DNA of 64,000 bases from Candidatus Methanoperedens nitratireducens (GTDB taxonomy: Archaea > Halobacteriota > Methanosarcinia > Methanosarcinales > Methanoperedenaceae). Below, one piece after another: positions 1-64,000 of this stretch. The number at the start of each line of letters is the position of its first letter. The first letter of the stretch is position 1. A model generated the notes under the pieces. It ran no database searches. It was not told the DNA's origin and saw only the letters and a program-made list of their open reading frames with translations. The translations under genes were made by a program, and so were the position numbers. The stretch is taken from positions 472,862 through 536,861 of the forward strand of contig NZ_JMIY01000002.1 of NCBI RefSeq assembly GCF_000685155.1. Reading direction: 5' to 3'.

Positions 1-54
1 GATATATCATGAAGAACATATAATATATATCTTACGACTTTAAACTATTGACGT

Positions 55-108
55 GACACTAGGACACAGAGCAAAAACCACAACTCTCTGTGCTCTCGGT
101 GTCCTGGT
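55..108. repeat. Imperfect inverted repeat of cacagag-type units
   Basis: The left arm contains AGGACACAGAGCA (61-73). The right arm (86-108) reads CTCTGTGCTCTCGGTGTCCT, so the reverse complement gives AGGACAC followed by GAGAGCACAGAG. The units repeat at about 9-10 bp within the right arm. It resembles the other phased palindromes in this island in layout but not in sequence. Function unknown. Confidence 0.5.
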
Positions 109-164
109 ATGAAAAAGTTCAACTATATTGCATCTTAGATTCCGATGTGGTTCAGCTAATATAT

Positions 165-228
165 AACAACGAACTGGTACGAACTTAAACGAACTCGGGC
201 TCTATAAGTTCATTTTGAGTTCGTTGTT
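165..228. repeat. Palindromic 10-bp-phased ACGAACT array (no gene inside)
   Basis: Three ACGAACT units start at 169, 179 and 189, exactly 10 bp apart. AGTTCAT (208) and AGTTCGT (218) follow on the other strand, again 10 bp apart. The outer ends AACAACGAACT (165-175) and AGTTCGTTGTT (218-228) are perfect 11-bp inverted repeats. The same units flank the GxxExxY gene at 8086-8115 and 8529-8559. The one-turn spacing suggests a protein binding repeatedly on one DNA face; that is inference. Confidence 0.7.
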
Positions 229-376
229 AATCGTCTTTTTCATGTTCATTTATGAACAGCGTTCATAGTCGACTCTGTGGTTGATTTTGACTGATTTACA
301 TAGATACGAAATCCGCGCAATCCCCGTCCAATCGTATCTATCCTAACCAGTTATGTGTGGATTTCTTATTGCAGGA

Positions 377-607
377 TTATGGCTCTTCAGTATATTTTTT
401 AATAACGAGACATTTATTTTCAGGGTCAATCCTGACAATTACTTCATCACCTGATTTAAAAGGAAAATTGCTATCTCTTGCGACTTCACTGGGAACATAA
501 ACAAAATACTTATCATATAATTTGCCCTTGCTCCTGCTTGGTCTGTTCATCAGCTTACTTTTTCCTTCAATCACTGTGGTATCACTGACCTGTGTAACAA
601 TGTCCAT
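377..607 (-). CDS. AbrB-like small DNA-binding protein, paralogue of the gene at 9373
   Basis: A 76-residue protein with a C-terminal stretch typical of the AbrB/SpoVT swapped-hairpin fold: YVPSEVARDSNFPF, then SGDEVIVRIDPE. It shares about half of its residues with the protein at 9373-9594 (EGK.K..NRP.R, YDK.F.Y.P..VA.DS.FPF). Such proteins bind palindromic DNA and are often antitoxins or self-repressors. A GGTGATT ribosome site lies just upstream of the ATG at 607. No toxin partner is evident. The family is likely; the role is unknown. Confidence 0.65.
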   Translation of the reverse strand: MDIVTQVSDTTVIEGKSKLMNRPSRSKGKLYDKYFVYVPSEVARDSNFPFKSGDEVIVRIDPENKCLVIKKYTEEP

Positions 608-657
608 GCATAATCACCTTTTCCGATCACTGATTAGTTATACTGGATTGTGTAACA

Positions 658-670
658 AAGTTATATATAG
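658..670 (+). promoter_or_regulatory. Candidate archaeal TATA box
   Basis: AAGTTATATATAG is a good TATA element about 45 bp upstream of the small ORF at 713. Because the sequence is nearly symmetrical it could also serve the divergent gene ending its 5' side at 607. Confidence 0.4.
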
Positions 671-712
671 ACATTGATACAGAACTATGGAACAAACGAG
701 TGAAGATAAAAA

Positions 713-853
713 ATGTGTTTAAAAACCTCTGATCAAAGAAAAAAGCTATTGAAATCTGGTTTTACTGGAAATGAGATTGAAAATCTCTATATTATGCTAA
801 ATAATTTCATATTTTTAGAAATTGATTGGCAGAAGAATGATAATACAGTATAA
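713..853 (+). CDS. Possible 46-residue small ORF or gene remnant
   Basis: ATG at 713 to TAA at 851-853 encodes 46 residues beginning MCLKTSDQRKKLLKSGFTGN, with a helical, charged and plausibly protein-like composition. It sits behind a TATA box at 658-670. It may be a true small protein or the N-terminal remnant of a longer gene, for example a recombinase, since integration marks are nearby. I cannot identify it. Between 854 and the next gene the sequence is C- and T-rich with no clear coding signal. Confidence 0.3.
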   Translation: MCLKTSDQRKKLLKSGFTGNEIENLYIMLNNFIFLEIDWQKNDNTV

Positions 854-1024
854 AGATAGCTGCACCAAATTGTTTCACAACTTTTATATACATGAACGTT
901 TTAACGAACCAGTGGCGGTGGTCAAAACCTTTTTTAAAACACTAACCCCCACTCCCCAAATAGACCACCGCACCCGTCAAACATACTTCTTTTTTTTGAC
1001 AATATCCCGGTAATTGAAAAGACA

Positions 1025-1627
1025 TTGGAAAATCGGCTAAATCAACTTCCTGATCATCTTCGAGAAAAGAGGAAAATTACAAACTGGATGAACCATATTA
1101 AAAAAATGAACGATAATATTCATAATATTAAAAAATCTAAAATTGTTGAACTGGAAAGGAATATTAATTATAATTTTACTGAACCTGATTTAGTCGTCTT
1201 ATCTTTTATTCAGCCAAGCATTATAAACATATTTAGAGAATTATATACGGATTCTTCTAAACTCAACTTAAACATTGATTTTGAACCTTATCTGAGTATG
1301 GGCGACGCGGCTAAAGTATTAGCATTATTTGGTGATGCTGCAATTAGTCTGGCATTATTAATGAAAACTCCCTGGCAGCCTGATATTCCAAATGCTGGAT
1401 GGTTAACAATACAGCGAGCAGAATATGCAAAAAATAAAAATCTGGCAAAGATATGTGATAAATGGGGTTTGTATGACTTTAGAATTCATTTTGATTCAAA
1501 TCAATCTGAGAATAGTGGAGAAAAAATTAATCATGCAAAAGGAACCATAGTAGAAGCCCTGTTTGGTGTTGTATATATTGAAGCCGGGCTAGATCAAGTA
1601 ATATTATCAGTTGATGCGTTAAAGTAA
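1025..1627 (+). CDS. RNase III-domain-like protein with degenerate catalytic site
   Basis: This 200-residue protein shows the two landmarks of the RNase III fold: LALFGDAAISLALL (residues about 99-112, matching the LEFLGD-type signature) and GTIVEALFGVVYIEAG (about 173-188, matching the EALIGAIYLD-type motif). Between them is KNKNLAKICDKWGL, matching the usual K.N..L.......L segment. The motif aspartate (D104) and second-motif glutamate (E177) remain. The signature glutamates and the second-motif aspartate appear replaced (A/K, A and T), so cleavage activity is doubtful. No double-stranded-RNA-binding domain is seen. The start is a weak TTG without a clear ribosome site; the frame stays open upstream, so the N-terminus is uncertain. 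It converges on hsdR. Confidence 0.6.
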   Translation: MENRLNQLPDHLREKRKITNWMNHIKKMNDNIHNIKKSKIVELERNINYNFTEPDLVVLSFIQPSIINIFRELYTDSSKLNLNIDFEPYLSMGDAAKVLALFGDAAISLALLMKTPWQPDIPNAGWLTIQRAEYAKNKNLAKICDKWGLYDFRIHFDSNQSENSGEKINHAKGTIVEALFGVVYIEAGLDQVILSVDALK

Positions 1628-1669
1628 AATCCTTGTTTATAACCTTGTATCAGACAATGTATATACGCT

Positions 1670-4669
1670 TTAGTAGGTGCTGAAAGCAGGGTTTAATCTT
1701 TTATAAACTTTTTTCAGCATGTAATCTTTAACCACCTCTGCAACTACGTTATCATCCATTATCTTTATGAAAATCTCTTTATTTTGTTCCATTCTGTCTA
1801 TCAATTTATTTATAAAAACATCCTGAAATCCATATTTAAAATTATCAATAGTATTGATTTTAGCTTGCTTTGATAATGTTTCATCTGCCACAAGCTCTTC
1901 TTCTATCTGGTCAAAGAAAAGTTTATCCGCATCAGTAAGTGGTTTTCCAAATCTCTCATTAAATACCTTTATAATCTCAGAAAGTATGGCAAACTCTTCT
2001 TTGTCCTTTTTTGTACCAGCTTCAGTTGTTGGTTTTAGTCCACTCTCTCCGCCTTTTTCAAGAATAATACTTCCTTCACTAATTTTCTGAAGCCTGTAAT
2101 ATTCCAGAGCAACTTCATCATTCAATTTTAATTTCTCTGACATTACTTTCTTAGGAAGTTTGTTGAGCAGTAAACGTCCATATGAATAGAATTTCTCCAG
2201 TTCAGCATCTTGAAAAGGCATGATTTGTGATAGGAAAGAATAGAGACGCAGAAAAACAGTTAAAGTATGTTTAAAATCTTCCTGAACTTCCTCTTTTCCA
2301 ATGGCTTTGTAGCGGTCAACTGCTGGATCAATATAAGCATTTAATTGAGCAGGGTCCTTGCTGGTTTGAGAACCACTTTTTTTGAAAAATATATTACAAA
2401 AAGCATCGATTTCCGATTGCCAGAATATTTGCGTTGCTTCTAATTTTGATTTTAAATCATAAAGCTGGTTTGGGTCGGTGGTTTCAATAAGAGTTGTTTG
2501 CTCATAATAAGGTTGAAAAGAATCTAAAATTTCCTGCGTATCATTAACGAAATCAAGAATAAAGGTATCTTCCTTTCCTGGATAGATTCTATTCAAACGT
2601 GAGAGTGTTTGAACCGCTTTTACTCCTGATAGCTTTTTATCAACATACATTGTGTGAAGCAAAGGCTGGTCAAATCCTGTCTGGTATTTATCCGCAACCA
2701 ATAGCAGTTGATATTCGGTTGTATTAAATTTATCCGGAAGTTCCTTTTCACCAAAACCATTTATTTCAGATTCAGTATGAATGATTCCAGATTCATCTTT
2801 AAAAGCTGAAAAAGCAACAAGCGTTTTTATCTCTGTATATCCTTTTTCTTTTAGGTATCTATCAAATTCCTGCTTATAACGAACAACATGAGGGCGTGAA
2901 GCTGTAACTACCATAGCTTTGGCTTTTCCACCAATTTTCTTTATAGTGACCTGTCGGAAATGCTCAATGATAATTTCAGTTTTTTGAGCCAGGTTATGCG
3001 GATGAAGCGATATAAACCTTGCAATGGCTCTACTCGCTTTTTTCTTATTGATTTTAGGATCGTCTTCTATTTGCTTGGATAGTTTGAAAAAGGTTTTATA
3101 GGTTGTATAATTTTTTAATACGTCCATAATAAAACCTTCTTCTATTGCCTGACGCATTGAGTAAAGATGGAATGGAATCGGTTTATCTGTAATAGCATCT
3201 TTTACGCCAAAGACTTCTAACGTTTTGGGCTTTGGTGTAGCTGTAAATGCAAAGAAACTCAAATTCTTGTGCTGTCCTCTTGACAACATTGATTTTCTGA
3301 TTTCATCTTCCGCATCAGATTCAGTGTAAATTCTCTCTCTATCTTTTCTTGCTGCATCTTCCAGATTGCCTATGGTGAGAACCTCTTTCAATTTTCTTGA
3401 TGCCTCTCCACTTTGAGAGCTATGTGCCTCATCTACGATTACCGCATAATTTCTGGCAGGGAGCTGTCCGATTTTCTCTAAAACAAAAGGAAACTTCTGC
3501 AGGGTAGTTATGATAATATTAGTTCCTGAGCTCAGTGCTGCTGCCAGTTGATTGGAATCCTTATCAATTCTCTGAACCACGCCCTGTTTATGTTCAAATT
3601 GATAGATGGTATTCTGTAACTGCTGGTCTAACACCAGCCTGTCAGTGACTACAATCACAGAATCAAATACTCTTTTATCGTCTTTATCATGCAGGCTTGA
3701 TAAACGATAGGCGAGCCAGGCAATAGAATTACTCTTACCACTGCCTGCTGAATGCTCAATCAGGTAATTTTTTCCTGCTCCGTTTTTTCTTGCATCATCC
3801 TCCAGCTTTCGGACAACATCTAACTGATGGTAGCGCGGGAAAAGCAGGCTTTCCTGTTTGAAGGTTTTTCCGTCAAATTTGTATTCTTCCACCTGCAGAT
3901 GCAGAAAACGGCCTAATATGTCCATCCAGCTATCTTTTTCCCAGATATATTCCCACAGGTAGGATGTTTTATAACCATCTGGATTAGGCGGATTTCCTGC
4001 ACCCCTGTTATAGCCAAGATTAAAAGGAAGGTACTTTGTTCTTGACCCTTCAAGCTTCGTAGTCATATACACTTCATCAGGGTCAACCGCAAAGTGAACC
4101 AGGGCTCTTTTTTTGAACTGAAAAAGCAATTCTTTCGGGTCTCTATCCTCAATAAATTGCTCTTTAGCATCACTCACATCCTGTCCTGTAAATCGATTTT
4201 TTAACTCAACTGTTGCGACAGGCAGACCGTTAAGACCAAGAAGCATATCAACAGATCTTTCACTCTTCTGGCTGTATTTTAACTGCCTTGTTATGGTTAA
4301 CCTGTTAAGCCTGTATAACCTCTCTGCTTCTGGATTTAAGCCACTTGCAGGTTTAAAGTATGCCATCTTATAGCGAACACCATAATCAATAAAGCCATTT
4401 CTCAAAACATCGAGAGTGCCCCTGTTATCTAATTCTCTGGTTAAGCGCTGTAAAAGTTTAGATTCGGTATTTGAACCATGTATGGAAACTGATTTTTTCC
4501 AGGCTTCATGCTGGCTTTCTTGAAGAAAGGCAAAAATTGTTTTTGTATCAAGAGCCAATTCACGGTTGAAGTCAGCAGGATTTCCTTTAATATATCCACA
4601 TTTTTCAAGCAGGTGGCTTTCAATGGCTTCTTCAAAGGCTTTTTCGGTATGTATTTGAGTGAGCGCCAT
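1670..4669 (-). CDS. hsdR: Type I restriction enzyme, R subunit (HsdR)
   Basis: The 999-residue restriction and translocation subunit of a type I system. The N-terminal nuclease domain carries the PD-(D/E)xK pattern (D about 141, then VELKN near 154-158). An SF2 helicase follows, with Walker A SAGSGKSNS near 308, DEAHSSQSGE near 413 and FTATPKPKT near 476. The C-terminal part is the helical subunit-contact region. The length and motif order are normal, and no stop or frameshift is seen. It is the last gene of the hsdM-hsdS-hsdR operon; its ATG lies 2 bp after the hsdS stop. It would cleave unmodified DNA after ATP-driven translocation. Confidence 0.95.
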   Translation of the reverse strand: MALTQIHTEKAFEEAIESHLLEKCGYIKGNPADFNRELALDTKTIFAFLQESQHEAWKKSVSIHGSNTESKLLQRLTRELDNRGTLDVLRNGFIDYGVRYKMAYFKPASGLNPEAERLYRLNRLTITRQLKYSQKSERSVDMLLGLNGLPVATVELKNRFTGQDVSDAKEQFIEDRDPKELLFQFKKRALVHFAVDPDEVYMTTKLEGSRTKYLPFNLGYNRGAGNPPNPDGYKTSYLWEYIWEKDSWMDILGRFLHLQVEEYKFDGKTFKQESLLFPRYHQLDVVRKLEDDARKNGAGKNYLIEHSAGSGKSNSIAWLAYRLSSLHDKDDKRVFDSVIVVTDRLVLDQQLQNTIYQFEHKQGVVQRIDKDSNQLAAALSSGTNIIITTLQKFPFVLEKIGQLPARNYAVIVDEAHSSQSGEASRKLKEVLTIGNLEDAARKDRERIYTESDAEDEIRKSMLSRGQHKNLSFFAFTATPKPKTLEVFGVKDAITDKPIPFHLYSMRQAIEEGFIMDVLKNYTTYKTFFKLSKQIEDDPKINKKKASRAIARFISLHPHNLAQKTEIIIEHFRQVTIKKIGGKAKAMVVTASRPHVVRYKQEFDRYLKEKGYTEIKTLVAFSAFKDESGIIHTESEINGFGEKELPDKFNTTEYQLLLVADKYQTGFDQPLLHTMYVDKKLSGVKAVQTLSRLNRIYPGKEDTFILDFVNDTQEILDSFQPYYEQTTLIETTDPNQLYDLKSKLEATQIFWQSEIDAFCNIFFKKSGSQTSKDPAQLNAYIDPAVDRYKAIGKEEVQEDFKHTLTVFLRLYSFLSQIMPFQDAELEKFYSYGRLLLNKLPKKVMSEKLKLNDEVALEYYRLQKISEGSIILEKGGESGLKPTTEAGTKKDKEEFAILSEIIKVFNERFGKPLTDADKLFFDQIEEELVADETLSKQAKINTIDNFKYGFQDVFINKLIDRMEQNKEIFIKIMDDNVVAEVVKDYMLKKVYKRLNPAFSTY

Positions 4670-4671
4670 TT

Positions 4672-5982
4672 TTATATCGCCTCTCGGACATCAATTTTAC
4701 CTGTTACTACTTCTGAGATTAAGGCAGTTCGGTATTCTTGAAGTAGGGCAATTTCTTTTTCTATTCTGGAAATTGTATAGTCTGTTTTGACGGATTCAGA
4801 TTCAATAAACTTGACGATTTCTTGTTGTTCTTCAATTGAGGGAAAAGGAATAAGTAAGTTTCCAATAAAGTCCCAACTTGCTCTCGGCATTTTTGCACCG
4901 TAAGTTGAACTATTAACTTCATTTATAAAATCCTCTGATAAAACTCTATAATACACAAAATCTGATATCATTGATTTTGAAGGTCTTAATACCAATAATT
5001 CACTAACACACACTCCATTTGTATTGGCATTGTAAACTTTTGCCAAGTAAGGTCTTAATTTATTGAATAAAACATCCCCTTTTATGAATATTTTTGCTTC
5101 TCCTTCAAATGTGGTTTGTGAATCTAAATTGATTAATTTACCAGTATAACTCTCGATGTTTTCTAAAGCAATTTTTATCTCAGGCGATTCAGAATTACTT
5201 TTTTCATTAACCAAGGTTATTAAATACTTCAATCTCTTTACTTCCAAATGTTTCGGTACTTTCTCCAACCACTCAATGCCCGAATCTTTCATTGGCATAT
5301 CAGGGTTCAGACCCTTTGTTACTGCCTGATTGATAATGGCTGTGCGTTCTTCTTTGAGCAGCTCAATAAGCTTTTGTTCTTTCTCAATTAAAGTATCTAT
5401 TTTTTGGGTGCGGTCATCAAGGTAGCGGGCAATAGTATGTTGCTCCGAAAAAGGTGGTATTGTTATGGGGATATTTCGTAAAATTTCTGTATTAATAGAA
5501 TCCCTAGTTGAGCCTACAGATTTAAACTGTACAAATTCAGAGATTAAATTGGAACTAAAAATGTATACAGCGAAATGATTATATAAACTTGGATTTTTAA
5601 TGCGTATTCTCAGCATTTGCCCTGAAATCAACCATCCTTTTTCCCGCTCAGTAACTGAGGCAATACGTCCAATACTTCCAACACGACTAAAAACAATATC
5701 TCCAACTTGAAGGCGATACATTGATAAGCTTTCGGCTTTCTCTTTTGAAATCTTGGGTATATCAGAATCATCAATCATTAAATTATTAACGTTACGAATT
5801 AAAATCAACGGTATGCCCTCATTGACGTAATCACTGGCGTGAAGCTGAGCGCCGAAAGGTCCAGTTTGAACAACGTTAATATCATTACCAGCCAAGTGTT
5901 TCAGGCGATATAAATCCCAATGCTCTGGTATCTCCCCAATCCATTCTATATTAGACGGTTTATATTTATGATACGCTCTCAT
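4672..5982 (-). CDS. hsdS: Type I restriction-modification specificity subunit (HsdS)
   Basis: The 436-residue specificity subunit has two target-recognition domains, one near residues 1-160 opening with GEIPEHWDLYRLKHL and one near 225-385 opening with EWLEKVPKHLEVKRLKYL. Each is followed by a conserved helical spacer (SEQHTIARYLDDRTQKID and EEQQEIVKFIESESVKTD). The two halves read different parts of a split DNA target, which cannot be predicted here. The start overlaps the hsdM stop by one base (TAATG), so the two are translationally coupled. The gene is complete. Confidence 0.95.
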   Translation of the reverse strand: MRAYHKYKPSNIEWIGEIPEHWDLYRLKHLAGNDINVVQTGPFGAQLHASDYVNEGIPLILIRNVNNLMIDDSDIPKISKEKAESLSMYRLQVGDIVFSRVGSIGRIASVTEREKGWLISGQMLRIRIKNPSLYNHFAVYIFSSNLISEFVQFKSVGSTRDSINTEILRNIPITIPPFSEQHTIARYLDDRTQKIDTLIEKEQKLIELLKEERTAIINQAVTKGLNPDMPMKDSGIEWLEKVPKHLEVKRLKYLITLVNEKSNSESPEIKIALENIESYTGKLINLDSQTTFEGEAKIFIKGDVLFNKLRPYLAKVYNANTNGVCVSELLVLRPSKSMISDFVYYRVLSEDFINEVNSSTYGAKMPRASWDFIGNLLIPFPSIEEQQEIVKFIESESVKTDYTISRIEKEIALLQEYRTALISEVVTGKIDVREAI

Positions 5983-7700
5983 TATGCGATTACCTCTCTC
6001 AACAATCCATCAGTCTCTTTTTCCAGTGCCATAATATCCGCCCTTATTTCTGCAAGACTTCTCAATGGCTTATATTTATAAAAATACTTCGTAAAGTTAA
6101 TTTCATATCCCTTTTTTGTTTTACTGTTGTCTATCCAGGCATCAGGCACATGTGGCAATACCTCCCTCTCAAAATAGGTCTGTATCTCCTCCTTGAGTGG
6201 CACTCTTTCACTATCTCTTAAATTAGCGTCTGATTTGAGCTTACCCTTGCTGTCTTTTACAATATTACCGCTTTCATCTCTCAAAGGTCGATCAACTGTA
6301 ATTTGCCAGTAGCCAAAATCTTCATTGGCAAAAATCTTTGAGAACTCATTTTCCTTAAAATCACCATAGATTTTAGTGATTGTTTCAATATGACCTTCTC
6401 CGATCTCATTACGCTTATTACCCAGGCTTCTTGCCATTTTATTGTAAAGGCTAATGGCATTAATCAACTGGATTTTCCCTTTTCTTTCTCTGGTTTTTCG
6501 GTTAGTCACTATCCATATGTAGGTGAAAATGCCTGTGTTATAGAATAATTGCTCTGGCATCGCAACAATGGCTTCAAGCATATCATTTTCAATGATCCAT
6601 TTTCGGATCTCACTTTCCCCGCTTCCAGCACTGCCTGTAAACAGAGGCGACCCGTTGAAAACAATTCCTATTCTTGAGCCACCGTTTGCGGGTTTCATTT
6701 TGGAGATCATGTGCTGCAAAAACAAAAATGAACCATCGCTTATCCTTGGCAGTCCAGCGCCAAAACGCCCTCCAAAACCTCTTTTTTCATGTTCATCTTT
6801 GACCTGCTTCTCAACTTTCTTCCACTCAACGCCAAATGGCGGATTAGATAGCATATAATCAAATTTTTCGTTCTCTAAACCATCATTTGTAAACGAATTT
6901 CCGAATTTTATGTTAGAAGCGTTTTGTCCTTTGATGAGCATATCTGATTTACAGATTGCATAAGACTCAGGATTAACTTCCTGCCCGAACACTTCAAGTC
7001 TGGCATCGGGATTAAGCTCACGCAGGTATTCTTCTGCTATAGATAGCATACCGCCTGTTCCGCAGGCAGGGTCATATAGTGTTCTTACAATACCCTGTTT
7101 AGTCAGGATCTCTGTATCATTCACGAAAAGCAGATTAACCATCAGTCGGATTACTTCTCTTGGCGTGAAGTGCTCTCCTGCTGTCTCATTGGATAACTCA
7201 GAAAATCTCCTTATAAGTTCTTCAAAAATGTATCCCATCTCCAGATTGCTTACTTTATCAGGGTGCAGGTCAACTTCACCAGATCGCTTAACAATCATGT
7301 AAAGTAGATCTGCTTCATCCAGTTTCGCAATCTGTTCAGTGAAGCTAAAATAATCAATGATCTCTCTTGCACTTGCAGAGAAACCATTGATATAATTGTT
7401 CAGATTGGCAGCAATATTATCCGGGTCTGCTTTTAATTTCTCAAAATCAAATTTGCTTTTATTGTGGAAGTTGAAACCTGCAATATTATTAAGAACAGGG
7501 TCTATGTTCTGAATATTCATACTGGCGATTTTGGGTAGATAATCCAGAACTTTTTGTTTTGTAGGTTCTAACACACAATCCAATCGTCTTAAAACTGTAA
7601 GCGGTAGTATTACTTTGCCATAATCTGATTGCTTATAATCGCCTCGTAGAAGGTCAGCAATTTCCCAGATAAAATTAGCATGCTCCTTAACGTTTACCAT
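5982..7700 (-). CDS. hsdM: Type I restriction-modification methyltransferase subunit (HsdM)
   Basis: The 572-residue adenine-N6 methyltransferase subunit. The N-terminal helical HsdM domain (about 1-160) is followed by the SAM-binding motif DPACGTGGML (about 210) and the catalytic NPPFG motif (about 287) of N6-adenine methylases. It heads the operon. The ATG at 7700 is preceded by AAGGAG at good spacing. It forms M2S with HsdS for modification and adds HsdR for restriction. The AT-rich composition matches the rest of the island and suggests horizontal transfer. Confidence 0.95.
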   Translation of the reverse strand: MVNVKEHANFIWEIADLLRGDYKQSDYGKVILPLTVLRRLDCVLEPTKQKVLDYLPKIASMNIQNIDPVLNNIAGFNFHNKSKFDFEKLKADPDNIAANLNNYINGFSASAREIIDYFSFTEQIAKLDEADLLYMIVKRSGEVDLHPDKVSNLEMGYIFEELIRRFSELSNETAGEHFTPREVIRLMVNLLFVNDTEILTKQGIVRTLYDPACGTGGMLSIAEEYLRELNPDARLEVFGQEVNPESYAICKSDMLIKGQNASNIKFGNSFTNDGLENEKFDYMLSNPPFGVEWKKVEKQVKDEHEKRGFGGRFGAGLPRISDGSFLFLQHMISKMKPANGGSRIGIVFNGSPLFTGSAGSGESEIRKWIIENDMLEAIVAMPEQLFYNTGIFTYIWIVTNRKTRERKGKIQLINAISLYNKMARSLGNKRNEIGEGHIETITKIYGDFKENEFSKIFANEDFGYWQITVDRPLRDESGNIVKDSKGKLKSDANLRDSERVPLKEEIQTYFEREVLPHVPDAWIDNSKTKKGYEINFTKYFYKYKPLRSLAEIRADIMALEKETDGLLREVIA

Positions 7701-8133
7701 TTATCCGTTCTCCTTTTTAGATTAAATCCAGCAGGTTCTGAATCCAGCTTAAATCCTTTCTCTTACTAATATAAATTTCTGTCGTTTTATTGTATTTGAT
7801 CTATAGCGTCAAGATTAGCTTGGATTTTATAAATAATCATCAATAAATGATTTCCACACTTGTTTCTACCCCCAAAATGGATTGAAGAGCAGGTATCAAT
7901 TCGCGGGATGGACTAGTCTTCTACAAAATTTTTATGATATTTGTTAAAATATCAAACACTTTCACTCTGCTTGGCATTACTAAATAAGATTTAGAGTTAA
8001 TATTGTATCAGATACACGTCTGTAGCATTCGTTTTCAATTGAAAATGAAATAATACTGGCCTGAACTGGAAATCTCTGATAAAAGAGTTCGTTCAGTTCG
8101 TTTTAGTTCGTTGTTTATCTTGCACAGAGGGAT
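7701..8133. other. Intergenic region between hsdM and the GxxExxY gene
   Basis: No gene is seen. It should hold the hsdM promoter; an AT-rich TATA candidate reading on the minus strand lies near 7768-7778. A perfect 14-bp palindrome TTTTCAATTGAAAA is at 8032-8045. The left phased array of the GxxExxY gene is at 8086-8115. Confidence 0.45.
8086..8115 (-). repeat. Left phased AGTTCGT array flanking the GxxExxY gene
   Basis: AGTTCGT units start at 8086, 8095 and 8105, spaced 9-10 bp, and end in AGTTCGTTGTT (8105-8115). The array is the inverse complement of the array downstream of the gene (8529-8559), so the gene sits between inverted phased repeats. The last unit ends 18 bp before the start codon. 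Confidence 0.75.
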
Positions 8134-8517
8134 ATGATGGAATTAATATATAAACAAGAGTTTTATGACATTAAATCAGCCTGTATAGCCATAAAAATTG
8201 AACTTGGTCTTGGATTCTTAGAAAAGGTATACGAAAACGCTCTAAAAATTGAACTTGAAGATAGAGGTTTCATAGTCAAGCAACAATTCCCGATTCAAGT
8301 TACTTATAAAAAAAATGTCGTCGGCGACTACTATGCAGATTTATATATTGTAGATAAAATAATCATTGAGATAAAGGCTGTGTACGAAATAACAAGCATA
8401 CACAAAGCACAAGTTTTGAATTATCTGAAAGCAACAGGGATTAAACTTGGAGTTTTAATTAACTTTAGCAGAGAAAGAAATACAGTGGACATTGAACGGA
8501 TACCAAATTTAATTTAA
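8134..8517 (+). CDS. GxxExxY family protein (PD-(D/E)xK-like fold)
   Basis: A 127-residue protein with the family signature GFLEKVY (residues 27-33). A probable nuclease-fold core follows: D69 in YYADLYIV, then IIEIKAV with E79 and K81, and a conserved KAQVLNYL near 91-98. This arrangement is typical of PD-(D/E)xK nucleases, but family function is not established. A GAGGG ribosome site precedes ATG 8134. The gene stands alone between inverted 10-bp-phased ACGAACT arrays, an architecture that suggests a self-contained genetic unit. Confidence 0.85.
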   Translation: MMELIYKQEFYDIKSACIAIKIELGLGFLEKVYENALKIELEDRGFIVKQQFPIQVTYKKNVVGDYYADLYIVDKIIIEIKAVYEITSIHKAQVLNYLKATGIKLGVLINFSRERNTVDIERIPNLI

Positions 8518-8528
8518 AATAATAAAAA

Positions 8529-8559
8529 AACAACGAACTAATACGAACTGTTACGAACT
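8529..8559 (+). repeat. Right phased ACGAACT array flanking the GxxExxY gene
   Basis: ACGAACT units start at 8533, 8543 and 8553, exactly 10 bp apart, beginning with AACAACGAACT (8529-8539). They mirror the left array at 8086-8115 and match the left half of the solo array at 165-195. The gene's stop codon is 12 bp before the array. Confidence 0.75.
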
Positions 8560-8700
8560 CCGGTTGATTTTGTTATCAGTTAAGATTGTTTAATTTAATA
8601 TATCGAAAAAATATTTGTCTGAAAGTCATGTTATACTTCGATATATCTATTTTGTCACCTTGCTGATTTTCCAGATAAAGTATACGTTCATTTATGTGTG

Positions 8701-8716
8701 TAGTGTATATACACTA
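8701..8716. promoter_or_regulatory. Perfect 16-bp palindrome upstream of an orphan ribosome site
   Basis: TAGTGTATATACACTA is a perfect palindrome containing a TATA-like core. About 15 bp later comes GAGGAGGAGG (8732-8741), an unusually strong ribosome-binding sequence, followed by TTG at 8749. The frame that opens there runs into the tRNA-Ser fragment and does not look like a real protein, so this may be the front end of a lost gene. Confidence 0.4.
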
Positions 8717-8810
8717 TACAACCTTTTGCCTTAGAGGAGGAGGCTATATTGGGACGGAGCCTAAGCCTTTTTCATAAAAAAATAAGGTGGTATTTTTTAA
8801 AAATCCAAAA

Positions 8811-8874
8811 AATCACAACGCTGAGGGGGAGATTCGAACTCCCGAGGGGCAAAGCCCCACAAGCTTTCAAGGCT
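8811..8874 (-). repeat. tRNA-Ser 3'-half fragment, candidate attachment site
   Basis: This stretch matches 9597-9660 (the 3' part of tRNA-Ser and about 8 bp beyond its 3' end) over 64 bp with four mismatches, in the same orientation, and stops near the anticodon loop. The T arm and the variable arm are intact, the 5' half is absent. Such partial tRNA copies are the typical product of integration by tyrosine recombinases at the 3' end of tRNA genes. No integrase gene is present in the window. Confidence 0.75.
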
Positions 8875-8959
8875 GGGGAAAAATCTCTTAAAACCCATCT
8901 TTCAATAATTCAATGTCTCAGTAGCTCTTTCCCATGATGCTTTCAGTAAATTATAAACC

Positions 8960-9247
8960 CTAGATGAACACGGATGAACGCAGATACGATGCAGCAAATC
9001 TGCGTTCATCTGCGTCTATCTGCGGTTTCTTATTCTTATCCTGCTTGGTTTTTTCTTCATATGCTATTATGGTTCTGCAGTGTGGCAAAAAAATGAAATA
9101 CATTGTCTTGCCTTCAAGCCCTTCTCCTTCTTTTTGTACGAACATAGGTATGTCGTAGTGCGCAACCAGTCTCTCCAAGACCTCCTTTTCTGCTATTATT
9201 GCATCTTTTTGTATATTGGGTGCATTGATTACCTGGTATTCTGCCAT
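8960..9247 (-). CDS. Small protein of unknown function with repeat-encoded tail
   Basis: 95 residues starting MAEYQVINAPNIQKDAIIAE. I chose ATG 9247 because GGTGAG stands just upstream; the longer frame to 9319 would run through the promoter and palindrome. The C-terminal 20 or so residues (from PQIDADERRFAASYLR on) are simply the translation of the 10-bp-phased palindrome at 8962-9021, so the original C-terminus was probably replaced when that repeat arrived. It is divergent from the AbrB-like gene. Function unknown. Confidence 0.5.
   Translation of the reverse strand: MAEYQVINAPNIQKDAIIAEKEVLERLVAHYDIPMFVQKEGEGLEGKTMYFIFLPHCRTIIAYEEKTKQDKNKKPQIDADERRFAASYLRSSVFI
8962..9021. repeat. 10-bp-phased GATGAAC/ATCTGCG palindrome
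   Basis: Two 24-bp arms, 8962-8985 and 8998-9021, are inverted repeats with about four mismatches and a 12-bp loop. GATGAAC recurs at 8963 and 8973, and ATCTGCG at 8998, 9008 and 9018, so both arms have a 10-bp period. The design equals the ACGAACT arrays but the unit differs. It lies inside the 3' end of the gene at 8960-9247. Confidence 0.75.
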
Positions 9248-9266
9248 GTTTCTCACCGCTGATGTT

Positions 9267-9291
9267 GTGTTAGCCGTGCGTGTGCTAACAC
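9267..9291. promoter_or_regulatory. Operator-like inverted repeat over a predicted transcription start
   Basis: GTGTTAGC (9267-9274) and GCTAACAC (9284-9291) are perfect inverted arms around a 9-bp centre. They lie 10-35 bp downstream of the minus-strand TATA box at 9300-9307, so they would cover the transcription start of the gene at 8960-9247. The neighbouring AbrB-like protein is the obvious candidate to bind here. Confidence 0.5.
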
Positions 9292-9299
9292 ACTTAATG

Positions 9300-9307
9300 T
9301 ATTTATA
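9300..9307 (-). promoter_or_regulatory. TATA box for the gene at 8960-9247
   Basis: Reads TATAAATA on the minus strand, about 53 bp before the chosen start codon at 9247, preceded by an A-rich stretch. The inverted repeat 9267-9291 follows immediately. Confidence 0.5.
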
Positions 9308-9372
9308 TTTTGTGCGCACACAATAGGCTTATTATATGTGGCTCGATAAGATAAATATGGGATGTGATAACA

Positions 9373-9594
9373 ATGTGTGATGTGTTAGAGGGCAAAGGAA
9401 AAATTGTAAACCGTCCAACCAGGACGCGCAAGGAAACGTATGACAAATTTTTTTGCTATATACCAACCAACGTGGCAAAGGACAGCGGATTTCCCTTCGA
9501 GGAGGGCGAAGACGTGCTTGTAGTGGTAGACCCTGCCCGCAAAGAGGTAATTCTGAGAAAGCTGCCTTCTCGTGAAGATGTTGAGAAGACTTAA
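9373..9594 (+). CDS. AbrB-like small DNA-binding protein, paralogue of the gene at 377
   Basis: About 73 residues; the core YIPTNVAKDSGFPF then EGEDVLVVVDP corresponds to the AbrB-like half-barrel and closely matches the paralogue at 377-607. ATG 9373 is preferred because GGATGTGA just upstream can serve as a ribosome site; a GTG at 9364 lies inside that site. A TATA-like ATTATATG stands near 9330. It is divergent from the small gene at 8960-9247, so it may control the shared intergenic region. Its stop codon touches the tRNA-Ser attachment repeat. Confidence 0.65.
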   Translation: MCDVLEGKGKIVNRPTRTRKETYDKFFCYIPTNVAKDSGFPFEEGEDVLVVVDPARKEVILRKLPSREDVEKT

Positions 9595-9604
9595 TAAATC
9601 ATAA

Positions 9605-9688
9605 CGCCGAGGGGGAGATTCGAACTCCCGCGGGGCAAAGCCCCACAAGCTTTCCAGGCTTGCGCCTTAGCCGCTAGACTACCTCGGC
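9605..9688 (-). tRNA. tRNA-Ser (anticodon GGA)
   Basis: An 84-nt type II tRNA on the minus strand. The acceptor arm is GCCGAGG/CCTCGGC with discriminator G. The anticodon stem CAAGC/GCTTG encloses the loop CTGGAAA, giving anticodon GGA. It has a long variable arm (GGGGCTTTGCCCC) and the T-arm GGGAGTTCGAATCTCCC. No CCA is encoded and there is no intron. A partial copy of its 3' half lies at 8811-8874. Confidence 0.97.
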
Positions 9689-9726
9689 ATAATCGGCATA
9701 CGCCCTTATAATGTACCCGATGGCTT

Positions 9727-10722
9727 TTATTCTTTTGCCTTCCACCCTTTCGGATACGTCCCCGGCTCCAGAAGCACCCTGTCAGTACTTACTACGATCC
9801 CTGTAGCCGCTTTTAAGATCTCAATGGATCTCATCTGCGCCCTGCCGAAAGATACCGCCTCCCCTTTCTGTGTAAAGACAGCCACAGGATCTCCTCTCTC
9901 GATCCCGCTCTCAAGTGTGAGCACACCGGCAGCAGCCAGACCTGCGCCATGGCAGACCGCATCAACCGCGCTATCGCGTATCACTATCTTAGGAAGGTGA
10001 GACAGCCCGACCTCCATTGGAAGTATAACTTCTCTCAACAACTCTTCATTGCTGTTCTCCTTCCACTCAACATACGCATCTTTAAGATCGTGAAGTGTGA
10101 CCATCGTTTTATCCTCACGAAAAGGACCGCTCTTCGTGCGGCGCAGCTCCTGCATATGTGCGCCTGTGCCGAGTGCTAACCCCATATCATGGCATAATTT
10201 CCTGATATACGTCCCGGCCTCACACCCGACCTTAAAAAGGACATTCTTATCCTCGATCTCAAGCAGCTCAAGATAATATATGTTCCTTATCCTTGTTTCC
10301 CGTTTCACTGCTGATTTAATAGAGGGCATCTGGTATATCTCGCCTGTGAACTCACTAAAAATTCGTTTTATCTCCCTCTCAGGCACTTCGGTATGGAGTT
10401 TCATAAGGCAGACGTATTCCTTGCCTGCCGTAAGGAGCGCATCCACAGCTTTTGTCGCATCGCCCAGCATAATCGGAAGAAGCCCTGTCACTCCCGGATC
10501 AAGCGTACCGCTGTGCCCTGCTTTATCAATCTCAAGGATCTTTTTCACCCATGATGTGACCTCGTGGCTTGTCGGCCCCGCAGGTTTATCAAGATTTATC
10601 ACTCCTTTCTGGATATATTCCTGTATCGGCCGATCTATCGGTCTTTTACCAGATCTCTCATCAGTAGTATCCTCTGATTTTACCAGGGTCTCTCTTTTTC
10701 TCTCAGAAGGCAGCAGGTTCAT
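9727..10722 (-). CDS. cbf5: tRNA/rRNA pseudouridine synthase Cbf5 (TruB family)
   Basis: The 331-residue catalytic subunit of archaeal H/ACA ribonucleoproteins, which can also act on tRNA U55. The catalytic motif GHSGTLDPG carries Asp75. The preceding VINLDKPAGPTSHEV and the tail from about residue 255, which resembles a PUA domain, are typical. The ATG overlaps the cmk stop by 4 bp. It belongs to the conserved archaeal adk-DUF106-cmk-cbf5 group; the ribosomal protein L14e gene often found just before cbf5 is absent here. Confidence 0.93.
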   Translation of the reverse strand: MNLLPSERKRETLVKSEDTTDERSGKRPIDRPIQEYIQKGVINLDKPAGPTSHEVTSWVKKILEIDKAGHSGTLDPGVTGLLPIMLGDATKAVDALLTAGKEYVCLMKLHTEVPEREIKRIFSEFTGEIYQMPSIKSAVKRETRIRNIYYLELLEIEDKNVLFKVGCEAGTYIRKLCHDMGLALGTGAHMQELRRTKSGPFREDKTMVTLHDLKDAYVEWKENSNEELLREVILPMEVGLSHLPKIVIRDSAVDAVCHGAGLAAAGVLTLESGIERGDPVAVFTQKGEAVSFGRAQMRSIEILKAATGIVVSTDRVLLEPGTYPKGWKAKE

Positions 10723-11240
10723 ACTAGATATTCAATCGCTTTAACCACTATATCACTTATACCTTCAGGTCCCCACTTACTGGAATCTATCACAAGATCA
10801 TACACTGACATATCCTTTATATCAATATTATAATAGTTAAGATAGCGCTCCCTTTCACACTGTTCCCTTTCTGAAGTCTCTGCCATTGCAGTCAGAACAT
10901 GTTTGCCCTCTCTCTTTGCGATACGCTCTGCCCTTATCTCAATCGGGGCTTTGAGCCAGACCTTCATGTCGGCATCCACAAGAAAACCTGAAAGCCTTCC
11001 CTCGATTATGATATTATCCTTCTCCTTTGCAATCCTTCTCTGCATCTCATCGATTTCCCTGTCTATATCTCCATTGCTCTTTGCAAGTATGCCGAATTCA
11101 GCAAGGCACATGCAGCGATCTTCCGCGCATTTCCTGAACACATCCCCCATAGAGATATGTTCCATGCCAAGCCGCACAGACAATATACGGGATAACGTGC
11201 TCTTGCCGCTGCCTGGAGGACCACTGATTGTAATGATCAA
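10719..11240 (-). CDS. cmk: Cytidylate kinase (archaeal type)
   Basis: A 173-residue P-loop NMP kinase. Walker A GPPGSGKS is at residues 7-14. ISMGDVFR and the IIEGRLSGFL segment are typical of archaeal CMK, and AERIAKREGK contributes lid arginines. It phosphorylates CMP/dCMP. It starts directly after the DUF106 stop and overlaps cbf5 by 4 bp, so translation is probably coupled. Confidence 0.93.
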   Translation of the reverse strand: MIITISGPPGSGKSTLSRILSVRLGMEHISMGDVFRKCAEDRCMCLAEFGILAKSNGDIDREIDEMQRRIAKEKDNIIIEGRLSGFLVDADMKVWLKAPIEIRAERIAKREGKHVLTAMAETSEREQCERERYLNYYNIDIKDMSVYDLVIDSSKWGPEGISDIVVKAIEYLV

Positions 11241-11837
11241 TTACATACCACCTATATTCAATGCCTTTCTGGTCACCTGGCTTATGGGGATTGAGGATAT
11301 GAAATACCAGAACAGCCAGTACTGGAACGGTCCCAGAAGTGTATCGTTTAATTTTTGTTCTCCCCAGAAGGGAAATACCATCGAAGCGTTTGTATCCTGG
11401 CTGATGACAGTGAAAACCCAGAAGAACAGCGGAATTGAAATGATGCTTATATAGAGCATTGGTTTGAACTGCTGTTTCATCATCTCCATCTGGTCACTCA
11501 TCATTTCAGCGCGCTGTGCTTCCAGTTTTTTGATCTTCTGGGCATTATTTGCTAATTGTGCCTGTTTGAATTCTTTTTGCATGTTTTTCATCCGCTCCTG
11601 AACACGCCTCATCAAACTCCAGTCCATCGTGTACTTCTGGATGAGTGAAGCATAAAGCCCTGTTATTGCAGCAAGAATGAATATAACTATATGGAGCGGA
11701 AGAAGTGAAAGCAATGGATTCAAAAACGCTCCCACTGCTGTGCCTATCACATTCCTTAAATCCGGGAATAGCATTATGCCCAGCAAAAGGAATATCCCGA
11801 TATATAATACAATTCTATTTAATATATTCTTAATCAT
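11241..11837 (-). CDS. DUF106 membrane protein (EMC3/TMCO1-like, Oxa1 superfamily)
   Basis: 198 residues with a hydrophobic segment near the N-terminus, a second near 48-68, a charged coiled coil (RRVQERMKNMQKEFKQAQ and on, about 77-120) and C-terminal hydrophobic segments with FPFWG. This matches the archaeal DUF106 family, related to the YidC/Oxa1/EMC3 insertases for membrane proteins. It overlaps adk by 8 bp and lies in the adk-cmk-cbf5 operon, its usual place downstream of secY in archaea. Confidence 0.88.
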   Translation of the reverse strand: MIKNILNRIVLYIGIFLLLGIMLFPDLRNVIGTAVGAFLNPLLSLLPLHIVIFILAAITGLYASLIQKYTMDWSLMRRVQERMKNMQKEFKQAQLANNAQKIKKLEAQRAEMMSDQMEMMKQQFKPMLYISIISIPLFFWVFTVISQDTNASMVFPFWGEQKLNDTLLGPFQYWLFWYFISSIPISQVTRKALNIGGM

Positions 11838-12480
11838 ATCTATTCAGTACTTTTTTAATATCTTCAAATATCTGTTGAATGTCCTTTCCTCCGTCTATTA
11901 CCTGGAGAAGACTTTTTTTATCGTAGTATTCTATCAATGGCTCTGTTTGTTTTTTATATATAATTAACCTGTTCCTTATCGCATCAGGCATATCATCCTC
12001 ACGCTGGTACAGTACTCCCTTGCATATATCGCATATCCCATTATCTTCAGGTGGATTGAATATCACATGATAACTTGTACCACACGATGCACACACCCTG
12101 CGCCCTGATAGACGTTTTATCAATTCTTCATCATCGACATCGATATTCAGTACGACATCAAGATTTCGGTTTAATTCTGTCAAGATCATCTGGAGAGCAT
12201 CCGCCTGAGGTACTGTTCTTGGATATCCATCCAACAGGAACCCTCTTGAGCAGTCAGGTTTTGATAGCCTGCCTCTTATAATCGTTATTAAAAGCTCATC
12301 AGGAACAAGTTCTCCTTTTGACATATAGGATTTGGCTTTTATTCCAAGGTTTGTATTGTTATGTATATTCTCACGCAGTATATCACCAGTTGAGATATGC
12401 GGCAGTGAGTAATGCTCAGAAATTTTTTTAGCCTGCGTACCTTTTCCTGCTCCCGGGGGACCGAGTAAAAGAATATTCAT
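11830..12480 (-). CDS. adk: Adenylate kinase
   Basis: 216 residues of the long, bacterial-type adenylate kinase. The P-loop GPPGAGKG is at 7-14 and the NMP-binding region carries STGDILR. A zinc-type LID is built by Cys130, Cys133, Cys150 and Cys153. DGYPRTVPQA is typical. It equilibrates AMP, ADP and ATP. It is the first gene of the minus-strand group adk-DUF106-cmk-cbf5. Confidence 0.95.
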   Translation of the reverse strand: MNILLLGPPGAGKGTQAKKISEHYSLPHISTGDILRENIHNNTNLGIKAKSYMSKGELVPDELLITIIRGRLSKPDCSRGFLLDGYPRTVPQADALQMILTELNRNLDVVLNIDVDDEELIKRLSGRRVCASCGTSYHVIFNPPEDNGICDICKGVLYQREDDMPDAIRNRLIIYKKQTEPLIEYYDKKSLLQVIDGGKDIQQIFEDIKKVLNRYD

Positions 12481-12560
12481 TTTAAATCAGTTCACGTATG
12501 GTAACGTGTGTATTAAAGCTTTTCAAAATTTTACGATACAGAATTGATATTAACTGTGGT

Positions 12561-12683
12561 GTGGACTCCCTTTTTTCTGCGGTGGACAGAAAAAAAGGTT
12601 ATGGTGGAGAGAAGGGAGTCCACAGACATTATTTAAAGCAGTCATGTATATAAACAAAGTTGTGAAACATATGTGAAATGTAT
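12561..12683 (+). repeat. Palindrome + TATA module 1 upstream of nop5
   Basis: Arms GTGGACTCCCTT (12561-12572) and AAGGGAGTCCAC (12612-12623) are perfect 12-bp inverted repeats. TATATAAAC follows at 12647-12655, 24 bp later, then CAAAGTTGTGAAACATATGT. The inner region has a second purine/pyrimidine imbalance (TTTTTTCTG with CAGAAAAAAA). Confidence 0.7.
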
Positions 12684-12699
12684 TAATTTAATTGCGATT

Positions 12700-12815
12700 G
12701 GATTTCCCCGTTTCCCCTGGAGCCACCAAGAAATATATAAGCAAATCGGGGAAATCCAGATGATTCAGATAGTAATACATATATAAACTATGGTATTACA
12801 CATTTATGAAGAATG
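12700..12815 (+). repeat. Palindrome + TATA module 2 upstream of nop5
   Basis: Arms GGATTTCCCCG (12700-12710) and CGGGGAAATCC (12747-12757) are perfect 11-bp inverted repeats. TATATAAAC follows at 12780-12788, 23 bp after the right arm. Confidence 0.7.
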
Positions 12816-12854
12816 TATGAAGCTTACAGGCGTTTTCAATCATTGATAGGTGGT

Positions 12855-12975
12855 GGATTTCCCCCTTTTGCCTGTGGGAAACAGGAAAAATAAGTTTAGT
12901 GGAGTGGGTGGGGGAAATCCATATGATTTTTAAGGTTTCATATATATAAACAAAGGTGTGAGAAATGTGTGAAGA
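12855..12975 (+). repeat. Palindrome + TATA module 3, probable nop5 promoter
   Basis: Arms GGATTTCCCCC (12855-12865) and GGGGGAAATCC (12910-12920) are perfect 11-bp inverted repeats. TATATAAAC is at 12943-12951, 23 bp after the right arm and followed by AAAGGTGTGAGAAATGTGTG. This TATA box lies about 70 bp before the nop5 start codon and is its likely promoter. Confidence 0.7.
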
Positions 12976-13017
12976 TTGATTCAAAAATCTTTTTATCTAT
13001 CAGGAAAAGATAAGTGC

Positions 13018-13908
13018 ATGCATATAAGAACATGGTTTGGGATATTCACAGTTGCTGGAGATAGAATAAACGAGGTTGAACTGTTTCAAAAAGACCCCGA
13101 TTCTATTATAGATCGCATTACCGGTGAACCACTGTTATTAAGGGGCAAGGTTGCAGGTGTTGATCTCCGCGACCTGGCAGTGGAATACGGCTTTGTATCA
13201 TCACACGAAGAATACGATCTCTTGCTTCATGATATCAATATCAGGCTTGTTAAAAATAAGATAGCACAGGCCCTGACACAGGACAGGAAGATCATCGCGG
13301 CAGTCGAAGCCATTGACGATATCGACAGGACAGCCAATATCCTTGCTGAGAGATTGAGGGAATGGTACATGCTGTTTAATGGGACGGATATGCAGGGCAG
13401 CGAGCTTGCCAGGTTTATACTCAATAGCGATGAGCCAGATCTAAAAATCATGAAAAGCCTGGCCTCAAATCTTGTCGGCCTGTATGAAACACGCCTCTCT
13501 ATCGAAGGGTATCTTAAAGAGAGCATGAACAGTATAGCGCCGAATCTTACAGGCATTGCAGGACATACGCTGGGTGCACGTCTTTTGAGTATTGCCGGAG
13601 GTCTTGAGAAGCTCGCTTCTATGCCCTCAAGTACTGTACAGGTGATAGGAGCAAACAATGCGCTTTTCAAGCACCTGAGGGGCAGGGCTACATCTCCAAA
13701 GCATGGCCTGATCTTCAGACATCCACTCATAAATACTGCCCCGAGAAGACTTCGTGGAAAGATCTCAAGGGCTGTTGCCTCGAAGATATCCCTGGCCGCA
13801 CGTTATGATTATTACTCAGGTGAACTAAAAGAGGATCTTCTCAAAGAACTACAGGCTAAAGTATCGGATATCAAAAAGCGGCATAAAAGACAAAAATCAC
13901 ATATTTGA
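13018..13908 (+). CDS. nop5: C/D box RNP protein Nop5 (Nop56/58-like)
   Basis: 296 residues of the scaffold protein of archaeal C/D box methylation guide particles, linking fibrillarin to L7Ae-bound guide RNA. The N-terminal domain opens with MHIRTWFGIF. The central coiled coil is followed by the Nop domain around residues 125-270, including MNSIAPNLTGIAGHTLGARL and APRRLRGKISRAVASK. ATG 13018 is preferred to a TTG at 12976 because it fits the family N-terminus. The fibrillarin gene that usually follows is not adjacent. The upstream triple module suggests unusual transcriptional control. Confidence 0.92.
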   Translation: MHIRTWFGIFTVAGDRINEVELFQKDPDSIIDRITGEPLLLRGKVAGVDLRDLAVEYGFVSSHEEYDLLLHDINIRLVKNKIAQALTQDRKIIAAVEAIDDIDRTANILAERLREWYMLFNGTDMQGSELARFILNSDEPDLKIMKSLASNLVGLYETRLSIEGYLKESMNSIAPNLTGIAGHTLGARLLSIAGGLEKLASMPSSTVQVIGANNALFKHLRGRATSPKHGLIFRHPLINTAPRRLRGKISRAVASKISLAARYDYYSGELKEDLLKELQAKVSDIKKRHKRQKSHI

Positions 13909-13921
13909 GTTACTGTATCAA

Positions 13922-14827
13922 TCACTGCATCGAGAGCAGCCGTCCATAGGGGCTGTCATCGTAATAGCTTGTGAATCGGGACAGCTCGATCATTTCATCG
14001 CCGAACAGCAGCCGTGATAGCGATGGCTTATTAGCATAGGTAACCTCTGGTTTACCTTTTATCCCACCAAGCAGGGCAGCAGCTTCGATTGCATCATCAA
14101 GGCTCCCGAGATCATCTATAAGCCCCAGTTCCTTAGCTTTAGCACCTGTATAAATCCTGCCATCTGCAATATCCTTGACTTTGCTCAGGGAGAGGTTCCT
14201 GCCCTCTGCGACTTCCTCTACGAAGCGACCGTAAGCTTCTGAGACTATCTGATCTGCATATTTCTTTTCATCGTTTGTTAAGCCCCTCCAGTCTCCGCCC
14301 ATATCCTTCAACTCACCGGATTTTGCTATATAGAATGAAGTCCCGTCATTCTCATAGAAGGCTGACCTGTTCTGGAATTCCCAGATCACCCCGATGCTGC
14401 CTGTAATGGTATCAGGGTTGGCGATTATCTTATCAGCAGGCACACTGATATAATATGCTGCACTGGCCGCAACATCACCCATGGAGATGACGATCGGTTT
14501 TTTGATTTTTTTCATAGCAGCCACGATCTCCTCAGCCGCTGCAGGAGAGCCCCCTGGACTGTTTATCCGCAGTACAATAGCTTTTACTCCCTCATCCTCA
14601 GATGCATCTTTTAATCTTTTTGTTATATCCTCGGATGTGGCGATTCCAAACCCTGTAGGGATGCTGCCTGTCAGCATCACTCCCTGCACATAGATCACTT
14701 CAACCCTGTTCTTAGATATACCAAAATCCCTGCCTCCGAGGATTATGTAAAGACTGCCGGTTATTATGATCAGCAGAATAGAAACTACTGTAAAGTAGAT
14801 TAATATCTTTCTGAATAGTCCTGCCAT
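13922..14827 (-). CDS. sppA: Signal peptide peptidase SppA (protease IV, short form)
   Basis: A 301-residue membrane-anchored serine protease with one N-terminal transmembrane segment (about 9-30). The nucleophile is probably Ser122 in GDVAASAAYY and the general base Lys174 in SGELKDMGG. NSPGGSPAAAEEI and NPDTITGSIGVI are typical S49 motifs. The family degrades residual signal peptides and membrane fragments. It converges on nop5. Confidence 0.92.
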   Translation of the reverse strand: MAGLFRKILIYFTVVSILLIIITGSLYIILGGRDFGISKNRVEVIYVQGVMLTGSIPTGFGIATSEDITKRLKDASEDEGVKAIVLRINSPGGSPAAAEEIVAAMKKIKKPIVISMGDVAASAAYYISVPADKIIANPDTITGSIGVIWEFQNRSAFYENDGTSFYIAKSGELKDMGGDWRGLTNDEKKYADQIVSEAYGRFVEEVAEGRNLSLSKVKDIADGRIYTGAKAKELGLIDDLGSLDDAIEAAALLGGIKGKPEVTYANKPSLSRLLFGDEMIELSRFTSYYDDSPYGRLLSMQ

Positions 14828-14866
14828 TTTTATGAAAAATGTAATTATATTACCAAATAGTTATCC

Positions 14867-16576
14867 CTATTTATATTGGCTGCAACTAAGGTACCGCGCA
14901 TTGCTTGCTCTTATGAACTCATTGCAGACCTCTTTTGGATCTCCATCAGAGACAATACTCCCTTTATCGATCAATATCGCTCTCTGTGCGACCTCTTTTA
15001 TGAAATCTACATGGTGACTTACGAATATGATCGTTGTATTGAATACTTTATTGATATTCTTCAGTGAATTTGCAACATCCCTTAGCGTTATAGGGTCAAG
15101 ATCACCAAAGGGCTCATCAAGCAGCAGGATTGAGGGTTTTGATGACAGTGCTAAAGCAAGAGCAGCTCTCACATTCTCACCGCCGCTCATCTGATATGGC
15201 TTGACATCAAGAATGCTCAGTGGCAGACCGACAGCTTCAAAGATAGGCTTTGCGTAGTTCATCACTTCTGTAAGCGGATGGCTTGGGAATAGTACGCTCA
15301 GTATAGCAGGTGTATAACCCATTCTTGCGAATATCTCCTTTGCGTTCTCCTCAGGCATATCAGTCATCCTGTACAGCTCATCAAGGTCCTTATCTGATAT
15401 ACCAAGTTCTTTAGCACGTTTCCTTGCTTCTTCTACAACCTGCTGCCCTTTTACACCCAGTCTGTACGCAAGCTGCTGTTTTATCGTGGAGTGGGGAGAG
15501 AGCGCGAACTCCTGGTACATGATGCTGGTAATCCTTCTAACCTCCATTCTCTTTGGTGAATATGTTGACATATCAATCCATTCATTGTCAACCAGGAATT
15601 CTATCTCACCATCATCAGGATAAACGAGTCCGTCCATGGCATGAAGTAGCGTTGTTTTCCCTGCTCCGCTTGGGCCTATGAGTGCAGTGATCTCACCCTG
15701 TTTGAATTCGAGATTAATGCTATCAAGATCAAGCACTTCTCCCTGTCTGATAAGCCAGTATCTCTTGGAGAGATTGTTTACCTTGATCACAGTTTTATCA
15801 GATCTGCGCTCTGGCATAGGAATAACAGGTTTCATTTTCTTCATGAATTTCTTTAATACTTCCTCAGGCTCTCCCTCTTCTATTATCCTGCCGCCTTCAA
15901 GCCACAGGACACGGTGGGCAAGATAGGAGTGAACCTCAGGAAGATGGGAAACTACAAGGGTCTTGAGCTTCAGTTTCTCGTTTACGTTCTTTATTGAATC
16001 AAGAACCTCCTGTTTTGTTGCAGGACACGTCATGGTTGCAGGCTCATCCAGAAGAAGAAGAGAGGGTTTTGCAGCAAGCTGTCTTGCGATCAACAATCTC
16101 TGTTTCTCTCCTCCGCTGAGCACTGCTGAGAAATGCTCTGCTTTTTTATCAAGGTTTACGATCTTCAAATACTCCATGCTTTTTTCATACAATTCATCAT
16201 AATATGGTGAATCTTTCTCAGGCAGCATCTCGAATCCGCATTTTTCGACATAGAGCCTGCGAAGCACATTCTCATAAGTAGCGCCAGGCCATAACCCGAA
16301 GTTCCGCTGGAGATGAATGGCAGTCATTTTCTGGAGTTGCTTGATATCCTCGTGTGAAGCACCGGGTCTAACTGTAAGCCCATCAATCTCAAAACTACCA
16401 TCAGTGAGCGGCTCAATACCACGTAAGACCTTAAGTATCGTGGATTTACCACCTCCGCTTCTACCTATAATACCGAGGATTTCACCCTCTTTTATATCAA
16501 AGCTTACTCCATCCAGGACTCTGATCGTATCAGAATCAATCACATAGTCTTTAACCAGATTATTTACTTTCAGCAT
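14867..16576 (-). CDS. atwA: Methyl-coenzyme M reductase component A2 (double ABC ATPase)
   Basis: 569 residues with two ABC cassettes. The first has Walker A GRSGGGKST near 38, signature LSGGEKQRL and the characteristic DEPATMTCPATKQE. The second has GPSGAGKTT near 300, signature MSGGENVRA and LLLDEPFGDLDPIT. The peculiar Walker B region of the first cassette identifies component A2, which supports ATP-dependent reductive activation of methyl-coenzyme M reductase. It is not a transporter; no permease is nearby. It marks the organism as a methanogen or an anaerobic methane/alkane oxidiser. Confidence 0.92.
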   Translation of the reverse strand: MLKVNNLVKDYVIDSDTIRVLDGVSFDIKEGEILGIIGRSGGGKSTILKVLRGIEPLTDGSFEIDGLTVRPGASHEDIKQLQKMTAIHLQRNFGLWPGATYENVLRRLYVEKCGFEMLPEKDSPYYDELYEKSMEYLKIVNLDKKAEHFSAVLSGGEKQRLLIARQLAAKPSLLLLDEPATMTCPATKQEVLDSIKNVNEKLKLKTLVVSHLPEVHSYLAHRVLWLEGGRIIEEGEPEEVLKKFMKKMKPVIPMPERRSDKTVIKVNNLSKRYWLIRQGEVLDLDSINLEFKQGEITALIGPSGAGKTTLLHAMDGLVYPDDGEIEFLVDNEWIDMSTYSPKRMEVRRITSIMYQEFALSPHSTIKQQLAYRLGVKGQQVVEEARKRAKELGISDKDLDELYRMTDMPEENAKEIFARMGYTPAILSVLFPSHPLTEVMNYAKPIFEAVGLPLSILDVKPYQMSGGENVRAALALALSSKPSILLLDEPFGDLDPITLRDVANSLKNINKVFNTTIIFVSHHVDFIKEVAQRAILIDKGSIVSDGDPKEVCNEFIRASNARYLSCSQYK

Positions 16577-16768
16577 TAAATGCCTCCAAAATATGCAGCA
16601 ATTTACGATTATAGTAATGTAGTTTTCGTAATGTTTGAACGTCTATATATTCTTATTGTTTGGGACTCTACATTTAGTATGCAACTGTTAGAAAGATATA
16701 TACTCTAAAAAATACTACAAAAATAGAATTATACTCTGGATTAATAGTCCTGAGACTGAGGTAGTTAT
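16577..16768. other. Divergent intergenic region
   Basis: AT-rich region between component A2 (minus) and the TPR protein (plus). It contains several TATA-like runs, for example TCTATATATTC near 16639-16649 and AGATATATACTC near 16693-16704, that could serve either gene. No repeat or small gene is seen. Confidence 0.4.
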
Positions 16769-17794
16769 ATGAGATTAGGCGGATTTTTAAGGAAAACGGA
16801 AAAAAAGGACTCTATACAGGAGGCTGAGGATTATAAGCGCCTGGGTAAATATGATAAAGCACTTGAAGCGTATGGGAACATTCTGAACGCCGATCAGGGT
16901 AATCTTAAAGCCTGGTATGGTAAAGCATCTATCCACCTTATACTTGAGCAGTATCCTGCAGCACTTGAGGCCTATGAGAATTTTCTGAGACTTGATCCCA
17001 TGAATACAAAAGCATGGCATGAGAGGGGTTTCGTACTTGTGAACCTTGGCAGACTGGATGAAGCACTGGAGGCATATGACAGAGTACTTGAATCTGAGCC
17101 TTATAATATTAAATTGCTATCTGAGAAAGCAATGATATTGAAGGAACTTAAAAAAGATTCTCTATTACTGGAGATATACGACAGGCTTCTTCAGCTTGAT
17201 CCCATGAATACAAAGATCTGGTTTGAGAAGGGATCGATACTATTAGATATGGGCAAAGAAGCAGAGGCATTTCTGGCATATGAGAGGGTGCTTGAGCTTG
17301 ATCCTGATAATATAGAAGCACTTGCCCGCAAAGGATTGATTACAGGGCTCAGAAGACAGTATGCCCAGGGTTTTGCTCTGCTTGATAAAGCACTCAAGAA
17401 AGATCCGGAGAACATGAGCGCATTGTATGGAATGGGAGCGATATGGAAGCTAAAAGGCGCAGACCTTGCAACTCTTGATATACGTCATGATTCTATAAAA
17501 GCATACGGCAATGCGCTTCATATCTATGAAAGAGCTATTGAGCTTGAGCCCAATGACCCAAAACTATGGCATGAGAGTGGTGCTATTCTCAAAGAACTTG
17601 ACCGCATGAATGAAGCTATCAGGGCGTTTGATAGATCAATAGAGATCGATCCAGAGAATACGAAACCATGGTATGATAAAGGAGTGGCACTCAAGGTACT
17701 CGGAAGGGAGAACGAAGCCATGGCATGTTTTAGCAGGGTGCTTGAACTGGATCCATCGCATACACTTGCACGTCATAAATTAAAGCAATTATAA
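16769..17794 (+). CDS. Tetratricopeptide-repeat protein
   Basis: 341 residues made almost wholly of about nine TPR units of 34 residues, recognisable by repeated blocks such as ALEAYENFLRLDPMNTKAWH and AIRAFDRSIEIDPENTKPWY. There is no signal peptide or membrane segment, so it should be a cytoplasmic scaffold for protein contacts. The client is unknown. A GAGGTAG ribosome site precedes ATG 16769. The near-identical LDPMNTKAW/LDPMNTKIW units point to recent internal repeat duplication. Confidence 0.88.
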   Translation: MRLGGFLRKTEKKDSIQEAEDYKRLGKYDKALEAYGNILNADQGNLKAWYGKASIHLILEQYPAALEAYENFLRLDPMNTKAWHERGFVLVNLGRLDEALEAYDRVLESEPYNIKLLSEKAMILKELKKDSLLLEIYDRLLQLDPMNTKIWFEKGSILLDMGKEAEAFLAYERVLELDPDNIEALARKGLITGLRRQYAQGFALLDKALKKDPENMSALYGMGAIWKLKGADLATLDIRHDSIKAYGNALHIYERAIELEPNDPKLWHESGAILKELDRMNEAIRAFDRSIEIDPENTKPWYDKGVALKVLGRENEAMACFSRVLELDPSHTLARHKLKQL

Positions 17795-17845
17795 ACAGTT
17801 AACTTCTTACGTCCAAATGCTATTATGGTACACAGGAGGATATAT

Positions 17846-19138
17846 ATGAGAGCTATTGTTTATGTGCTGTTAGCAATCATGCTCATTACACCAGCCTCTG
17901 CTTCAGACTGGAGCATGTTTAAAAAGGACCCATCACATTCGGGCTTTACTACAGATGCAGTAAACCCGCCACTTACACTGGAGTGGACCTCAAACCTGGG
18001 ATATGATACAGATTCATCTCCTGTGGTGGTGGATGGGGTATTATACATAGGCTCGAATTACGGTATCCATGCGCTTGATGCAAGATCGGGAAAAGAGATA
18101 TGGAGAAACCATACCAATGGTTTTGTAAAATCCGTTCCATCGGTTGTTAACGGGACGCTTTATATCGGGGCAGATGATAAACGGTTCTATGCCATTGATA
18201 CAAAAGACGGTGCTATAAAATGGACCTATAAAAATTCTACAGATGGATATCTATCCTCTGCTGCCGTAGTTAATGGTCTTGCCTATGCAGGATCAAAAGA
18301 CGGTTCTCTCTATGCCCTGAATATCCGAAATGGTGAGCCCTCATGGTCTGTACTCACAGGCAGGAACATTGCTTCTTCACCTGCTGTTATGGAGGGAACT
18401 GTCTATGCCGGGAATGATAGGGGTTCTGTCATTGCCTTTGATGCCACAAGTGGCAAGGAGAAATGGCGCTATGATACAGGTATAAGTGAGATTAAATCCT
18501 CCCCCTCTGTTGCAAACGGGACCGTGTATATTGGTTCAAACAATGGGAATATATATGCTCTGGATGCAGCCAGAGGTACTATGAGATGGACATATTCCAC
18601 AGGAGCTAATGTCGAATCATCACCTTCTGTAAAGGATGGTATTGTCTTTGCTGGCTCAAAGGATTCCAATTTCCATGCTATAGATGCCAGAACAGGAGCC
18701 CTTAAATGGAAATTTCAAACTGCAGGATATGTCGATTCTTCGCCTGCGATCTCAGATGATATTGTTTATTTTGGCTCAAGAAACAATTTCATCTATGCCC
18801 TTGATGCGAATACAGGACGTCTTCTCTGGAGAAACACGACAGGAACAAAGGATAAGGACTACATAACATCACCTGCCATATCTGGAAATATGCTCTATGC
18901 AGCCACCCGCAGTGGAATTGTTTACGCTTATTCGTCCGGAACTCAGACAACACCAGCGGCTACCCAGAAAGTCGATAAAACAGGGATACCTGCTCCGACC
19001 ACACCTGGTTCAACAACTGCTACGTCAGATGATACATCAACCGGGGCAAAGAGGATACCGGGATTTGAATACGCAGTGTTGATACTGCTGATAACAATCC
19101 TGATAAGAAGATCTGGTTCTAAACCTCCAATAGCTTAA
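17846..19138 (+). CDS. Secreted PQQ-like beta-propeller protein with PGF-CTERM anchor
   Basis: 430 residues. ATG 17846 is chosen because AGGAGG (17834-17839) stands 6 bp upstream; the frame opens earlier at 17825. The signal peptide MRAIVYVLLAIMLITPASAS is followed by about eight propeller blades of the kind VVDGVLYIGSNYGIHALDA and GKEIWR. A Thr/Pro-rich linker then leads to PGFEYAVLILLITILIRR, a PGF-CTERM sorting signal for archaeosortase A. PQQ binding is not implied; such propellers often bind ligands or assemble surface complexes. Confidence 0.88.
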   Translation: MRAIVYVLLAIMLITPASASDWSMFKKDPSHSGFTTDAVNPPLTLEWTSNLGYDTDSSPVVVDGVLYIGSNYGIHALDARSGKEIWRNHTNGFVKSVPSVVNGTLYIGADDKRFYAIDTKDGAIKWTYKNSTDGYLSSAAVVNGLAYAGSKDGSLYALNIRNGEPSWSVLTGRNIASSPAVMEGTVYAGNDRGSVIAFDATSGKEKWRYDTGISEIKSSPSVANGTVYIGSNNGNIYALDAARGTMRWTYSTGANVESSPSVKDGIVFAGSKDSNFHAIDARTGALKWKFQTAGYVDSSPAISDDIVYFGSRNNFIYALDANTGRLLWRNTTGTKDKDYITSPAISGNMLYAATRSGIVYAYSSGTQTTPAATQKVDKTGIPAPTTPGSTTATSDDTSTGAKRIPGFEYAVLILLITILIRRSGSKPPIA

Positions 19139-19172
19139 TTATTCTTTCTTACAATTAGAAGGAGTGAAACTT

Positions 19173-20222
19173 ATGAGTGACTTAAGAGACCTTTTAGAGC
19201 GGTTATCGAATGCGCATGGTGTTTCTGGATATGAAGGCAATGTAAGGCAGATCATAGAGAACGAAGTAAGGCCATATGTTGATGAGATCAAGACCGATAA
19301 GATGGGAAATCTTATTGCCACAAGGCGCGGCGATTCGCCCACTGTGATGCTTGCAGCACATATGGACGAGATCGGTCTTATGGTAAAATACGTTGATGAC
19401 AAGGGTTTTGTCCGTTTCACCAAGACCGGAGGATGGTTTGACCAGACGCTTCTTAACCAGAGGATGATACTGCATACAGAGCACGGCCCTGTGTACGGCG
19501 TAATAGGCTCAAAGCCTCCCCATGCCATGAAAGAGGAGGATAGGAAAAAGCCAGTCAATGCAGAAGATATGTTTATTGATGTGGGTGCAAAAAGCAAGGA
19601 TGATGCGGAAAAGCTCGGAGTAAGGACAGGAACGCCGATTACCCCGGATATGGAGCTAAAACCGCTCGGGAATGATCGGGTCACGGGCAAGGCTTTCGAT
19701 AACCGTGCAGGCTGTGCGATGCTCATAGGGGCGCTCGAGCAGATGAGAGATGTTAGAGCTACAATTCATGCCGTGTTCACAGTACAGGAAGAGGTGGGAT
19801 TAAAAGGAGCCCGGATATCTGCTTTTGGATTAAGCCCTGATGTTGCGTTAGCTACCGATGTTACGATCACCGGCGACCATCCCGGCATTGAGAAAAAACA
19901 CTCTGCCATAGAGATGGGTAAAGGGCCGTCCATTACTGTAAGCGATGCCGAGGGGCGTGGAATAATCGTACCTGAGCCTGTATTGAAGTGGTTAAAAGAG
20001 GCAGCAGGATCAAATAATATCCCCTACCAGCTTGAAGTAGGCACTGGCGGAACAACAGATGCTTCTGCAATACATCTGTCGCGTGAAGGTGTACCATCGG
20101 GTGTTATCAGTATGCCAACGCGATATATCCACACACCTGTATCTGTTCTCAGCATGAGCGACCTTGAGAAAAGTGCTGAGTTGATCGCCAGGGCGGTTGA
20201 GATTGTAGATAGGTTTTTCTAA
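19173..20222 (+). CDS. M42 family aminopeptidase / glutamyl aminopeptidase
   Basis: A 349-residue dinuclear metallopeptidase of the M42 family (tetrahedral TET complexes, cytoplasmic peptide trimming). Metal and catalytic residues are visible: His in AAHMDEIG, Asp in KAFDNRAGC, the Glu pair in VQEEVGLKGA, Asp in ATDVTITGD and the final His in RYIHTPVSVL. GAAGGAG at 19158-19164 points to ATG 19173; an upstream GTG at 19164 overlaps that site. Cellulase annotations of this family are historical. Confidence 0.93.
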   Translation: MSDLRDLLERLSNAHGVSGYEGNVRQIIENEVRPYVDEIKTDKMGNLIATRRGDSPTVMLAAHMDEIGLMVKYVDDKGFVRFTKTGGWFDQTLLNQRMILHTEHGPVYGVIGSKPPHAMKEEDRKKPVNAEDMFIDVGAKSKDDAEKLGVRTGTPITPDMELKPLGNDRVTGKAFDNRAGCAMLIGALEQMRDVRATIHAVFTVQEEVGLKGARISAFGLSPDVALATDVTITGDHPGIEKKHSAIEMGKGPSITVSDAEGRGIIVPEPVLKWLKEAAGSNNIPYQLEVGTGGTTDASAIHLSREGVPSGVISMPTRYIHTPVSVLSMSDLEKSAELIARAVEIVDRFF

Positions 20223-20259
20223 TAGGAAGCACACTTAGAGGCTCACCAAGGTGATATAA

Positions 20260-21784
20260 ATGAATAGAAGGGATCGTTTTATTTAACGGAATAAAAATAC
20301 TTGATACAACATTAAGAGATGGTGAACAGACACCCGGAGTCTCTCTCACAACAGAGAGCAAGTTATTGATTGCAAGGAAGATCGACAGCCTTGGTGTGGA
20401 TATCCTGGAAGCGGGTTCTGCTATTACATCAGATGGTGAGCGCACAGCTATTAAGAAAATAGCCGGCGAAGGATTGAATGCAGAAATATGCAGCTACTGC
20501 CGTATCCGCAGGGAGGATATCGACAGTGCCATAAGCTGCGATGTGGACTCCATACATCTTGTCGTACCTGTCTCTGATCTTCATATCCAGCAAAAATTAA
20601 AAAAAGACCGCAAGTCTGTACTCGGTATGGCTGTTGAGATGACAGAGTATGCAAAATCGCATGGGTTGGTCGTGGAACTGAGCGGGGAAGATGCATCCCG
20701 CGCTGATCTTGATTATCTTAAATCCGTTTACAATGCCGGGATAGAGGCAGGTGCTGACAGGCTGTGCTTCTGTGATACGGTCGGAATTCTTACTCCAGAG
20801 AGGTCATACGATATATTCAGCGACTTATCACTGCTTGGTGCACCCATCAGTGTCCACTGCCACAATGATTTCGGCATGGCAACGTCCAATACTGTTGCAG
20901 CACTGCGGGCTGGAGCAGCGCAGGCGCATGTCACCATCAACGGCATTGGCGAGCGGGCGGGAAATACATCGCTTGAGGAAGTGGTCATGGCGCTTTTTTC
21001 ATTATATAAGCATAAAACAAAAATCGATCTTAAGGGTCTGTACACAACATCCCGGCTTGTGAGCAGGCTATGCGGAATCCCTGTTGCTCCAAACAAGGCG
21101 ATAGTGGGCGGAAATGCCTTCACCCACGAAGCAGGCATACATGTTCACGGGCTGCTTGCGAACACTGCCACGTATGAACCCATCACACCCGAACTTGTTG
21201 GACGTGAGCGCAGAATCGTGCTCGGAAAGCATGCGGGCAGAAGCTCTGTTGTTCTTGCACTGAGGGAACTGGGATTTTCTGCCAGTGAGGAGCAGATTGA
21301 TGATATCGTTACAAGAATGAAAGAACTCGGCGATAAAGGAAAGCACGTTACAGATGCAGATCTTCAGACAATTACAGAGACCGTACTGGGGATATACCAG
21401 GAAGCCAAAGTCAGGCTTGAAGAACTCACAGTCGTTGCTGGGAATACCGTGATGCCTACAGCCTCGATCAGGTTGAAGGTAAACGGGAACCACGTAGTAG
21501 AGGCAGGTGTAGGGACAGGGCCTGTTGATGCAGCCATCAACGCATTAAAAAAAGCTGTATCAGGCGTTGCCGATATTCAATTAGATGAGTACCATGTGGA
21601 TGCTATAACAGGCGGGACTGATGCTCTGGTTGAGGTCTGGGTAAAGCTCAGTAAAGGAGGCAAGACGATAACAGCCCGCGGAGCCCGTACAGATATCATA
21701 ATGGCCTCTGTTGAGGCCGTACTTGAGGGCGTAAACAGGCTTATACAGCAGGAACAGAACAACCGCAAGAACAGAGATTCCTGA
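20260..21784 (+). CDS. 2-isopropylmalate / (R)-citramalate synthase family, with N-terminal frameshift
   Basis: A condensing enzyme of the LeuA/CimA family, joining acetyl-CoA to a 2-oxoacid. The essential start [18 protein letters not shown] is encoded from about 20288, but in that frame no ATG, GTG or TTG lies between the stop at 20261-20263 and these residues. An ATG at 20260 with the ribosome site AAGGTGAT reads MNRRDRFI then stops at 20284-20286. Dropping one T from the run 20277-20280 would join them into a 507-residue protein of normal length. [12 protein letters not shown] supplies metal ligands and the C-terminal regulatory domain is complete. ilvB and ilvN follow, so it serves isoleucine or leucine synthesis. 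Confidence 0.8.
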
Positions 21785-21825
21785 GAAATGTTTATTAAAC
21801 ATTAATTTGTGTTAAGGTGAATCAA

Positions 21826-23505
21826 ATGACAAAACCAAAGATGACCGGAGCAAAAGCAGTCATAGAATCGCTTTACCAGGAGAATGTAGAAGTGATCTTC
21901 GGATATCCGGGAGGAACCGTACTTCCGTTATATGATGAAATATACGATGCTGATATCAGGCACATACTTGTAAGACATGAACAGGCTGCTGCACATGCTG
22001 CTGATGGTTATGCAAGAGCTACAGGCAAAGCGGGTGTATGCCTTGCCACCTCAGGGCCTGGAGCCACAAACCTTGTTACAGGTATTGCGACAGCTTATAT
22101 GGATTCTGTGCCGATGGTAGCCCTAACCGGGCAGGTTCCACGCTCTCTTATAGGTAATGATGCGTTCCAGGAAGCGAACATTACAGGGATAACCCTGCCT
22201 ATTACCAAGCATAACTACCTTGTCAATGATGCCAGGGATATTCCCATGACAATCAAGGAAGCCTTCTATATTGCCCGGACAGGGAGGCCAGGCCCGGTAC
22301 TGATCGACCTGCCAAAGGATACACAGACCGAAATTATAGAATTTGAATATCCGCAGGAGGTAAAGCTGCGTGGATACAAACCAACATATACGGGAAATGA
22401 ACAGCAGATCAAGCGGGCTGCATCCCTTATACTGAAGGCTGAGAAGCCTGTTATATATGCAGGCGGGGGCATTGTTATCTCAGGCGCCTGTGATGAGCTT
22501 TGCGCTCTGGCAGAGGGGATTATGGCACCTGTAACGACCACACTTATGGGTATGGATGCCTTCCCATCAGGCCACCCACTATCCATTGGAATGCTGGGCA
22601 TGCACGGGACAAGGTATGCCAACTACGCGGTACAGGAATCTGATCTGATTATAGCTGCAGGTGTACGCTTTGATGACAGGGTAACAGGCAAGATATCCGC
22701 ATTTGCACAGAATGCAAAGATAATCCATATAGATATTGATCCTGCTGAGATAGGAAAGAATGTCAGGGTGGATCTCCCGATAGTTGGAGACGCAAAGAAC
22801 GTGTTGAAGGGTTTACTTAAATATATCAAGCAGGAACAGGTCAGAACAGATGCCTGGAACAAAAAGATAGAGACCTGGAAAAAGGAGTATCCTCTCTCCT
22901 ACAGGAAGGATGATCTTCTCCGCCCCCAGTTTGTGGTTGAGCAGATAAGCGAAGTATGTCCTGATGCGGTTATAGTCACAGAGGTAGGGCAGAACCAGAT
23001 GTGGGCAGCCCAGTTCTTCAATTATAGAAACCCGCGTACATTCATATCAAGCGGCGGCCTCGGTACGATGGGCTATGGATTCCCTGCTTCCATAGGGGTA
23101 AAGGTCGGAAAGCCTGAATCTACAGTTATAGACATAGCAGGCGACGGCTCGTTCCAGATGAACTCACAGGAACTTGCAACCGCTGTCCAGAACGATATAC
23201 CTGTAATCGTGGCAATACTCAACAACGGTTTTCTGGGAATGGTGAGACAGTGGCAGGAATTATTCTTTAACAGGCGCTATTCACAGACATGCCTTGATGG
23301 TAGCGTGGATTTTGTCAAGCTTGCTGATGCCTACGGTGCTCTTGGGCTTCGGGCAACAAAGAAGGGCGAAGTCAGGGATGTTATTGATGAAGCAGTAAAA
23401 TCAGAGCGGCCAGTGGTCATAGATTTTGTGGTTGAGCGTGAGGAGAACGTTTCACCCATGGTCCCGGCCGGCGCAGCTATCAATGAGATACTCGATCTGG
23501 AGTGA
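21826..23505 (+). CDS. ilvB: Acetolactate synthase large subunit
   Basis: A 559-residue thiamine-diphosphate enzyme that forms acetolactate and acetohydroxybutyrate, the first common step to valine, leucine and isoleucine. The catalytic Glu lies in [10 protein letters not shown] near residue 50. The ThDP/Mg motif is GDGSF then ILNN near 440-470. ATG 21826 is preferred since AAGGTGA is placed 6 bp upstream; a GTG at 21817 lies within that site. ilvN starts 6 bp after the stop, so the pair forms an operon with the upstream synthase. Confidence 0.96.
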
Positions 23506-23511
23506 GAAGAG

Positions 23512-24012
23512 ATGAAGCATACAGTAGCAGTACTTGTTGAAAACAGGCCAGGTGTCCTGACAAGGGTTGCAGGTCTGTTCTCAAGGCGCGGTTTCAATAT
23601 AGAAAGCCTTGCAGTCGGCATTACTGAGAACCCGGATACCTCGCGCATGACCATCGTTGTGAACGGTGATGATCATGTGCTTGAACAGGTGATGAAACAG
23701 CTTAACAAACTGATCGATGTTATAAGAGTAAGTGACATATCACATGATGAAACCGTACACAGGGAACTTGCGCTCATAAAGGTCGGGGTGGACTCCTCTA
23801 CCCGTGCTGAAGTGATGCAGATAGTGGATGTGTTCAGGGCAAAGATCGTGGACGTTGGCGTAAGATCAATCGTAGTTGAAGTTACAGGCGATGAGAGCAA
23901 GATAAATGCGATGGAGCAGCTCCTGCGGCAGTTCGGGATAAAAGAGATGGTAAGGACCGGCAAGATAGCAATGAACCGCGGGGCAAAGGTTGTTCAAAAG
24001 GATAAGCGATAA
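23512..24012 (+). CDS. ilvN: Acetolactate synthase small (regulatory) subunit
   Basis: 166 residues. The N-terminal ACT domain (VAVLVENRPGVLTRVAGLFS, about 4-75) binds valine for feedback control, and the C-terminal domain stabilises the catalytic subunit (ELALIKVGVDSSTRAEVMQI). Length and motifs are normal. It is the last gene of the branched-chain group and converges on the surface protein at 24020. Confidence 0.95.
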   Translation: MKHTVAVLVENRPGVLTRVAGLFSRRGFNIESLAVGITENPDTSRMTIVVNGDDHVLEQVMKQLNKLIDVIRVSDISHDETVHRELALIKVGVDSSTRAEVMQIVDVFRAKIVDVGVRSIVVEVTGDESKINAMEQLLRQFGIKEMVRTGKIAMNRGAKVVQKDKR

Positions 24013-24019
24013 TTAACGC

Positions 24020-25648
24020 TCACCTTCGCCTGCAGGCTGCTGCGAAAACCAGCACAATAATGGCGAGTGCAATATCGAAGCCAGGCGCTATAGGCGTAGG
24101 AGAAGGCTCCTGGGCATTTTCAGGATCTTGAATATCAGGTGGTGCAGCTGCTGCGACTCCCATCGGTGCTTTTTGTGCAGGTGGGGTCTTACTTGGGTCA
24201 ATAACAGTTATGGTCGGTCTGTCTGAGCTCAATACAGATCGCGTGGTTCCCTTGTACTCAACATTGGTATAATTTAAGATCGCAGCAGGCAGGAGAGCTT
24301 CTCCCTCCCTGTTCATGCGGATAGTATAGTTGAACTCCTGCACCGAATCAGGATCAGACCAGCCGGTCAGTGAGATTGAGCCGTGCACAATGCTGACGCT
24401 GTCGGGCAGTGAATCTGTGACCTCGAACCGTGTGCCTATGTTCCCTATGTTGCTGATCTTCACTGTAACATTTACAGATTCGCTTATATTCGCGACGGAT
24501 TTGCTCACTGTCTTGTTCAGGATGATCTTCGGACCGTTGACCACGACCGTTGTTGTTTTGGAGGATGCGTTATACTGTCTATTATTGACCGTGAACTGAG
24601 CAGTAGCAGCCGGTACTGTATAGCCGCTCAGGCTTGTTTCCAGAGGTTTAATTGAGTATGTTGTACTCCATTCCTGTCCTGGCTTGAGCACAGCGATATC
24701 CCACTGAAAAGGAGTACTTGATTTTAACTCAAAATCTTCATTTATGCTATCCGTGACATGGATATTATAGATATCATACATTCCGCCGTTCGCAACAGTG
24801 ATAGTTACGGTTGAGGTGTCCTTGAGGTACATACGGTCTCTCACAGCCTTGCTTACAGTAAAATAATCTGGTTTCGGTGAGACTGGTATGGATTTTGAGC
24901 CTGTTGCTCTGTACTCGAGATCTTTGGCATCATACCCCTTTATATTTGCGCTTAAGTCATATGATCTTTGATCGATCAATTCAGGAACAAGCAATATGAC
25001 CTCAAAGCTCTCACTCTTACCTTTATCTATCCTGTAATAATATTTGCGAAGCTGGCTTATATCCCCTCCCCTCAATTTTAATTCGCCTGTATTGAGGTTT
25101 AAATCAACATTTTTGGCAAATGCATCACCGTTATTTTTTACCTCAACCTTTGCAGTAATTACCTGGCTGCTGTAAGAGGTATATGTTGTTTTATCGGTTG
25201 TAACCTTGACTTCAAGTTTAGGCTTTCCCCTCAACTGTATAGATATGGTGGCCCATGGTTTATAATACTCATATACCCATTCTTTGGCATTCTTTGCCGT
25301 AAAACCAGTAGCTGATATTTTGATCTCATAATCAGAGTCTATATAAGGCTCACTCTGCAAGGTCAGGATTATCTCTTTGACAAGTGTTCCGTTTTTATAA
25401 ATCTCAAGAAGAACCGAGGGATTAACATCTGTTTCAGGAACGATCTCTCCTTTGATATTCTTTACCCCTGGCACTGGAGAAGAGAACTGTATCGCTTTGA
25501 TCATGTACTCCCCGTTGGTCAGAGTACCGCCTTTATACAGAGTTGCTGACACGGCAGGTGCCCATTCTATATCGTTTGGACTGAAATCTGATGCTGATAC
25601 AGGATTTATCAACCAGAGGATTATAATCAAAACTGCAAAGCTTTTCAT
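24020..25648 (-). CDS. Large surface protein with CARDB-like repeats and PGF-CTERM
   Basis: About 542 residues from ATG 25648, which begins the signal peptide MKSFAVLIIILWLINPVSAS; a TTG extension to 25675 is unlikely. The body is beta-rich with repeated immunoglobulin-like units typical of the archaeal COG1361/CARDB group (VKNNGDAFAKNVDLNLNTG, ITVANGGMYDIYNIHVTDS, VKISNIGNIGTRFEVTDSLP). A Pro/Ala-rich stalk is followed by PGFDIALAIIVLVFAAACRR, an archaeosortase signal. It is probably an S-layer-associated surface protein. Ligand unknown. Confidence 0.82.
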   Translation of the reverse strand: MKSFAVLIIILWLINPVSASDFSPNDIEWAPAVSATLYKGGTLTNGEYMIKAIQFSSPVPGVKNIKGEIVPETDVNPSVLLEIYKNGTLVKEIILTLQSEPYIDSDYEIKISATGFTAKNAKEWVYEYYKPWATISIQLRGKPKLEVKVTTDKTTYTSYSSQVITAKVEVKNNGDAFAKNVDLNLNTGELKLRGGDISQLRKYYYRIDKGKSESFEVILLVPELIDQRSYDLSANIKGYDAKDLEYRATGSKSIPVSPKPDYFTVSKAVRDRMYLKDTSTVTITVANGGMYDIYNIHVTDSINEDFELKSSTPFQWDIAVLKPGQEWSTTYSIKPLETSLSGYTVPAATAQFTVNNRQYNASSKTTTVVVNGPKIILNKTVSKSVANISESVNVTVKISNIGNIGTRFEVTDSLPDSVSIVHGSISLTGWSDPDSVQEFNYTIRMNREGEALLPAAILNYTNVEYKGTTRSVLSSDRPTITVIDPSKTPPAQKAPMGVAAAAPPDIQDPENAQEPSPTPIAPGFDIALAIIVLVFAAACRRR

Positions 25649-25749
25649 ATGCTGATTATCATAATGAGCATTCAATATAAAGTTTACTATGTAGATAATA
25701 ATTATGAGGTGTATTTCACAAATGGCAGGGGTACCGTGAGGAGGGGTTA

Positions 25750-27528
25750 TTAATAACTCTTATCCATGGTGTAATAATACTCCCCTTCAGCTTTCTGGGC
25801 TCGATCCAGCCTGGAATCCAGTTTATTGACCCTCGGTCTTTTTGTCTCTTCATCCCGCCTGAAGGTAATCCCGACATTTTTAAGAAATCGATTCATACCC
25901 TCGCGCATATCGAACGGGCCATAGACCTCACCGTTGAGCATAGGCTGCCCTTCAAAAACAAGAAGCCTGTCACTTAACATATCTATCATATAGATATCAT
26001 GATCTACAACCATGGCAGTCACCTTATTATTTTCAGCAAACCGCCTGATGACTTTTGTGGCAAGTACCCTCTGCTCCACATCAAGATGGGCAGATGGCTC
26101 ATCCAGAAGATAGAGATCAGCTTGATGGGAAAGACACGCTGCTATTGCAACCCTCTGAAGCTCTCCACCGCTTAATTCGTTCACGCTCTGGTTAAGGAGC
26201 CTCTCCAGTTGAAGCGGTCTCAGGATCTCCGTCTGGTAATAGCTGGTATCAAACTGTTTGGTTATGGATCGAAGTAGATCTGCTACTGCAATAGTCTCAT
26301 CTGCCTTAATATACTGGGGTTTGTAGGATACTTTGATGTTCATATCGATCTTTCCTGTCGTGGGTTCTATCTCTCCTGCCAGTATCTTGATAAACGTGGA
26401 TTTTCCTATTCCGTTAGGACCTACAATCCCTGTAACCTCACCTTTCCTGATCTCGCCCCCTTCGGCTATGAGCTCGAATCCGTCCTCGTATTTTTTCGAG
26501 AACTGCCCATATTCAAGAAGGGAGAGTATATCCTTTGCTGGCTGGGGCGCATGTACCTCAAATTCGATCGCTTCTGTACGTATCCTTACATTCTCTTCCC
26601 TCAGGAAACCCTTCAAGTATTCATTTATTCCTACCCTGATCCCTTTTGGATGGGTTATCACACCGAAAGCCCCGGGTGTACCATAGGCGATATGAACAAC
26701 ATCAGCAAGCAGATCCAGTATAGCAAGGTCATGTTCAACAACCATCACGGCTTTTTTCTCTGCAAGCTCTCTTATGATATGTGCTGCTTTTATCCTCTGG
26801 TAGATATCAAGATAGGGGCTTATCTCGTCGATGAAATAGAAGTCCGCATCCCTTGCAATGCATGCGGCAAGGGCTACCCTCTGGAGTTCACCGCCGCTTA
26901 GCTCTTCTATTCTGCGATCTACAATACCTGTGATATCAAGCTTGGATAGCAGTTCCATGAGTACTCCCCGCTCATCTGTTTTGGATAAAAGATCCCAGAC
27001 TTTCCCTTTAAATTTCCTGGGGATCATATCCACATACTGCGGCTTCTGTGATGTCTTTATCTTTCTCTTTGATACTCCCTCAAGGTAACCGTGTAGGGCT
27101 GAGCCTGCATAGTACTTGAGAATCTCATCCCACTCGATTTTTTCTTTTCCGAGGTTGGGTTTAAGCGTTCCTGAGAGTATGTTTACTGCGGTACTTTTTC
27201 CTATACCGTTCTGACCAAGGATACCTGTTACTTTTCCAGCCGTGGGGACAGGGAGCCCGTACAGAACAAACCCGTTTATGCCATAGCGGTGCGTGGGCTC
27301 TTCAAGCTTCTCAGGAAGGCCGATGATCGTAATCGCATCAAAAGGGCAGCGTTTAATGCATATACCGCATCCAACGCATAGTTCTTCTGAGATAATGGGC
27401 TTGCCATCTTCACCTATTATAATTGTCTCATCACCCGTGCGTACCCTTGGACAGAACTTGATACATTGATAATCGCATAGCCTGGGCTGGCATCTATCAC
27501 GGTCTAAAATAGCAAGTCTTTTTTTCAT
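25750..27528 (-). CDS. Ribosome recycling ATPase ABCE1/Rli1
   Basis: 592 residues. Two N-terminal [4Fe-4S] sites use cysteines in YQCIKFCPRVR and CVGCGICIKRCPF. Two ABC cassettes follow, with Walker A GQNGIGKST and GPNGIGKST, signatures LSGGELQRVA in both, and the hinge typical of ABCE1. The protein splits post-termination ribosomes with aRF1 and is essential in archaea. An AGGGGGCC stretch precedes the ATG. A small membrane protein gene lies 8 bp upstream. Confidence 0.96.
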   Translation of the reverse strand: MKKRLAILDRDRCQPRLCDYQCIKFCPRVRTGDETIIIGEDGKPIISEELCVGCGICIKRCPFDAITIIGLPEKLEEPTHRYGINGFVLYGLPVPTAGKVTGILGQNGIGKSTAVNILSGTLKPNLGKEKIEWDEILKYYAGSALHGYLEGVSKRKIKTSQKPQYVDMIPRKFKGKVWDLLSKTDERGVLMELLSKLDITGIVDRRIEELSGGELQRVALAACIARDADFYFIDEISPYLDIYQRIKAAHIIRELAEKKAVMVVEHDLAILDLLADVVHIAYGTPGAFGVITHPKGIRVGINEYLKGFLREENVRIRTEAIEFEVHAPQPAKDILSLLEYGQFSKKYEDGFELIAEGGEIRKGEVTGIVGPNGIGKSTFIKILAGEIEPTTGKIDMNIKVSYKPQYIKADETIAVADLLRSITKQFDTSYYQTEILRPLQLERLLNQSVNELSGGELQRVAIAACLSHQADLYLLDEPSAHLDVEQRVLATKVIRRFAENNKVTAMVVDHDIYMIDMLSDRLLVFEGQPMLNGEVYGPFDMREGMNRFLKNVGITFRRDEETKRPRVNKLDSRLDRAQKAEGEYYYTMDKSY

Positions 27529-27536
27529 AGGCCCCC

Positions 27537-27908
27537 TTAATTTAATAGAAGAACCCAGAAAACCAGCAGGAATATAACAGTTAAAAACTCCACATACAGC
27601 CAGTCCTTCGTCTCAAATTCCTTTACCCTGACACCAAGTGGAGGGTATGCAAATCTCTGGATATAATATGAGCCGAACACTACTAATATAACGACCAAAA
27701 ACCAGGATATTTCAGTTGCAGCACCAAATCTCAGGAAAAACAATAACGCAAAGGCTGCACCAATGAACGAAGGGAAAACAGTTTTTTTGATTCCTTCAAT
27801 TAAAGTTCGCTTTCGCTCATCAGGCGTTATGGGTTTAACGACAGGCTCTTCTTTCTTCTCTACTTCTTCTTTCTTCTTCTCTCCCTTTACAGGTTTTACT
27901 TTGCTCAC
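27537..27908 (-). CDS. Small archaeal membrane protein of unknown function
   Basis: 123 residues with a charged, Lys/Glu-rich N-terminal tail (about 1-40) followed by three hydrophobic segments near 45-62, 68-85 and 104-122. It starts with GTG. I do not recognise the family with confidence; the size and layout fit a conserved euryarchaeal membrane protein. It sits in a tight minus-strand row with argB upstream (6 bp) and abcE1 downstream (8 bp), suggesting co-transcription. Confidence 0.7.
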   Translation of the reverse strand: MSKVKPVKGEKKKEEVEKKEEPVVKPITPDERKRTLIEGIKKTVFPSFIGAAFALLFFLRFGAATEISWFLVVILVVFGSYYIQRFAYPPLGVRVKEFETKDWLYVEFLTVIFLLVFWVLLLN

Positions 27909-27914
27909 AATAAT

Positions 27915-28799
27915 TCACTCTTTTCTATATATCATTGTTCCAATACCCTCGTCCGTAAACAGTTCAAGCAGCAGGGAATGAGGCATGCTCCCATCGATTA
28001 TATGGACCTGTCCGACTCCAATTTTGACCGCAGCTGCGCTTGATACTACCTTTGGTATCATTCCACCGCTTATGGTGTTGCTCTTTATGAGTGTTTCGAT
28101 CTCATCAAGCGCAAATCTGGAGATACGGGATTTTGGATCTCCGGGGTCTTTCAGGATACCAGGGACATCTGTCAGGGATATTAATTTTTTTGCTCTCAAT
28201 GAAGCTGCTATATCTCCTGCAACAGTATCGGCGTTCACGTTCAGATCATTACCTCTCTCATCGGTTGCTATAGGTGATATGACAGGGATGTATCCACTAT
28301 CTGTAAGAATCATCAATAATTCCGGGTTAATAACCTCTATTTCTCCTACCCAGCCAAGGTCGATCTCTCTCTCGACCCCTTCGATCGTTATACGCTGCGG
28401 GGCGAGCTTCCTGGCCACAATAAGCCAGCCGTCACTTCCTGAGAGGCCAACACCCTTCCCTCCGTGCTTATTTACAAGGGAAACTATCTTGGTATTGACG
28501 TTGCCTACCAGTACCATTCGTGCAATCTCAAGGGTCTCGTTATCCGTGACCCGAAGGCCAGCAACGAACTCAGGCTTCTTTCCCATGCGCTCCATCTTTT
28601 CTGTGATCTCAGGACCGCCGCCGTGTACGATCACAGGACGGATGCCCACGAATCTCAATAACACGATGTCCTGCACTATCTGATCCATTATTACAGGATC
28701 GATAATTGCATGGCCACCCATCTTGATTACCATAATGGAATTGTAGAACTTACGGATATACGGGAGAGCCTCGATGAGGATATTCTCGCGCTTTAACAT
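27915..28799 (-). CDS. argB: Acetylglutamate kinase
   Basis: 294 residues of the amino acid kinase family, which phosphorylates N-acetylglutamate in arginine synthesis. MVIKMGGHAI supplies the nucleotide-site lysine, VHGGGPEI binds the substrate, and LNVNADTVAGDIAASLRA with the LTDVPGI segment are typical. Other arg genes are not in the window. Confidence 0.95.
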   Translation of the reverse strand: MLKRENILIEALPYIRKFYNSIMVIKMGGHAIIDPVIMDQIVQDIVLLRFVGIRPVIVHGGGPEITEKMERMGKKPEFVAGLRVTDNETLEIARMVLVGNVNTKIVSLVNKHGGKGVGLSGSDGWLIVARKLAPQRITIEGVEREIDLGWVGEIEVINPELLMILTDSGYIPVISPIATDERGNDLNVNADTVAGDIAASLRAKKLISLTDVPGILKDPGDPKSRISRFALDEIETLIKSNTISGGMIPKVVSSAAAVKIGVGQVHIIDGSMPHSLLLELFTDEGIGTMIYRKE

Positions 28800-28858
28800 T
28801 TGGGGCTAAGATGGGGTTTGCTGATATTAAAACTTATTATTGCAGTTTTAAATGCAGC

Positions 28859-29809
28859 TTAATAGTATCTATTAATCTCATGTCTTAATTCCCCTAACGT
28901 GGATTTACGCTCTGCGAATGCATTATGGCGGTGGATACTTTCCTCATTGATCTGTTTGATTGTTATAATAGAATCATCAGGTAATTCATGGAACTCCTTC
29001 ACAATTTTTTGTGCCATGGTACGCACGCAGTCTTCCACGAATTTAGGGTTATTATGTGCCAGCTCTACAACCGCTGCCTCATCTGATCTCTTTAACAACT
29101 CAAACATCTGAGAGCTCATCGAGTTTTCAATGATATTAATGATCTTATCAATAGAAACAGAGTTGTTGTCATGAACCTCGATTGAGATAATTCCCCGCCC
29201 CCTCTGGTTGTGCGTGGGCATGGGTACACGGTTTAAGAATTTCCTGACAACTTCTTTCTCAACGCCAAGGGCCTTTAATTCCTTTTTTGCTATATCCCGC
29301 ATGATCTCCTGGGCGCAGGGACATGCTGTAATCCCGAGGACTTCAGCTCCAACTAGCTTTCTCACCGCCAGTTCTTCCTCCCTGATTGCCTTTGCCTCAG
29401 CAAAGATATTCACAACCTCCTGGCATTTTACTTTTGTCTTTGGGGTCTCTCTTTTGATGATATACTCACTCCTCATCCTGACCTCTGCGTGCAGGGCATA
29501 TTCATGCCTGTCGATGAGTCTTCTTGAGATCTCTCCGCATAGATCCTCTATCTCGTAAACAGGTGATCGGATCGTTTCTTCAAGCACCTCATCTATTGCC
29601 TCAAAATTCCTTGAGAGATTAGCGCCTTTGCGGTCAGACGGCAGATCAACAAAGATATCAAATGTTGATACAAGCACGATAGGACGTTTATCCTTTCTTG
29701 CTACTTCAACAAGTTTCTTTACATCTGTTACCCCGACTCTTGTTAGTGTAAGGGGAATATCTGGCTGGTTTGCCTGGATATCAGGCAGGTGTACGACAGG
29801 AAGCTCCAT
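28859..29809 (-). CDS. mptA: GTP cyclohydrolase MptA (methanopterin synthesis)
   Basis: 316 residues of the FolE2/MptA family, which in methanogens opens GTP to a cyclic dihydroneopterin phosphate, the first step to tetrahydromethanopterin. The Fe-binding motif ITACPCAQE near residues 155-165 and [14 protein letters not shown] with the histidine are visible. Family length is normal. It supports a methanopterin-dependent C1 metabolism, in line with component A2 nearby. Confidence 0.93.
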
Positions 29810-30082
29810 TTAGTTATATTCTCCAGAATATTTGTTCCTGTAAATCCTTACAGGTTTAAATGATGCTCATTAAGCCTTTTTATTATTAAACTATTGCTAT
29901 TTGCTCAGTTTAGATGCCTGTCACAGATAATACTTAAAGTGTACGGTAATATCGATATTCAGAGACGCTGGTTTCAGTTTTGTGAAACCGTTTCACCTGT
30001 TGTATCGCATAAAATGTATCAGTTGTTTCACCTGTTAGCTAAATCAGGCGCAAAATATGCACTGTAATATAGAGGTGATAAA
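29810..30082. promoter_or_regulatory. Divergent regulatory region with GTTTCACCTGTT direct repeats
   Basis: GTTTCACCTGTT occurs at 29990-30001 and again at 30025-30036, 35 bp apart. The first copy forms part of a palindrome GTGAAACCGTTTCAC (29982-29996), and GGTTTCA/TGAAACC flank it. A TATA-like CATAAAATG stands near 30008. The layout looks like binding sites for a regulator of the surface-protein cluster that begins at 30083. Confidence 0.45.
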
Positions 30083-30646
30083 ATGAAGAAATCTATACTA
30101 ATCGGAGTATCCATCGTAACGGTACTGGGGATACTCCTTGCAGCAGTTGCATTAGGCTTTGCTGAAACTAATACAAAGTTCAATGCATTCACTGGTGCTG
30201 AAGATAGTAGGCAGGTTACGAAGAAGGCTATAGCTGAGGCACAGGCAAATGTTTCATTCACGATTCTTGAGCCAGATTATCTTCCATCTGGCTACAAGTT
30301 CGAGAGCGCAAGAGGGACAAAGTTCGTAGGTGTCCTGAGTGACATTGACATGGCATCATTCTCCTATAAAAATGGAGATGAGCAGTTAACCATTAAAGAG
30401 ATAATAGTTGTGAAAACAAAGGATAACATAACACAACCATCTACTTTACCCAGAGATACCAGAGAGATCGTAGATATAAATGGAATTGAAGGCCGCTACT
30501 CTGAGGAAAACGGTATTAAGTTCCTGGGCTGGAAGATCGGAAACCTGAGTTTGAGCATTACGAGCTGGAAGAATGAAGGGCAGACCCAGGCCACCAGTTC
30601 TCTTGGTAAAGAGGAGATGATAAAGATGGCAGGGTCTGTCAAATGA
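30083..30646 (+). CDS. Membrane-anchored DUF4367-like protein
   Basis: 187 residues. An N-terminal hydrophobic segment (about 5-28) acts as anchor or signal peptide. The outside part contains FTILEPDYLPSGYKFESARG and ends with KMAGSV, the pattern of DUF4367, a domain often found in the external part of anti-sigma or sporulation sensors in bacteria. A GAGGTGA ribosome site precedes the ATG. It opens a plus-strand cluster of surface proteins and regulators; a role in sensing is inference. Confidence 0.65.
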   Translation: MKKSILIGVSIVTVLGILLAAVALGFAETNTKFNAFTGAEDSRQVTKKAIAEAQANVSFTILEPDYLPSGYKFESARGTKFVGVLSDIDMASFSYKNGDEQLTIKEIIVVKTKDNITQPSTLPRDTREIVDINGIEGRYSEENGIKFLGWKIGNLSLSITSWKNEGQTQATSSLGKEEMIKMAGSVK

Positions 30647-30672
30647 CCTTGCGGTATTTTTGAGGTGTCGGT

Positions 30673-30903
30673 ATGAGATGGATTTTTGATGGTAATGTTC
30701 TAGAAAATGAGTTCCGTGCTGCTATCTACAGATATATAAAAGAAAACCCGGGTGCATATCCTATGAAAATTATGCGTGAAACTAACTTAGGCAGAGGCTC
30801 GGTGCTATACCATCTTGACATACTGCTTTATGCAGGTAAGGTGGCCTGCTTAAAAGAAGGCAGGATAAAAAAGTACCATGCAGCACAGAAGGCGGTTGTA
30901 TGA
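30673..30903 (+). CDS. Small winged-helix DNA-binding protein
   Basis: 76 residues: FRAAIYRYIKENPGAYPMKI, then MRETNLGRGSVLYHLDILLY as helix-turn-helix, then a wing GRIKKYHA. This is the common archaeal ArsR-like winged-helix fold. It follows the DUF4367-like gene by 26 bp, with GAGGTG upstream of its ATG, and probably regulates the cluster. It has no membrane segment, unlike the second regulator at 32249. Confidence 0.8.
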   Translation: MRWIFDGNVLENEFRAAIYRYIKENPGAYPMKIMRETNLGRGSVLYHLDILLYAGKVACLKEGRIKKYHAAQKAVV

Positions 30904-30972
30904 GCACCCGAAAAATAAGCGCTTTATTCATGCTGATTGATAGAGGCGGCATAAGGCTGACGAGGCAAAATT

Positions 30973-32223
30973 ATGAGGGGAAATCTTGAAAATATTTTCG
31001 TGATAGTGCAGATGAAAATTACAATAGCAATAATGATTGCAATTCTGTTATTCCTTCCGGTTGGCGGAGCAGCCACAAACGATACAGGAGTCGAAGAAGT
31101 AATTTCTATTACAGATATTGTGAAACCGCATGCTATCAATGATGCTAAAGAAGTTTCCCTGAAACCAGGCTATTTTAATATCGAGCCTGTCCGCTGGAGT
31201 CCGGACGGCGAAAGGCTTCTCATGCTCTCCCGCACTTCCTGGAGTCAATATGAAGAAGTATCTGGAATTTATGTGATGAATGCAGATGGAACAGGGCTAA
31301 GGAAAATCGTTTCGTCCAGATTCATAAATTCAAAAGGTGCGTGGATTGTATCTCCTACATGGATTCAGGGTGGAGATAAAATAGCCTTTCTGTTAAACCG
31401 ACCTAATGCATCTCTTGTAGTGGTCGTTAATCCTGATGGAACAGGGCTGAGAGCTGTTGGAACCAATCTCTCAGATATGGAATCGATTTTAACGTTTTTA
31501 CCCGATGCAGGATTCTGGCAGGGTTTGTATATAGGAGACCTAAATGAATTTACTGCGGTAACTGCGGATGGGATGAATTTAGAAAATATTTTAAAAGAGG
31601 ATAGAAAGACAAATGCTGAAAAAATGGCTTCTGTGGAACGTCCTAAATACAGCTTATATACCATGAACCCCGATGGTACCGGAAAGACATTGCTTGCGTT
31701 AACAGGATGGGGAGAGTTTTTTCAGCGACCAGTATATGAATGGAATCCTTCAGGTGATAAAATTGCTTTTTCGGCTATTATAGACCCTGCAACAGGGAAA
31801 CAGATGGATTTCGACACTTTATTGGCAAAAAGTGATTCTTTTGCAAGAAGTGATTCTTCTGCAGCTCATATCTTTTTAAGTAATCCAGACGGTACGGAGC
31901 TTGTACAGCTTACTGCTAAAGAACCATACAATGTAATCACAGGGGACTGGAGTCCTGATGGCAGCAGATTGATTGTTGCTTCCTCTCATGATATAGAAAT
32001 GAGAACGAAGAATGTATCGATAATAAAACTAAATGGATATGATGAAGTACTGTCGGTTTATGCCCCCTTATTTGTTGAACAGGATGAGGAATCAGAACAA
32101 ATAGCTGATATAGCAATACCTGTGCCGACAGCAGCAGATACACCTGAGGCACAGGGGTTTGATGCTATCCTTACAACAGGAATTCTATCTACAATCTATT
32201 TATTTAAAAGGAGGTACAACTGA
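30973..32223 (+). CDS. Secreted TolB-like beta-propeller protein with degenerate PGF-CTERM
   Basis: Up to 416 residues. ATG 30973 has GACGAGG upstream; an internal ATG at 31012 starts the hydrophobic core MKITIAIMIAILLFLPVGG and may be the true start. The body contains WD40-like PD40 units of the TolB type: RWSPDGERLLMLSR, VMNADGTGLRKIV, SWSPDGSRLIVASS-like repeats with NPDGTG turns. The tail reads AQGFDAILTTGILSTIYLFK before KRR, a variant of the PGF-CTERM signal with Gln for Pro. Surface location is likely; ligand unknown. Confidence 0.8.
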   Translation: MRGNLENIFVIVQMKITIAIMIAILLFLPVGGAATNDTGVEEVISITDIVKPHAINDAKEVSLKPGYFNIEPVRWSPDGERLLMLSRTSWSQYEEVSGIYVMNADGTGLRKIVSSRFINSKGAWIVSPTWIQGGDKIAFLLNRPNASLVVVVNPDGTGLRAVGTNLSDMESILTFLPDAGFWQGLYIGDLNEFTAVTADGMNLENILKEDRKTNAEKMASVERPKYSLYTMNPDGTGKTLLALTGWGEFFQRPVYEWNPSGDKIAFSAIIDPATGKQMDFDTLLAKSDSFARSDSSAAHIFLSNPDGTELVQLTAKEPYNVITGDWSPDGSRLIVASSHDIEMRTKNVSIIKLNGYDEVLSVYAPLFVEQDEESEQIADIAIPVPTAADTPEAQGFDAILTTGILSTIYLFKRRYN

Positions 32224-32248
32224 GAGCTTATGCTGAGGTGCTAAATTG

Positions 32249-32839
32249 ATGATTTCAAGGAAAACGGGAACAATGGTACTGGCGGGCGCTGTGCTTGTAA
32301 TATCAAGCGTAATCGTCACAAGCATGCTGCTTGCTACAAAGCCATCGATTATCCAGATAAGCGATGGTTCTTTCAAAATCCTTGAGCTTCCGTACACCTA
32401 CACAAAGAACGATGCATACGTTCTGGTCATCGGCTCGGCAATTGGCGGCATGATGCTCTCGTATATTCTCACAATGTTATTTGCGGCAGGAAAAAGCGAG
32501 GTTAAGAGTATGATAATGGAAGAAAAACCAGCGGAAAGCTCTGTCCACGGCACTGATATAGCTGCTGTTACTGAGCATGTTAATGACAGCACGAAATTAA
32601 TTGAGGCAGTCATAACCGCACTGGAAGGCGATGAGAAGAAACTGATTAAAGAAATCGCTGACCATGGCAGCGAAATGCTTCAGAATGAACTGGTACTTTC
32701 TCTGAATTTCTCAAAGGCAAAGGTCTCAAGAATGCTGACTGATCTTGAGAAACGAGGGTTAGTGGTTAAAAAGCAGTATGGATTGACCAATAAGGTCGCT
32801 CTTGCTGACAAATTGCGAGGTGAGACGAATGAGAAATAA
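32249..32839 (+). CDS. Membrane-anchored winged-helix regulator
   Basis: 196 residues from ATG 32249 (GAGGTG 8 bp upstream). Two transmembrane segments near 7-28 and 50-72 enclose a short external loop. The cytoplasmic C-terminal part carries a winged helix (ELVLSLNFSKAKVSRMLTDL, EKRGLVVKKQYG). This build fits one-component membrane regulators that sense outside the cell and bind DNA inside. It is embedded among secreted proteins, so it likely controls this cluster. Confidence 0.78.
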   Translation: MISRKTGTMVLAGAVLVISSVIVTSMLLATKPSIIQISDGSFKILELPYTYTKNDAYVLVIGSAIGGMMLSYILTMLFAAGKSEVKSMIMEEKPAESSVHGTDIAAVTEHVNDSTKLIEAVITALEGDEKKLIKEIADHGSEMLQNELVLSLNFSKAKVSRMLTDLEKRGLVVKKQYGLTNKVALADKLRGETNEK

Positions 32840-33770
32840 GATGGTTGCAGTAGCAATAATGGCAATAGTTTTGCTATCTGTAGGAGTGTTATTCTGGTAT
32901 TTTACCCCTTCAGACGTCAAAATTGTAAGTCTGGAGGCACCTGAAGAACTCAGATTAGGACAGTTGAGTTCTCTAAAGATCAATCTGCAAAATAATGCTT
33001 CAGAAGATGTAAATGTTACCATAAATGTGAAAAATGCATTTGTGGATGAAAAAGGAGAAAGTCTAAAAGGATTCACGATTCTGGCATACGCAAATTTAAG
33101 CTATAATGAATCGAATGCATTCGATAGTCCTCAGAAAGAAGTTCTACTAAAACCTGGAAGCAATTTCATAGTTGTTAGCATAGGATATCAAGTACCAGGT
33201 GCACAAAAAGTTGAGGTTGAGGTCTATCAGCGAGGAAAACTTGCAGATTCCAGAACAATAGAAATCAATATTCCTAAGCCAGAGATCGAAGTATTTCTTT
33301 ATAACTATCAGGGCATCAATGGAACCAGTGAAATACACGCTGTTTATGGTTATTTACAACTCAGAGGAAAAGGCTATGCACCGGGTGTTGAAGTCAATAT
33401 ATCAGTTATAAATGAGTTAACAAATACTACAGTTTCGACAGTTACAAGGAGATACTCTTTACGCAGCGAAATAGATGAATCTGAACCCCTTGTAACCTGG
33501 GAGTTCCGCAATAGCACCTATGACCCTGTGACAGGGGCAAGAACAACTTATGATACCAAAACATATGCGCCTATCGTAGTCATAGAACTTGCAAAGGATG
33601 AGCCATCGGCTGAGAAATATATACTGTCTCCTATTGTTATAAAAGGCAGGATAGGAGATAAATATAAAGTGGTTGCGACCGCAACGTGGGTGGATCAGGT
33701 GGTGAGTTCAGAAATGAGGATACCTTCACCATCTGCGATTTCTGGACGGGTGTATCCATATGGAGGATAA
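32829..33770 (+). CDS. Signal-anchored beta-rich extracellular protein, unknown
   Basis: 313 residues from ATG 32829, preceded by GAGGTGAG; it overlaps the regulator by 11 bp, so the two are translationally coupled. An N-terminal hydrophobic segment (about 5-23) is followed by a beta-rich domain resembling CARDB folds (LRLGQLSSLKINLQNNASED, VLLKPGSNFIVVSIGYQVPG) and a second half without recognised motifs. There is no PGF tail. Asn-X-Ser/Thr sites are frequent, fitting an N-glycosylated surface protein. Confidence 0.65.
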   Translation: MRNKMVAVAIMAIVLLSVGVLFWYFTPSDVKIVSLEAPEELRLGQLSSLKINLQNNASEDVNVTINVKNAFVDEKGESLKGFTILAYANLSYNESNAFDSPQKEVLLKPGSNFIVVSIGYQVPGAQKVEVEVYQRGKLADSRTIEINIPKPEIEVFLYNYQGINGTSEIHAVYGYLQLRGKGYAPGVEVNISVINELTNTTVSTVTRRYSLRSEIDESEPLVTWEFRNSTYDPVTGARTTYDTKTYAPIVVIELAKDEPSAEKYILSPIVIKGRIGDKYKVVATATWVDQVVSSEMRIPSPSAISGRVYPYGG

Positions 33771-33806
33771 ATATAAATATAAAATGGAGGAATTTGAATA
33801 TCTAAT

Positions 33807-34745
33807 ATGGTTAAAAAAGCTGCAATATATGTTTTGATCGGGATCTTTGCACTCAGTTTATTCTCAGATGTAGTTTCTGCAAGCTGGTCAGCGGAAGCGG
33901 GAGAACTATCGTATCAGGTAAATCATTCCGACAGGATTATCATAGGCACTGTAAAGGAGGTACGCCCGGGTTACGATTACACTGATGTGGTTATTGATGT
34001 GGATGAATGGTTAAAAGGTTCCTTGCCCGATAATGAAATAACTATCAGGACTGAGCAGGGTACAAATGTTTTTACTGCAGGCGCTGCAAACTTCAGCGTG
34101 GGCGAGAGGGCCCTTTTGATGCTCAGTGATGAAAACATTGAAAAAGGGAGGTTCAGGATGCTAAATATGCAACTTGGAAAGCATCCAGTTTCAGATAGAG
34201 ATGAAGTTATTATTGTAATAGACAAACTCCTTTCACCTGTGGCCACCACGCCTAAAATAAAAACACAAATCTGGAGTTCTGAAGAAAAGATGCTTGTGGT
34301 AGGTGGTACCTGGGAAAAAGACGGCTGGAGTCTCTCTGTTAAGGCTGTAGATAAATCGGCAGCGCCAGGATTTATCCTGATTTCACTTTCCTATCAGGGT
34401 AAACAGCTTGAGGATGCAAGGATTGAAACAGGTAAATCCTACACATACAGGGGCAAGAATCCGGATGGCTCCGAAGTACCGCTTTTAACAATTAAAGAGG
34501 GCAGAATATTTGTTGGTGCAAGTGAAGATGCTATCCTGCTGGAAATCAACTGGTCTATACCCGAAAGTGAAGTTCAGATACTTGAAGTGCCTGAAGAACC
34601 GGATCAAATGGAAACTGAGACACCAGTAGCTCCTGCTCCAACAGCGCAGGCACGCAGAGAAGCGCCCGGGTTTGAAATGATATCAGGGATTCTGGGAGCT
34701 CTGGCTGTGTGGTGGAGATTAAGCACAGGGAGGAATGAAAAGTGA
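33807..34745 (+). CDS. Secreted protein with S-layer-like tail and PGF-CTERM
   Basis: 312 residues. Signal peptide about 1-26 (IYVLIGIFALSLFSDVVSAS). The N-terminal part (about 35-150) is a beta domain of the kind DRIIIGTVKEVRPG; the middle (about 165-255) reads GGTWEKDGWSLSVKAVDKSA and ALLEINWSIPE-like, similar to domains of Methanosarcinales S-layer proteins. A Pro/Ala linker leads to APGFEMISGILGALAVWWRL, the archaeosortase signal. GGAGG lies somewhat far upstream of the ATG. Confidence 0.72.
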   Translation: MVKKAAIYVLIGIFALSLFSDVVSASWSAEAGELSYQVNHSDRIIIGTVKEVRPGYDYTDVVIDVDEWLKGSLPDNEITIRTEQGTNVFTAGAANFSVGERALLMLSDENIEKGRFRMLNMQLGKHPVSDRDEVIIVIDKLLSPVATTPKIKTQIWSSEEKMLVVGGTWEKDGWSLSVKAVDKSAAPGFILISLSYQGKQLEDARIETGKSYTYRGKNPDGSEVPLLTIKEGRIFVGASEDAILLEINWSIPESEVQILEVPEEPDQMETETPVAPAPTAQARREAPGFEMISGILGALAVWWRLSTGRNEK

Positions 34746-35218
34746 TAGGCATAAGTGAGATATTCTTGATTCTCTTTGTTCCTGTATTTGTTTTTGTAAT
34801 AGTTTTCTGGTTCTGGATGCTGATAGATTGCCTGAAGAGACCGGATGATAAGTTCAAAATCGGCGGAAATTATGCCAAGATCATCTGGATTCTGGTGATA
34901 ATCTTTGCAGGGTTTATAGGTTCACTGATCTATTATTTCCTCATTAAAAGAACAGATTCTCCTCAAGATAGGCTTATTGGCATTGCTTTAATTGCCTCGG
35001 TGGTTATCGTCATAATTTTGATGGCCAGTAATTTTGTGGTAACTACAAAAACTACCGTTTCTATTGAGCCATACCCTTCAGGTAAATTACCACAATACAT
35101 CACAACTGAAACTCCAACAGCGATCGAGACCGTATCGCCTGCTCCAGCTATCACGACAATTCAACCTGATGCTGGAACTACCGGAACAAATGGTAAAACA
35201 AAACGGCACGAGCAATAG
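34742..35218 (+). CDS. PLDc_N-type membrane protein
   Basis: 158 residues. The first part resembles the phospholipase D N-terminal membrane domain (FWFWMLIDCLKRPDDKFKIG, then IIWILVIIFAGFIGSLIYYF) but no phospholipase domain follows. A third hydrophobic segment is near 82-100, then a Thr/Pro-rich tail that should be outside. It starts with GTG overlapping the previous stop by 4 bp (GTGA). Its 3' end carries the first copy of a repeat also found at the end of the gene at 36166. Confidence 0.72.
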   Translation: MIGISEIFLILFVPVFVFVIVFWFWMLIDCLKRPDDKFKIGGNYAKIIWILVIIFAGFIGSLIYYFLIKRTDSPQDRLIGIALIASVVIVIILMASNFVVTTKTTVSIEPYPSGKLPQYITTETPTAIETVSPAPAITTIQPDAGTTGTNGKTKRHEQ

Positions 35219-35252
35219 CGCCAATTTTATTATGTCACGGTAAAGTGACTGT
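35205..35252 (+). repeat. Direct repeat copy 1 at a gene end
   Basis: GGCACGAGCAATAGCG followed by CCAATTTTATTATGTC and GTAAAGTGACTG. It is closely similar to 36721-36776 with one short insertion. Copy 1 spans the stop codon of the PLDc_N gene; it includes a small hairpin GTCAC/GTGAC. Confidence 0.6.
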
Positions 35253-35343
35253 AATATCAGGATACGTATGCCAGTAAAGAGGAGTGGTATAGCTACGAAT
35301 GGGTTCGTAGTTTAAGAAAATTTTTTATAAGTATTATGTGTAT

Positions 35344-35421
35344 ATGATTGTCACAGAGAATATTTGTAGAGCTGCCCTGAAAGAACTACAGGTAGAGATT
35401 AAAGAAGTAAGGAGGAAATAA
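35344..35421 (+). CDS. Possible 25-residue leader peptide
   Basis: ATG 35344 to TAA 35419-35421 encodes MIVTENICRAALKELQVEIK and five more residues. A TATA-like TTTTTTTATAAG is near 35318-35329. Its last codons form the AGGAGGAAAT ribosome site of the next gene (ATG 35426), so translation of the two would interact. It may be chance. Confidence 0.25.
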   Translation: MIVTENICRAALKELQVEIKEVRRK

Positions 35422-35425
35422 AATT

Positions 35426-36169
35426 ATGATGAAAATGGAACAAATCAATAAATATATTTACTCAATTATCCTTGTGTTAGTTCTGGTACTGCCGGGGGCA
35501 TTTACAGTTGTGAATGCTCAAGAGCAGGACAATGGTGAAAAACCTGCACTGGATGATAATGATCCACTATTGTATGATGCACAAATATATGCATCAAATA
35601 ATAATGTTAGTACTGAGGAAGCTCTCTGCCGATTCCAACTTCAAAACATTCCAATGCCCGAAGAAGAACTGAGAACGAAGGAAGTAGAGACATTTGCTGG
35701 ACTTTGGATTGAGCACAATCCGGAATTCCGCGTTGTTGTGCAGTTTACTCGTGACGGTGAGAAGACAATCAAACCGTACTTGAAACAGTATCCAGAGTTC
35801 GCCGACATTGTTGAGGTGCGCAACACTGCAAAAGTATCCTTAGCTGACCTCCAAAGAGACCAAAATAATGTTACCTATTCTACCAATGCTTTAGGTATAC
35901 GTGTACAGTCAGACATCAATGTATACAATAACAATGTTGAGTTGTATATTACTAAAGCTGATAGGAGCCGGTTTGATGATGCTTTACAAAGAAGGGAGAT
36001 ACGATTACCTGATACAGTTAGAGTGATTACAGTTGAAGCTGAGCAGATGGGAATCGATATGCCTTTTCTTACGCCAACGGCACAGGTAAGTCCAGAGGCG
36101 CCTGGATTCGATGTTATACTATCCGTAATCAGTTTACTGGTTGTAACGATGCGGAGAAGAAAAAAATGA
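35426..36169 (+). CDS. Secreted protein resembling protease pro-domains, with PGF-CTERM
   Basis: 247 residues. Signal peptide about 10-33. The segment EEALCRFQLQ to about residue 200, with ETFAGLWIEHNPEFRVVVQF and TKADRSRFDDALQRREIRLP, resembles the pro-region of secreted chymotrypsin-like proteases, but no protease domain follows. The tail APGFDVILSVISLLVVTMRR is an archaeosortase signal. AGGAGG is well placed before the ATG. It could be a stand-alone inhibitor or folding factor; that is inference. Confidence 0.65.
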   Translation: MMKMEQINKYIYSIILVLVLVLPGAFTVVNAQEQDNGEKPALDDNDPLLYDAQIYASNNNVSTEEALCRFQLQNIPMPEEELRTKEVETFAGLWIEHNPEFRVVVQFTRDGEKTIKPYLKQYPEFADIVEVRNTAKVSLADLQRDQNNVTYSTNALGIRVQSDINVYNNNVELYITKADRSRFDDALQRREIRLPDTVRVITVEAEQMGIDMPFLTPTAQVSPEAPGFDVILSVISLLVVTMRRRKK

Positions 36170-36768
36170 ACCGGAAAGTCAAATTTTCAATCTTAGCAAT
36201 TATAATTTTAATTGTAATAAGTATATATTTGATATCCCAAGAAAAAATAGAGCCGCCGCCAGCAATCCTTAAGATAGACGGAAAAGAGCAGATTTCAGGA
36301 ATAGGCAGCTATTGCTGGAAGGGAACATGGAATGCTCTCTGTGTTGACATGATAGGCATCCCGACAGTGCAGGAACCACTGATTGCAAGTTCACCCTTTA
36401 CAGCACATCTACGTTTGCCTCTTCAGGAGCCCCCTTCTGAGTTGCAGTTCAATATCATTCAGGTTACAGAGCAAGACGAACTTAATTTGAGTGCGCGTGA
36501 CTGGCGCTGGTGGAACATTTGGGAGTTGCAAGGAAAGCGCTTAACTCCACCTCTTGAACGTGAATCAGATATAGAGCTATCGCTTGAACCAGGGCTTTAC
36601 GTTCTGAATATTGAGGCATGGTTAGAGAAAGGTTCTGTAAGCTATGGCTTCCTGGTTGAAGTGCAATCTAACGGCACTAGCGCGCTTCCTGCTACATCTG
36701 TATCTCCAGTTAATCAAAATGGCACAAGCAATAGCGTTAATTTTACTATATCGCGTGGGTTACAGTAG
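36166..36768 (+). CDS. Membrane-anchored extracellular protein, unknown
   Basis: 200 residues. One N-terminal anchor (about 8-25), then a beta-rich domain with GSYCWKGTWNALCVDMIGIP near 45-65, whose two cysteines could form a disulfide, and DWRWWNIWELQGK near 110-123. ATG overlaps the previous stop (ATGA). The final codons NGTSNSVNFTISRGLQ are encoded by the repeat shared with 35205, so the tail may be recently acquired. No family was recognised. Confidence 0.6.
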   Translation: MNRKVKFSILAIIILIVISIYLISQEKIEPPPAILKIDGKEQISGIGSYCWKGTWNALCVDMIGIPTVQEPLIASSPFTAHLRLPLQEPPSELQFNIIQVTEQDELNLSARDWRWWNIWELQGKRLTPPLERESDIELSLEPGLYVLNIEAWLEKGSVSYGFLVEVQSNGTSALPATSVSPVNQNGTSNSVNFTISRGLQ

Positions 36769-36776
36769 AGTGACTG
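36721..36776 (+). repeat. Direct repeat copy 2 at a gene end
   Basis: GGCACAAGCAATAGCG followed by TTAATTTTACTATATC and GTAGAGTGACTG; similar to 35205-35252. The two copies bracket the two-gene unit 35426-36768. A small hairpin (CAGGTA 36777-36782 / TACCTG 36792-36797) follows and may end transcription. Confidence 0.6.
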
Positions 36777-36960
36777 CAGGTACATATTCTTTACCTGTGC
36801 CTGCCTAAAAGTTCGCAAATGATAGTAACAGCATAAACTCTTATCCATGGAGTAAGGATAGAAAGTCCAGAAACACCATACTTATCCATTCACCTCTTAG
36901 CTTTCTCACTCCTGTAGTACCGGGGTTAACTTATTTATCATCTTAGAAAAATATCAATAT

Positions 36961-37605
36961 ATGCGCTTTGATCTGCACATACATTCGAATCATTCAAACG
37001 ACAGCAGCCTGGCTATCGATGATATCCTAAAGCAGGCTGTAAAGAAAGGCCTTGATGGTATAACCATATGTGATCATAACACCGTTGAGGGAAGCCTTCT
37101 TGGCATCAGACGCTCCCGGGAATTGAACCTGCCTTTACTTGTGCTTCCTGGCATGGAGATAACAACGACAGAAGGACATCTTATCGTACTTGGTGTACGG
37201 GAAAATATTCCATCGAAACTCTCATTTCTTGAGACCATCAGGCTCACCAGGCAAAGAGGTGGCGTGGCCATAGCTGCACATCCTTTTAAGAGGGTGGGCG
37301 CTGGCTATGATGCAAAGTATGCAGATGCCATTGAGACATTTAATTCCAGATGTATATTCGGAGAGAATACAAAAGCAAAAAAGATGGCACAGGAATCTGG
37401 AAAACCCGAAGTAGGTGGGAGTGATTCCCATATACTATCAACAATTGGTCTTGGTTTCACGAATATAGACGCAGAATCTAACGAGGAATCTGTACTATCC
37501 GCTATCCGGGAGGGAAGAACAAGATCCTCAGGACAGATTATCCCCCTATCTGCTATTTTCACTCAGGTTGTACGTGGATTATTTCGCAGGATCTACAGAA
37601 TTTGA
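36961..37605 (+). CDS. PHP-domain phosphoesterase
   Basis: 214 residues. The metal-binding motifs of the PHP family are visible: DLHIHSNHSNDS at the start, ITICDHNTVEGS near 37-48, PGMEITTTEGH near 61-71, AIAAHPF near 100 and the late GGSDSH. Such stand-alone proteins hydrolyse nucleotide or nucleic-acid phosphates; the substrate is unknown. It starts at the first ATG; no other gene is close upstream. Confidence 0.88.
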   Translation: MRFDLHIHSNHSNDSSLAIDDILKQAVKKGLDGITICDHNTVEGSLLGIRRSRELNLPLLVLPGMEITTTEGHLIVLGVRENIPSKLSFLETIRLTRQRGGVAIAAHPFKRVGAGYDAKYADAIETFNSRCIFGENTKAKKMAQESGKPEVGGSDSHILSTIGLGFTNIDAESNEESVLSAIREGRTRSSGQIIPLSAIFTQVVRGLFRRIYRI

Positions 37606-37675
37606 AGGTCTCAGGGATTTGAAGGAAATCTAACAGCAAGATTTTTCATAAGAATGAGATAATATTAGAGACATT

Positions 37676-39082
37676 ATGGTAGATTATGATGTAATTGTTA
37701 TAGGAGGAGGCATCAGCGGCCTGATGTCTGCCCTGACTCTTTCCAAACACGGAAAGAAGATTCTCGTACTTGAAAAAAACAGTGTGGTTGGAGGCAATTG
37801 TAATAGTTACGATGTGGATGGCTTCCAGGTGGATACAGGCGTACATGCTATAACCCATCTGCGCGAAGGTCCACTCAGGCGGCTAATGGATGAATATTTC
37901 ATATACTCACCTGTATTTTTGGAGTTTGGGCATTATTATGCGCGTACAGAGAAGGGCCTTACTAAGCTGCCCTCTAATATTAAAGAGTTTGTTACTTTTG
38001 ATGTCCTGCCCAGAAAGGACAGGTTCATGCTCTCACAGGTATTGACAAAAGCTCTGACACAGATGACATTCGGAATGCTGGAAGGCAATCAGTCTGTATA
38101 TGATTACCTGCCAAACGGATTATCCAAAGACACCCATGATTTTGTGGATGCAATTGCTTATTCCCTATCTGGAAAATCCATGAAATATACATCTGTCAAC
38201 CGTGTATTATACGGAAGCAGCTTTATCAGGGATAGCGTTTCAGAGGATATTTTTCATAATGAACAGCATACAAATACATCATACACTTCTGTAATAACAG
38301 ATACACTATCGAAATACCAGTTAAAAAGCCATTTCTCTGCTATAAGCAGACTTGCCACCAATAGAATAGCCTACGCGCAGGCATATCCGCGTGGTGGCCT
38401 GAAATCTCTTTTAAATGCGGTTCTATATTCAATGCCTAAAACCGTGCAGATTAAAACTGGTTCAAGGGTAAAGGAAATTATATTCAGGGATGAAAGGGTA
38501 GCAGGGGTTGCTATAGATAAAGAGGTGTTCACAGCCAATACTGTTGTATATTCAGGTTTTGTAAAAGATCTTCCAGATCTTGTTTCTTTGCCTTCTGATT
38601 ATATAGAGAATATTTCCCATATCGATCAGACGCTTAGCCTTACCATATGGCTTGGCCTGAGTGAAAAAATAAAAGAATTTGACTATATAGGGTCTGAGAT
38701 CTGGTTCAAGGATGGCGCATACTGGGCAATGCCTATTAGCAATTATGATTCAAGTATTGCGCCAAGGGATAAGCAATTAATAGGGTTCACGTTTGTTATC
38801 GATGATAAAAAGAGTTTAGAGGGAGAAAAGAAGCGGGCACTTGATCTAATCTACAGGGCTATTCCCGGAATTGAGAGCAGGACTGAAATGATCCATTACC
38901 AGGTTACAATACCTGAGAAAGCCGCTGTCACTATCAATGGATTTATTGCAGGGCCGCGCTCACCGCTTTCGAATCTTTACCTTGCAGGGACTGATACTGA
39001 TAACCGCAGTATGGGGGTAACAAGAGCAGCATATTCAGTGCTTGAACTTTTGAAGGCTATGAGGGAGGATAAAAAACTCTGA
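37676..39082 (+). CDS. Phytoene desaturase-like FAD oxidoreductase
   Basis: 468 residues. The Rossmann motif VIVIGGGISGLMSA and the second FAD loop LEKNSVVGGNCNSYDVDGFQ are typical of the CrtI / NAD(P)-FAD-dependent amine oxidase group. The C-terminal FAD site LYLAGTDTDNRSMGVTRAAY closes the domain. Archaeal members act on isoprenoids (carotenoid or lipid side-chain reduction) but the substrate cannot be told here. It lies alone before the rRNA leader region. Confidence 0.85.
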   Translation: MVDYDVIVIGGGISGLMSALTLSKHGKKILVLEKNSVVGGNCNSYDVDGFQVDTGVHAITHLREGPLRRLMDEYFIYSPVFLEFGHYYARTEKGLTKLPSNIKEFVTFDVLPRKDRFMLSQVLTKALTQMTFGMLEGNQSVYDYLPNGLSKDTHDFVDAIAYSLSGKSMKYTSVNRVLYGSSFIRDSVSEDIFHNEQHTNTSYTSVITDTLSKYQLKSHFSAISRLATNRIAYAQAYPRGGLKSLLNAVLYSMPKTVQIKTGSRVKEIIFRDERVAGVAIDKEVFTANTVVYSGFVKDLPDLVSLPSDYIENISHIDQTLSLTIWLGLSEKIKEFDYIGSEIWFKDGAYWAMPISNYDSSIAPRDKQLIGFTFVIDDKKSLEGEKKRALDLIYRAIPGIESRTEMIHYQVTIPEKAAVTINGFIAGPRSPLSNLYLAGTDTDNRSMGVTRAAYSVLELLKAMREDKKL

Positions 39083-39116
39083 TTATAGCACCAAAAATTT
39101 ACCGGGTCTATATACG

Positions 39117-39180
39117 GGGAAAGGTATATCTACTATGGATCACATAAACATCACCTTTGTGGTAACAGGGATGTTATGTA
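39117..39180 (+). repeat. rRNA promoter module 1
   Basis: GGGAAAGGTATATCTACTAT, a TATA-like CACATAAACA, then TGTGGTAACAGGGATGTTAT. It is the most diverged of three modules; a shortened inverted repeat (GTCTATATAC) precedes it. Confidence 0.6.
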
Positions 39181-39248
39181 CCAATGCATAGCAATCTATA
39201 GTTATGAAAATCAGGTATAATCTGGTTATCACATTAAAAATTAATGAG

Positions 39249-39338
39249 TTCGTGTATAAATTTATACACGAGGGAAAGGTATATCTACTATAATTTACAT
39301 ATAAAGGGTTCCCTGCGCGGTAGCAGGGACGTTGTGTA
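39249..39338 (+). repeat. rRNA promoter module 2
   Basis: Inverted repeat CGTGTATAAA/TTTATACACG (39251-39270), then AGGGAAAGGTATATCTACTA, then TTACATATAAAGG as TATA box, then the small hairpin TCCCTG/CAGGGA and GTTGTGTA, the expected start area. Confidence 0.65.
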
Positions 39339-39374
39339 TAAAAACACAATCGTATATGTAATGCTGTGAGATGA

Positions 39375-39460
39375 ACTCGTGTATATTTATCATACACGAG
39401 GGAAAAGCATATATAGGATAGATTACATATAAAGAGTTCCCTGTGTGGTAACAGGGTGTT
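39375..39460 (+). repeat. rRNA promoter module 3
   Basis: Inverted repeat CTCGTGTAT/ATACACGAG (39376-39400), then GGGAAAAGCATATATAGGAT, TTACATATAAAGAG as TATA box and the hairpin TTCCCTG/CAGGG. It lies 128 bp after module 2 (module 1 to 2 is 155 bp). Confidence 0.65.
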
Positions 39461-39628
39461 GTTAGAATACAGCAGTTGTTTATCACTATTAATTCATGGT
39501 TTAATTTGGCGTCGGCTCAGATTATAGGGCAAACCTAAATGTGAAGGGCTGTTTTCCGACCATGATACATTAAATGGAGACAAGAACAGATGTTCTCGTC
39601 TGACGTTGGCGTGACAGTTCGGTTAATT

Positions 39629-39641
39629 CCAATCGATAGAT
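39629..39641 (+). other. 5' arm of the 16S processing stem
   Basis: CCAATCGATAGAT pairs perfectly over 13 bp with ATCTATCGATTGG at 41238-41250, enclosing the whole 16S. Such stems are cut by the archaeal splicing endonuclease. TTAATTCC/GGAATTAA around this arm can form a competing local hairpin. Confidence 0.7.
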
Positions 39642-39734
39642 GGGAATTAACAAGGAACTATTAAACCTTAATAGTTCCTCCTAAAATTCCGATAGTTTAT
39701 AAAACTTCAAAACAGGTGTGCAGATATCAACTTA

Positions 39735-41205
<1,471 letters not shown>

Positions 41206-41237
41206 AAAGCAGCACACAAACGTGTGCTAAAATTAGA

Positions 41238-41250
41238 ATCTATCGATTGG
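41238..41250 (+). other. 3' arm of the 16S processing stem
   Basis: ATCTATCGATTGG pairs with 39629-39641. It lies between 16S and tRNA-Ala, after a small hairpin AGCACAC/GTGTGCT (41211-41228). Confidence 0.7.
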
Positions 41251-41310
41251 AAACCGAAAAACTGTCAAGCCAATTAAGGAAGATTCGTGGGCCATACGAG
41301 ACCACGACAA

Positions 41311-41383
41311 GGGCTCGTAGATCAGCTGGAAGATCGCCGCCTTTGCAAGGCGGAGGCCCTGGGTTCAAATCCCAGCGAGTCCA
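41311..41383 (+). tRNA. tRNA-Ala (anticodon TGC)
   Basis: A 73-nt tRNA in the 16S-23S spacer, the usual archaeal place. The acceptor GGGCTCG pairs with CGAGTCC (one G-U), discriminator A. The anticodon loop TTTGCAA gives TGC. T-arm CTGGGTTCAAATCCCAG. CCA is not encoded and no intron is present. Confidence 0.97.
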
Positions 41384-41490
41384 TAGACCTCGGGCTTAAG
41401 TCCGGGGACTTAATACCAGTGCACTCAGCGGTATAATACTGCTGAGGAAGGGTAGATGGCTGATTTGTACCAAAATCATGCTAAATGAAA

Positions 41491-41507
41491 CCATGTATAA
41501 GTATAAT
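41491..41507 (+). other. 5' arm of the 23S processing stem
   Basis: CCATGTATAAGTATAAT pairs with ATTATACTTTATACATGG (44493-44510) with one bulged base. Next to it, GAATGTAGTGAAA (41521-41533) pairs with TTTCGCTACATTC downstream of 23S (44466-44478), the terminal helix. A hairpin CTCAGC/GCTGAG lies just before (41425-41446). Confidence 0.65.
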
Positions 41508-41538
41508 CTGGACGCTAACTGAATGTAGTGAAACGTGT

Positions 41539-44458
<2,920 letters not shown>

Positions 44459-44492
44459 GATTTTGTTTCGCTACATTCGGGCGATATTCATG

Positions 44493-44510
44493 ATTATACT
44501 TTATACATGG
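44493..44510 (+). other. 3' arm of the 23S processing stem
   Basis: ATTATACTTTATACATGG, complementary to 41491-41507 with one bulge; it lies between 23S and 5S. Confidence 0.65.
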
Positions 44511-44517
44511 GAAATAA

Positions 44518-44649
44518 GTGAGTATAGCGGCCAAAGCGGCGGGGAAACACCTGTACCCGTTCCGAACACAGAAGTTAAGCTCGCCTACGTTCTGTATTGT
44601 ACTATGATGTGCGAACTCTAGGGAAGTGCAGAACGCTGCTATATTCACC
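44518..44649 (+). rRNA. 5S ribosomal RNA
   Basis: Terminal helix GTGAGTATAGC/GCTATATTCAC, with the conserved core CGGCGGGGAAACACCTGTAC, CCGTTCCGAACACAGAAGTT and AAGCTCGCC. It follows 23S by about 60 bp. The predicted length is about 130 nt; the ends follow the pairing of the first helix. Confidence 0.93.
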
Positions 44650-44654
44650 TATTA

Positions 44655-44672
44655 CTATTATTTTTTATTTCG
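44655..44672 (+). terminator. T-rich terminator after 5S
   Basis: ACTATTATTTTTTATTTCG directly follows the 5S end, a T-rich run of the kind that ends archaeal transcripts. No stem is needed. Confidence 0.5.
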
Positions 44673-44701
44673 TATTGTTAATTAATTTGAAATTAATTGT
44701 T

Positions 44702-45448
44702 TTAAAGTAAATACTTGGTAAGCTCAAGAATCAAATCGCCATACGATACAGCTACAAGAAAACCTGCTGTTATCGGAATCATAAAAGGCAGGCTTGGGGT
44801 TACCCAGACTTCCTCGTCAATCAATCCTTTCTCTGATAATGCTTTAAGCTCAAGAATGTTTTTCTCATTTATTTCTACACCCCCCCTTTTAAAATAGAAT
44901 CTGACCTCCCCATTTATCACTTCATAATCCTGGATCAGTCTTACATGCTTACCTGAAAGTTCTGAAATTCTGGATTTATACCCAACAAAAATATATGCCG
45001 GCTTATCAATATGCAGACCCATTTTTATTATATTTAATACTGCTAACCCGGCCGGGACAACGATTGTCAGAAGCACTGCATTACCAAATATCCCCAGAGC
45101 AAAAATATCAATCAGTGGCTTATTCAGTGGAAAGATGTATCCAAAGGCCTGGAATGTAGGGTAAGCCGGGAGAATTAACGATAAAACAATAAGAGATTTG
45201 GCATCAGCACCTCCGAATGTTCCAAGTTGGAAAAAAATATAGACCAACAAGAATATGAATCCTGTTGAAATAAATAATCCTGGAAGATACCCTATTCCTT
45301 CCCTTGAAACATCATATAATATAAAAAAGATGCTTCCTACAAGCATGACCAACCATAGATTATTGGTCACACGGCGCGTTTTAATATCAGAATAGCATGA
45401 ATACAGCAAAAATGGTATGCAAAATGATATCTTTAATATATCCAGCAT
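44702..45448 (-). CDS. A24 prepilin/preflagellin peptidase
   Basis: A 248-residue membrane aspartyl protease. The two catalytic aspartates are in YSDIKTRRVTNNLW (about 16-29) and the GxGD-type loop FGGADAKSLIVLS (about 74-86). Six or so hydrophobic segments are seen, with a soluble insert (about 160-220). It cleaves class III signal peptides of archaella or type IV pili and so prepares their subunits. No pilin gene is adjacent. It runs against the rRNA operon. Confidence 0.87.
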   Translation of the reverse strand: MLDILKISFCIPFLLYSCYSDIKTRRVTNNLWLVMLVGSIFFILYDVSREGIGYLPGLFISTGFIFLLVYIFFQLGTFGGADAKSLIVLSLILPAYPTFQAFGYIFPLNKPLIDIFALGIFGNAVLLTIVVPAGLAVLNIIKMGLHIDKPAYIFVGYKSRISELSGKHVRLIQDYEVINGEVRFYFKRGGVEINEKNILELKALSEKGLIDEEVWVTPSLPFMIPITAGFLVAVSYGDLILELTKYLL

Positions 45449-45548
45449 GTTCTTTTAATTGTGTTTTACACATAAAAGATTATGCTATGACAAGAGCTAT
45501 AACAAGGTAAACTATTTAGACAAAAATGTGGATATACTGCTTTTTCAT

Positions 45549-45622
45549 GCCGTCGTGGCTTAGCCTGGCAAAGCGGCTGATTCGTAATCAGCAGATCGAG
45601 GGTTCAAATCCCTCCGACGGCT
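45549..45622 (+). tRNA. tRNA-Thr (anticodon CGT)
   Basis: A 74-nt tRNA. Acceptor GCCGTCG/CGACGGC with discriminator T; anticodon stem GCTGA/TCAGC with loop TTCGTAA gives CGT. T-arm GAGGGTTCAAATCCCTC. CCA is not encoded and there is no intron. An AT-rich GGATATACT element lies about 15 bp upstream. Confidence 0.95.
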
Positions 45623-45665
45623 TGCTTAAGAAAACTTATTTGCCCATCAGGGCTATATTTGCTGC

Positions 45666-46079
45666 ATGAAAAATGTTTATCTTGCAGCACCGCTTTTTTC
45701 AGAATCCGAGCGTGATTTTAATCACAAACTGAGGGATGAGATAAGGAATATAGGCTTTAATGTTTTTCTGCCTCAGGAGGATTCAAACAATATAAAGAAT
45801 GTGAACCATCAGCAGCAGGTCATTTTTAATAAAAACCTGGCTGCGATTGAAAAATCAGATCTGCTGGTGGCCGTAATTGATGGTTCCGATGTTGATTCAG
45901 GTACTGCATGGGAGATCGGTTACGCTTTTGCAAAAGGCAAACCTGTACTTGGATTGAGGACAGATTTCCGCACGCTGGGTATTGAAGGTACAGTAAACCT
46001 GATGATAGAGTGCTCGGTCATCCTTTGCACCGGTGTTTCGGAATTATTAAATCACTTAAAGCCATTACGATCCGCATGA
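45666..46079 (+). CDS. Nucleoside 2-deoxyribosyltransferase-like protein
   Basis: 137 residues. VYLAAPLFSESERDFNHKLR and the later VIDGSDVDSGTAWEIGYAFA KGKPVLGLRTD pattern are typical of the family that cleaves or transfers the base of (deoxy)nucleosides and nucleotides; the glutamate in TAWEIGYA is the expected nucleophile. It may serve nucleotide salvage or cleaning. It shares 4 bp with the following flavoprotein gene (ATGA), so they are co-translated. Confidence 0.88.
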   Translation: MKNVYLAAPLFSESERDFNHKLRDEIRNIGFNVFLPQEDSNNIKNVNHQQQVIFNKNLAAIEKSDLLVAVIDGSDVDSGTAWEIGYAFAKGKPVLGLRTDFRTLGIEGTVNLMIECSVILCTGVSELLNHLKPLRSA

Positions 46080-46636
46080 AAATAACAGGCATATCAGGAA
46101 GTCCAACTGTAAACGGTAACAATGAGAAGGTAATCGATCTTGCCCTGGGCATCGCAGAGGAGCATGGATATGAAACTGAAAAAATTCTGTTATCAAAGCT
46201 CAGGGTCCTGCCGTGTACAGACTGCGGAGTCTGCAAGACTGCGAAGGAATGCCCTATCGACGATGATATGGAAGAGATTTACAGACAGCTTGAGACCAGT
46301 GATGCGTTAATAGTAGCCTCACCTGTGTACTTTGGGAGCGTGTCGGCGCAACTCAAGGCGTTGTTTGATCGCACGATCCTGCTCAGGAGAAACGGATTTC
46401 TGCTAGAAGGTAAAGTGGGAGGGGCGATCGCCACAGGCGGTTCACGGAACGGCGGGCAGGAGTTTACCATACAGGCCATACATTCCTGGATGCACATACA
46501 CGGAATGCTTGTTGTCGGGGACAGGGCACACTTTGGGGGTATAGTTGCAAAACCTGTGGATTCGGATGAAGTAGGATTGAAAACGGTAAGAGATACTGCG
46601 AATATGGTATGTAAAACACTTAAGAGATTTAAGTGA
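46076..46636 (+). CDS. Iron-sulfur flavoprotein (Isf-like FMN reductase)
   Basis: 186 residues from ATG 46076; longer upstream frames only overlap the preceding gene. Flavodoxin-like fold: ITGISGSPTVNGNNEKV binds FMN phosphate, PVYFGSVSAQLKALFDRT is typical. The compact cysteine motif CTDCGVCKTAKECPIDDDM (about 43-61) should hold a [4Fe-4S] cluster as in the methanogen Isf proteins, which shuttle electrons between ferredoxin and small oxidants such as O2 or H2O2. Confidence 0.88.
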   Translation: MKITGISGSPTVNGNNEKVIDLALGIAEEHGYETEKILLSKLRVLPCTDCGVCKTAKECPIDDDMEEIYRQLETSDALIVASPVYFGSVSAQLKALFDRTILLRRNGFLLEGKVGGAIATGGSRNGGQEFTIQAIHSWMHIHGMLVVGDRAHFGGIVAKPVDSDEVGLKTVRDTANMVCKTLKRFK

Positions 46637-46639
46637 AAT

Positions 46640-47635
46640 TTATCTTGCTATATATATCCCGTCCACCACTCTTTCCATCCTTACATACACCTCTCTTCCG
46701 ATGGGAATACTGTCAGCGTTCACAACTGTAATTACCCTGCCGCGTGCAACTGCAAGCTTCTCTCCTCTCATCCAGCCATGTCCAACGATCTTTACCTTCA
46801 CTTTCTCATACCGTTTGAATACGCGTGGAATTGCCCTGCATTCAAAGCTTCCAAAATCCTCAGGCGTCAGAACGAGCTTTGTCCTGTATATCCCTTCCCA
46901 CTCACGGAGCCGTGAATAGAATATCTCCCAGCTCATTGGCCTGATATCAGGTTTTCTTCCATACTTATGGGGCAGGAACTTCTGTATTCCAAGCGCAGGC
47001 CATCTTTTTCCCGCACCTGTCCTGAGCGCAAATTCGATCAATTTTGGTATCTCCTCATCATTAATACCCGTAAGCCACACAGGCGCTATAAGCAGGTCGA
47101 TCTCCGTGTTCTGTGCAATATACTCTGCATTCTCAATAACTTTTCCAAGGTTGTAGGAATCAGTTCCGGCAATCCTCTTTGCAAGATCAGGATCAAGGGA
47201 TTCGATGGACATGTTGATACGCGAGAGCCCTGCAGCTTCCAGTTTATCGATGAGCTTAGCGTTCAGCAGGGTGCCGTTTGTCTGCATTGAAACTGTTCTT
47301 ACATGGCTGTTCTCTGACAGTCCCTCAACAAGTTCAACAAGCCGGGGATACATCGCAGGTTCACCAACTGTGTCGATGTGGGCCTCAATACCATCGATCT
47401 CCTTGTATGAAGCAGCCCATTCAAACGCACAGAGCAATTGCTCAAGATCCACCATATATGCAGATGCTATACGTTTTGAATGAGGCCCGGCATCGGTAGA
47501 GCAGAAGACGCATGATAAAGGGCATTCGCTTATGGGACGCACCTGCAGCACATTCGTTCCCCGGTCGATGATTCCGAATGCTATGCACCCAAAAAGAGGG
47601 ATATCCCTTATGAGGATATTATTACATCTTGCCAT
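46640..47635 (-). CDS. Radical SAM protein with TRAM-like C-terminus
   Basis: 331 residues. The cluster motif is CPLSCVFC near residues 38-45. IEAHIDTVGEPAMYP and VSMQTNGTLLNAKL are typical of the radical SAM barrel. The last 65 residues (VKVKIVGHGWMRGEKLAVAR and on) resemble a TRAM RNA-binding domain. It is an archaeal radical SAM family of unknown reaction; RNA modification is plausible from the TRAM part. It overlaps the endonuclease III-like gene by 14 bp. Confidence 0.85.
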   Translation of the reverse strand: MARCNNILIRDIPLFGCIAFGIIDRGTNVLQVRPISECPLSCVFCSTDAGPHSKRIASAYMVDLEQLLCAFEWAASYKEIDGIEAHIDTVGEPAMYPRLVELVEGLSENSHVRTVSMQTNGTLLNAKLIDKLEAAGLSRINMSIESLDPDLAKRIAGTDSYNLGKVIENAEYIAQNTEIDLLIAPVWLTGINDEEIPKLIEFALRTGAGKRWPALGIQKFLPHKYGRKPDIRPMSWEIFYSRLREWEGIYRTKLVLTPEDFGSFECRAIPRVFKRYEKVKVKIVGHGWMRGEKLAVARGRVITVVNADSIPIGREVYVRMERVVDGIYIAR

Positions 47636-48227
47636 TTTCTACCAGTATGCACTCAGTGCAACGTTTTTGTCCACAGAACCGTTTTCCGTACTCCACTATG
47701 AGCGCATGGAATTCTTTATACAGGGGAACATCCTGCGGAAGTGAATCCTCAAAGATGGACTGCAACTCACCGTAATCACCTTTAATACCCATGCACATGC
47801 AGATTCTCTTTGTATAGGCATCGATCACGAACCTGGGTCTATCGGCTGCGTATAATACGATGCTGTCAGCAGTCTCTTCTCCAACGCCATTTAGAGAAAG
47901 AAGTATATCTCGAAGTTCATCTTCTGGTTTTTTAAGGATATCAGGATTCTCAAAGAAGAACTCTGAGATACTCTTCAACCTTTTCGCCTTCTGCCTGTAG
48001 AACCCTGTGCATCTGATAAGCTCCTCCAGTTCCTCCAGATCGATCCTGGAGAGGGGCTCTTGTTCCAGAAGTCCTCTTTCTTTCAGGTTTTTTATTGCCC
48101 TCTCCACATTCTCCCATCTTGTCTGCTGGGTAAGAAGAGCTCCGATCACGACCTCAAACTGGGTATCTGCAGGCCACCAGTCCTTTGATCCGAATTGATT
48201 CAGGAGTTTATTATAAACATCAATCAT
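47622..48227 (-). CDS. Endonuclease III-like DNA glycosylase
   Basis: A 201-residue HhH-GPD protein. The helix-hairpin-helix is LNGVGEETADSIVLYA (about 110-125) and the catalytic aspartate lies in RFVIDAYTKRI (about 131-141). The lyase lysine of classical Nth (GVGRKTA) is replaced by Glu, so it may be a pure glycosylase as in the thymine-DNA glycosylase (MIG) group. C-terminal cysteines FCGQKRCTECIL bind a [4Fe-4S] cluster. It overlaps both neighbours by a few bases. Confidence 0.87.
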   Translation of the reverse strand: MIDVYNKLLNQFGSKDWWPADTQFEVVIGALLTQQTRWENVERAIKNLKERGLLEQEPLSRIDLEELEELIRCTGFYRQKAKRLKSISEFFFENPDILKKPEDELRDILLSLNGVGEETADSIVLYAADRPRFVIDAYTKRICMCMGIKGDYGELQSIFEDSLPQDVPLYKEFHALIVEYGKRFCGQKRCTECILVENGKM

Positions 48228-48880
48228 GTGAACTTTACACCAAGATCAGAGAGCCTGTTTCGGATGGCAAGGTTGATCAGAAAAGGCGTAAGGGACTCAA
48301 TCATATAGGAGCATCCAAGGTCTCCTCCATCAAGGGGACGGAGGTTCTTGATCTCCTCTGTCAGCTCCATCACGATTTTCTTTGCATCCCCATCATCGCC
48401 GCAGATAACTACATCATAATCAAGAACTAAATCGAGATTTGCAAGCTTCTTTGCAGATATATTATGATATGCTGATACTACTTTAACGCTTTTTGGAAGA
48501 ATATCCCTGATCTCAAGAGCTGCACTGCCCTGCTCTGGAGGGGTATATTCAAAGAATTTATTCTTTTTCATAGGAACTACAAGCGAAATAACGATCTGGT
48601 CTTTAAAATAAGGCCCAAGCCTCTCCAGGAGCGGCACTACCCCTTCATAGGGCACTGAGAGAACAATAACATCCGCATCCCTGATCCCGGCCTCATTCGT
48701 GCAGCCTGTAATACCGCAGCAGGCCAGTCCTTTGCTTAAGACCATGCCTGTATATTCTTCTGCAGATATAGCTGCTCTATCAGCGCTGCGTGAACATAGT
48801 AAAATATCATGTTTTGTGGCCCACCTGAGCGCGAAACCCTCTCCGATGCTGCCTGTACCACCCAATATTGCTATTTTCAT
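48224..48880 (-). CDS. npdG: F420H2:NADP oxidoreductase
   Basis: 218 residues. The NADP site IAILGGTGSIGEGFALRWAT with CSRSADRA identifies the F420-dependent NADP reductase family, which passes hydride between coenzyme F420 and NADP. VLSVPYEGVVPLL and SAYHNISAKKL are typical. It is a marker of F420-using organisms. It overlaps both the upstream glycosyltransferase and the downstream glycosylase genes by 4 bp, indicating an operon. Confidence 0.9.
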   Translation of the reverse strand: MKIAILGGTGSIGEGFALRWATKHDILLCSRSADRAAISAEEYTGMVLSKGLACCGITGCTNEAGIRDADVIVLSVPYEGVVPLLERLGPYFKDQIVISLVVPMKKNKFFEYTPPEQGSAALEIRDILPKSVKVVSAYHNISAKKLANLDLVLDYDVVICGDDGDAKKIVMELTEEIKNLRPLDGGDLGCSYMIESLTPFLINLAIRNRLSDLGVKFT

Positions 48881-49800
48881 AACTCCTCCCTTTCCTTTAC
48901 AATTTTACGCATCATACGCATATTCTCCTTATGCACAGAGACTATAAGATCGCTTAAAATCGCGAAAATGAACATCTGGATCCCTATAACAATGAGAAGT
49001 GTTGCAAGAATCGTCATAGGAATACGGGTTATACCCTTCAGCCAGTCGTTTACCACATAGACGCCTATGAATACACCGCTCACAGTTAAAAGCACACCGA
49101 TCAGATTAAAGTAAAAAAGAGGATTATGGGTCCGAGCAAGTAAGTATATGGTAGAAGCTATTCTGAAACCGTCTCTCAGGGGTTGCAGTTTTGTAGCCGT
49201 GCCGCTTGCCCTTGCAAGGTATGTTATAGGTACTTCGACTATCTTTAAATCTTTTTTTACGCATTCAACTGTGATTTCTGTTTCGACCTCAAAGCCTGTT
49301 CTATTCAAATCTATCTGTTTAATGGCATCATTATTAAACGCCCTGTAGCCTGAGAGTATATCCTCAAGCCCGACACCGTACGCAAACCGGAATATCTTGT
49401 TTAATATCCTGTTACCGATGAGGTTCAAACGGGTAAATGCATCTCTCTGGTAATTTGCAAACCTGTTTCCGATCACATGATCTGCTATTCCTGTAGTAAC
49501 AGGTTCAAGAAGTTTATCTATCTCTCCAGGAATATACGTCCCGTCCCCATCGATCATCACCACATACTTGCTTTTTATCAACTTGAATGCCTGGCTTACA
49601 GCCTGTCCTTTCCCGGTCCCGCTCTGTATTATCACCTTTGCACCTGCGCTCTGGGCACTCCTTACCGTATTATCTGTACTGCGGCCATCGATGATGAGAA
49701 TATTTGAATAGCCCATAGATTTAAATTCTCTTACAAGACCCTCTACTGTCTTTCCCTCATTGAGTGTGGGAATCAATATACAGACATCCTCTTTATTCAT
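48877..49800 (-). CDS. Family 2 glycosyltransferase, dolichol-phosphate sugar type
   Basis: 307 residues. GT-A domain: ILIPTLNEGKTVEGLVREF, IIDGRSTDNTVRSAQSAGAK, the DGDGTY metal motif and YRAFNNDAI. Two C-terminal membrane segments (about 230-252 and 265-290) anchor it. It resembles dolichol-phosphate glucose or mannose synthases used in archaeal N-glycosylation, which fits the glycosylation sites of the many surface proteins here. The acceptor is inferred. Confidence 0.85.
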   Translation of the reverse strand: MNKEDVCILIPTLNEGKTVEGLVREFKSMGYSNILIIDGRSTDNTVRSAQSAGAKVIIQSGTGKGQAVSQAFKLIKSKYVVMIDGDGTYIPGEIDKLLEPVTTGIADHVIGNRFANYQRDAFTRLNLIGNRILNKIFRFAYGVGLEDILSGYRAFNNDAIKQIDLNRTGFEVETEITVECVKKDLKIVEVPITYLARASGTATKLQPLRDGFRIASTIYLLARTHNPLFYFNLIGVLLTVSGVFIGVYVVNDWLKGITRIPMTILATLLIVIGIQMFIFAILSDLIVSVHKENMRMMRKIVKEREEL

Positions 49801-49855
49801 TTTTTTGTCCTTATTCTTTTGTTTATACTTAATAGTTAATAATTCCTGTTATCTA

Positions 49856-50539
49856 TCATTTTATGCCTGTATACACGGTAACTATTCCGAATGTCAGGCA
49901 ATAGAATCCGATGTTCTTCATACCAGATTCTTTCATGATTTCGACAAATTCACTCCTTTTCGGGAATGCCATTACTGAAGAGGGAAGATAACTGTATGGG
50001 CCAGTTCTCTTAGAGATCAGGGCACCTATAACCGGCAATATCTTCTTAAAATAAAAATAATAGATTGATCTTAAAATCGGGTTCTCAGGCTGCGAGAACT
50101 CAAGTACGACCACCTCCCCTCCGATTTTGATCACCCGGTTCATCTCAGTTAATGCTTTTTTAATATCAGATACATTTCTTATCCCGAAGGCAACAATTGC
50201 GCCATTAAAAGTCTCATCCTTAAATGACAGGTTCTCTGCATCGTTCTGGATGCAATATATGTTCTTTATATTCTTATCTTTTATTTTCTGAGCACATAGT
50301 TTAAGCATCTCTTCACAGAAATCAGCCGCTATTATCTGGCTTTTATTAGAAACTTTAGAGACCTCAACTGCCACATCTCCTGTTCCCGAGCAGATATCAA
50401 GGATCAGCCCTGATGGCAGTTTATCTGCGGCAAACCTGCGCCAGTACCTATCCTGCCCCAAGCTCAACAGGTAATTGAGCAAATCGTAGCGGTACGAGAT
50501 ACCCGCAAACATCTTCTTGATATATTCTTTTTTTTGCAA
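49856..50539 (-). CDS. ubiE: UbiE/MenG-type quinone C-methyltransferase
   Basis: 227 residues. The opening VKKMFAGIS-like FAGISYRYDLLNYLLSLGQD, SAM motif ILDICSGTGDVAVEV and the diagnostic VAFGIRNVSDIKKALTEMNR then LEFSQPENP match the demethylmenaquinone methyltransferase family closely, and less so general methyltransferases. In an MCR-containing archaeon this suggests menaquinone, as known for Methanoperedens, whereas Methanosarcina uses methanophenazine. No other quinone genes are in the window. Confidence 0.87.
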   Translation of the reverse strand: MQKKEYIKKMFAGISYRYDLLNYLLSLGQDRYWRRFAADKLPSGLILDICSGTGDVAVEVSKVSNKSQIIAADFCEEMLKLCAQKIKDKNIKNIYCIQNDAENLSFKDETFNGAIVAFGIRNVSDIKKALTEMNRVIKIGGEVVVLEFSQPENPILRSIYYFYFKKILPVIGALISKRTGPYSYLPSSVMAFPKRSEFVEIMKESGMKNIGFYCLTFGIVTVYTGIK

Positions 50540-50549
50540 TTGTTATCCT

Positions 50550-51380
50550 TCACCTAAAATACTTTTTAAGTTTTAAGTATTGTGTGAGCTCATCCAGTAT
50601 CCCGATTATCTCCTTGATATCCCTGATCACAATATCCGCCTCCTCGCAAAGCAGGGGCGGGCACCTACCTGTTTGCTGTATCGAGAGCACCCCCAGATCC
50701 GCGGCACGCATTGCAAGTATATCATTAATCCCATCGCCCACCATAATCACTTTATCGTAATCTTGTTTTAACTCTTTCACCACCTCTTCTTTTTTCTTCG
50801 GTGTGGCTATCTCAAACACCCGATCAAGGGGTATGTTAACATTCTTTGCAAGAGGTGAGAGGTTCCGCATGCTGTCGCCTGAAGCAATATATGTGTCTAT
50901 TCCCATCCCGTTAAGCGTACTGATCACAAAAGGAGTATTTGGATATGCTTTTCCCCCTGTGCAGATGACATAAGGGATGCTTCTTGTCTCCACGTCTATG
51001 ATCAGCCCAACGCCCATATAAAAAACATCATTACATCTCCTCTTAACGGCAGCCATCACATCCTGCAGATCTCTCATGGAAGCCATTGTATCATTCTCAA
51101 TAACAGATGATGCAGTGGCTTTATCTATCTGGGATCTTGAGCAGCCCACCTCTGCATCTATCCCGTATTCCCTGATAAAATCCGAGATCAGCATATCTGA
51201 TGGGCAGTTAACGAGCTTATTTGAATCAACCTGCATTACCAGGATAGCGCAATAGGGTTTTTTCCCGACAAGTTCGGTTGATACTACTTCGTATAAGTAC
51301 TCTCCTGTTTTTATATCCTTGGCCACGCGATACATGCGAAGCAGCGTTCCTGCACTATCAAATACCACAGCAATTTTCAT
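50550..51380 (-). CDS. HAD-family phosphatase, P-type-ATPase-like
   Basis: 276 residues. The nucleophile aspartate is in VVFDSAGTLLR at the N-terminus, the threonine/serine region IASGDSMRNL near 173, the lysine in TPKKKEEVV and the final acid motif VMVGDGINDILAMRAADLG. The last motif is typical of soluble relatives of P-type ATPases found in methanogens. A large insert (about 45-150) forms the cap and may set the substrate, which is unknown. Confidence 0.82.
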   Translation of the reverse strand: MKIAVVFDSAGTLLRMYRVAKDIKTGEYLYEVVSTELVGKKPYCAILVMQVDSNKLVNCPSDMLISDFIREYGIDAEVGCSRSQIDKATASSVIENDTMASMRDLQDVMAAVKRRCNDVFYMGVGLIIDVETRSIPYVICTGGKAYPNTPFVISTLNGMGIDTYIASGDSMRNLSPLAKNVNIPLDRVFEIATPKKKEEVVKELKQDYDKVIMVGDGINDILAMRAADLGVLSIQQTGRCPPLLCEEADIVIRDIKEIIGILDELTQYLKLKKYFR

Positions 51381-51406
51381 AGCTTATAAACGGTTTTTAT
51401 GATTAA

Positions 51407-52186
51407 TTATGTTATCTCATGAGATCTGATAGAGTATAGAATATCAGCCAGCATTGCAAGTTCATGAGGTGGGATAGTCTCAGCCCTTCTATCAATCATC
51501 TCATGCGGAAGTACTGCTTCAATATCAATATCAATATCTTTAATTCCAAGTAAGGCTGCATTGTTTAATATAGCGTTCCTGAGCTTTTTTCTCCTCTGGG
51601 AGAAAGCAGCAGTAATGAACCTCATGAAAAAATCCTCGTTCTTTACCCTGTAAGGTGCAGGACGCGGAATCAGCTTTACTATGGCAGATTTGACTTGAGG
51701 TGGAGTACTGAATGCCGTCCGCGGTATGACATCCAGTATCTCAACATCGGCGTAATACTGGACCGCTACCGAAAGCCTGCTGTAATCCTCAGTATCTGGT
51801 AATGCGACCATTCTCTTTGCGAACTCATACTGGTACATCAGAATCCCGAGCTCGAACTTATAGTGCAGCAGTTTAAAAGTTACAGGAGAAGAGATAGAGT
51901 ATGGAAGATTGGAGATCACTTTATTGAATGGGGGAAACTCTATTTTAAGAGCATCACCGATTATGACCTCAACATTCCCCCATCTGTAAAGAGAAGCCGC
52001 AAGAAGAGCATCAGCTTCAATGGCAATTACTTTGCCAGCTTTCCTTGCTAATTCACCTGTGAGATTACCGTAGCCTGCTCCGATCTCAAGTACAGTATCC
52101 AGGCTATTTAATCTCCCGTACCCGATTATTCTATCGAGGACCCGTTTATCTATCAGGAAATGCTGATCTTTTTTATACCGTTTCAC
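51407..52186 (-). CDS. ksgA: 16S rRNA dimethyladenosine transferase KsgA
   Basis: 259 residues from GTG 52186, chosen because the longer frame (to 52225) runs into the DUF655 gene. KKDQHFLIDKRVLDRII, SAM motif VLEIGAGYGNLT and the catalytic NLPYSISSP are diagnostic. It methylates two adenines in the 3' helix of 16S rRNA during small-subunit assembly. The C-terminal FSQRRKKLRNAI segment is normal. DUF655-ksgA order is conserved in archaea. Confidence 0.94.
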   Translation of the reverse strand: MKRYKKDQHFLIDKRVLDRIIGYGRLNSLDTVLEIGAGYGNLTGELARKAGKVIAIEADALLAASLYRWGNVEVIIGDALKIEFPPFNKVISNLPYSISSPVTFKLLHYKFELGILMYQYEFAKRMVALPDTEDYSRLSVAVQYYADVEILDVIPRTAFSTPPQVKSAIVKLIPRPAPYRVKNEDFFMRFITAAFSQRRKKLRNAILNNAALLGIKDIDIDIEAVLPHEMIDRRAETIPPHELAMLADILYSIRSHEIT

Positions 52187-52190
52187 ATTA

Positions 52191-52781
52191 TCATCTTTTA
52201 GGTGGCATCGGGGTTGTGAAAACACGGTATTTTATAGTATCATCCTTTAATTCATCCATGATCCTGTTTGTAATCAGTTTCTCAGGCGCATGCAATCCCT
52301 TTACCCGGCTGCTGAGATCCTTAAAATTTTCAAATTTTTTCTTCTTTCTCTCATCGATTATTCCCCACATCAGCTTCTTACCTATGCCAGGCAGTAGTTC
52401 AAGCATATGCAGGCGGGTTGTTATGGGATATGCATCATTAAAGAAAGATAAAAAACGCTTCTCATCTGCAAGGACTATCATCTCTATCACAGAAGGAAGT
52501 TCCATCTGAGCATTGCGGGTTAGATCATTGTATGAGATTCGCCTCTTGACATGGTCGATTATCGGACGTTCACCTTCACCTATATAGACCCTATCGTGAA
52601 GTCTGGGGGCAACGTTCTCTTTTGGTACCATCTCCATGAGAACAAAGCTTTTCTCTCCGACTCCTTGAGCAAGTGGTTTTTTTTGATACATCGGCCTGGG
52701 ATCATCCGGGCGACCATAAGGTAAATAATCCAGAATATATGCTACATCTTCCCTCTCTGCCCTTTTCCCTAAGGTTACCAT
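52191..52781 (-). CDS. DUF655 (COG1491) RNA-binding protein
   Basis: 196 residues. The N-terminal EDVAYILDYLPYGRPDDPRP and KSFVLMEMVPKENVAP, followed by a helix-hairpin-helix stretch LHMLELLPGIGKKLMWGIID, identify the archaeal DUF655 family, thought to bind RNA. It stands between rpoF and ksgA, as in many archaea, which points to ribosome or translation work. The stop is 5 bp before the ksgA start. Confidence 0.9.
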   Translation of the reverse strand: MVTLGKRAEREDVAYILDYLPYGRPDDPRPMYQKKPLAQGVGEKSFVLMEMVPKENVAPRLHDRVYIGEGERPIIDHVKRRISYNDLTRNAQMELPSVIEMIVLADEKRFLSFFNDAYPITTRLHMLELLPGIGKKLMWGIIDERKKKKFENFKDLSSRVKGLHAPEKLITNRIMDELKDDTIKYRVFTTPMPPKR

Positions 52782-52859
52782 CGAATACCACTCTCTCTAT
52801 TAATGTCTCCTTATTCTATTATATATAATTAGAGTAGATGCATATATACTTTTACAATC

Positions 52860-53210
52860 TCAGGCGTACCTTAATACCAGCTCCAGAATCTGTCTTAGAT
52901 CGTTCTCAGTCAGCGTGTAGCGCTCTTTTGCATAGATCGATCTTATCTCATCATATGATAGTGGAAGAATATCAGCGATACGGATCGCTATCTCAGGTCT
53001 CATCTTCTCAAGTTTCATCAACTCGTTCACCAGTTCTCTTGATTTGACTGCATCAAGCCTTGAGAACATCTCAGCATGCGCTATTGCTTTTCGCAATTCG
53101 TAGCCAAGCTCTTTTTCCTCTTTTTCCCTATCCTTTTTTACCCTGTTGAGTGTATCCCTGATCTCAGGAAAGGTCAGCAACTCTTCATGGATAATCCTTT
53201 TCACTATCAT
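52860..53210 (-). CDS. rpoF: RNA polymerase subunit Rpo4 (RpoF)
   Basis: 116 residues. The HRDC-like fold with VNELMKLEKMRPEIAIRIAD and LPLSYDEIRSIYAKERYTLT matches archaeal Rpo4/RpoF, which with Rpo7 forms the stalk of RNA polymerase. It lies 17 bp after the L21e gene, in the conserved order pus10-rpl21e-rpoF-DUF655-ksgA. Confidence 0.9.
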   Translation of the reverse strand: MIVKRIIHEELLTFPEIRDTLNRVKKDREKEEKELGYELRKAIAHAEMFSRLDAVKSRELVNELMKLEKMRPEIAIRIADILPLSYDEIRSIYAKERYTLTENDLRQILELVLRYA

Positions 53211-53227
53211 TATTTCACCGGTTATCT

Positions 53228-53521
53228 TTATGAGCTCTGTGAGGTCAAATGCTCAGGAAGTGCGATTACTTCTTTCATGAGCCCGCCATCGCGCACCTTA
53301 ACAATATAGGCACGGCCGCGCTGGCCTATAACTCTCCCGGTCCTTCCGTGAAACTTGTGGTGGGGCATTCCGTTCTGGATACCAGGATCGAGATCGATGT
53401 TTACAATATCCCCTTCAATGAACTCCTGTATCGCCCTGCTTATCGGAGATAATCCTTTCTCTCTTACTGTTTTTTTGAGCTTATATCTTGATTTCCTTCT
53501 TGTTCCGTGGGTCTTTGCCAT
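53228..53521 (-). CDS. rpl21e: 50S ribosomal protein L21e
   Basis: 97 residues: [20 protein letters not shown], then [20 protein letters not shown] and [20 protein letters not shown], all standard for L21e. Its first 58 bases are shared with the end of pus10 in another frame, an unusually long overlap. Confidence 0.95.
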
Positions 53522-54789
53522 AAATATTCCTCCGAGCTATGAGTATTACTTCTATCGTCTACCTTAATTACCTCTAGCTCTATAACCTTTGCCTCACCTC
53601 CAGTCAGTGCTGTGATGCTGGGTGTCGTGCGCCCGTTATCACCTGAGACAAGTTCCTTGACATACAGCCCGCCTTCACAATGGATTTCTATGACTGCAGT
53701 ATTTTTATCAAATGATTCAAGCCCAGTTGAGTAAACCTTACGCGTTCTTTCAAGATCTGCACGCCTGTGGAGCACTCTGGTCGGAGTTCTCTGCTTGATG
53801 AGAGTTCCACTCAATATGTCAAGGGACGATTTAAGTCTTTCCTCTGTGGTATTGTGCTCTATCTTAAGGCGGTATATCTTATCAGCTTTCATTGATTTTA
53901 TCTTTTCGATGGCTTCGCTCTCAACGAATCTGAGCCCGGTGACCTCTATTTTCCCTTTTGATTGACTGTTTATCTCAGCTTCAAGCGCATTCAGGTCTAT
54001 ACTTCTCTTATGCGGTTTTTTTGCTTCTACAATGAAAGGACGGCCTTCGCCCAGCATCAGTGCATCAATGTCCTCGCGTCCTGCGCCATGAAAAGCAGTA
54101 TCTTCGCACTGTGCTGCTGCTAGGATATGCGGCTTGATAAGCTCATCCACCGATTCCTGGTACATCCTGCCAGTGAAGCCGCAGCGCTCACACCCCAGAC
54201 CCTTGCACTCACGACACGGCCATCTTGTCTGGGGGATCCCGCGAACCAGCTTTCTGTACCTGCCGTAGATATACAGTGAATTTACCTCCAGCTCAACTCT
54301 ATCATTCTCAAGATCAAGCAGTACAACGATCTGCGGTTTTTTGAGGTTCGCCTTTTTACCTGTTAACTTTTCAATCCGCTTTCCGACCTCACGGTTCAGT
54401 TCTGTTTTAAGTGGCTCTGCAAACGTTGTCCCGCTCTCTGCCCAGATAATCTCCTCGTTCTCGGCCAGGAGACCGGTCACCTTTGTACCTACAAGGAAAG
54501 TATCGTATTCATAATCCGAGAGCGCAGTAACAGCTTTTTCAGCCCACGAATCAAGATTTTTAAACAGGCTGTTGCATACCCAGCATTTATTCTCACCGCT
54601 CTTTTCAAGCTCATCCAGCAGTGCTTTATCTTTATCAGCGCTTGCCTGCATTACAAGTACAAGTCTTATAGCACTTCCGCGCTGATCATTGGATAATCCT
54701 GTTGAAAGTTTAGCGAACTGCCTTCCGAGGCAGTGGTCGCAGATAGGGCCTTCATGTATGATCTTGTGCGCTATATCGAGAATTGTCAT
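53464..54789 (-). CDS. pus10: tRNA pseudouridine synthase Pus10
   Basis: 441 residues of the archaeal enzyme for U54 and U55 in tRNA. N-terminal zinc site from cysteines in CDHCLGRQ (about 17-24) and CWVCNSL (about 68-74), a THUMP-containing middle and the catalytic domain with Asp in [16 protein letters not shown] near 238. The core ends near VIKVDD; about 28 further residues run into the L21e start in a different frame and look like a stop-loss extension. Confidence 0.93.
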
Positions 54790-54871
54790 CTGGTTCTGAA
54801 TAATGCGCTGTGTTGTAAATACATTTCTATAGCCGAAATTTTTAACATAATAAACGACATGAAATGATCAT

Positions 54872-55105
54872 ATGAAAGTATTAAGCTATCGAATCCTGCT
54901 TAGAAAGGAACCAGAGGGGGGATATACAGTAATAGTTCCTTCTCTTCCTGGCTGTATTACATATGGAGATACCATAGATGAAGCCATAGAGATGGCAAAG
55001 GAGGCTATTGAGCTATATATAGAATGCTTGAAGGAGCATGGTGAGGAGATACCAACAGAGGAAGGAACTTTGGAGTACTCTCTAACGGTAGAGGCTTATG
55101 CCTAA
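54872..55105 (+). CDS. hicB: HicB-family antitoxin
   Basis: 77 residues. YRILLRKEPEGGYTVIVPSL PGCITYGDTIDEAIEMA is the typical HicB fold (degenerate RNase H-like). It overlaps hicA by 8 bp, antitoxin first. No extra DNA-binding domain is seen, so a short HicB form; an AT-rich promoter-like TTTTTAACATAATAAACGAC lies just upstream. Confidence 0.9.
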   Translation: MKVLSYRILLRKEPEGGYTVIVPSLPGCITYGDTIDEAIEMAKEAIELYIECLKEHGEEIPTEEGTLEYSLTVEAYA

Positions 55106-55319
55106 ACTTCCTTCTCTTACGCCTCATAAAATTATTAAATTACTTGAAAAGGAAGGGTTCGTATTGGATAGAACTAAAGGGAGCCATTATATCTATTATC
55201 ATCCAAAGACAAAAAGAAAAGTTGTAATTCCTCTTCATAAAAATGATTTACCAAAGGGAACTTTGCTTGAAATTTTAAAACAAGCAGGTATAAGTAGAGA
55301 GGAATTAAGAGATTTATAA
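55098..55319 (+). CDS. hicA: HicA-family mRNA interferase toxin
   Basis: 73 residues with the double-stranded-RNA-binding-like HicA fold: KIIKLLEKEGFVLDRTKGSH carries the catalytic histidine (about H31), then KVVIPLHKNDLPKGTLLEIL KQAGIS. It should cut mRNA when HicB is lost. It ends 6 bp inside the convergent trmY gene. Confidence 0.9.
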   Translation: MPKLPSLTPHKIIKLLEKEGFVLDRTKGSHYIYYHPKTKRKVVIPLHKNDLPKGTLLEILKQAGISREELRDL

Positions 55320-55925
55320 TATTATGTGGTTAATAGAGTGGAGAGAAGCTTTTTCTTTCCTATCCATTTCATTATGCAATATAACAATACAGTGATCCGC
55401 ATGTAAAGATAGGGGACCCACACTCACTATCTTATGTTCACATCCTTCAATTAATTTCTCCTCTTCATCCGTCAGACCAAGATGATCACCCAGCACAAAT
55501 AAAGGCTCCTCAAATCTCTTTCCCCGGATATCCTCGCCATCTTCTCTCAGATATATTATTTTTTTATTCAATTCTCTCAAGAGATTGCTAAAATTTCCTC
55601 TCCTTATGCTCACACCTGGCATAGATTCGGTCCAGAAATCCTGTGCATTCTTCTCAAGGGCTTTCTTTATAAGTGAAGCCGCGCTTCTCTCATCAGGGCT
55701 CAGGTATCTTACCTCATTTCCATCAAAGCGGATGAGCTTTGGCGGGTCGGGTTCCCCTTTGAGTACAAGGTATACGCGAACATCCCTGCGCAGATCATGG
55801 GAGAGGAAGAGCGCGGCATTAATGCACCTGCAGAGGATATCCATACGTCCTGCTGCGCCTGGAAGGTCGTTGAGCGAGAAAGGTGCTGTAACTGCTTTGT
55901 GGCCGATTATGATGAATTGCTTCAT
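55314..55925 (-). CDS. trmY: tRNA pseudouridine(54) N1-methyltransferase TrmY
   Basis: 203 residues of the SPOUT fold. FIIIGHKAVTAPFSLNDLPG AAGRMDIL at the start, FVLGDHLGLTDEEEKLI and VSVGPLSLHADHCIVILHNE at the SAM knot are diagnostic. It methylates the pseudouridine made by Pus10 at position 54, which is encoded 1 kb upstream, so substrate maker and user are near each other. Confidence 0.93.
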   Translation of the reverse strand: MKQFIIIGHKAVTAPFSLNDLPGAAGRMDILCRCINAALFLSHDLRRDVRVYLVLKGEPDPPKLIRFDGNEVRYLSPDERSAASLIKKALEKNAQDFWTESMPGVSIRRGNFSNLLRELNKKIIYLREDGEDIRGKRFEEPLFVLGDHLGLTDEEEKLIEGCEHKIVSVGPLSLHADHCIVILHNEMDRKEKASLHSINHIIL

Positions 55926-56020
55926 GGGAGGAAGAGATGCATATGGAATATTAAAGGTAGCTTATGCCTGATGTCCAGCGCCTGATACCCAGCAGTTCTT
56001 TGAGGTTCAATGAAGGGCTA

Positions 56021-57784
56021 TCATTGCTGAAAGTTTCTCACTGGTATCGTGAAATAGAATGTCGAGCCCCTGCCTACCTCAGATTCTGCCCATATCCTGC
56101 CACCGTGGCGCTCCACGATCTTCTTGCAGATCGCAAGACCTATGCCTGTGCCCGGGTACTCATCTCTTGTGTACTGGCGCTGGAATAGCTGGAAGAGGTG
56201 TTCGAAGAATTCAGGGGCTATTCCTATCCCGTTATCTTTTACTGAGAAAACCCATTCATTCTCCTTTCTTCTGGCAAAGACATGAACATGTGGCGGCTCC
56301 TCTTTTCTGAACTTGATACCATTACTGATGAGGTTCTGGAACAACTGAATAATTTGAGTTGCATCGCCCATAACATTGGGTAGAGGGTCATGTGTCACTG
56401 TGGCTTTATTTTCCTCAATAGCCACCTTAAGATTAGTCACTGCCTGATCAAAGACATCTTCTAAGTTGGTAAGCTCAAACGGCCTGCCCCGCGTACCAAC
56501 CCGTGAGTACGCCAGCAGATCCTCAATCATCCTCTGCATTCTGGTAGTCCCGTCCACGATATAGTCAATGAATTCATCAGCACTCCTGTCAAGCTTACCT
56601 TTATATCGCCTTGACAGCAGTTGAGTAAAGCCTGATATCATGCGCAAAGGCTCCTGAAGATCATGTGAGGCTATGTATGCGAATTGCTCAAGTTCAGCAT
56701 TCGAGCGGGCAAGCTCTGCTGTCCGTTCCTGAACCCTCATTTCTAACTCATCATATGCTCTGCGCAGTGACTCCTCAGCCCGTTTTCGTTCTGTTATATC
56801 GCGCGCCACAGCCACCGTGTAACTATTTTTTCCAATTACTGTATAACTGACATTTACCTCTACAGGAAATGTCGTACCATCTCTGCGCCTGTGTCGGCCT
56901 TCCATAACTACATACCCTTTTCTCTTGACCTCATTAACATGTTCTTTCCAGGAAAAATCATCTGGTAGGACAGCTTCAATATCAAAGACCCGCATATTGA
57001 GGAGCTCTTCCCGTGTGTATCCAAGGCTGGTGCATGCTTTACCATTGACGTCAAGAATACGGCCTGTTTCTGGATTATCAACAAAAATAGCATCATTTGA
57101 TCGATCGATTAGGTTGCGAAATAACCGCAACCTCTCTTCAGCCCGCCTGCGCTCTGTGATATCGCGGATGATTACCTGTACTGCGGATTTGTCTTGATAG
57201 GTGAAGGGTATTGCAGCCACCTCCGCATCTATAACAGACCCATCAAGCCGGATGAACTTCTCCTCAATAAGGGGTACAGTCCTTCCTTCTTCTCTCATCT
57301 GCCGAACTCGTTCTTTAACAACCTCATGATAATCAGGGTGCACGATATCCATTATATCTTTTCCGATAAGTTGCCCAGGATCTGCCGCACCGAGAAGTCT
57401 TGCTCCAGCCATATTAACAAAGACAATCTTACCCTCACTGTGAACAGCAATTGCATCCGGAGAGAGCTCCACAAGCTTGCGGTAGCGCTCCTCGCTCTCC
57501 CTAAGCGCATCCTCAGCCCGCTTACGCTCGGTGATATGCATGACAAGCGGATGGAACAGGAAAAAGTAAAGCGTAGGAGAAAGAAGAGCAATCAGTAGAG
57601 CAGAATCGATTAACACCTCAATCCACAGGGGAAGGGGCGGTAGTAGAGACAGGAATATCATTACAAGGGCTTCGAAAATGATAATCGAAAGAGCCATTAT
57701 TATAAGTAATCGATAAGGCGACTGGTAGACAGATGGGGATTTATCTTTATCCCCGTAGCTATAAACTACTTCATCTTTTGTCAT
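56021..57784 (-). CDS. Membrane PAS sensor histidine kinase
   Basis: 587 residues. Two membrane segments near 26-47 and 53-74, then two PAS domains (about 92-210 and 215-335), a coiled coil, the dimerisation box IASHDLQEPLRMISGFTQLL with the phospho-histidine, and the ATPase domain with DNGIGIAPEFFEHLFQLFQR and GTGIGLAICKKIV. No receiver domain is attached and no response regulator lies nearby. It is a close relative of the kinase at 57836, in the same orientation, about 50 bp apart. Confidence 0.9.
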   Translation of the reverse strand: MTKDEVVYSYGDKDKSPSVYQSPYRLLIIMALSIIIFEALVMIFLSLLPPLPLWIEVLIDSALLIALLSPTLYFFLFHPLVMHITERKRAEDALRESEERYRKLVELSPDAIAVHSEGKIVFVNMAGARLLGAADPGQLIGKDIMDIVHPDYHEVVKERVRQMREEGRTVPLIEEKFIRLDGSVIDAEVAAIPFTYQDKSAVQVIIRDITERRRAEERLRLFRNLIDRSNDAIFVDNPETGRILDVNGKACTSLGYTREELLNMRVFDIEAVLPDDFSWKEHVNEVKRKGYVVMEGRHRRRDGTTFPVEVNVSYTVIGKNSYTVAVARDITERKRAEESLRRAYDELEMRVQERTAELARSNAELEQFAYIASHDLQEPLRMISGFTQLLSRRYKGKLDRSADEFIDYIVDGTTRMQRMIEDLLAYSRVGTRGRPFELTNLEDVFDQAVTNLKVAIEENKATVTHDPLPNVMGDATQIIQLFQNLISNGIKFRKEEPPHVHVFARRKENEWVFSVKDNGIGIAPEFFEHLFQLFQRQYTRDEYPGTGIGLAICKKIVERHGGRIWAESEVGRGSTFYFTIPVRNFQQ

Positions 57785-57835
57785 TTATGTTAATGTACCG
57801 CTTATCCTATCTGTCGTTAATTATATTTAAAGTAT

Positions 57836-59689
57836 CTATTCGCCTATTCTCACCGGTATTGTGAAATAGAATGTCGAACCTCTGCCTGCCTCAGATTCAA
57901 CCCATATTCGTCCTCCATGGCGTTCCACGATCCTCTTGCAGATCGCAAGGCCAATGCCTGTACCAGGATATTCACTGGTATATTCGCGCTGGAACAACTG
58001 GAAAAGGCGGCCAAAGAACTCAGGTGATATTCCTATCCCGTTATCCTGAACCGAGATAATCCACTCATTTCCCTTTCTTTGGGCAGAAACATGAACCTGC
58101 GGCGGCTCCTTCCCCCTGAATTTGATGCCGTTACCGATCAGATTCTGAAGCAATTGAATAATCTGAGTGGCATCAGCCATTATAATGGGCAGGGGATCGT
58201 GAGTTACAAGAGCCTTATTTTCCTCAATTGCCACCTTAAGATTGGTAATTGCCTGCTCTAAGACTGCTTCGCAATCTACCGGCTCAAATGGTTTGCCGCG
58301 CGTCTCAACCCGTGAGTATGCCAGCAGATCCTCGATCATTCTCTGCATCCGTGTTGCTCCGTCCAGGATATAGGCAATGAACTCATCAGCATTCTTATCT
58401 AACCTGTCCTTATATCGTTTTGCCAGCAGTTGAGTAAAGCCTGATACCATGCGCAGAGGCTCCTGGAGATCGTGTGAAGCTATGTAGGCAAACTGCTCAA
58501 GTTCAGCATTCGATCTCCGCAGTTCTTCCTCTGCCCGTTTGCGTTCTTGTATTTCAGATTGCAATGTCTCGTTTGTGCATGCCAGCTCTGCTGTGCGTTC
58601 CTGAACACGTATTTCCAGCTCATCGTATGCTCTGCGCAGCGCCTCCTCAGCTCGCTTTCGCTCAGTGATCTCCCTGACAACAGAGTGCACCTCCAGTTTA
58701 CCCATGTAAGTACAGGGGATCGCTGCTACTTCCACATCTACAGGTGTGCCATCCAGCCGGAGGAATTTCTCCTCGATCAACGGTACTGCCTTACCTTCTT
58801 TTTCCATGCTGATACGCTCCGCGACGATATCATGATAATCAGGGTGTATAATCTGGCGTATCGGGATTCCGATGAGTTCCTGCGGATTTGAGGCGCCAAG
58901 AGTTTTTGCGGCTACAGGATTGGCAAAAACAATCTCATGCAGGTTATGGATAACGATCCCCTCAGGAGAGAGCTCAACAATACGGCGATAGCGTTCCTCG
59001 CTTGCACGCAGGGCCTCCTCAGCCAATCTGCGCTCGGTGATTTCAGCCTGCAATGCTTTATTTGCTTTTGTCAGTTCTGCTGTGCGTTCCTGAACCCGTA
59101 CCTCCAGTTTATCATGCGCTATGCGCACCGCATCCTCCATCCGCTTGCGCTCTGTGATATCACGAAAGAAAACCGACACGCCTTTTTTGTAAGGGAAGCC
59201 CCTGACCTCAAACCATGTATCAAGAGGCGGGTAGAACTGCTCGAACTTGACCGTGATATTCTCAGCCACTGCCCTGTTAAGCTCCCTGTATGCGACCGTA
59301 TCAACGATATCCGGGAACAAATTCCAGTATATCCTGCCGATAAGGTCGCTTCGCTTCTTCCTCAGGAGCTGCTCAGCCTTTGGATTCATGTATGTAACCC
59401 TCCACTTTTGATCGAGGGCCAGGAACGCATCTGTTATGCTCTCAAGTATGGTGGTGATACTACTGCGATCTTCGTCAGTACAGCACTGTCCGCAGAATGC
59501 ATCTGCTATGCTCTCGAGGATGGTGACCCGTTCATGAGCGGCAGGAGCTTCGCAGCATAGCCGATCTCGCTCCTCCTCAGCTCGCTTGATCTGTGTCTCT
59601 GATTTTTCTTTTTCTAACTCAGCAACTCTCTGGCGCAGCTCCACCAATTCATTTACTAATCGTTCTTTTGTCTTATCCTCTATATTCAC
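57836..59689 (-). CDS. Cytoplasmic PAS sensor histidine kinase
   Basis: 617 residues, GTG start. No membrane segment. An N-terminal coiled coil with CCTDEDRSS cysteines near 75-80, two PAS domains (about 85-180 and 230-345), long coiled coils of the RVQERTAELAKANKAL type, then IASHDLQEPLRMVSGFTQLL and the ATPase domain (DNGIGISPEFFGRLFQLFQR). The kinase core is closely related to that at 56021, so one arose by duplication; the input halves differ. The partner protein is unknown. Confidence 0.9.
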   Translation of the reverse strand: MNIEDKTKERLVNELVELRQRVAELEKEKSETQIKRAEEERDRLCCEAPAAHERVTILESIADAFCGQCCTDEDRSSITTILESITDAFLALDQKWRVTYMNPKAEQLLRKKRSDLIGRIYWNLFPDIVDTVAYRELNRAVAENITVKFEQFYPPLDTWFEVRGFPYKKGVSVFFRDITERKRMEDAVRIAHDKLEVRVQERTAELTKANKALQAEITERRLAEEALRASEERYRRIVELSPEGIVIHNLHEIVFANPVAAKTLGASNPQELIGIPIRQIIHPDYHDIVAERISMEKEGKAVPLIEEKFLRLDGTPVDVEVAAIPCTYMGKLEVHSVVREITERKRAEEALRRAYDELEIRVQERTAELACTNETLQSEIQERKRAEEELRRSNAELEQFAYIASHDLQEPLRMVSGFTQLLAKRYKDRLDKNADEFIAYILDGATRMQRMIEDLLAYSRVETRGKPFEPVDCEAVLEQAITNLKVAIEENKALVTHDPLPIIMADATQIIQLLQNLIGNGIKFRGKEPPQVHVSAQRKGNEWIISVQDNGIGISPEFFGRLFQLFQREYTSEYPGTGIGLAICKRIVERHGGRIWVESEAGRGSTFYFTIPVRIGE

Positions 59690-59848
59690 TTTGTCTACCA
59701 GTTCTCCCGATTCGTTACGTTTTTACCTGGATTAATCCTACGGTTATTAATCCAGATAAATATTAGCTTGGTTTGACTCCATACTACTAACAGTAAGAAT
59801 TATTAGGTATGAAATATGATTGTTAACAATGATAAAGGGTGTGAATAA

Positions 59849-60226
59849 TTGTTCAGAAGATTTTTGGAAGCTTATATCGATGTTTGCAATAATGTCGTAA
59901 CCAGTTCCGCAAATTCGGTCCTGATGTTTGAGGCTGGTGAGCAAGCTGCTATGGATCTTAAGACCTCGAAGATAGAGGATATCCAGGGAGAATTTGAGAA
60001 ATCTGGCATGAAAGTAGCAATAGAAGTAGAGAAAAAAAAAGTTAGATTCAGGATCAAAGGGCTGCCGATGAGGGGGAAGGAATGTACATACTGTGATCTA
60101 TTGAGGGGATTTTTTGGCGGAATAGCCCGAAAGCATCTTGATCCACGATACTATTGTAAAAAAGGTGCAGAATGTGTCCCTGAGGACGAAGAAGAATGTA
60201 TTTTCGTGGCGGAGCTGATAGGATGA
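59849..60226 (+). CDS. V4R-like protein with a zinc-type cysteine cluster
   Basis: 125 residues from a TTG start with AAGGGTG about 8 bp upstream. The C-terminal part carries CTYCDLLRGFFGGIARKHLD followed by YYCKKGAEC, the cysteine pattern of V4R (4-vinyl-reductase-like) ligand-binding domains. It may bind a small hydrophobic ligand or metal. It is divergent from the sensor kinases and precedes two paralogous unknown genes, so it may belong to the same signalling system. Confidence 0.6.
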   Translation: MFRRFLEAYIDVCNNVVTSSANSVLMFEAGEQAAMDLKTSKIEDIQGEFEKSGMKVAIEVEKKKVRFRIKGLPMRGKECTYCDLLRGFFGGIARKHLDPRYYCKKGAECVPEDEEECIFVAELIG

Positions 60227-60297
60227 ATATACACTCTATGATGCAGATTGAGGGCTATCAAATCTGTTAGGGAAACAGATATTAAAAAAGGTGAGAG

Positions 60298-60906
60298 ATG
60301 CCAAAAGATTTGACTGTAACCCTGACAGATATGGAGTATGAGATTCTTAAAAAGATAAGAATAGTCGAAGGAGAAGATGGCGAAAAACTGAGAAATCTTT
60401 TGAGGTTCTATATAGCCACCATACCAGAGTTAAAATCATCAGAATATGCCCTGAAGAGAAGTGAGAATAAGGAAGAGATTGAAGAGACCCTGCGTGAGGT
60501 ATGGTCTCAATATGAACTAACAGATCATCCGGTCGAGCAATGGGAAGAGGATAAAATCGATAGATTGATGAGCGACCTTGTGGAGATCAATGCTCTTGTA
60601 AGAACAGGCGAGCGAGACTTCATACCCAACAGTAAATTCAGAAGCCTGTTCAAAATGCTGCTTCACGATATTGCAACAGAATCAAGGGATATGGATGAGT
60701 ATTCTGCAGCGTGTGTGGCTACAATTCAGCTTCTGATGGAGTTTGGGGTCGGGGTCCTGAGCAAAGAGACTATAAGAGATGGGGCTATTTTGATTAATGA
60801 GGGATGGATGTTTGCTTATGCAACAGCAATGAAGAGAGCAAGAGAATTCATGAAGACCAAAAAATTATTCCCTGAGACCCCTGAGCAAACTCCAGAATCG
60901 GCATAG
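60298..60906 (+). CDS. Conserved protein of unknown function, copy A
   Basis: 202 residues. LTVTLTDMEYEILKKIRIVE with EKLRNLLRFYI could form a ribbon-helix-helix-like or helical start; the rest is all-helical with FKMLLHDIATESRDMDEYSA AC and INEGWMFAYATAMKRAREFM. GGTGAG stands just upstream of the ATG. It is a paralogue of the gene at 61119. No family recognised; context suggests signalling. Confidence 0.75.
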   Translation: MPKDLTVTLTDMEYEILKKIRIVEGEDGEKLRNLLRFYIATIPELKSSEYALKRSENKEEIEETLREVWSQYELTDHPVEQWEEDKIDRLMSDLVEINALVRTGERDFIPNSKFRSLFKMLLHDIATESRDMDEYSAACVATIQLLMEFGVGVLSKETIRDGAILINEGWMFAYATAMKRAREFMKTKKLFPETPEQTPESA

Positions 60907-61118
60907 AGTAGCGTTTACCTGTGTATTATAACAAGATTATATATAGGCTGAGTGACACACCTATCTTATTGTACTAAAAAGCGATATATACCACAGATTG
61001 GGGAATTTGTGGACGACATGGCTCATCTTATTAACTGGAGCTGATGCTATGTAAGCAGGAGTATAGATTGTGGGGGTTACATGAATACATTACAGGTATA
61101 CAGGGGGCCAGGTGTAAA
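60907..61118. other. Intergenic region between the two paralogues
   Basis: No gene. A TATA-like AGATTATATATAGG is at about 60933-60946, and a second CGATATATACC at about 60983-60993, so copy B probably has its own promoter. Confidence 0.45.
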
Positions 61119-61724
61119 ATGAATAGATATTTGATTGTAGCATTAACCGACCTGGAGTACAAAATCATCAAAAATTTAAATACTGTGGAAGGGGAAGGTG
61201 GTGAGAAGCTAAGAACTCTTTTGAGGCTTTATTTATCCACCAGACCTGAGTTAAGATCATCAGAATACACTTTGAGGAGGAGTGAGAATAAGAAAGAGAT
61301 AGAAGAGATCTTACAACATGTGTGGGATGCTTATGAGGATACAGATTATCCAGTTGAGAATTGGAATGAAGATAAGATCAACAGGTTAACAGGTGACCTT
61401 GTTGAAATCAATGCTCTTGCAGAGATATGCCAGGACGTGTTCATGCCCGCTAATAAATTCAGAACACTGTTCAAGATGCTGCTTCACGATATTGCAACAG
61501 AGTCAAGGGATATGGATGAGTATTCTGCAGCGTGTATGGCTACAATCCAGCTTGTGATGGAGTTTGGGAACGGGGTCATGAGCAAAGAGACTATAAGAGA
61601 TGGGACTATTTTAATTAACGAAGGATGGATGTTTACTTACGCAACAGCAATGAAGAGAGCAAGGGAATTTATGAAAAACAGAAAAATGTTTCCTGCAGCT
61701 CAAATACCTGTTCCTGAACATTGA
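61119..61724 (+). CDS. Conserved protein of unknown function, copy B
   Basis: 201 residues from ATG 61119 (AGGTGT upstream); a longer frame starting at 61044 adds unmatched sequence. It aligns with copy A along the full length: the N-terminal third differs at many positions, while from FKMLLHDIATESRDMDEYSA to AMKRAREFM the DNA is almost identical. This indicates duplication and later gene conversion or strong selection of the C-terminal half. Function unknown. Confidence 0.75.
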   Translation: MNRYLIVALTDLEYKIIKNLNTVEGEGGEKLRTLLRLYLSTRPELRSSEYTLRRSENKKEIEEILQHVWDAYEDTDYPVENWNEDKINRLTGDLVEINALAEICQDVFMPANKFRTLFKMLLHDIATESRDMDEYSAACMATIQLVMEFGNGVMSKETIRDGTILINEGWMFTYATAMKRAREFMKNRKMFPAAQIPVPEH

Positions 61725-61776
61725 TAGCTTATGGAAAAAGTTAGAGGTGAAAAAATACAATTGCCATCTCTAACTA

Positions 61777-62931
61777 TCAGGCTACAATTTTTTCTGCTCG
61801 CTTAACAACATCCTCTGAAGGCACACCGCCTGCGTTCATTTCTTCTCTGAAGGCAAAGGATGGCCAGTCACTGGGAAGCTCATCAGTTCTTACAAATCTC
61901 ATGTTGTATGGCTGCAGATCTACCTGTGTATCTATGACATGGTTGACGTAGTCCTTATTCGGTTCAAGCACGATCAATGGCTTAATGGTATCGGCCCTGA
62001 GTATATCCCCGATATCTCTTTTTTCAAATTTCTGCATGAGCTCATTGCACATTATAAAGTGGGTGATCTCATCAGACATGAACTCCTCCCAGATTCCTCT
62101 TATCCGTTCATCTGGCTCGGTCTGCGCACAGCAGTAATAGTTATAGGCCTCGTTAAGCTGTATAAGCGCCATTCTCTCAAGTGGTGTTTCATTCGGGTCA
62201 CCAACAAGCTCGTACTGCGAGACATGCTGTTCCTCGATTTCCGCGATCTCGGCATAGAGCTTTCGGGCCAGATCATTCCCGTACATGAAACCATGGGATT
62301 TGTAGAATAGCTCGGTCTGCTGCTCTGCCGAGACAATAGTGTGGTAGTTCATCTTTGTCTTGATACTTGCAGTATCTTTATTGAAGTGCTCTCTCATCTC
62401 ATCATATGGATGGCGGTGCTCAATTTCAGTCGGACGTCCTGGTTTAACCTCAGTCCTGCCCTGGGTAATAGAACTCGGATCCTTGTTCTCGAGTATCTCC
62501 ATCAGGCAGCCATAGCGGAATAGATGATCAAAGTCCTCGATCAGTGCAAAATCCAGAACCTGTCTGAAGTAATCATCAGGCTCGTTCCTGGCGAGATTTG
62601 CAGTAAGGTCAACTGCAAGCTGCTCGTAACCAATGGTGGTCTCAACAACTGACTGGTTTGCAGGTGTTAACCAGTTAACCGTCTGCTGCTGCTGGGAATC
62701 CACCCGCCGGATAAGCGCAAGCTGACGCTTGATCTCATCATTATCAATCATTCGGGCAATGGCATGAGATGTGAGAACACTGTTGTTCTCTATACCATTC
62801 ATTAGAATTACACGTGTTCTGGTATAGGCATCTACAGAATTCTTATCATAGGGCGGTACGATCATCTTGTTCCAGTTCATAAACTGGTCTTCGATAAGGG
62901 TACCTTCTTCTTCAAAGGGTTTAAACGTCAT
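61777..62931 (-). CDS. Ferritin-like (diiron-type) protein, unknown role
   Basis: 384 residues from ATG 62931; GGAGGAGG stands about 6 bp upstream, ruling out the longer frame to 62970. Helical segments with carboxylate/histidine sets such as TTIGYEQLAVDLTANLA, ALIEDFDHLFRYG, EIAEIEEQHVSQYE and EFMSDEITHFIMCNE resemble a four-helix ferritin-like iron site. The exact ligands cannot be fixed by eye. It may be an oxidase or iron-handling protein; the family is not one I can name. Confidence 0.6.
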   Translation of the reverse strand: MTFKPFEEEGTLIEDQFMNWNKMIVPPYDKNSVDAYTRTRVILMNGIENNSVLTSHAIARMIDNDEIKRQLALIRRVDSQQQQTVNWLTPANQSVVETTIGYEQLAVDLTANLARNEPDDYFRQVLDFALIEDFDHLFRYGCLMEILENKDPSSITQGRTEVKPGRPTEIEHRHPYDEMREHFNKDTASIKTKMNYHTIVSAEQQTELFYKSHGFMYGNDLARKLYAEIAEIEEQHVSQYELVGDPNETPLERMALIQLNEAYNYYCCAQTEPDERIRGIWEEFMSDEITHFIMCNELMQKFEKRDIGDILRADTIKPLIVLEPNKDYVNHVIDTQVDLQPYNMRFVRTDELPSDWPSFAFREEMNAGGVPSEDVVKRAEKIVA

Positions 62932-63010
62932 TCTTAACCTCCTCCCATAAGTGAGTTTAAGTTTGAGCATACTTAAAATTTACGTTGTGCCAGAGCACAC
63001 GATCGTAGTA

Positions 63011-63421
63011 TTATTTGACAAGTTTTAACGCTGTTTTTAAGTCGATAGGTTTGATAATATTCTTTAAAGGTTTAAAATGCTCATCGTCTGTCAGAATGTG
63101 CTTTACATTCTCAACTATGCCTGTGGCTACAATAAGCGAATCTGCCGTTGGGATATCATATTTAAGGCGCAATTCTCCGGCGCGCATGGCGATCGTGCTG
63201 TCAACATCCATAAAAACCAGGTTGGAGGTTATCAACCTGTCAAGATCGCTGTACATTTTTTCTTTATCTTTCATGCCGCGTATCTTAATCAATTCCGTGA
63301 GCGTAATTACCGAAGCAAGCCCTGTCATCTTTTCGTTCTGTATTGCCCGAGCAAGCTCAAAATATGAATCATCTATGAGGATGTCAGCCACATGCATCGT
63401 ATCGATCAGTATAGTTATCAT
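63011..63421 (-). CDS. vapC: PIN-domain toxin (VapC type)
   Basis: 136 residues. The acidic triad of PIN RNases is visible: Asp7 in ILIDTMHVAD, Glu in LTELIKIRG (about 43) and Asp in TADSLIVATG (about 96). It would cut RNA when the antitoxin is lost. Its gene starts right at the stop of the AbrB-type antitoxin. Confidence 0.87.
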   Translation of the reverse strand: MITILIDTMHVADILIDDSYFELARAIQNEKMTGLASVITLTELIKIRGMKDKEKMYSDLDRLITSNLVFMDVDSTIAMRAGELRLKYDIPTADSLIVATGIVENVKHILTDDEHFKPLKNIIKPIDLKTALKLVK

Positions 63422-63649
63422 CTAATATCTATCTTCTCTGCGCATCTCTTCGATTTGCTTTCTTACAGCTTTCGGGTCAAGGTCTGACCACGTCCCACAG
63501 AGCGTGGTAATATCCGTGGGCGGAAGTATTTTAATACAGCCGTCCTCTTCTATGATCGCCAGCTTCTCGCCTTTCTTAAGTCCGAACTTTTTCCTTATTC
63601 TGGAGGGTATGACTATCTGTCCCTTTGCACTAATTGTTATAGTTTCCAT
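63422..63649 (-). CDS. vapB: AbrB-type antitoxin (VapB)
   Basis: 75 residues. ITISAKGQIVIPSRIRKKFG LKKGEKLAII is the standard AbrB/MazE half; the C-terminal tail (DPKAVRKQIEEMRRE) would wrap the toxin. It is coupled to the PIN gene without a gap. It is of a different subfamily from the AbrB-like proteins at 377 and 9373. Confidence 0.88.
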   Translation of the reverse strand: METITISAKGQIVIPSRIRKKFGLKKGEKLAIIEEDGCIKILPPTDITTLCGTWSDLDPKAVRKQIEEMRREDRY

Positions 63650-63702
63650 ATCTTACTGGTAAGACGTAGTAGGACTTAAATCTTATCTTCAAACTTTCTA
63701 CT

Positions 63703-64000
63703 CTATTCAGCACAGCAGCTCATCTTGCTGATATCTCTTCTAAAGGACTGCGCCACCAGCTTAACAGCCTCGGTCATCGTGGGAAAAACATGCACAGTAT
63801 CTATAATATCATCAAGTGTCATTCCGTATTTTACAGCAAGCACTCCTTCATGTATCATATCCGCAGCCAGTGAGGCGAGTATATGCACACCGAGTATGCG
63901 CTCTGTTCTATCCTCGATCACCATTTTAACCAGTCCCCTTGTATCTTTTGTCAGCACTGCTTTTGGCACAAGTTCCATTGATATGGTGCTGCACCTGCAG
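63703..64000 (-). CDS. MerA-like disulfide oxidoreductase, C-terminal part (cut by window edge)
   Basis: About 98 residues are visible, the C-terminal dimerisation domain of a pyridine-nucleotide disulfide oxidoreductase: TKDTRGLVKMVIEDRTERIL GVHILA, the interface His-Pro-type DTVHVFPTMTEAVKLVAQSF and a terminal vicinal Cys pair SCCAE as in mercuric reductase. The open frame continues to the window end, so most of the protein lies outside. The Cys pair supports MerA rather than lipoamide dehydrogenase. Confidence 0.8.
   Translation of the reverse strand, partial: CRCSTISMELVPKAVLTKDTRGLVKMVIEDRTERILGVHILASLAADMIHEGVLAVKYGMTLDDIIDTVHVFPTMTEAVKLVAQSFRRDISKMSCCAE

Follow-up and report, generated by a model that had tools for sequence, protein, structure and literature searches.

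The window, i.e. the whole 64-kb stretch of DNA that was analysed, contains a small GxxExxY gene placed between two arrays of a repeated 7-bp unit (Table 1). The three AGTTCGT units before the gene and the three ACGAACT units after it, in inverted orientation, lie exactly where the original prediction had placed them, and the phasing of about 10 bp that it had claimed was measured as 9 and 10 bp in the left array and 10 and 10 bp in the right one. The two arms form a 23-nt inverted repeat that is 96% complementary. ACGAACT occurs 15 times in the window as compared to 4.6 expected occurrences (maximum 11 in 100 shuffles). Triplets of identical 7-mers at a spacing of 9-11 bp are present at four sites in the 64 kb (169, 8086, 8533 and 8998), of which the one at 8998 consists of a different unit and the other three of ACGAACT. 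Apart from flanking the gene, these arrays make up a gene-less hairpin at 165-228, which the original prediction had not mentioned. The arrays of the window gene are inside-out relative to the gene-less ACGAACT hairpins, i.e. they represent an atypical form.

Table 1. Features of the GxxExxY locus and related repeats (window coordinates).
Feature	Position	Strand	Description
Left array	8086..8111	-	Three ACGAACT units on the minus strand (AGTTCGT at 8086, 8095, 8105)
GxxExxY / PDDEXK_3 gene	8134..8517	+	127 aa, intact; predicted PD-(D/E)XK nuclease
Right array	8533..8559	+	Three ACGAACT units at 8533, 8543, 8553
Gene-less hairpin, ACGAACT unit	165..228	+	Three plus-strand units, loop, minus-strand units; family A member
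Larger carrier holding gene and arrays	7801..8808	+	Right end lost in the window copy
Left terminal inverted repeat of carrier	7801..7822	+	CTATAGCGTCAAGATTAGCTTG; other copies begin CCATAGCG

The window protein scores 127 bits against both TIGR04256 and PF13366 (cut-offs 35 and 22, respectively). The sole Pfam/NCBIfam match of the gene is to a PD-(D/E)XK family and not to a Y1 (HUH) transposase. Sixteen columns, including D69, E79 and K81, are invariant in 62 GxxExxY proteins. The AlphaFold2 model of the window protein has the PD-(D/E)XK nuclease fold (pLDDT 94.6). Its best neighbours among the solved structures are SSO0001 and the lambda-type exonucleases, with modest TM-scores, and the best viral models include the PD-(D/E)XK nuclease of Halogranum tailed virus 1; tRNA splicing endonucleases are found among the weak structural matches, and the neighbours are mainly DNA nucleases. 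A sequence search against the solved structures gave no meaningful match. GxxExxY is confidently predicted to be a PD-(D/E)XK nuclease with intact catalytic residues. The dN/dS values are about 0.08-0.17 in the measurable pairs, which indicates purifying selection.

GxxExxY genes occur in many phyla, and no function has been assigned to them. When 84,980 species genomes were scanned, 80 GxxExxY loci were obtained, selected by protein similarity and not by the presence of arrays. Inverted repeats were detected by local alignment of the upstream flank with the reverse-complemented downstream flank (threshold score 14). Flanking inverted repeats above this threshold were found at 64 of 77 loci from many phyla, as compared to 11 of 959 shifted windows, and a strict test that accepts only exact phased units was positive for 22 of 78 loci, as compared to 2 of 1447 shifted windows and none of 1560 shuffles. 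The full-length array pairs that were fetched from other genomes turned out to be the original query loci and add no independent count. Most flanking arrays have about three units per side with a period of 9-10 bp, the best self-match lag being 10 bp at 38 and 9 bp at 13 of the 64 loci (51 together). The median gap between array and gene is 31 bp on the side of the start codon and 11 bp on the side of the stop codon. The unit varies by locus and includes CACGAAT, CGCAGAT, CACAGAT, CACGAAA, CGCCGAT, CAGGGGA and CAGAATT. In other words, inverted flanks with a period of about 10 bp, which the original prediction had proposed to look for across GxxExxY genes, are general, and their sequence is specific to the locus. 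No earlier description of such arrays was found in the literature searched, most of which lay outside subscription journals and preprints; two papers in it name GxxExxY, and the array strings appear in none. We note that GxxExxY genes are rare on plasmids (8/72,556), and no homologue was found in phages. In three species (L263, L264 and L265) GxxExxY lies in collinear surroundings and arrays were undetected; these are possibly old or domesticated copies.

The genomic controls gave two different pictures. ParE toxin genes, taken from 26 of the same genomes, have no flanking inverted arrays (0/29), whereas S23 genes (PF05635) of the same genomes have such arrays in 22 of 27 cases, and 17 of these 22 have a period of 7 bp (loci L182-L211; an example is ATTAGTCATTGGTCATTAGTCATTGGTCA in L194). 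The layout is therefore common to two small gene families that are unrelated to each other and differ in period, and it is missing from a third (ParE). PF05635 has no match in the window genome. The heptamers linked to S23 presumably resemble the cyanobacterial STRR heptanucleotide repeats. The latter are also short, tandem-like and dispersed like the GxxExxY arrays, but their period is 7 bp instead of 9-10 bp and they have no connection to GxxExxY.

These controls bear on the possibility that the gene landed by coincidence among the repeats of repeat-rich genomes. Some genomes do abound in arrays (274 CACGAAT pairs in G023), but the shifted windows (11/959 and 2/1447), the shuffles (0/1560) and the ParE genes (0/29) contradict it, and so does the fact that the unit follows the protein lineage (see below). 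We find coincidence hardly credible. The original prediction had also named, as one outcome that would speak against it, arrays that are equally common beside unrelated genes. This was borne out by half. In the window genome arrays are far commoner without a gene than beside GxxExxY, but the copies in question are gene-less hairpins that bracket no other genes, and ParE genes have none; S23 is the exception, with its own period of 7 bp.

The S23 family is known from the intervening sequences (IVS) of 23S rRNA. The IVS of Coxiella is a 428-nt selfish element that carries an S23 ORF and ends in a stem of 28 bp, which RNase III cleaves (PMC4990558). The resemblance to the GxxExxY element is that both are small and have a single small ORF between terminal inverted repeats. 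The differences are that the IVS is located in rRNA and removed at the RNA level, and that its S23 protein is an unrelated four-helix bundle. The window gene belongs to PF13366 and not to the S23 / IVP proteins, and no rRNA match, only a tRNA, was found at window positions 7600-9800.

An action at the RNA level, as for the IVS, is conceivable: the arms would pair in the transcript, the resulting stem would be the substrate of the protein or of RNase III, and excision from the RNA would make the insertion tolerable. In the RNA structure prediction the arms of the window locus are indeed paired (-100.8 kcal/mol, z -2.44), and S23 genes share the inverted-array layout. On the other hand, a stem has no need for units that repeat within each arm, the spacing of the two window arms is unequal (9+10 versus 10+10 bp), and the unit cores match between the arms to 91% as compared to 76% for the spacers, a difference that is partly biased by the local alignment. 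The structural neighbours of the protein, being mainly DNA nucleases, point in the same direction. We regard an RNA-level element as rather unlikely.

The repeats are conspicuously dispersed in the window genome. Its 3.2 Mb contain 103 exact ACGAACT-NNN-ACGAACT pairs, as compared to none of the reversed control, and most ACGAACT copies belong to gene-less hairpins that form two dispersed families (A and B). Family B is 157-158 bp long, its ends are sharp and its left flank is rich in T; its loci (L098, L105, L112 and others) have no target duplication. It is reminiscent of IS200/IS605-type derivatives, a family name that we only suggest. Family A elements are longer and are often enclosed by another phased hairpin, whose units are CACAGAG or CGCAAAG. 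The family A hairpin of the window is apparently an example, as it is located within an outer CACAGAG-type array (CACAGAG...CTCTGTG, positions 64-284); such nesting is common genome-wide. A second gene-less phased hairpin of the window is found about 400 bp downstream (8966-9024) with the unit CGCAGAT/CACGGAT, and a CGCAGAT array also adjoins a GxxExxY fragment elsewhere in the window genome (L015). The gene-less elements were also considered as deletion derivatives of the gene, which was rejected, as their interiors are unrelated to the gene and often contain nested arrays.

GxxExxY itself is present in the window genome in two intact and two broken copies, all flanked by arrays, and in two further short fragments elsewhere. 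The possibility that the arrays are the exact ends of the copied unit was rejected for this genome, as the homology extends about 300 bp further, to the ends of a larger carrier. The two intact carrier copies are 1040 and 1092 bp long, with inverted termini of about 22 bp that begin CCATAGCGTCAAG, and have 8-bp target duplications, CTATTTAT and ATAAACTG. The carrier block in the window is 94.8% identical to the C5 copy and retains the left end only (7801). Having both inverted termini and a target duplication, the carrier does look like a non-autonomous TIR element. Since the copies of this genome ride inside the carrier, the arrays cannot be held solely responsible for their local spread, and the spread within the window genome may be due to carriers.

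A close relative (G027, 95% identical) has 7 ACGAACT pairs as compared to 107 in the window genome. The one site compared in this relative was rejected as a clean empty site, as a different hairpin (CACGGAT) occupies the same outer element: the relative has the CACGGAT hairpin and the window genome the ACGAACT hairpin within a shared outer element (L242:1830-2300 and L245:9080-9420). In G027 (L256 and L260) the left array and its outer flank are also present without the gene.

Dispersal of the flanking unit is also seen in other genomes. Genomes with CACGAAT beside GxxExxY have 11-274 phased CACGAAT pairs, the highest number being that of G023, while all of the other 19 genomes have 7 or fewer. 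The separation is less sharp for CGCAGAT (13-47 pairs in the matched genomes, 9-60 in several unmatched ones) and for CACGAAA (20, 31 and, in G005, 1 pair in the matched genomes, 23 in one unmatched genome). In most cases the unit that flanks the gene is also scattered over the same genome as a repeat, mostly with no gene beside it. The clearest evidence that the array-gene-array block itself is the unit of copying was found in G030. Two gene copies at unrelated sites of this genome are 89% identical over 448 bp, and their homology starts about 16 bp outside the left array and ends in the right array. Two gene-less hairpins of G030 carry the same outer ends as the gene copies, and their interiors are not shared.

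It could be argued that the arrays are operators or insulators for the autoregulation of GxxExxY, dispersed by other mobile elements that captured an array, with no involvement of the nuclease. The upstream arrays are indeed near the start codon, and the arrays of the window genome are located in a TIR carrier with 8-bp duplications or belong to families A and B that have ends of their own. However, an operator needs no inverted copy past the stop codon, and the downstream array is just as regular as the upstream one. Moreover, no such carrier was noticed outside the window genome, and the G030 copies end near the arrays. A purely regulatory role is, in our opinion, quite unlikely.

ACGAACT arrays are present in all 31 genomes of the window genus, and there is no clear correlation between the number of arrays and the presence of an intact gene. 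G026 has 77 array pairs with a GxxExxY fragment only, and G038, G046 and G053 have 9-10 array pairs each and no GxxExxY. As the arrays persist in congeners that lack an intact gene, current mobilisation in trans is not required. The presence in every genome of the genus, together with the purifying selection on the protein, would also fit a host nuclease that guards or maintains the dispersed palindromic repeats and is not selfish. The loci L263-L265, which keep the gene in collinear surroundings with arrays undetected, and the ORFs reading as a type I restriction system that adjoin the window copy can be listed on the same side. A host function is at odds with the patchy copy number, the broken copies and the fragments, and the comparison with known defence families (PADLOC) gave only weak Cas4-like scores (best E=0.002 to Cas4b). 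We consider a host function very improbable. The original prediction had left the choice between a selfish and a defensive unit; the dispersed repeats and the copies with shared ends favour the former, and the weak PADLOC scores speak against the latter.

The relationship between the unit and the protein was analysed at two levels. Among loci of different phyla, those with higher protein identity also tend to have more similar arrays (r=0.34; the highest value in 2000 permutations was 0.13). Within the window genus, the four classes of unit follow the protein clades and need 3 changes on the protein tree, which is the minimum, as compared to 7.6 changes expected by label shuffle (p=0.0002). 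Both the permutations and the label shuffles ignore relatedness. Two genomes harbour two paralogues that fall in different clades, so the host does not explain the pattern. A unit that follows the protein lineage is expected if GxxExxY recognises the unit. Taken alone, the covariation establishes co-inheritance and not binding.

The REPIN-RAYT system is similar in that a nuclease gene lies between inverted palindromic repeats, that these repeats are scattered over the rest of its genome, mostly with no gene beside them, and that the repeat family matches the nuclease lineage. For GxxExxY, dispersal of the flanking repeats as inverted pairs within the same genome was indeed found, with the exception of G005. 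The parts are nevertheless unrelated. RAYT belongs to the Y1 transposases and is a distant relative of IS200/IS605, and each RAYT was described as single-copy (PMC3116915), whereas GxxExxY is a predicted PD-(D/E)XK protein that can be multi-copy in one genome. Unlike REPINs, the GxxExxY arrays consist of about three 7-bp units at 9-10 bp and their sequence is widely variable. Inverted termini, and gene-bearing and gene-less forms with shared ends, are also known from IS elements and MITEs. In contrast to these, no transposase domain was found in the array-gene-array block, and the arrays are not bordered by a target duplication, in other phyla included (the repeats at the edges average 3.17, as compared to 3.12 in permuted data); no clean empty site was found for it either. 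Unlike those of MITEs, the gene-less forms have interiors unrelated to the gene. By analogy, the GxxExxY element appears to work like REPIN-RAYT and resembles the IVS in size and layout, and it is a member of neither.

The architecture and the link between gene and unit are well supported. Given the dispersed repeats of the same unit and the two copies with shared ends, the best single explanation is a minimal single-gene selfish element, array-GxxExxY-array, with MITE-like derivatives, and the balance leans somewhat in its favour. Such an element would carry at each end a 7-bp unit in about three copies, with a spacing of 9-10 bp. The nuclease would be the cognate protein of the unit and would most likely bind the repeated units as a small oligomer, sitting on one face of the DNA and pairing the two inverted arms. 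It may then cut or nick at the array ends or in the hairpin, and host repair may place a copy of the unit at another site, often within or next to another array hairpin. The phased hairpins that have this unit but no gene would be its non-autonomous relatives, in the manner of MITEs or REPINs. Within the window genome, the larger TIR carrier and the two dispersed repeat families have picked up the unit as well. Here, binding, cutting and mobilisation by the GxxExxY protein are what we infer from these patterns.

A broader proposal is that GxxExxY and S23 represent an undescribed class of minimal selfish elements, in which one small gene acting on nucleic acid is placed between inverted short-period arrays. 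Each protein family would determine its own period (9-10 bp for GxxExxY, 7 bp for S23), the unit would co-evolve with the protein, and the class would seed much of the dispersed palindromic content of many prokaryotes. We put this forward tentatively, as it is slightly more apt to fail than to hold. The parallel case of S23 would widen the gene-between-arrays layout to a general principle. Should the nuclease prove to target its own array, the function of GxxExxY would become directly testable, the dispersed palindromes of many genomes would have a source, and the lineage-specific units would be a natural code that links protein residues to DNA sequence.

Finally, a few features of the neighbourhood can be mentioned. 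The element is directly adjoined by what reads, from the translations, as a type I restriction-modification operon (HsdR, HsdS and HsdM-like, window 1670-7700). A partial tRNA-Ser-like copy (8815-8880) begins at the truncation of the carrier and an intact tRNA-Ser is located at 9604-9689; together the two look like an integration footprint. The region is flanked by two similar 76-aa ORFs, at 377-607 (-) and 9364-9594 (+), of which the former has a sub-threshold MazE/AbrB-like match.
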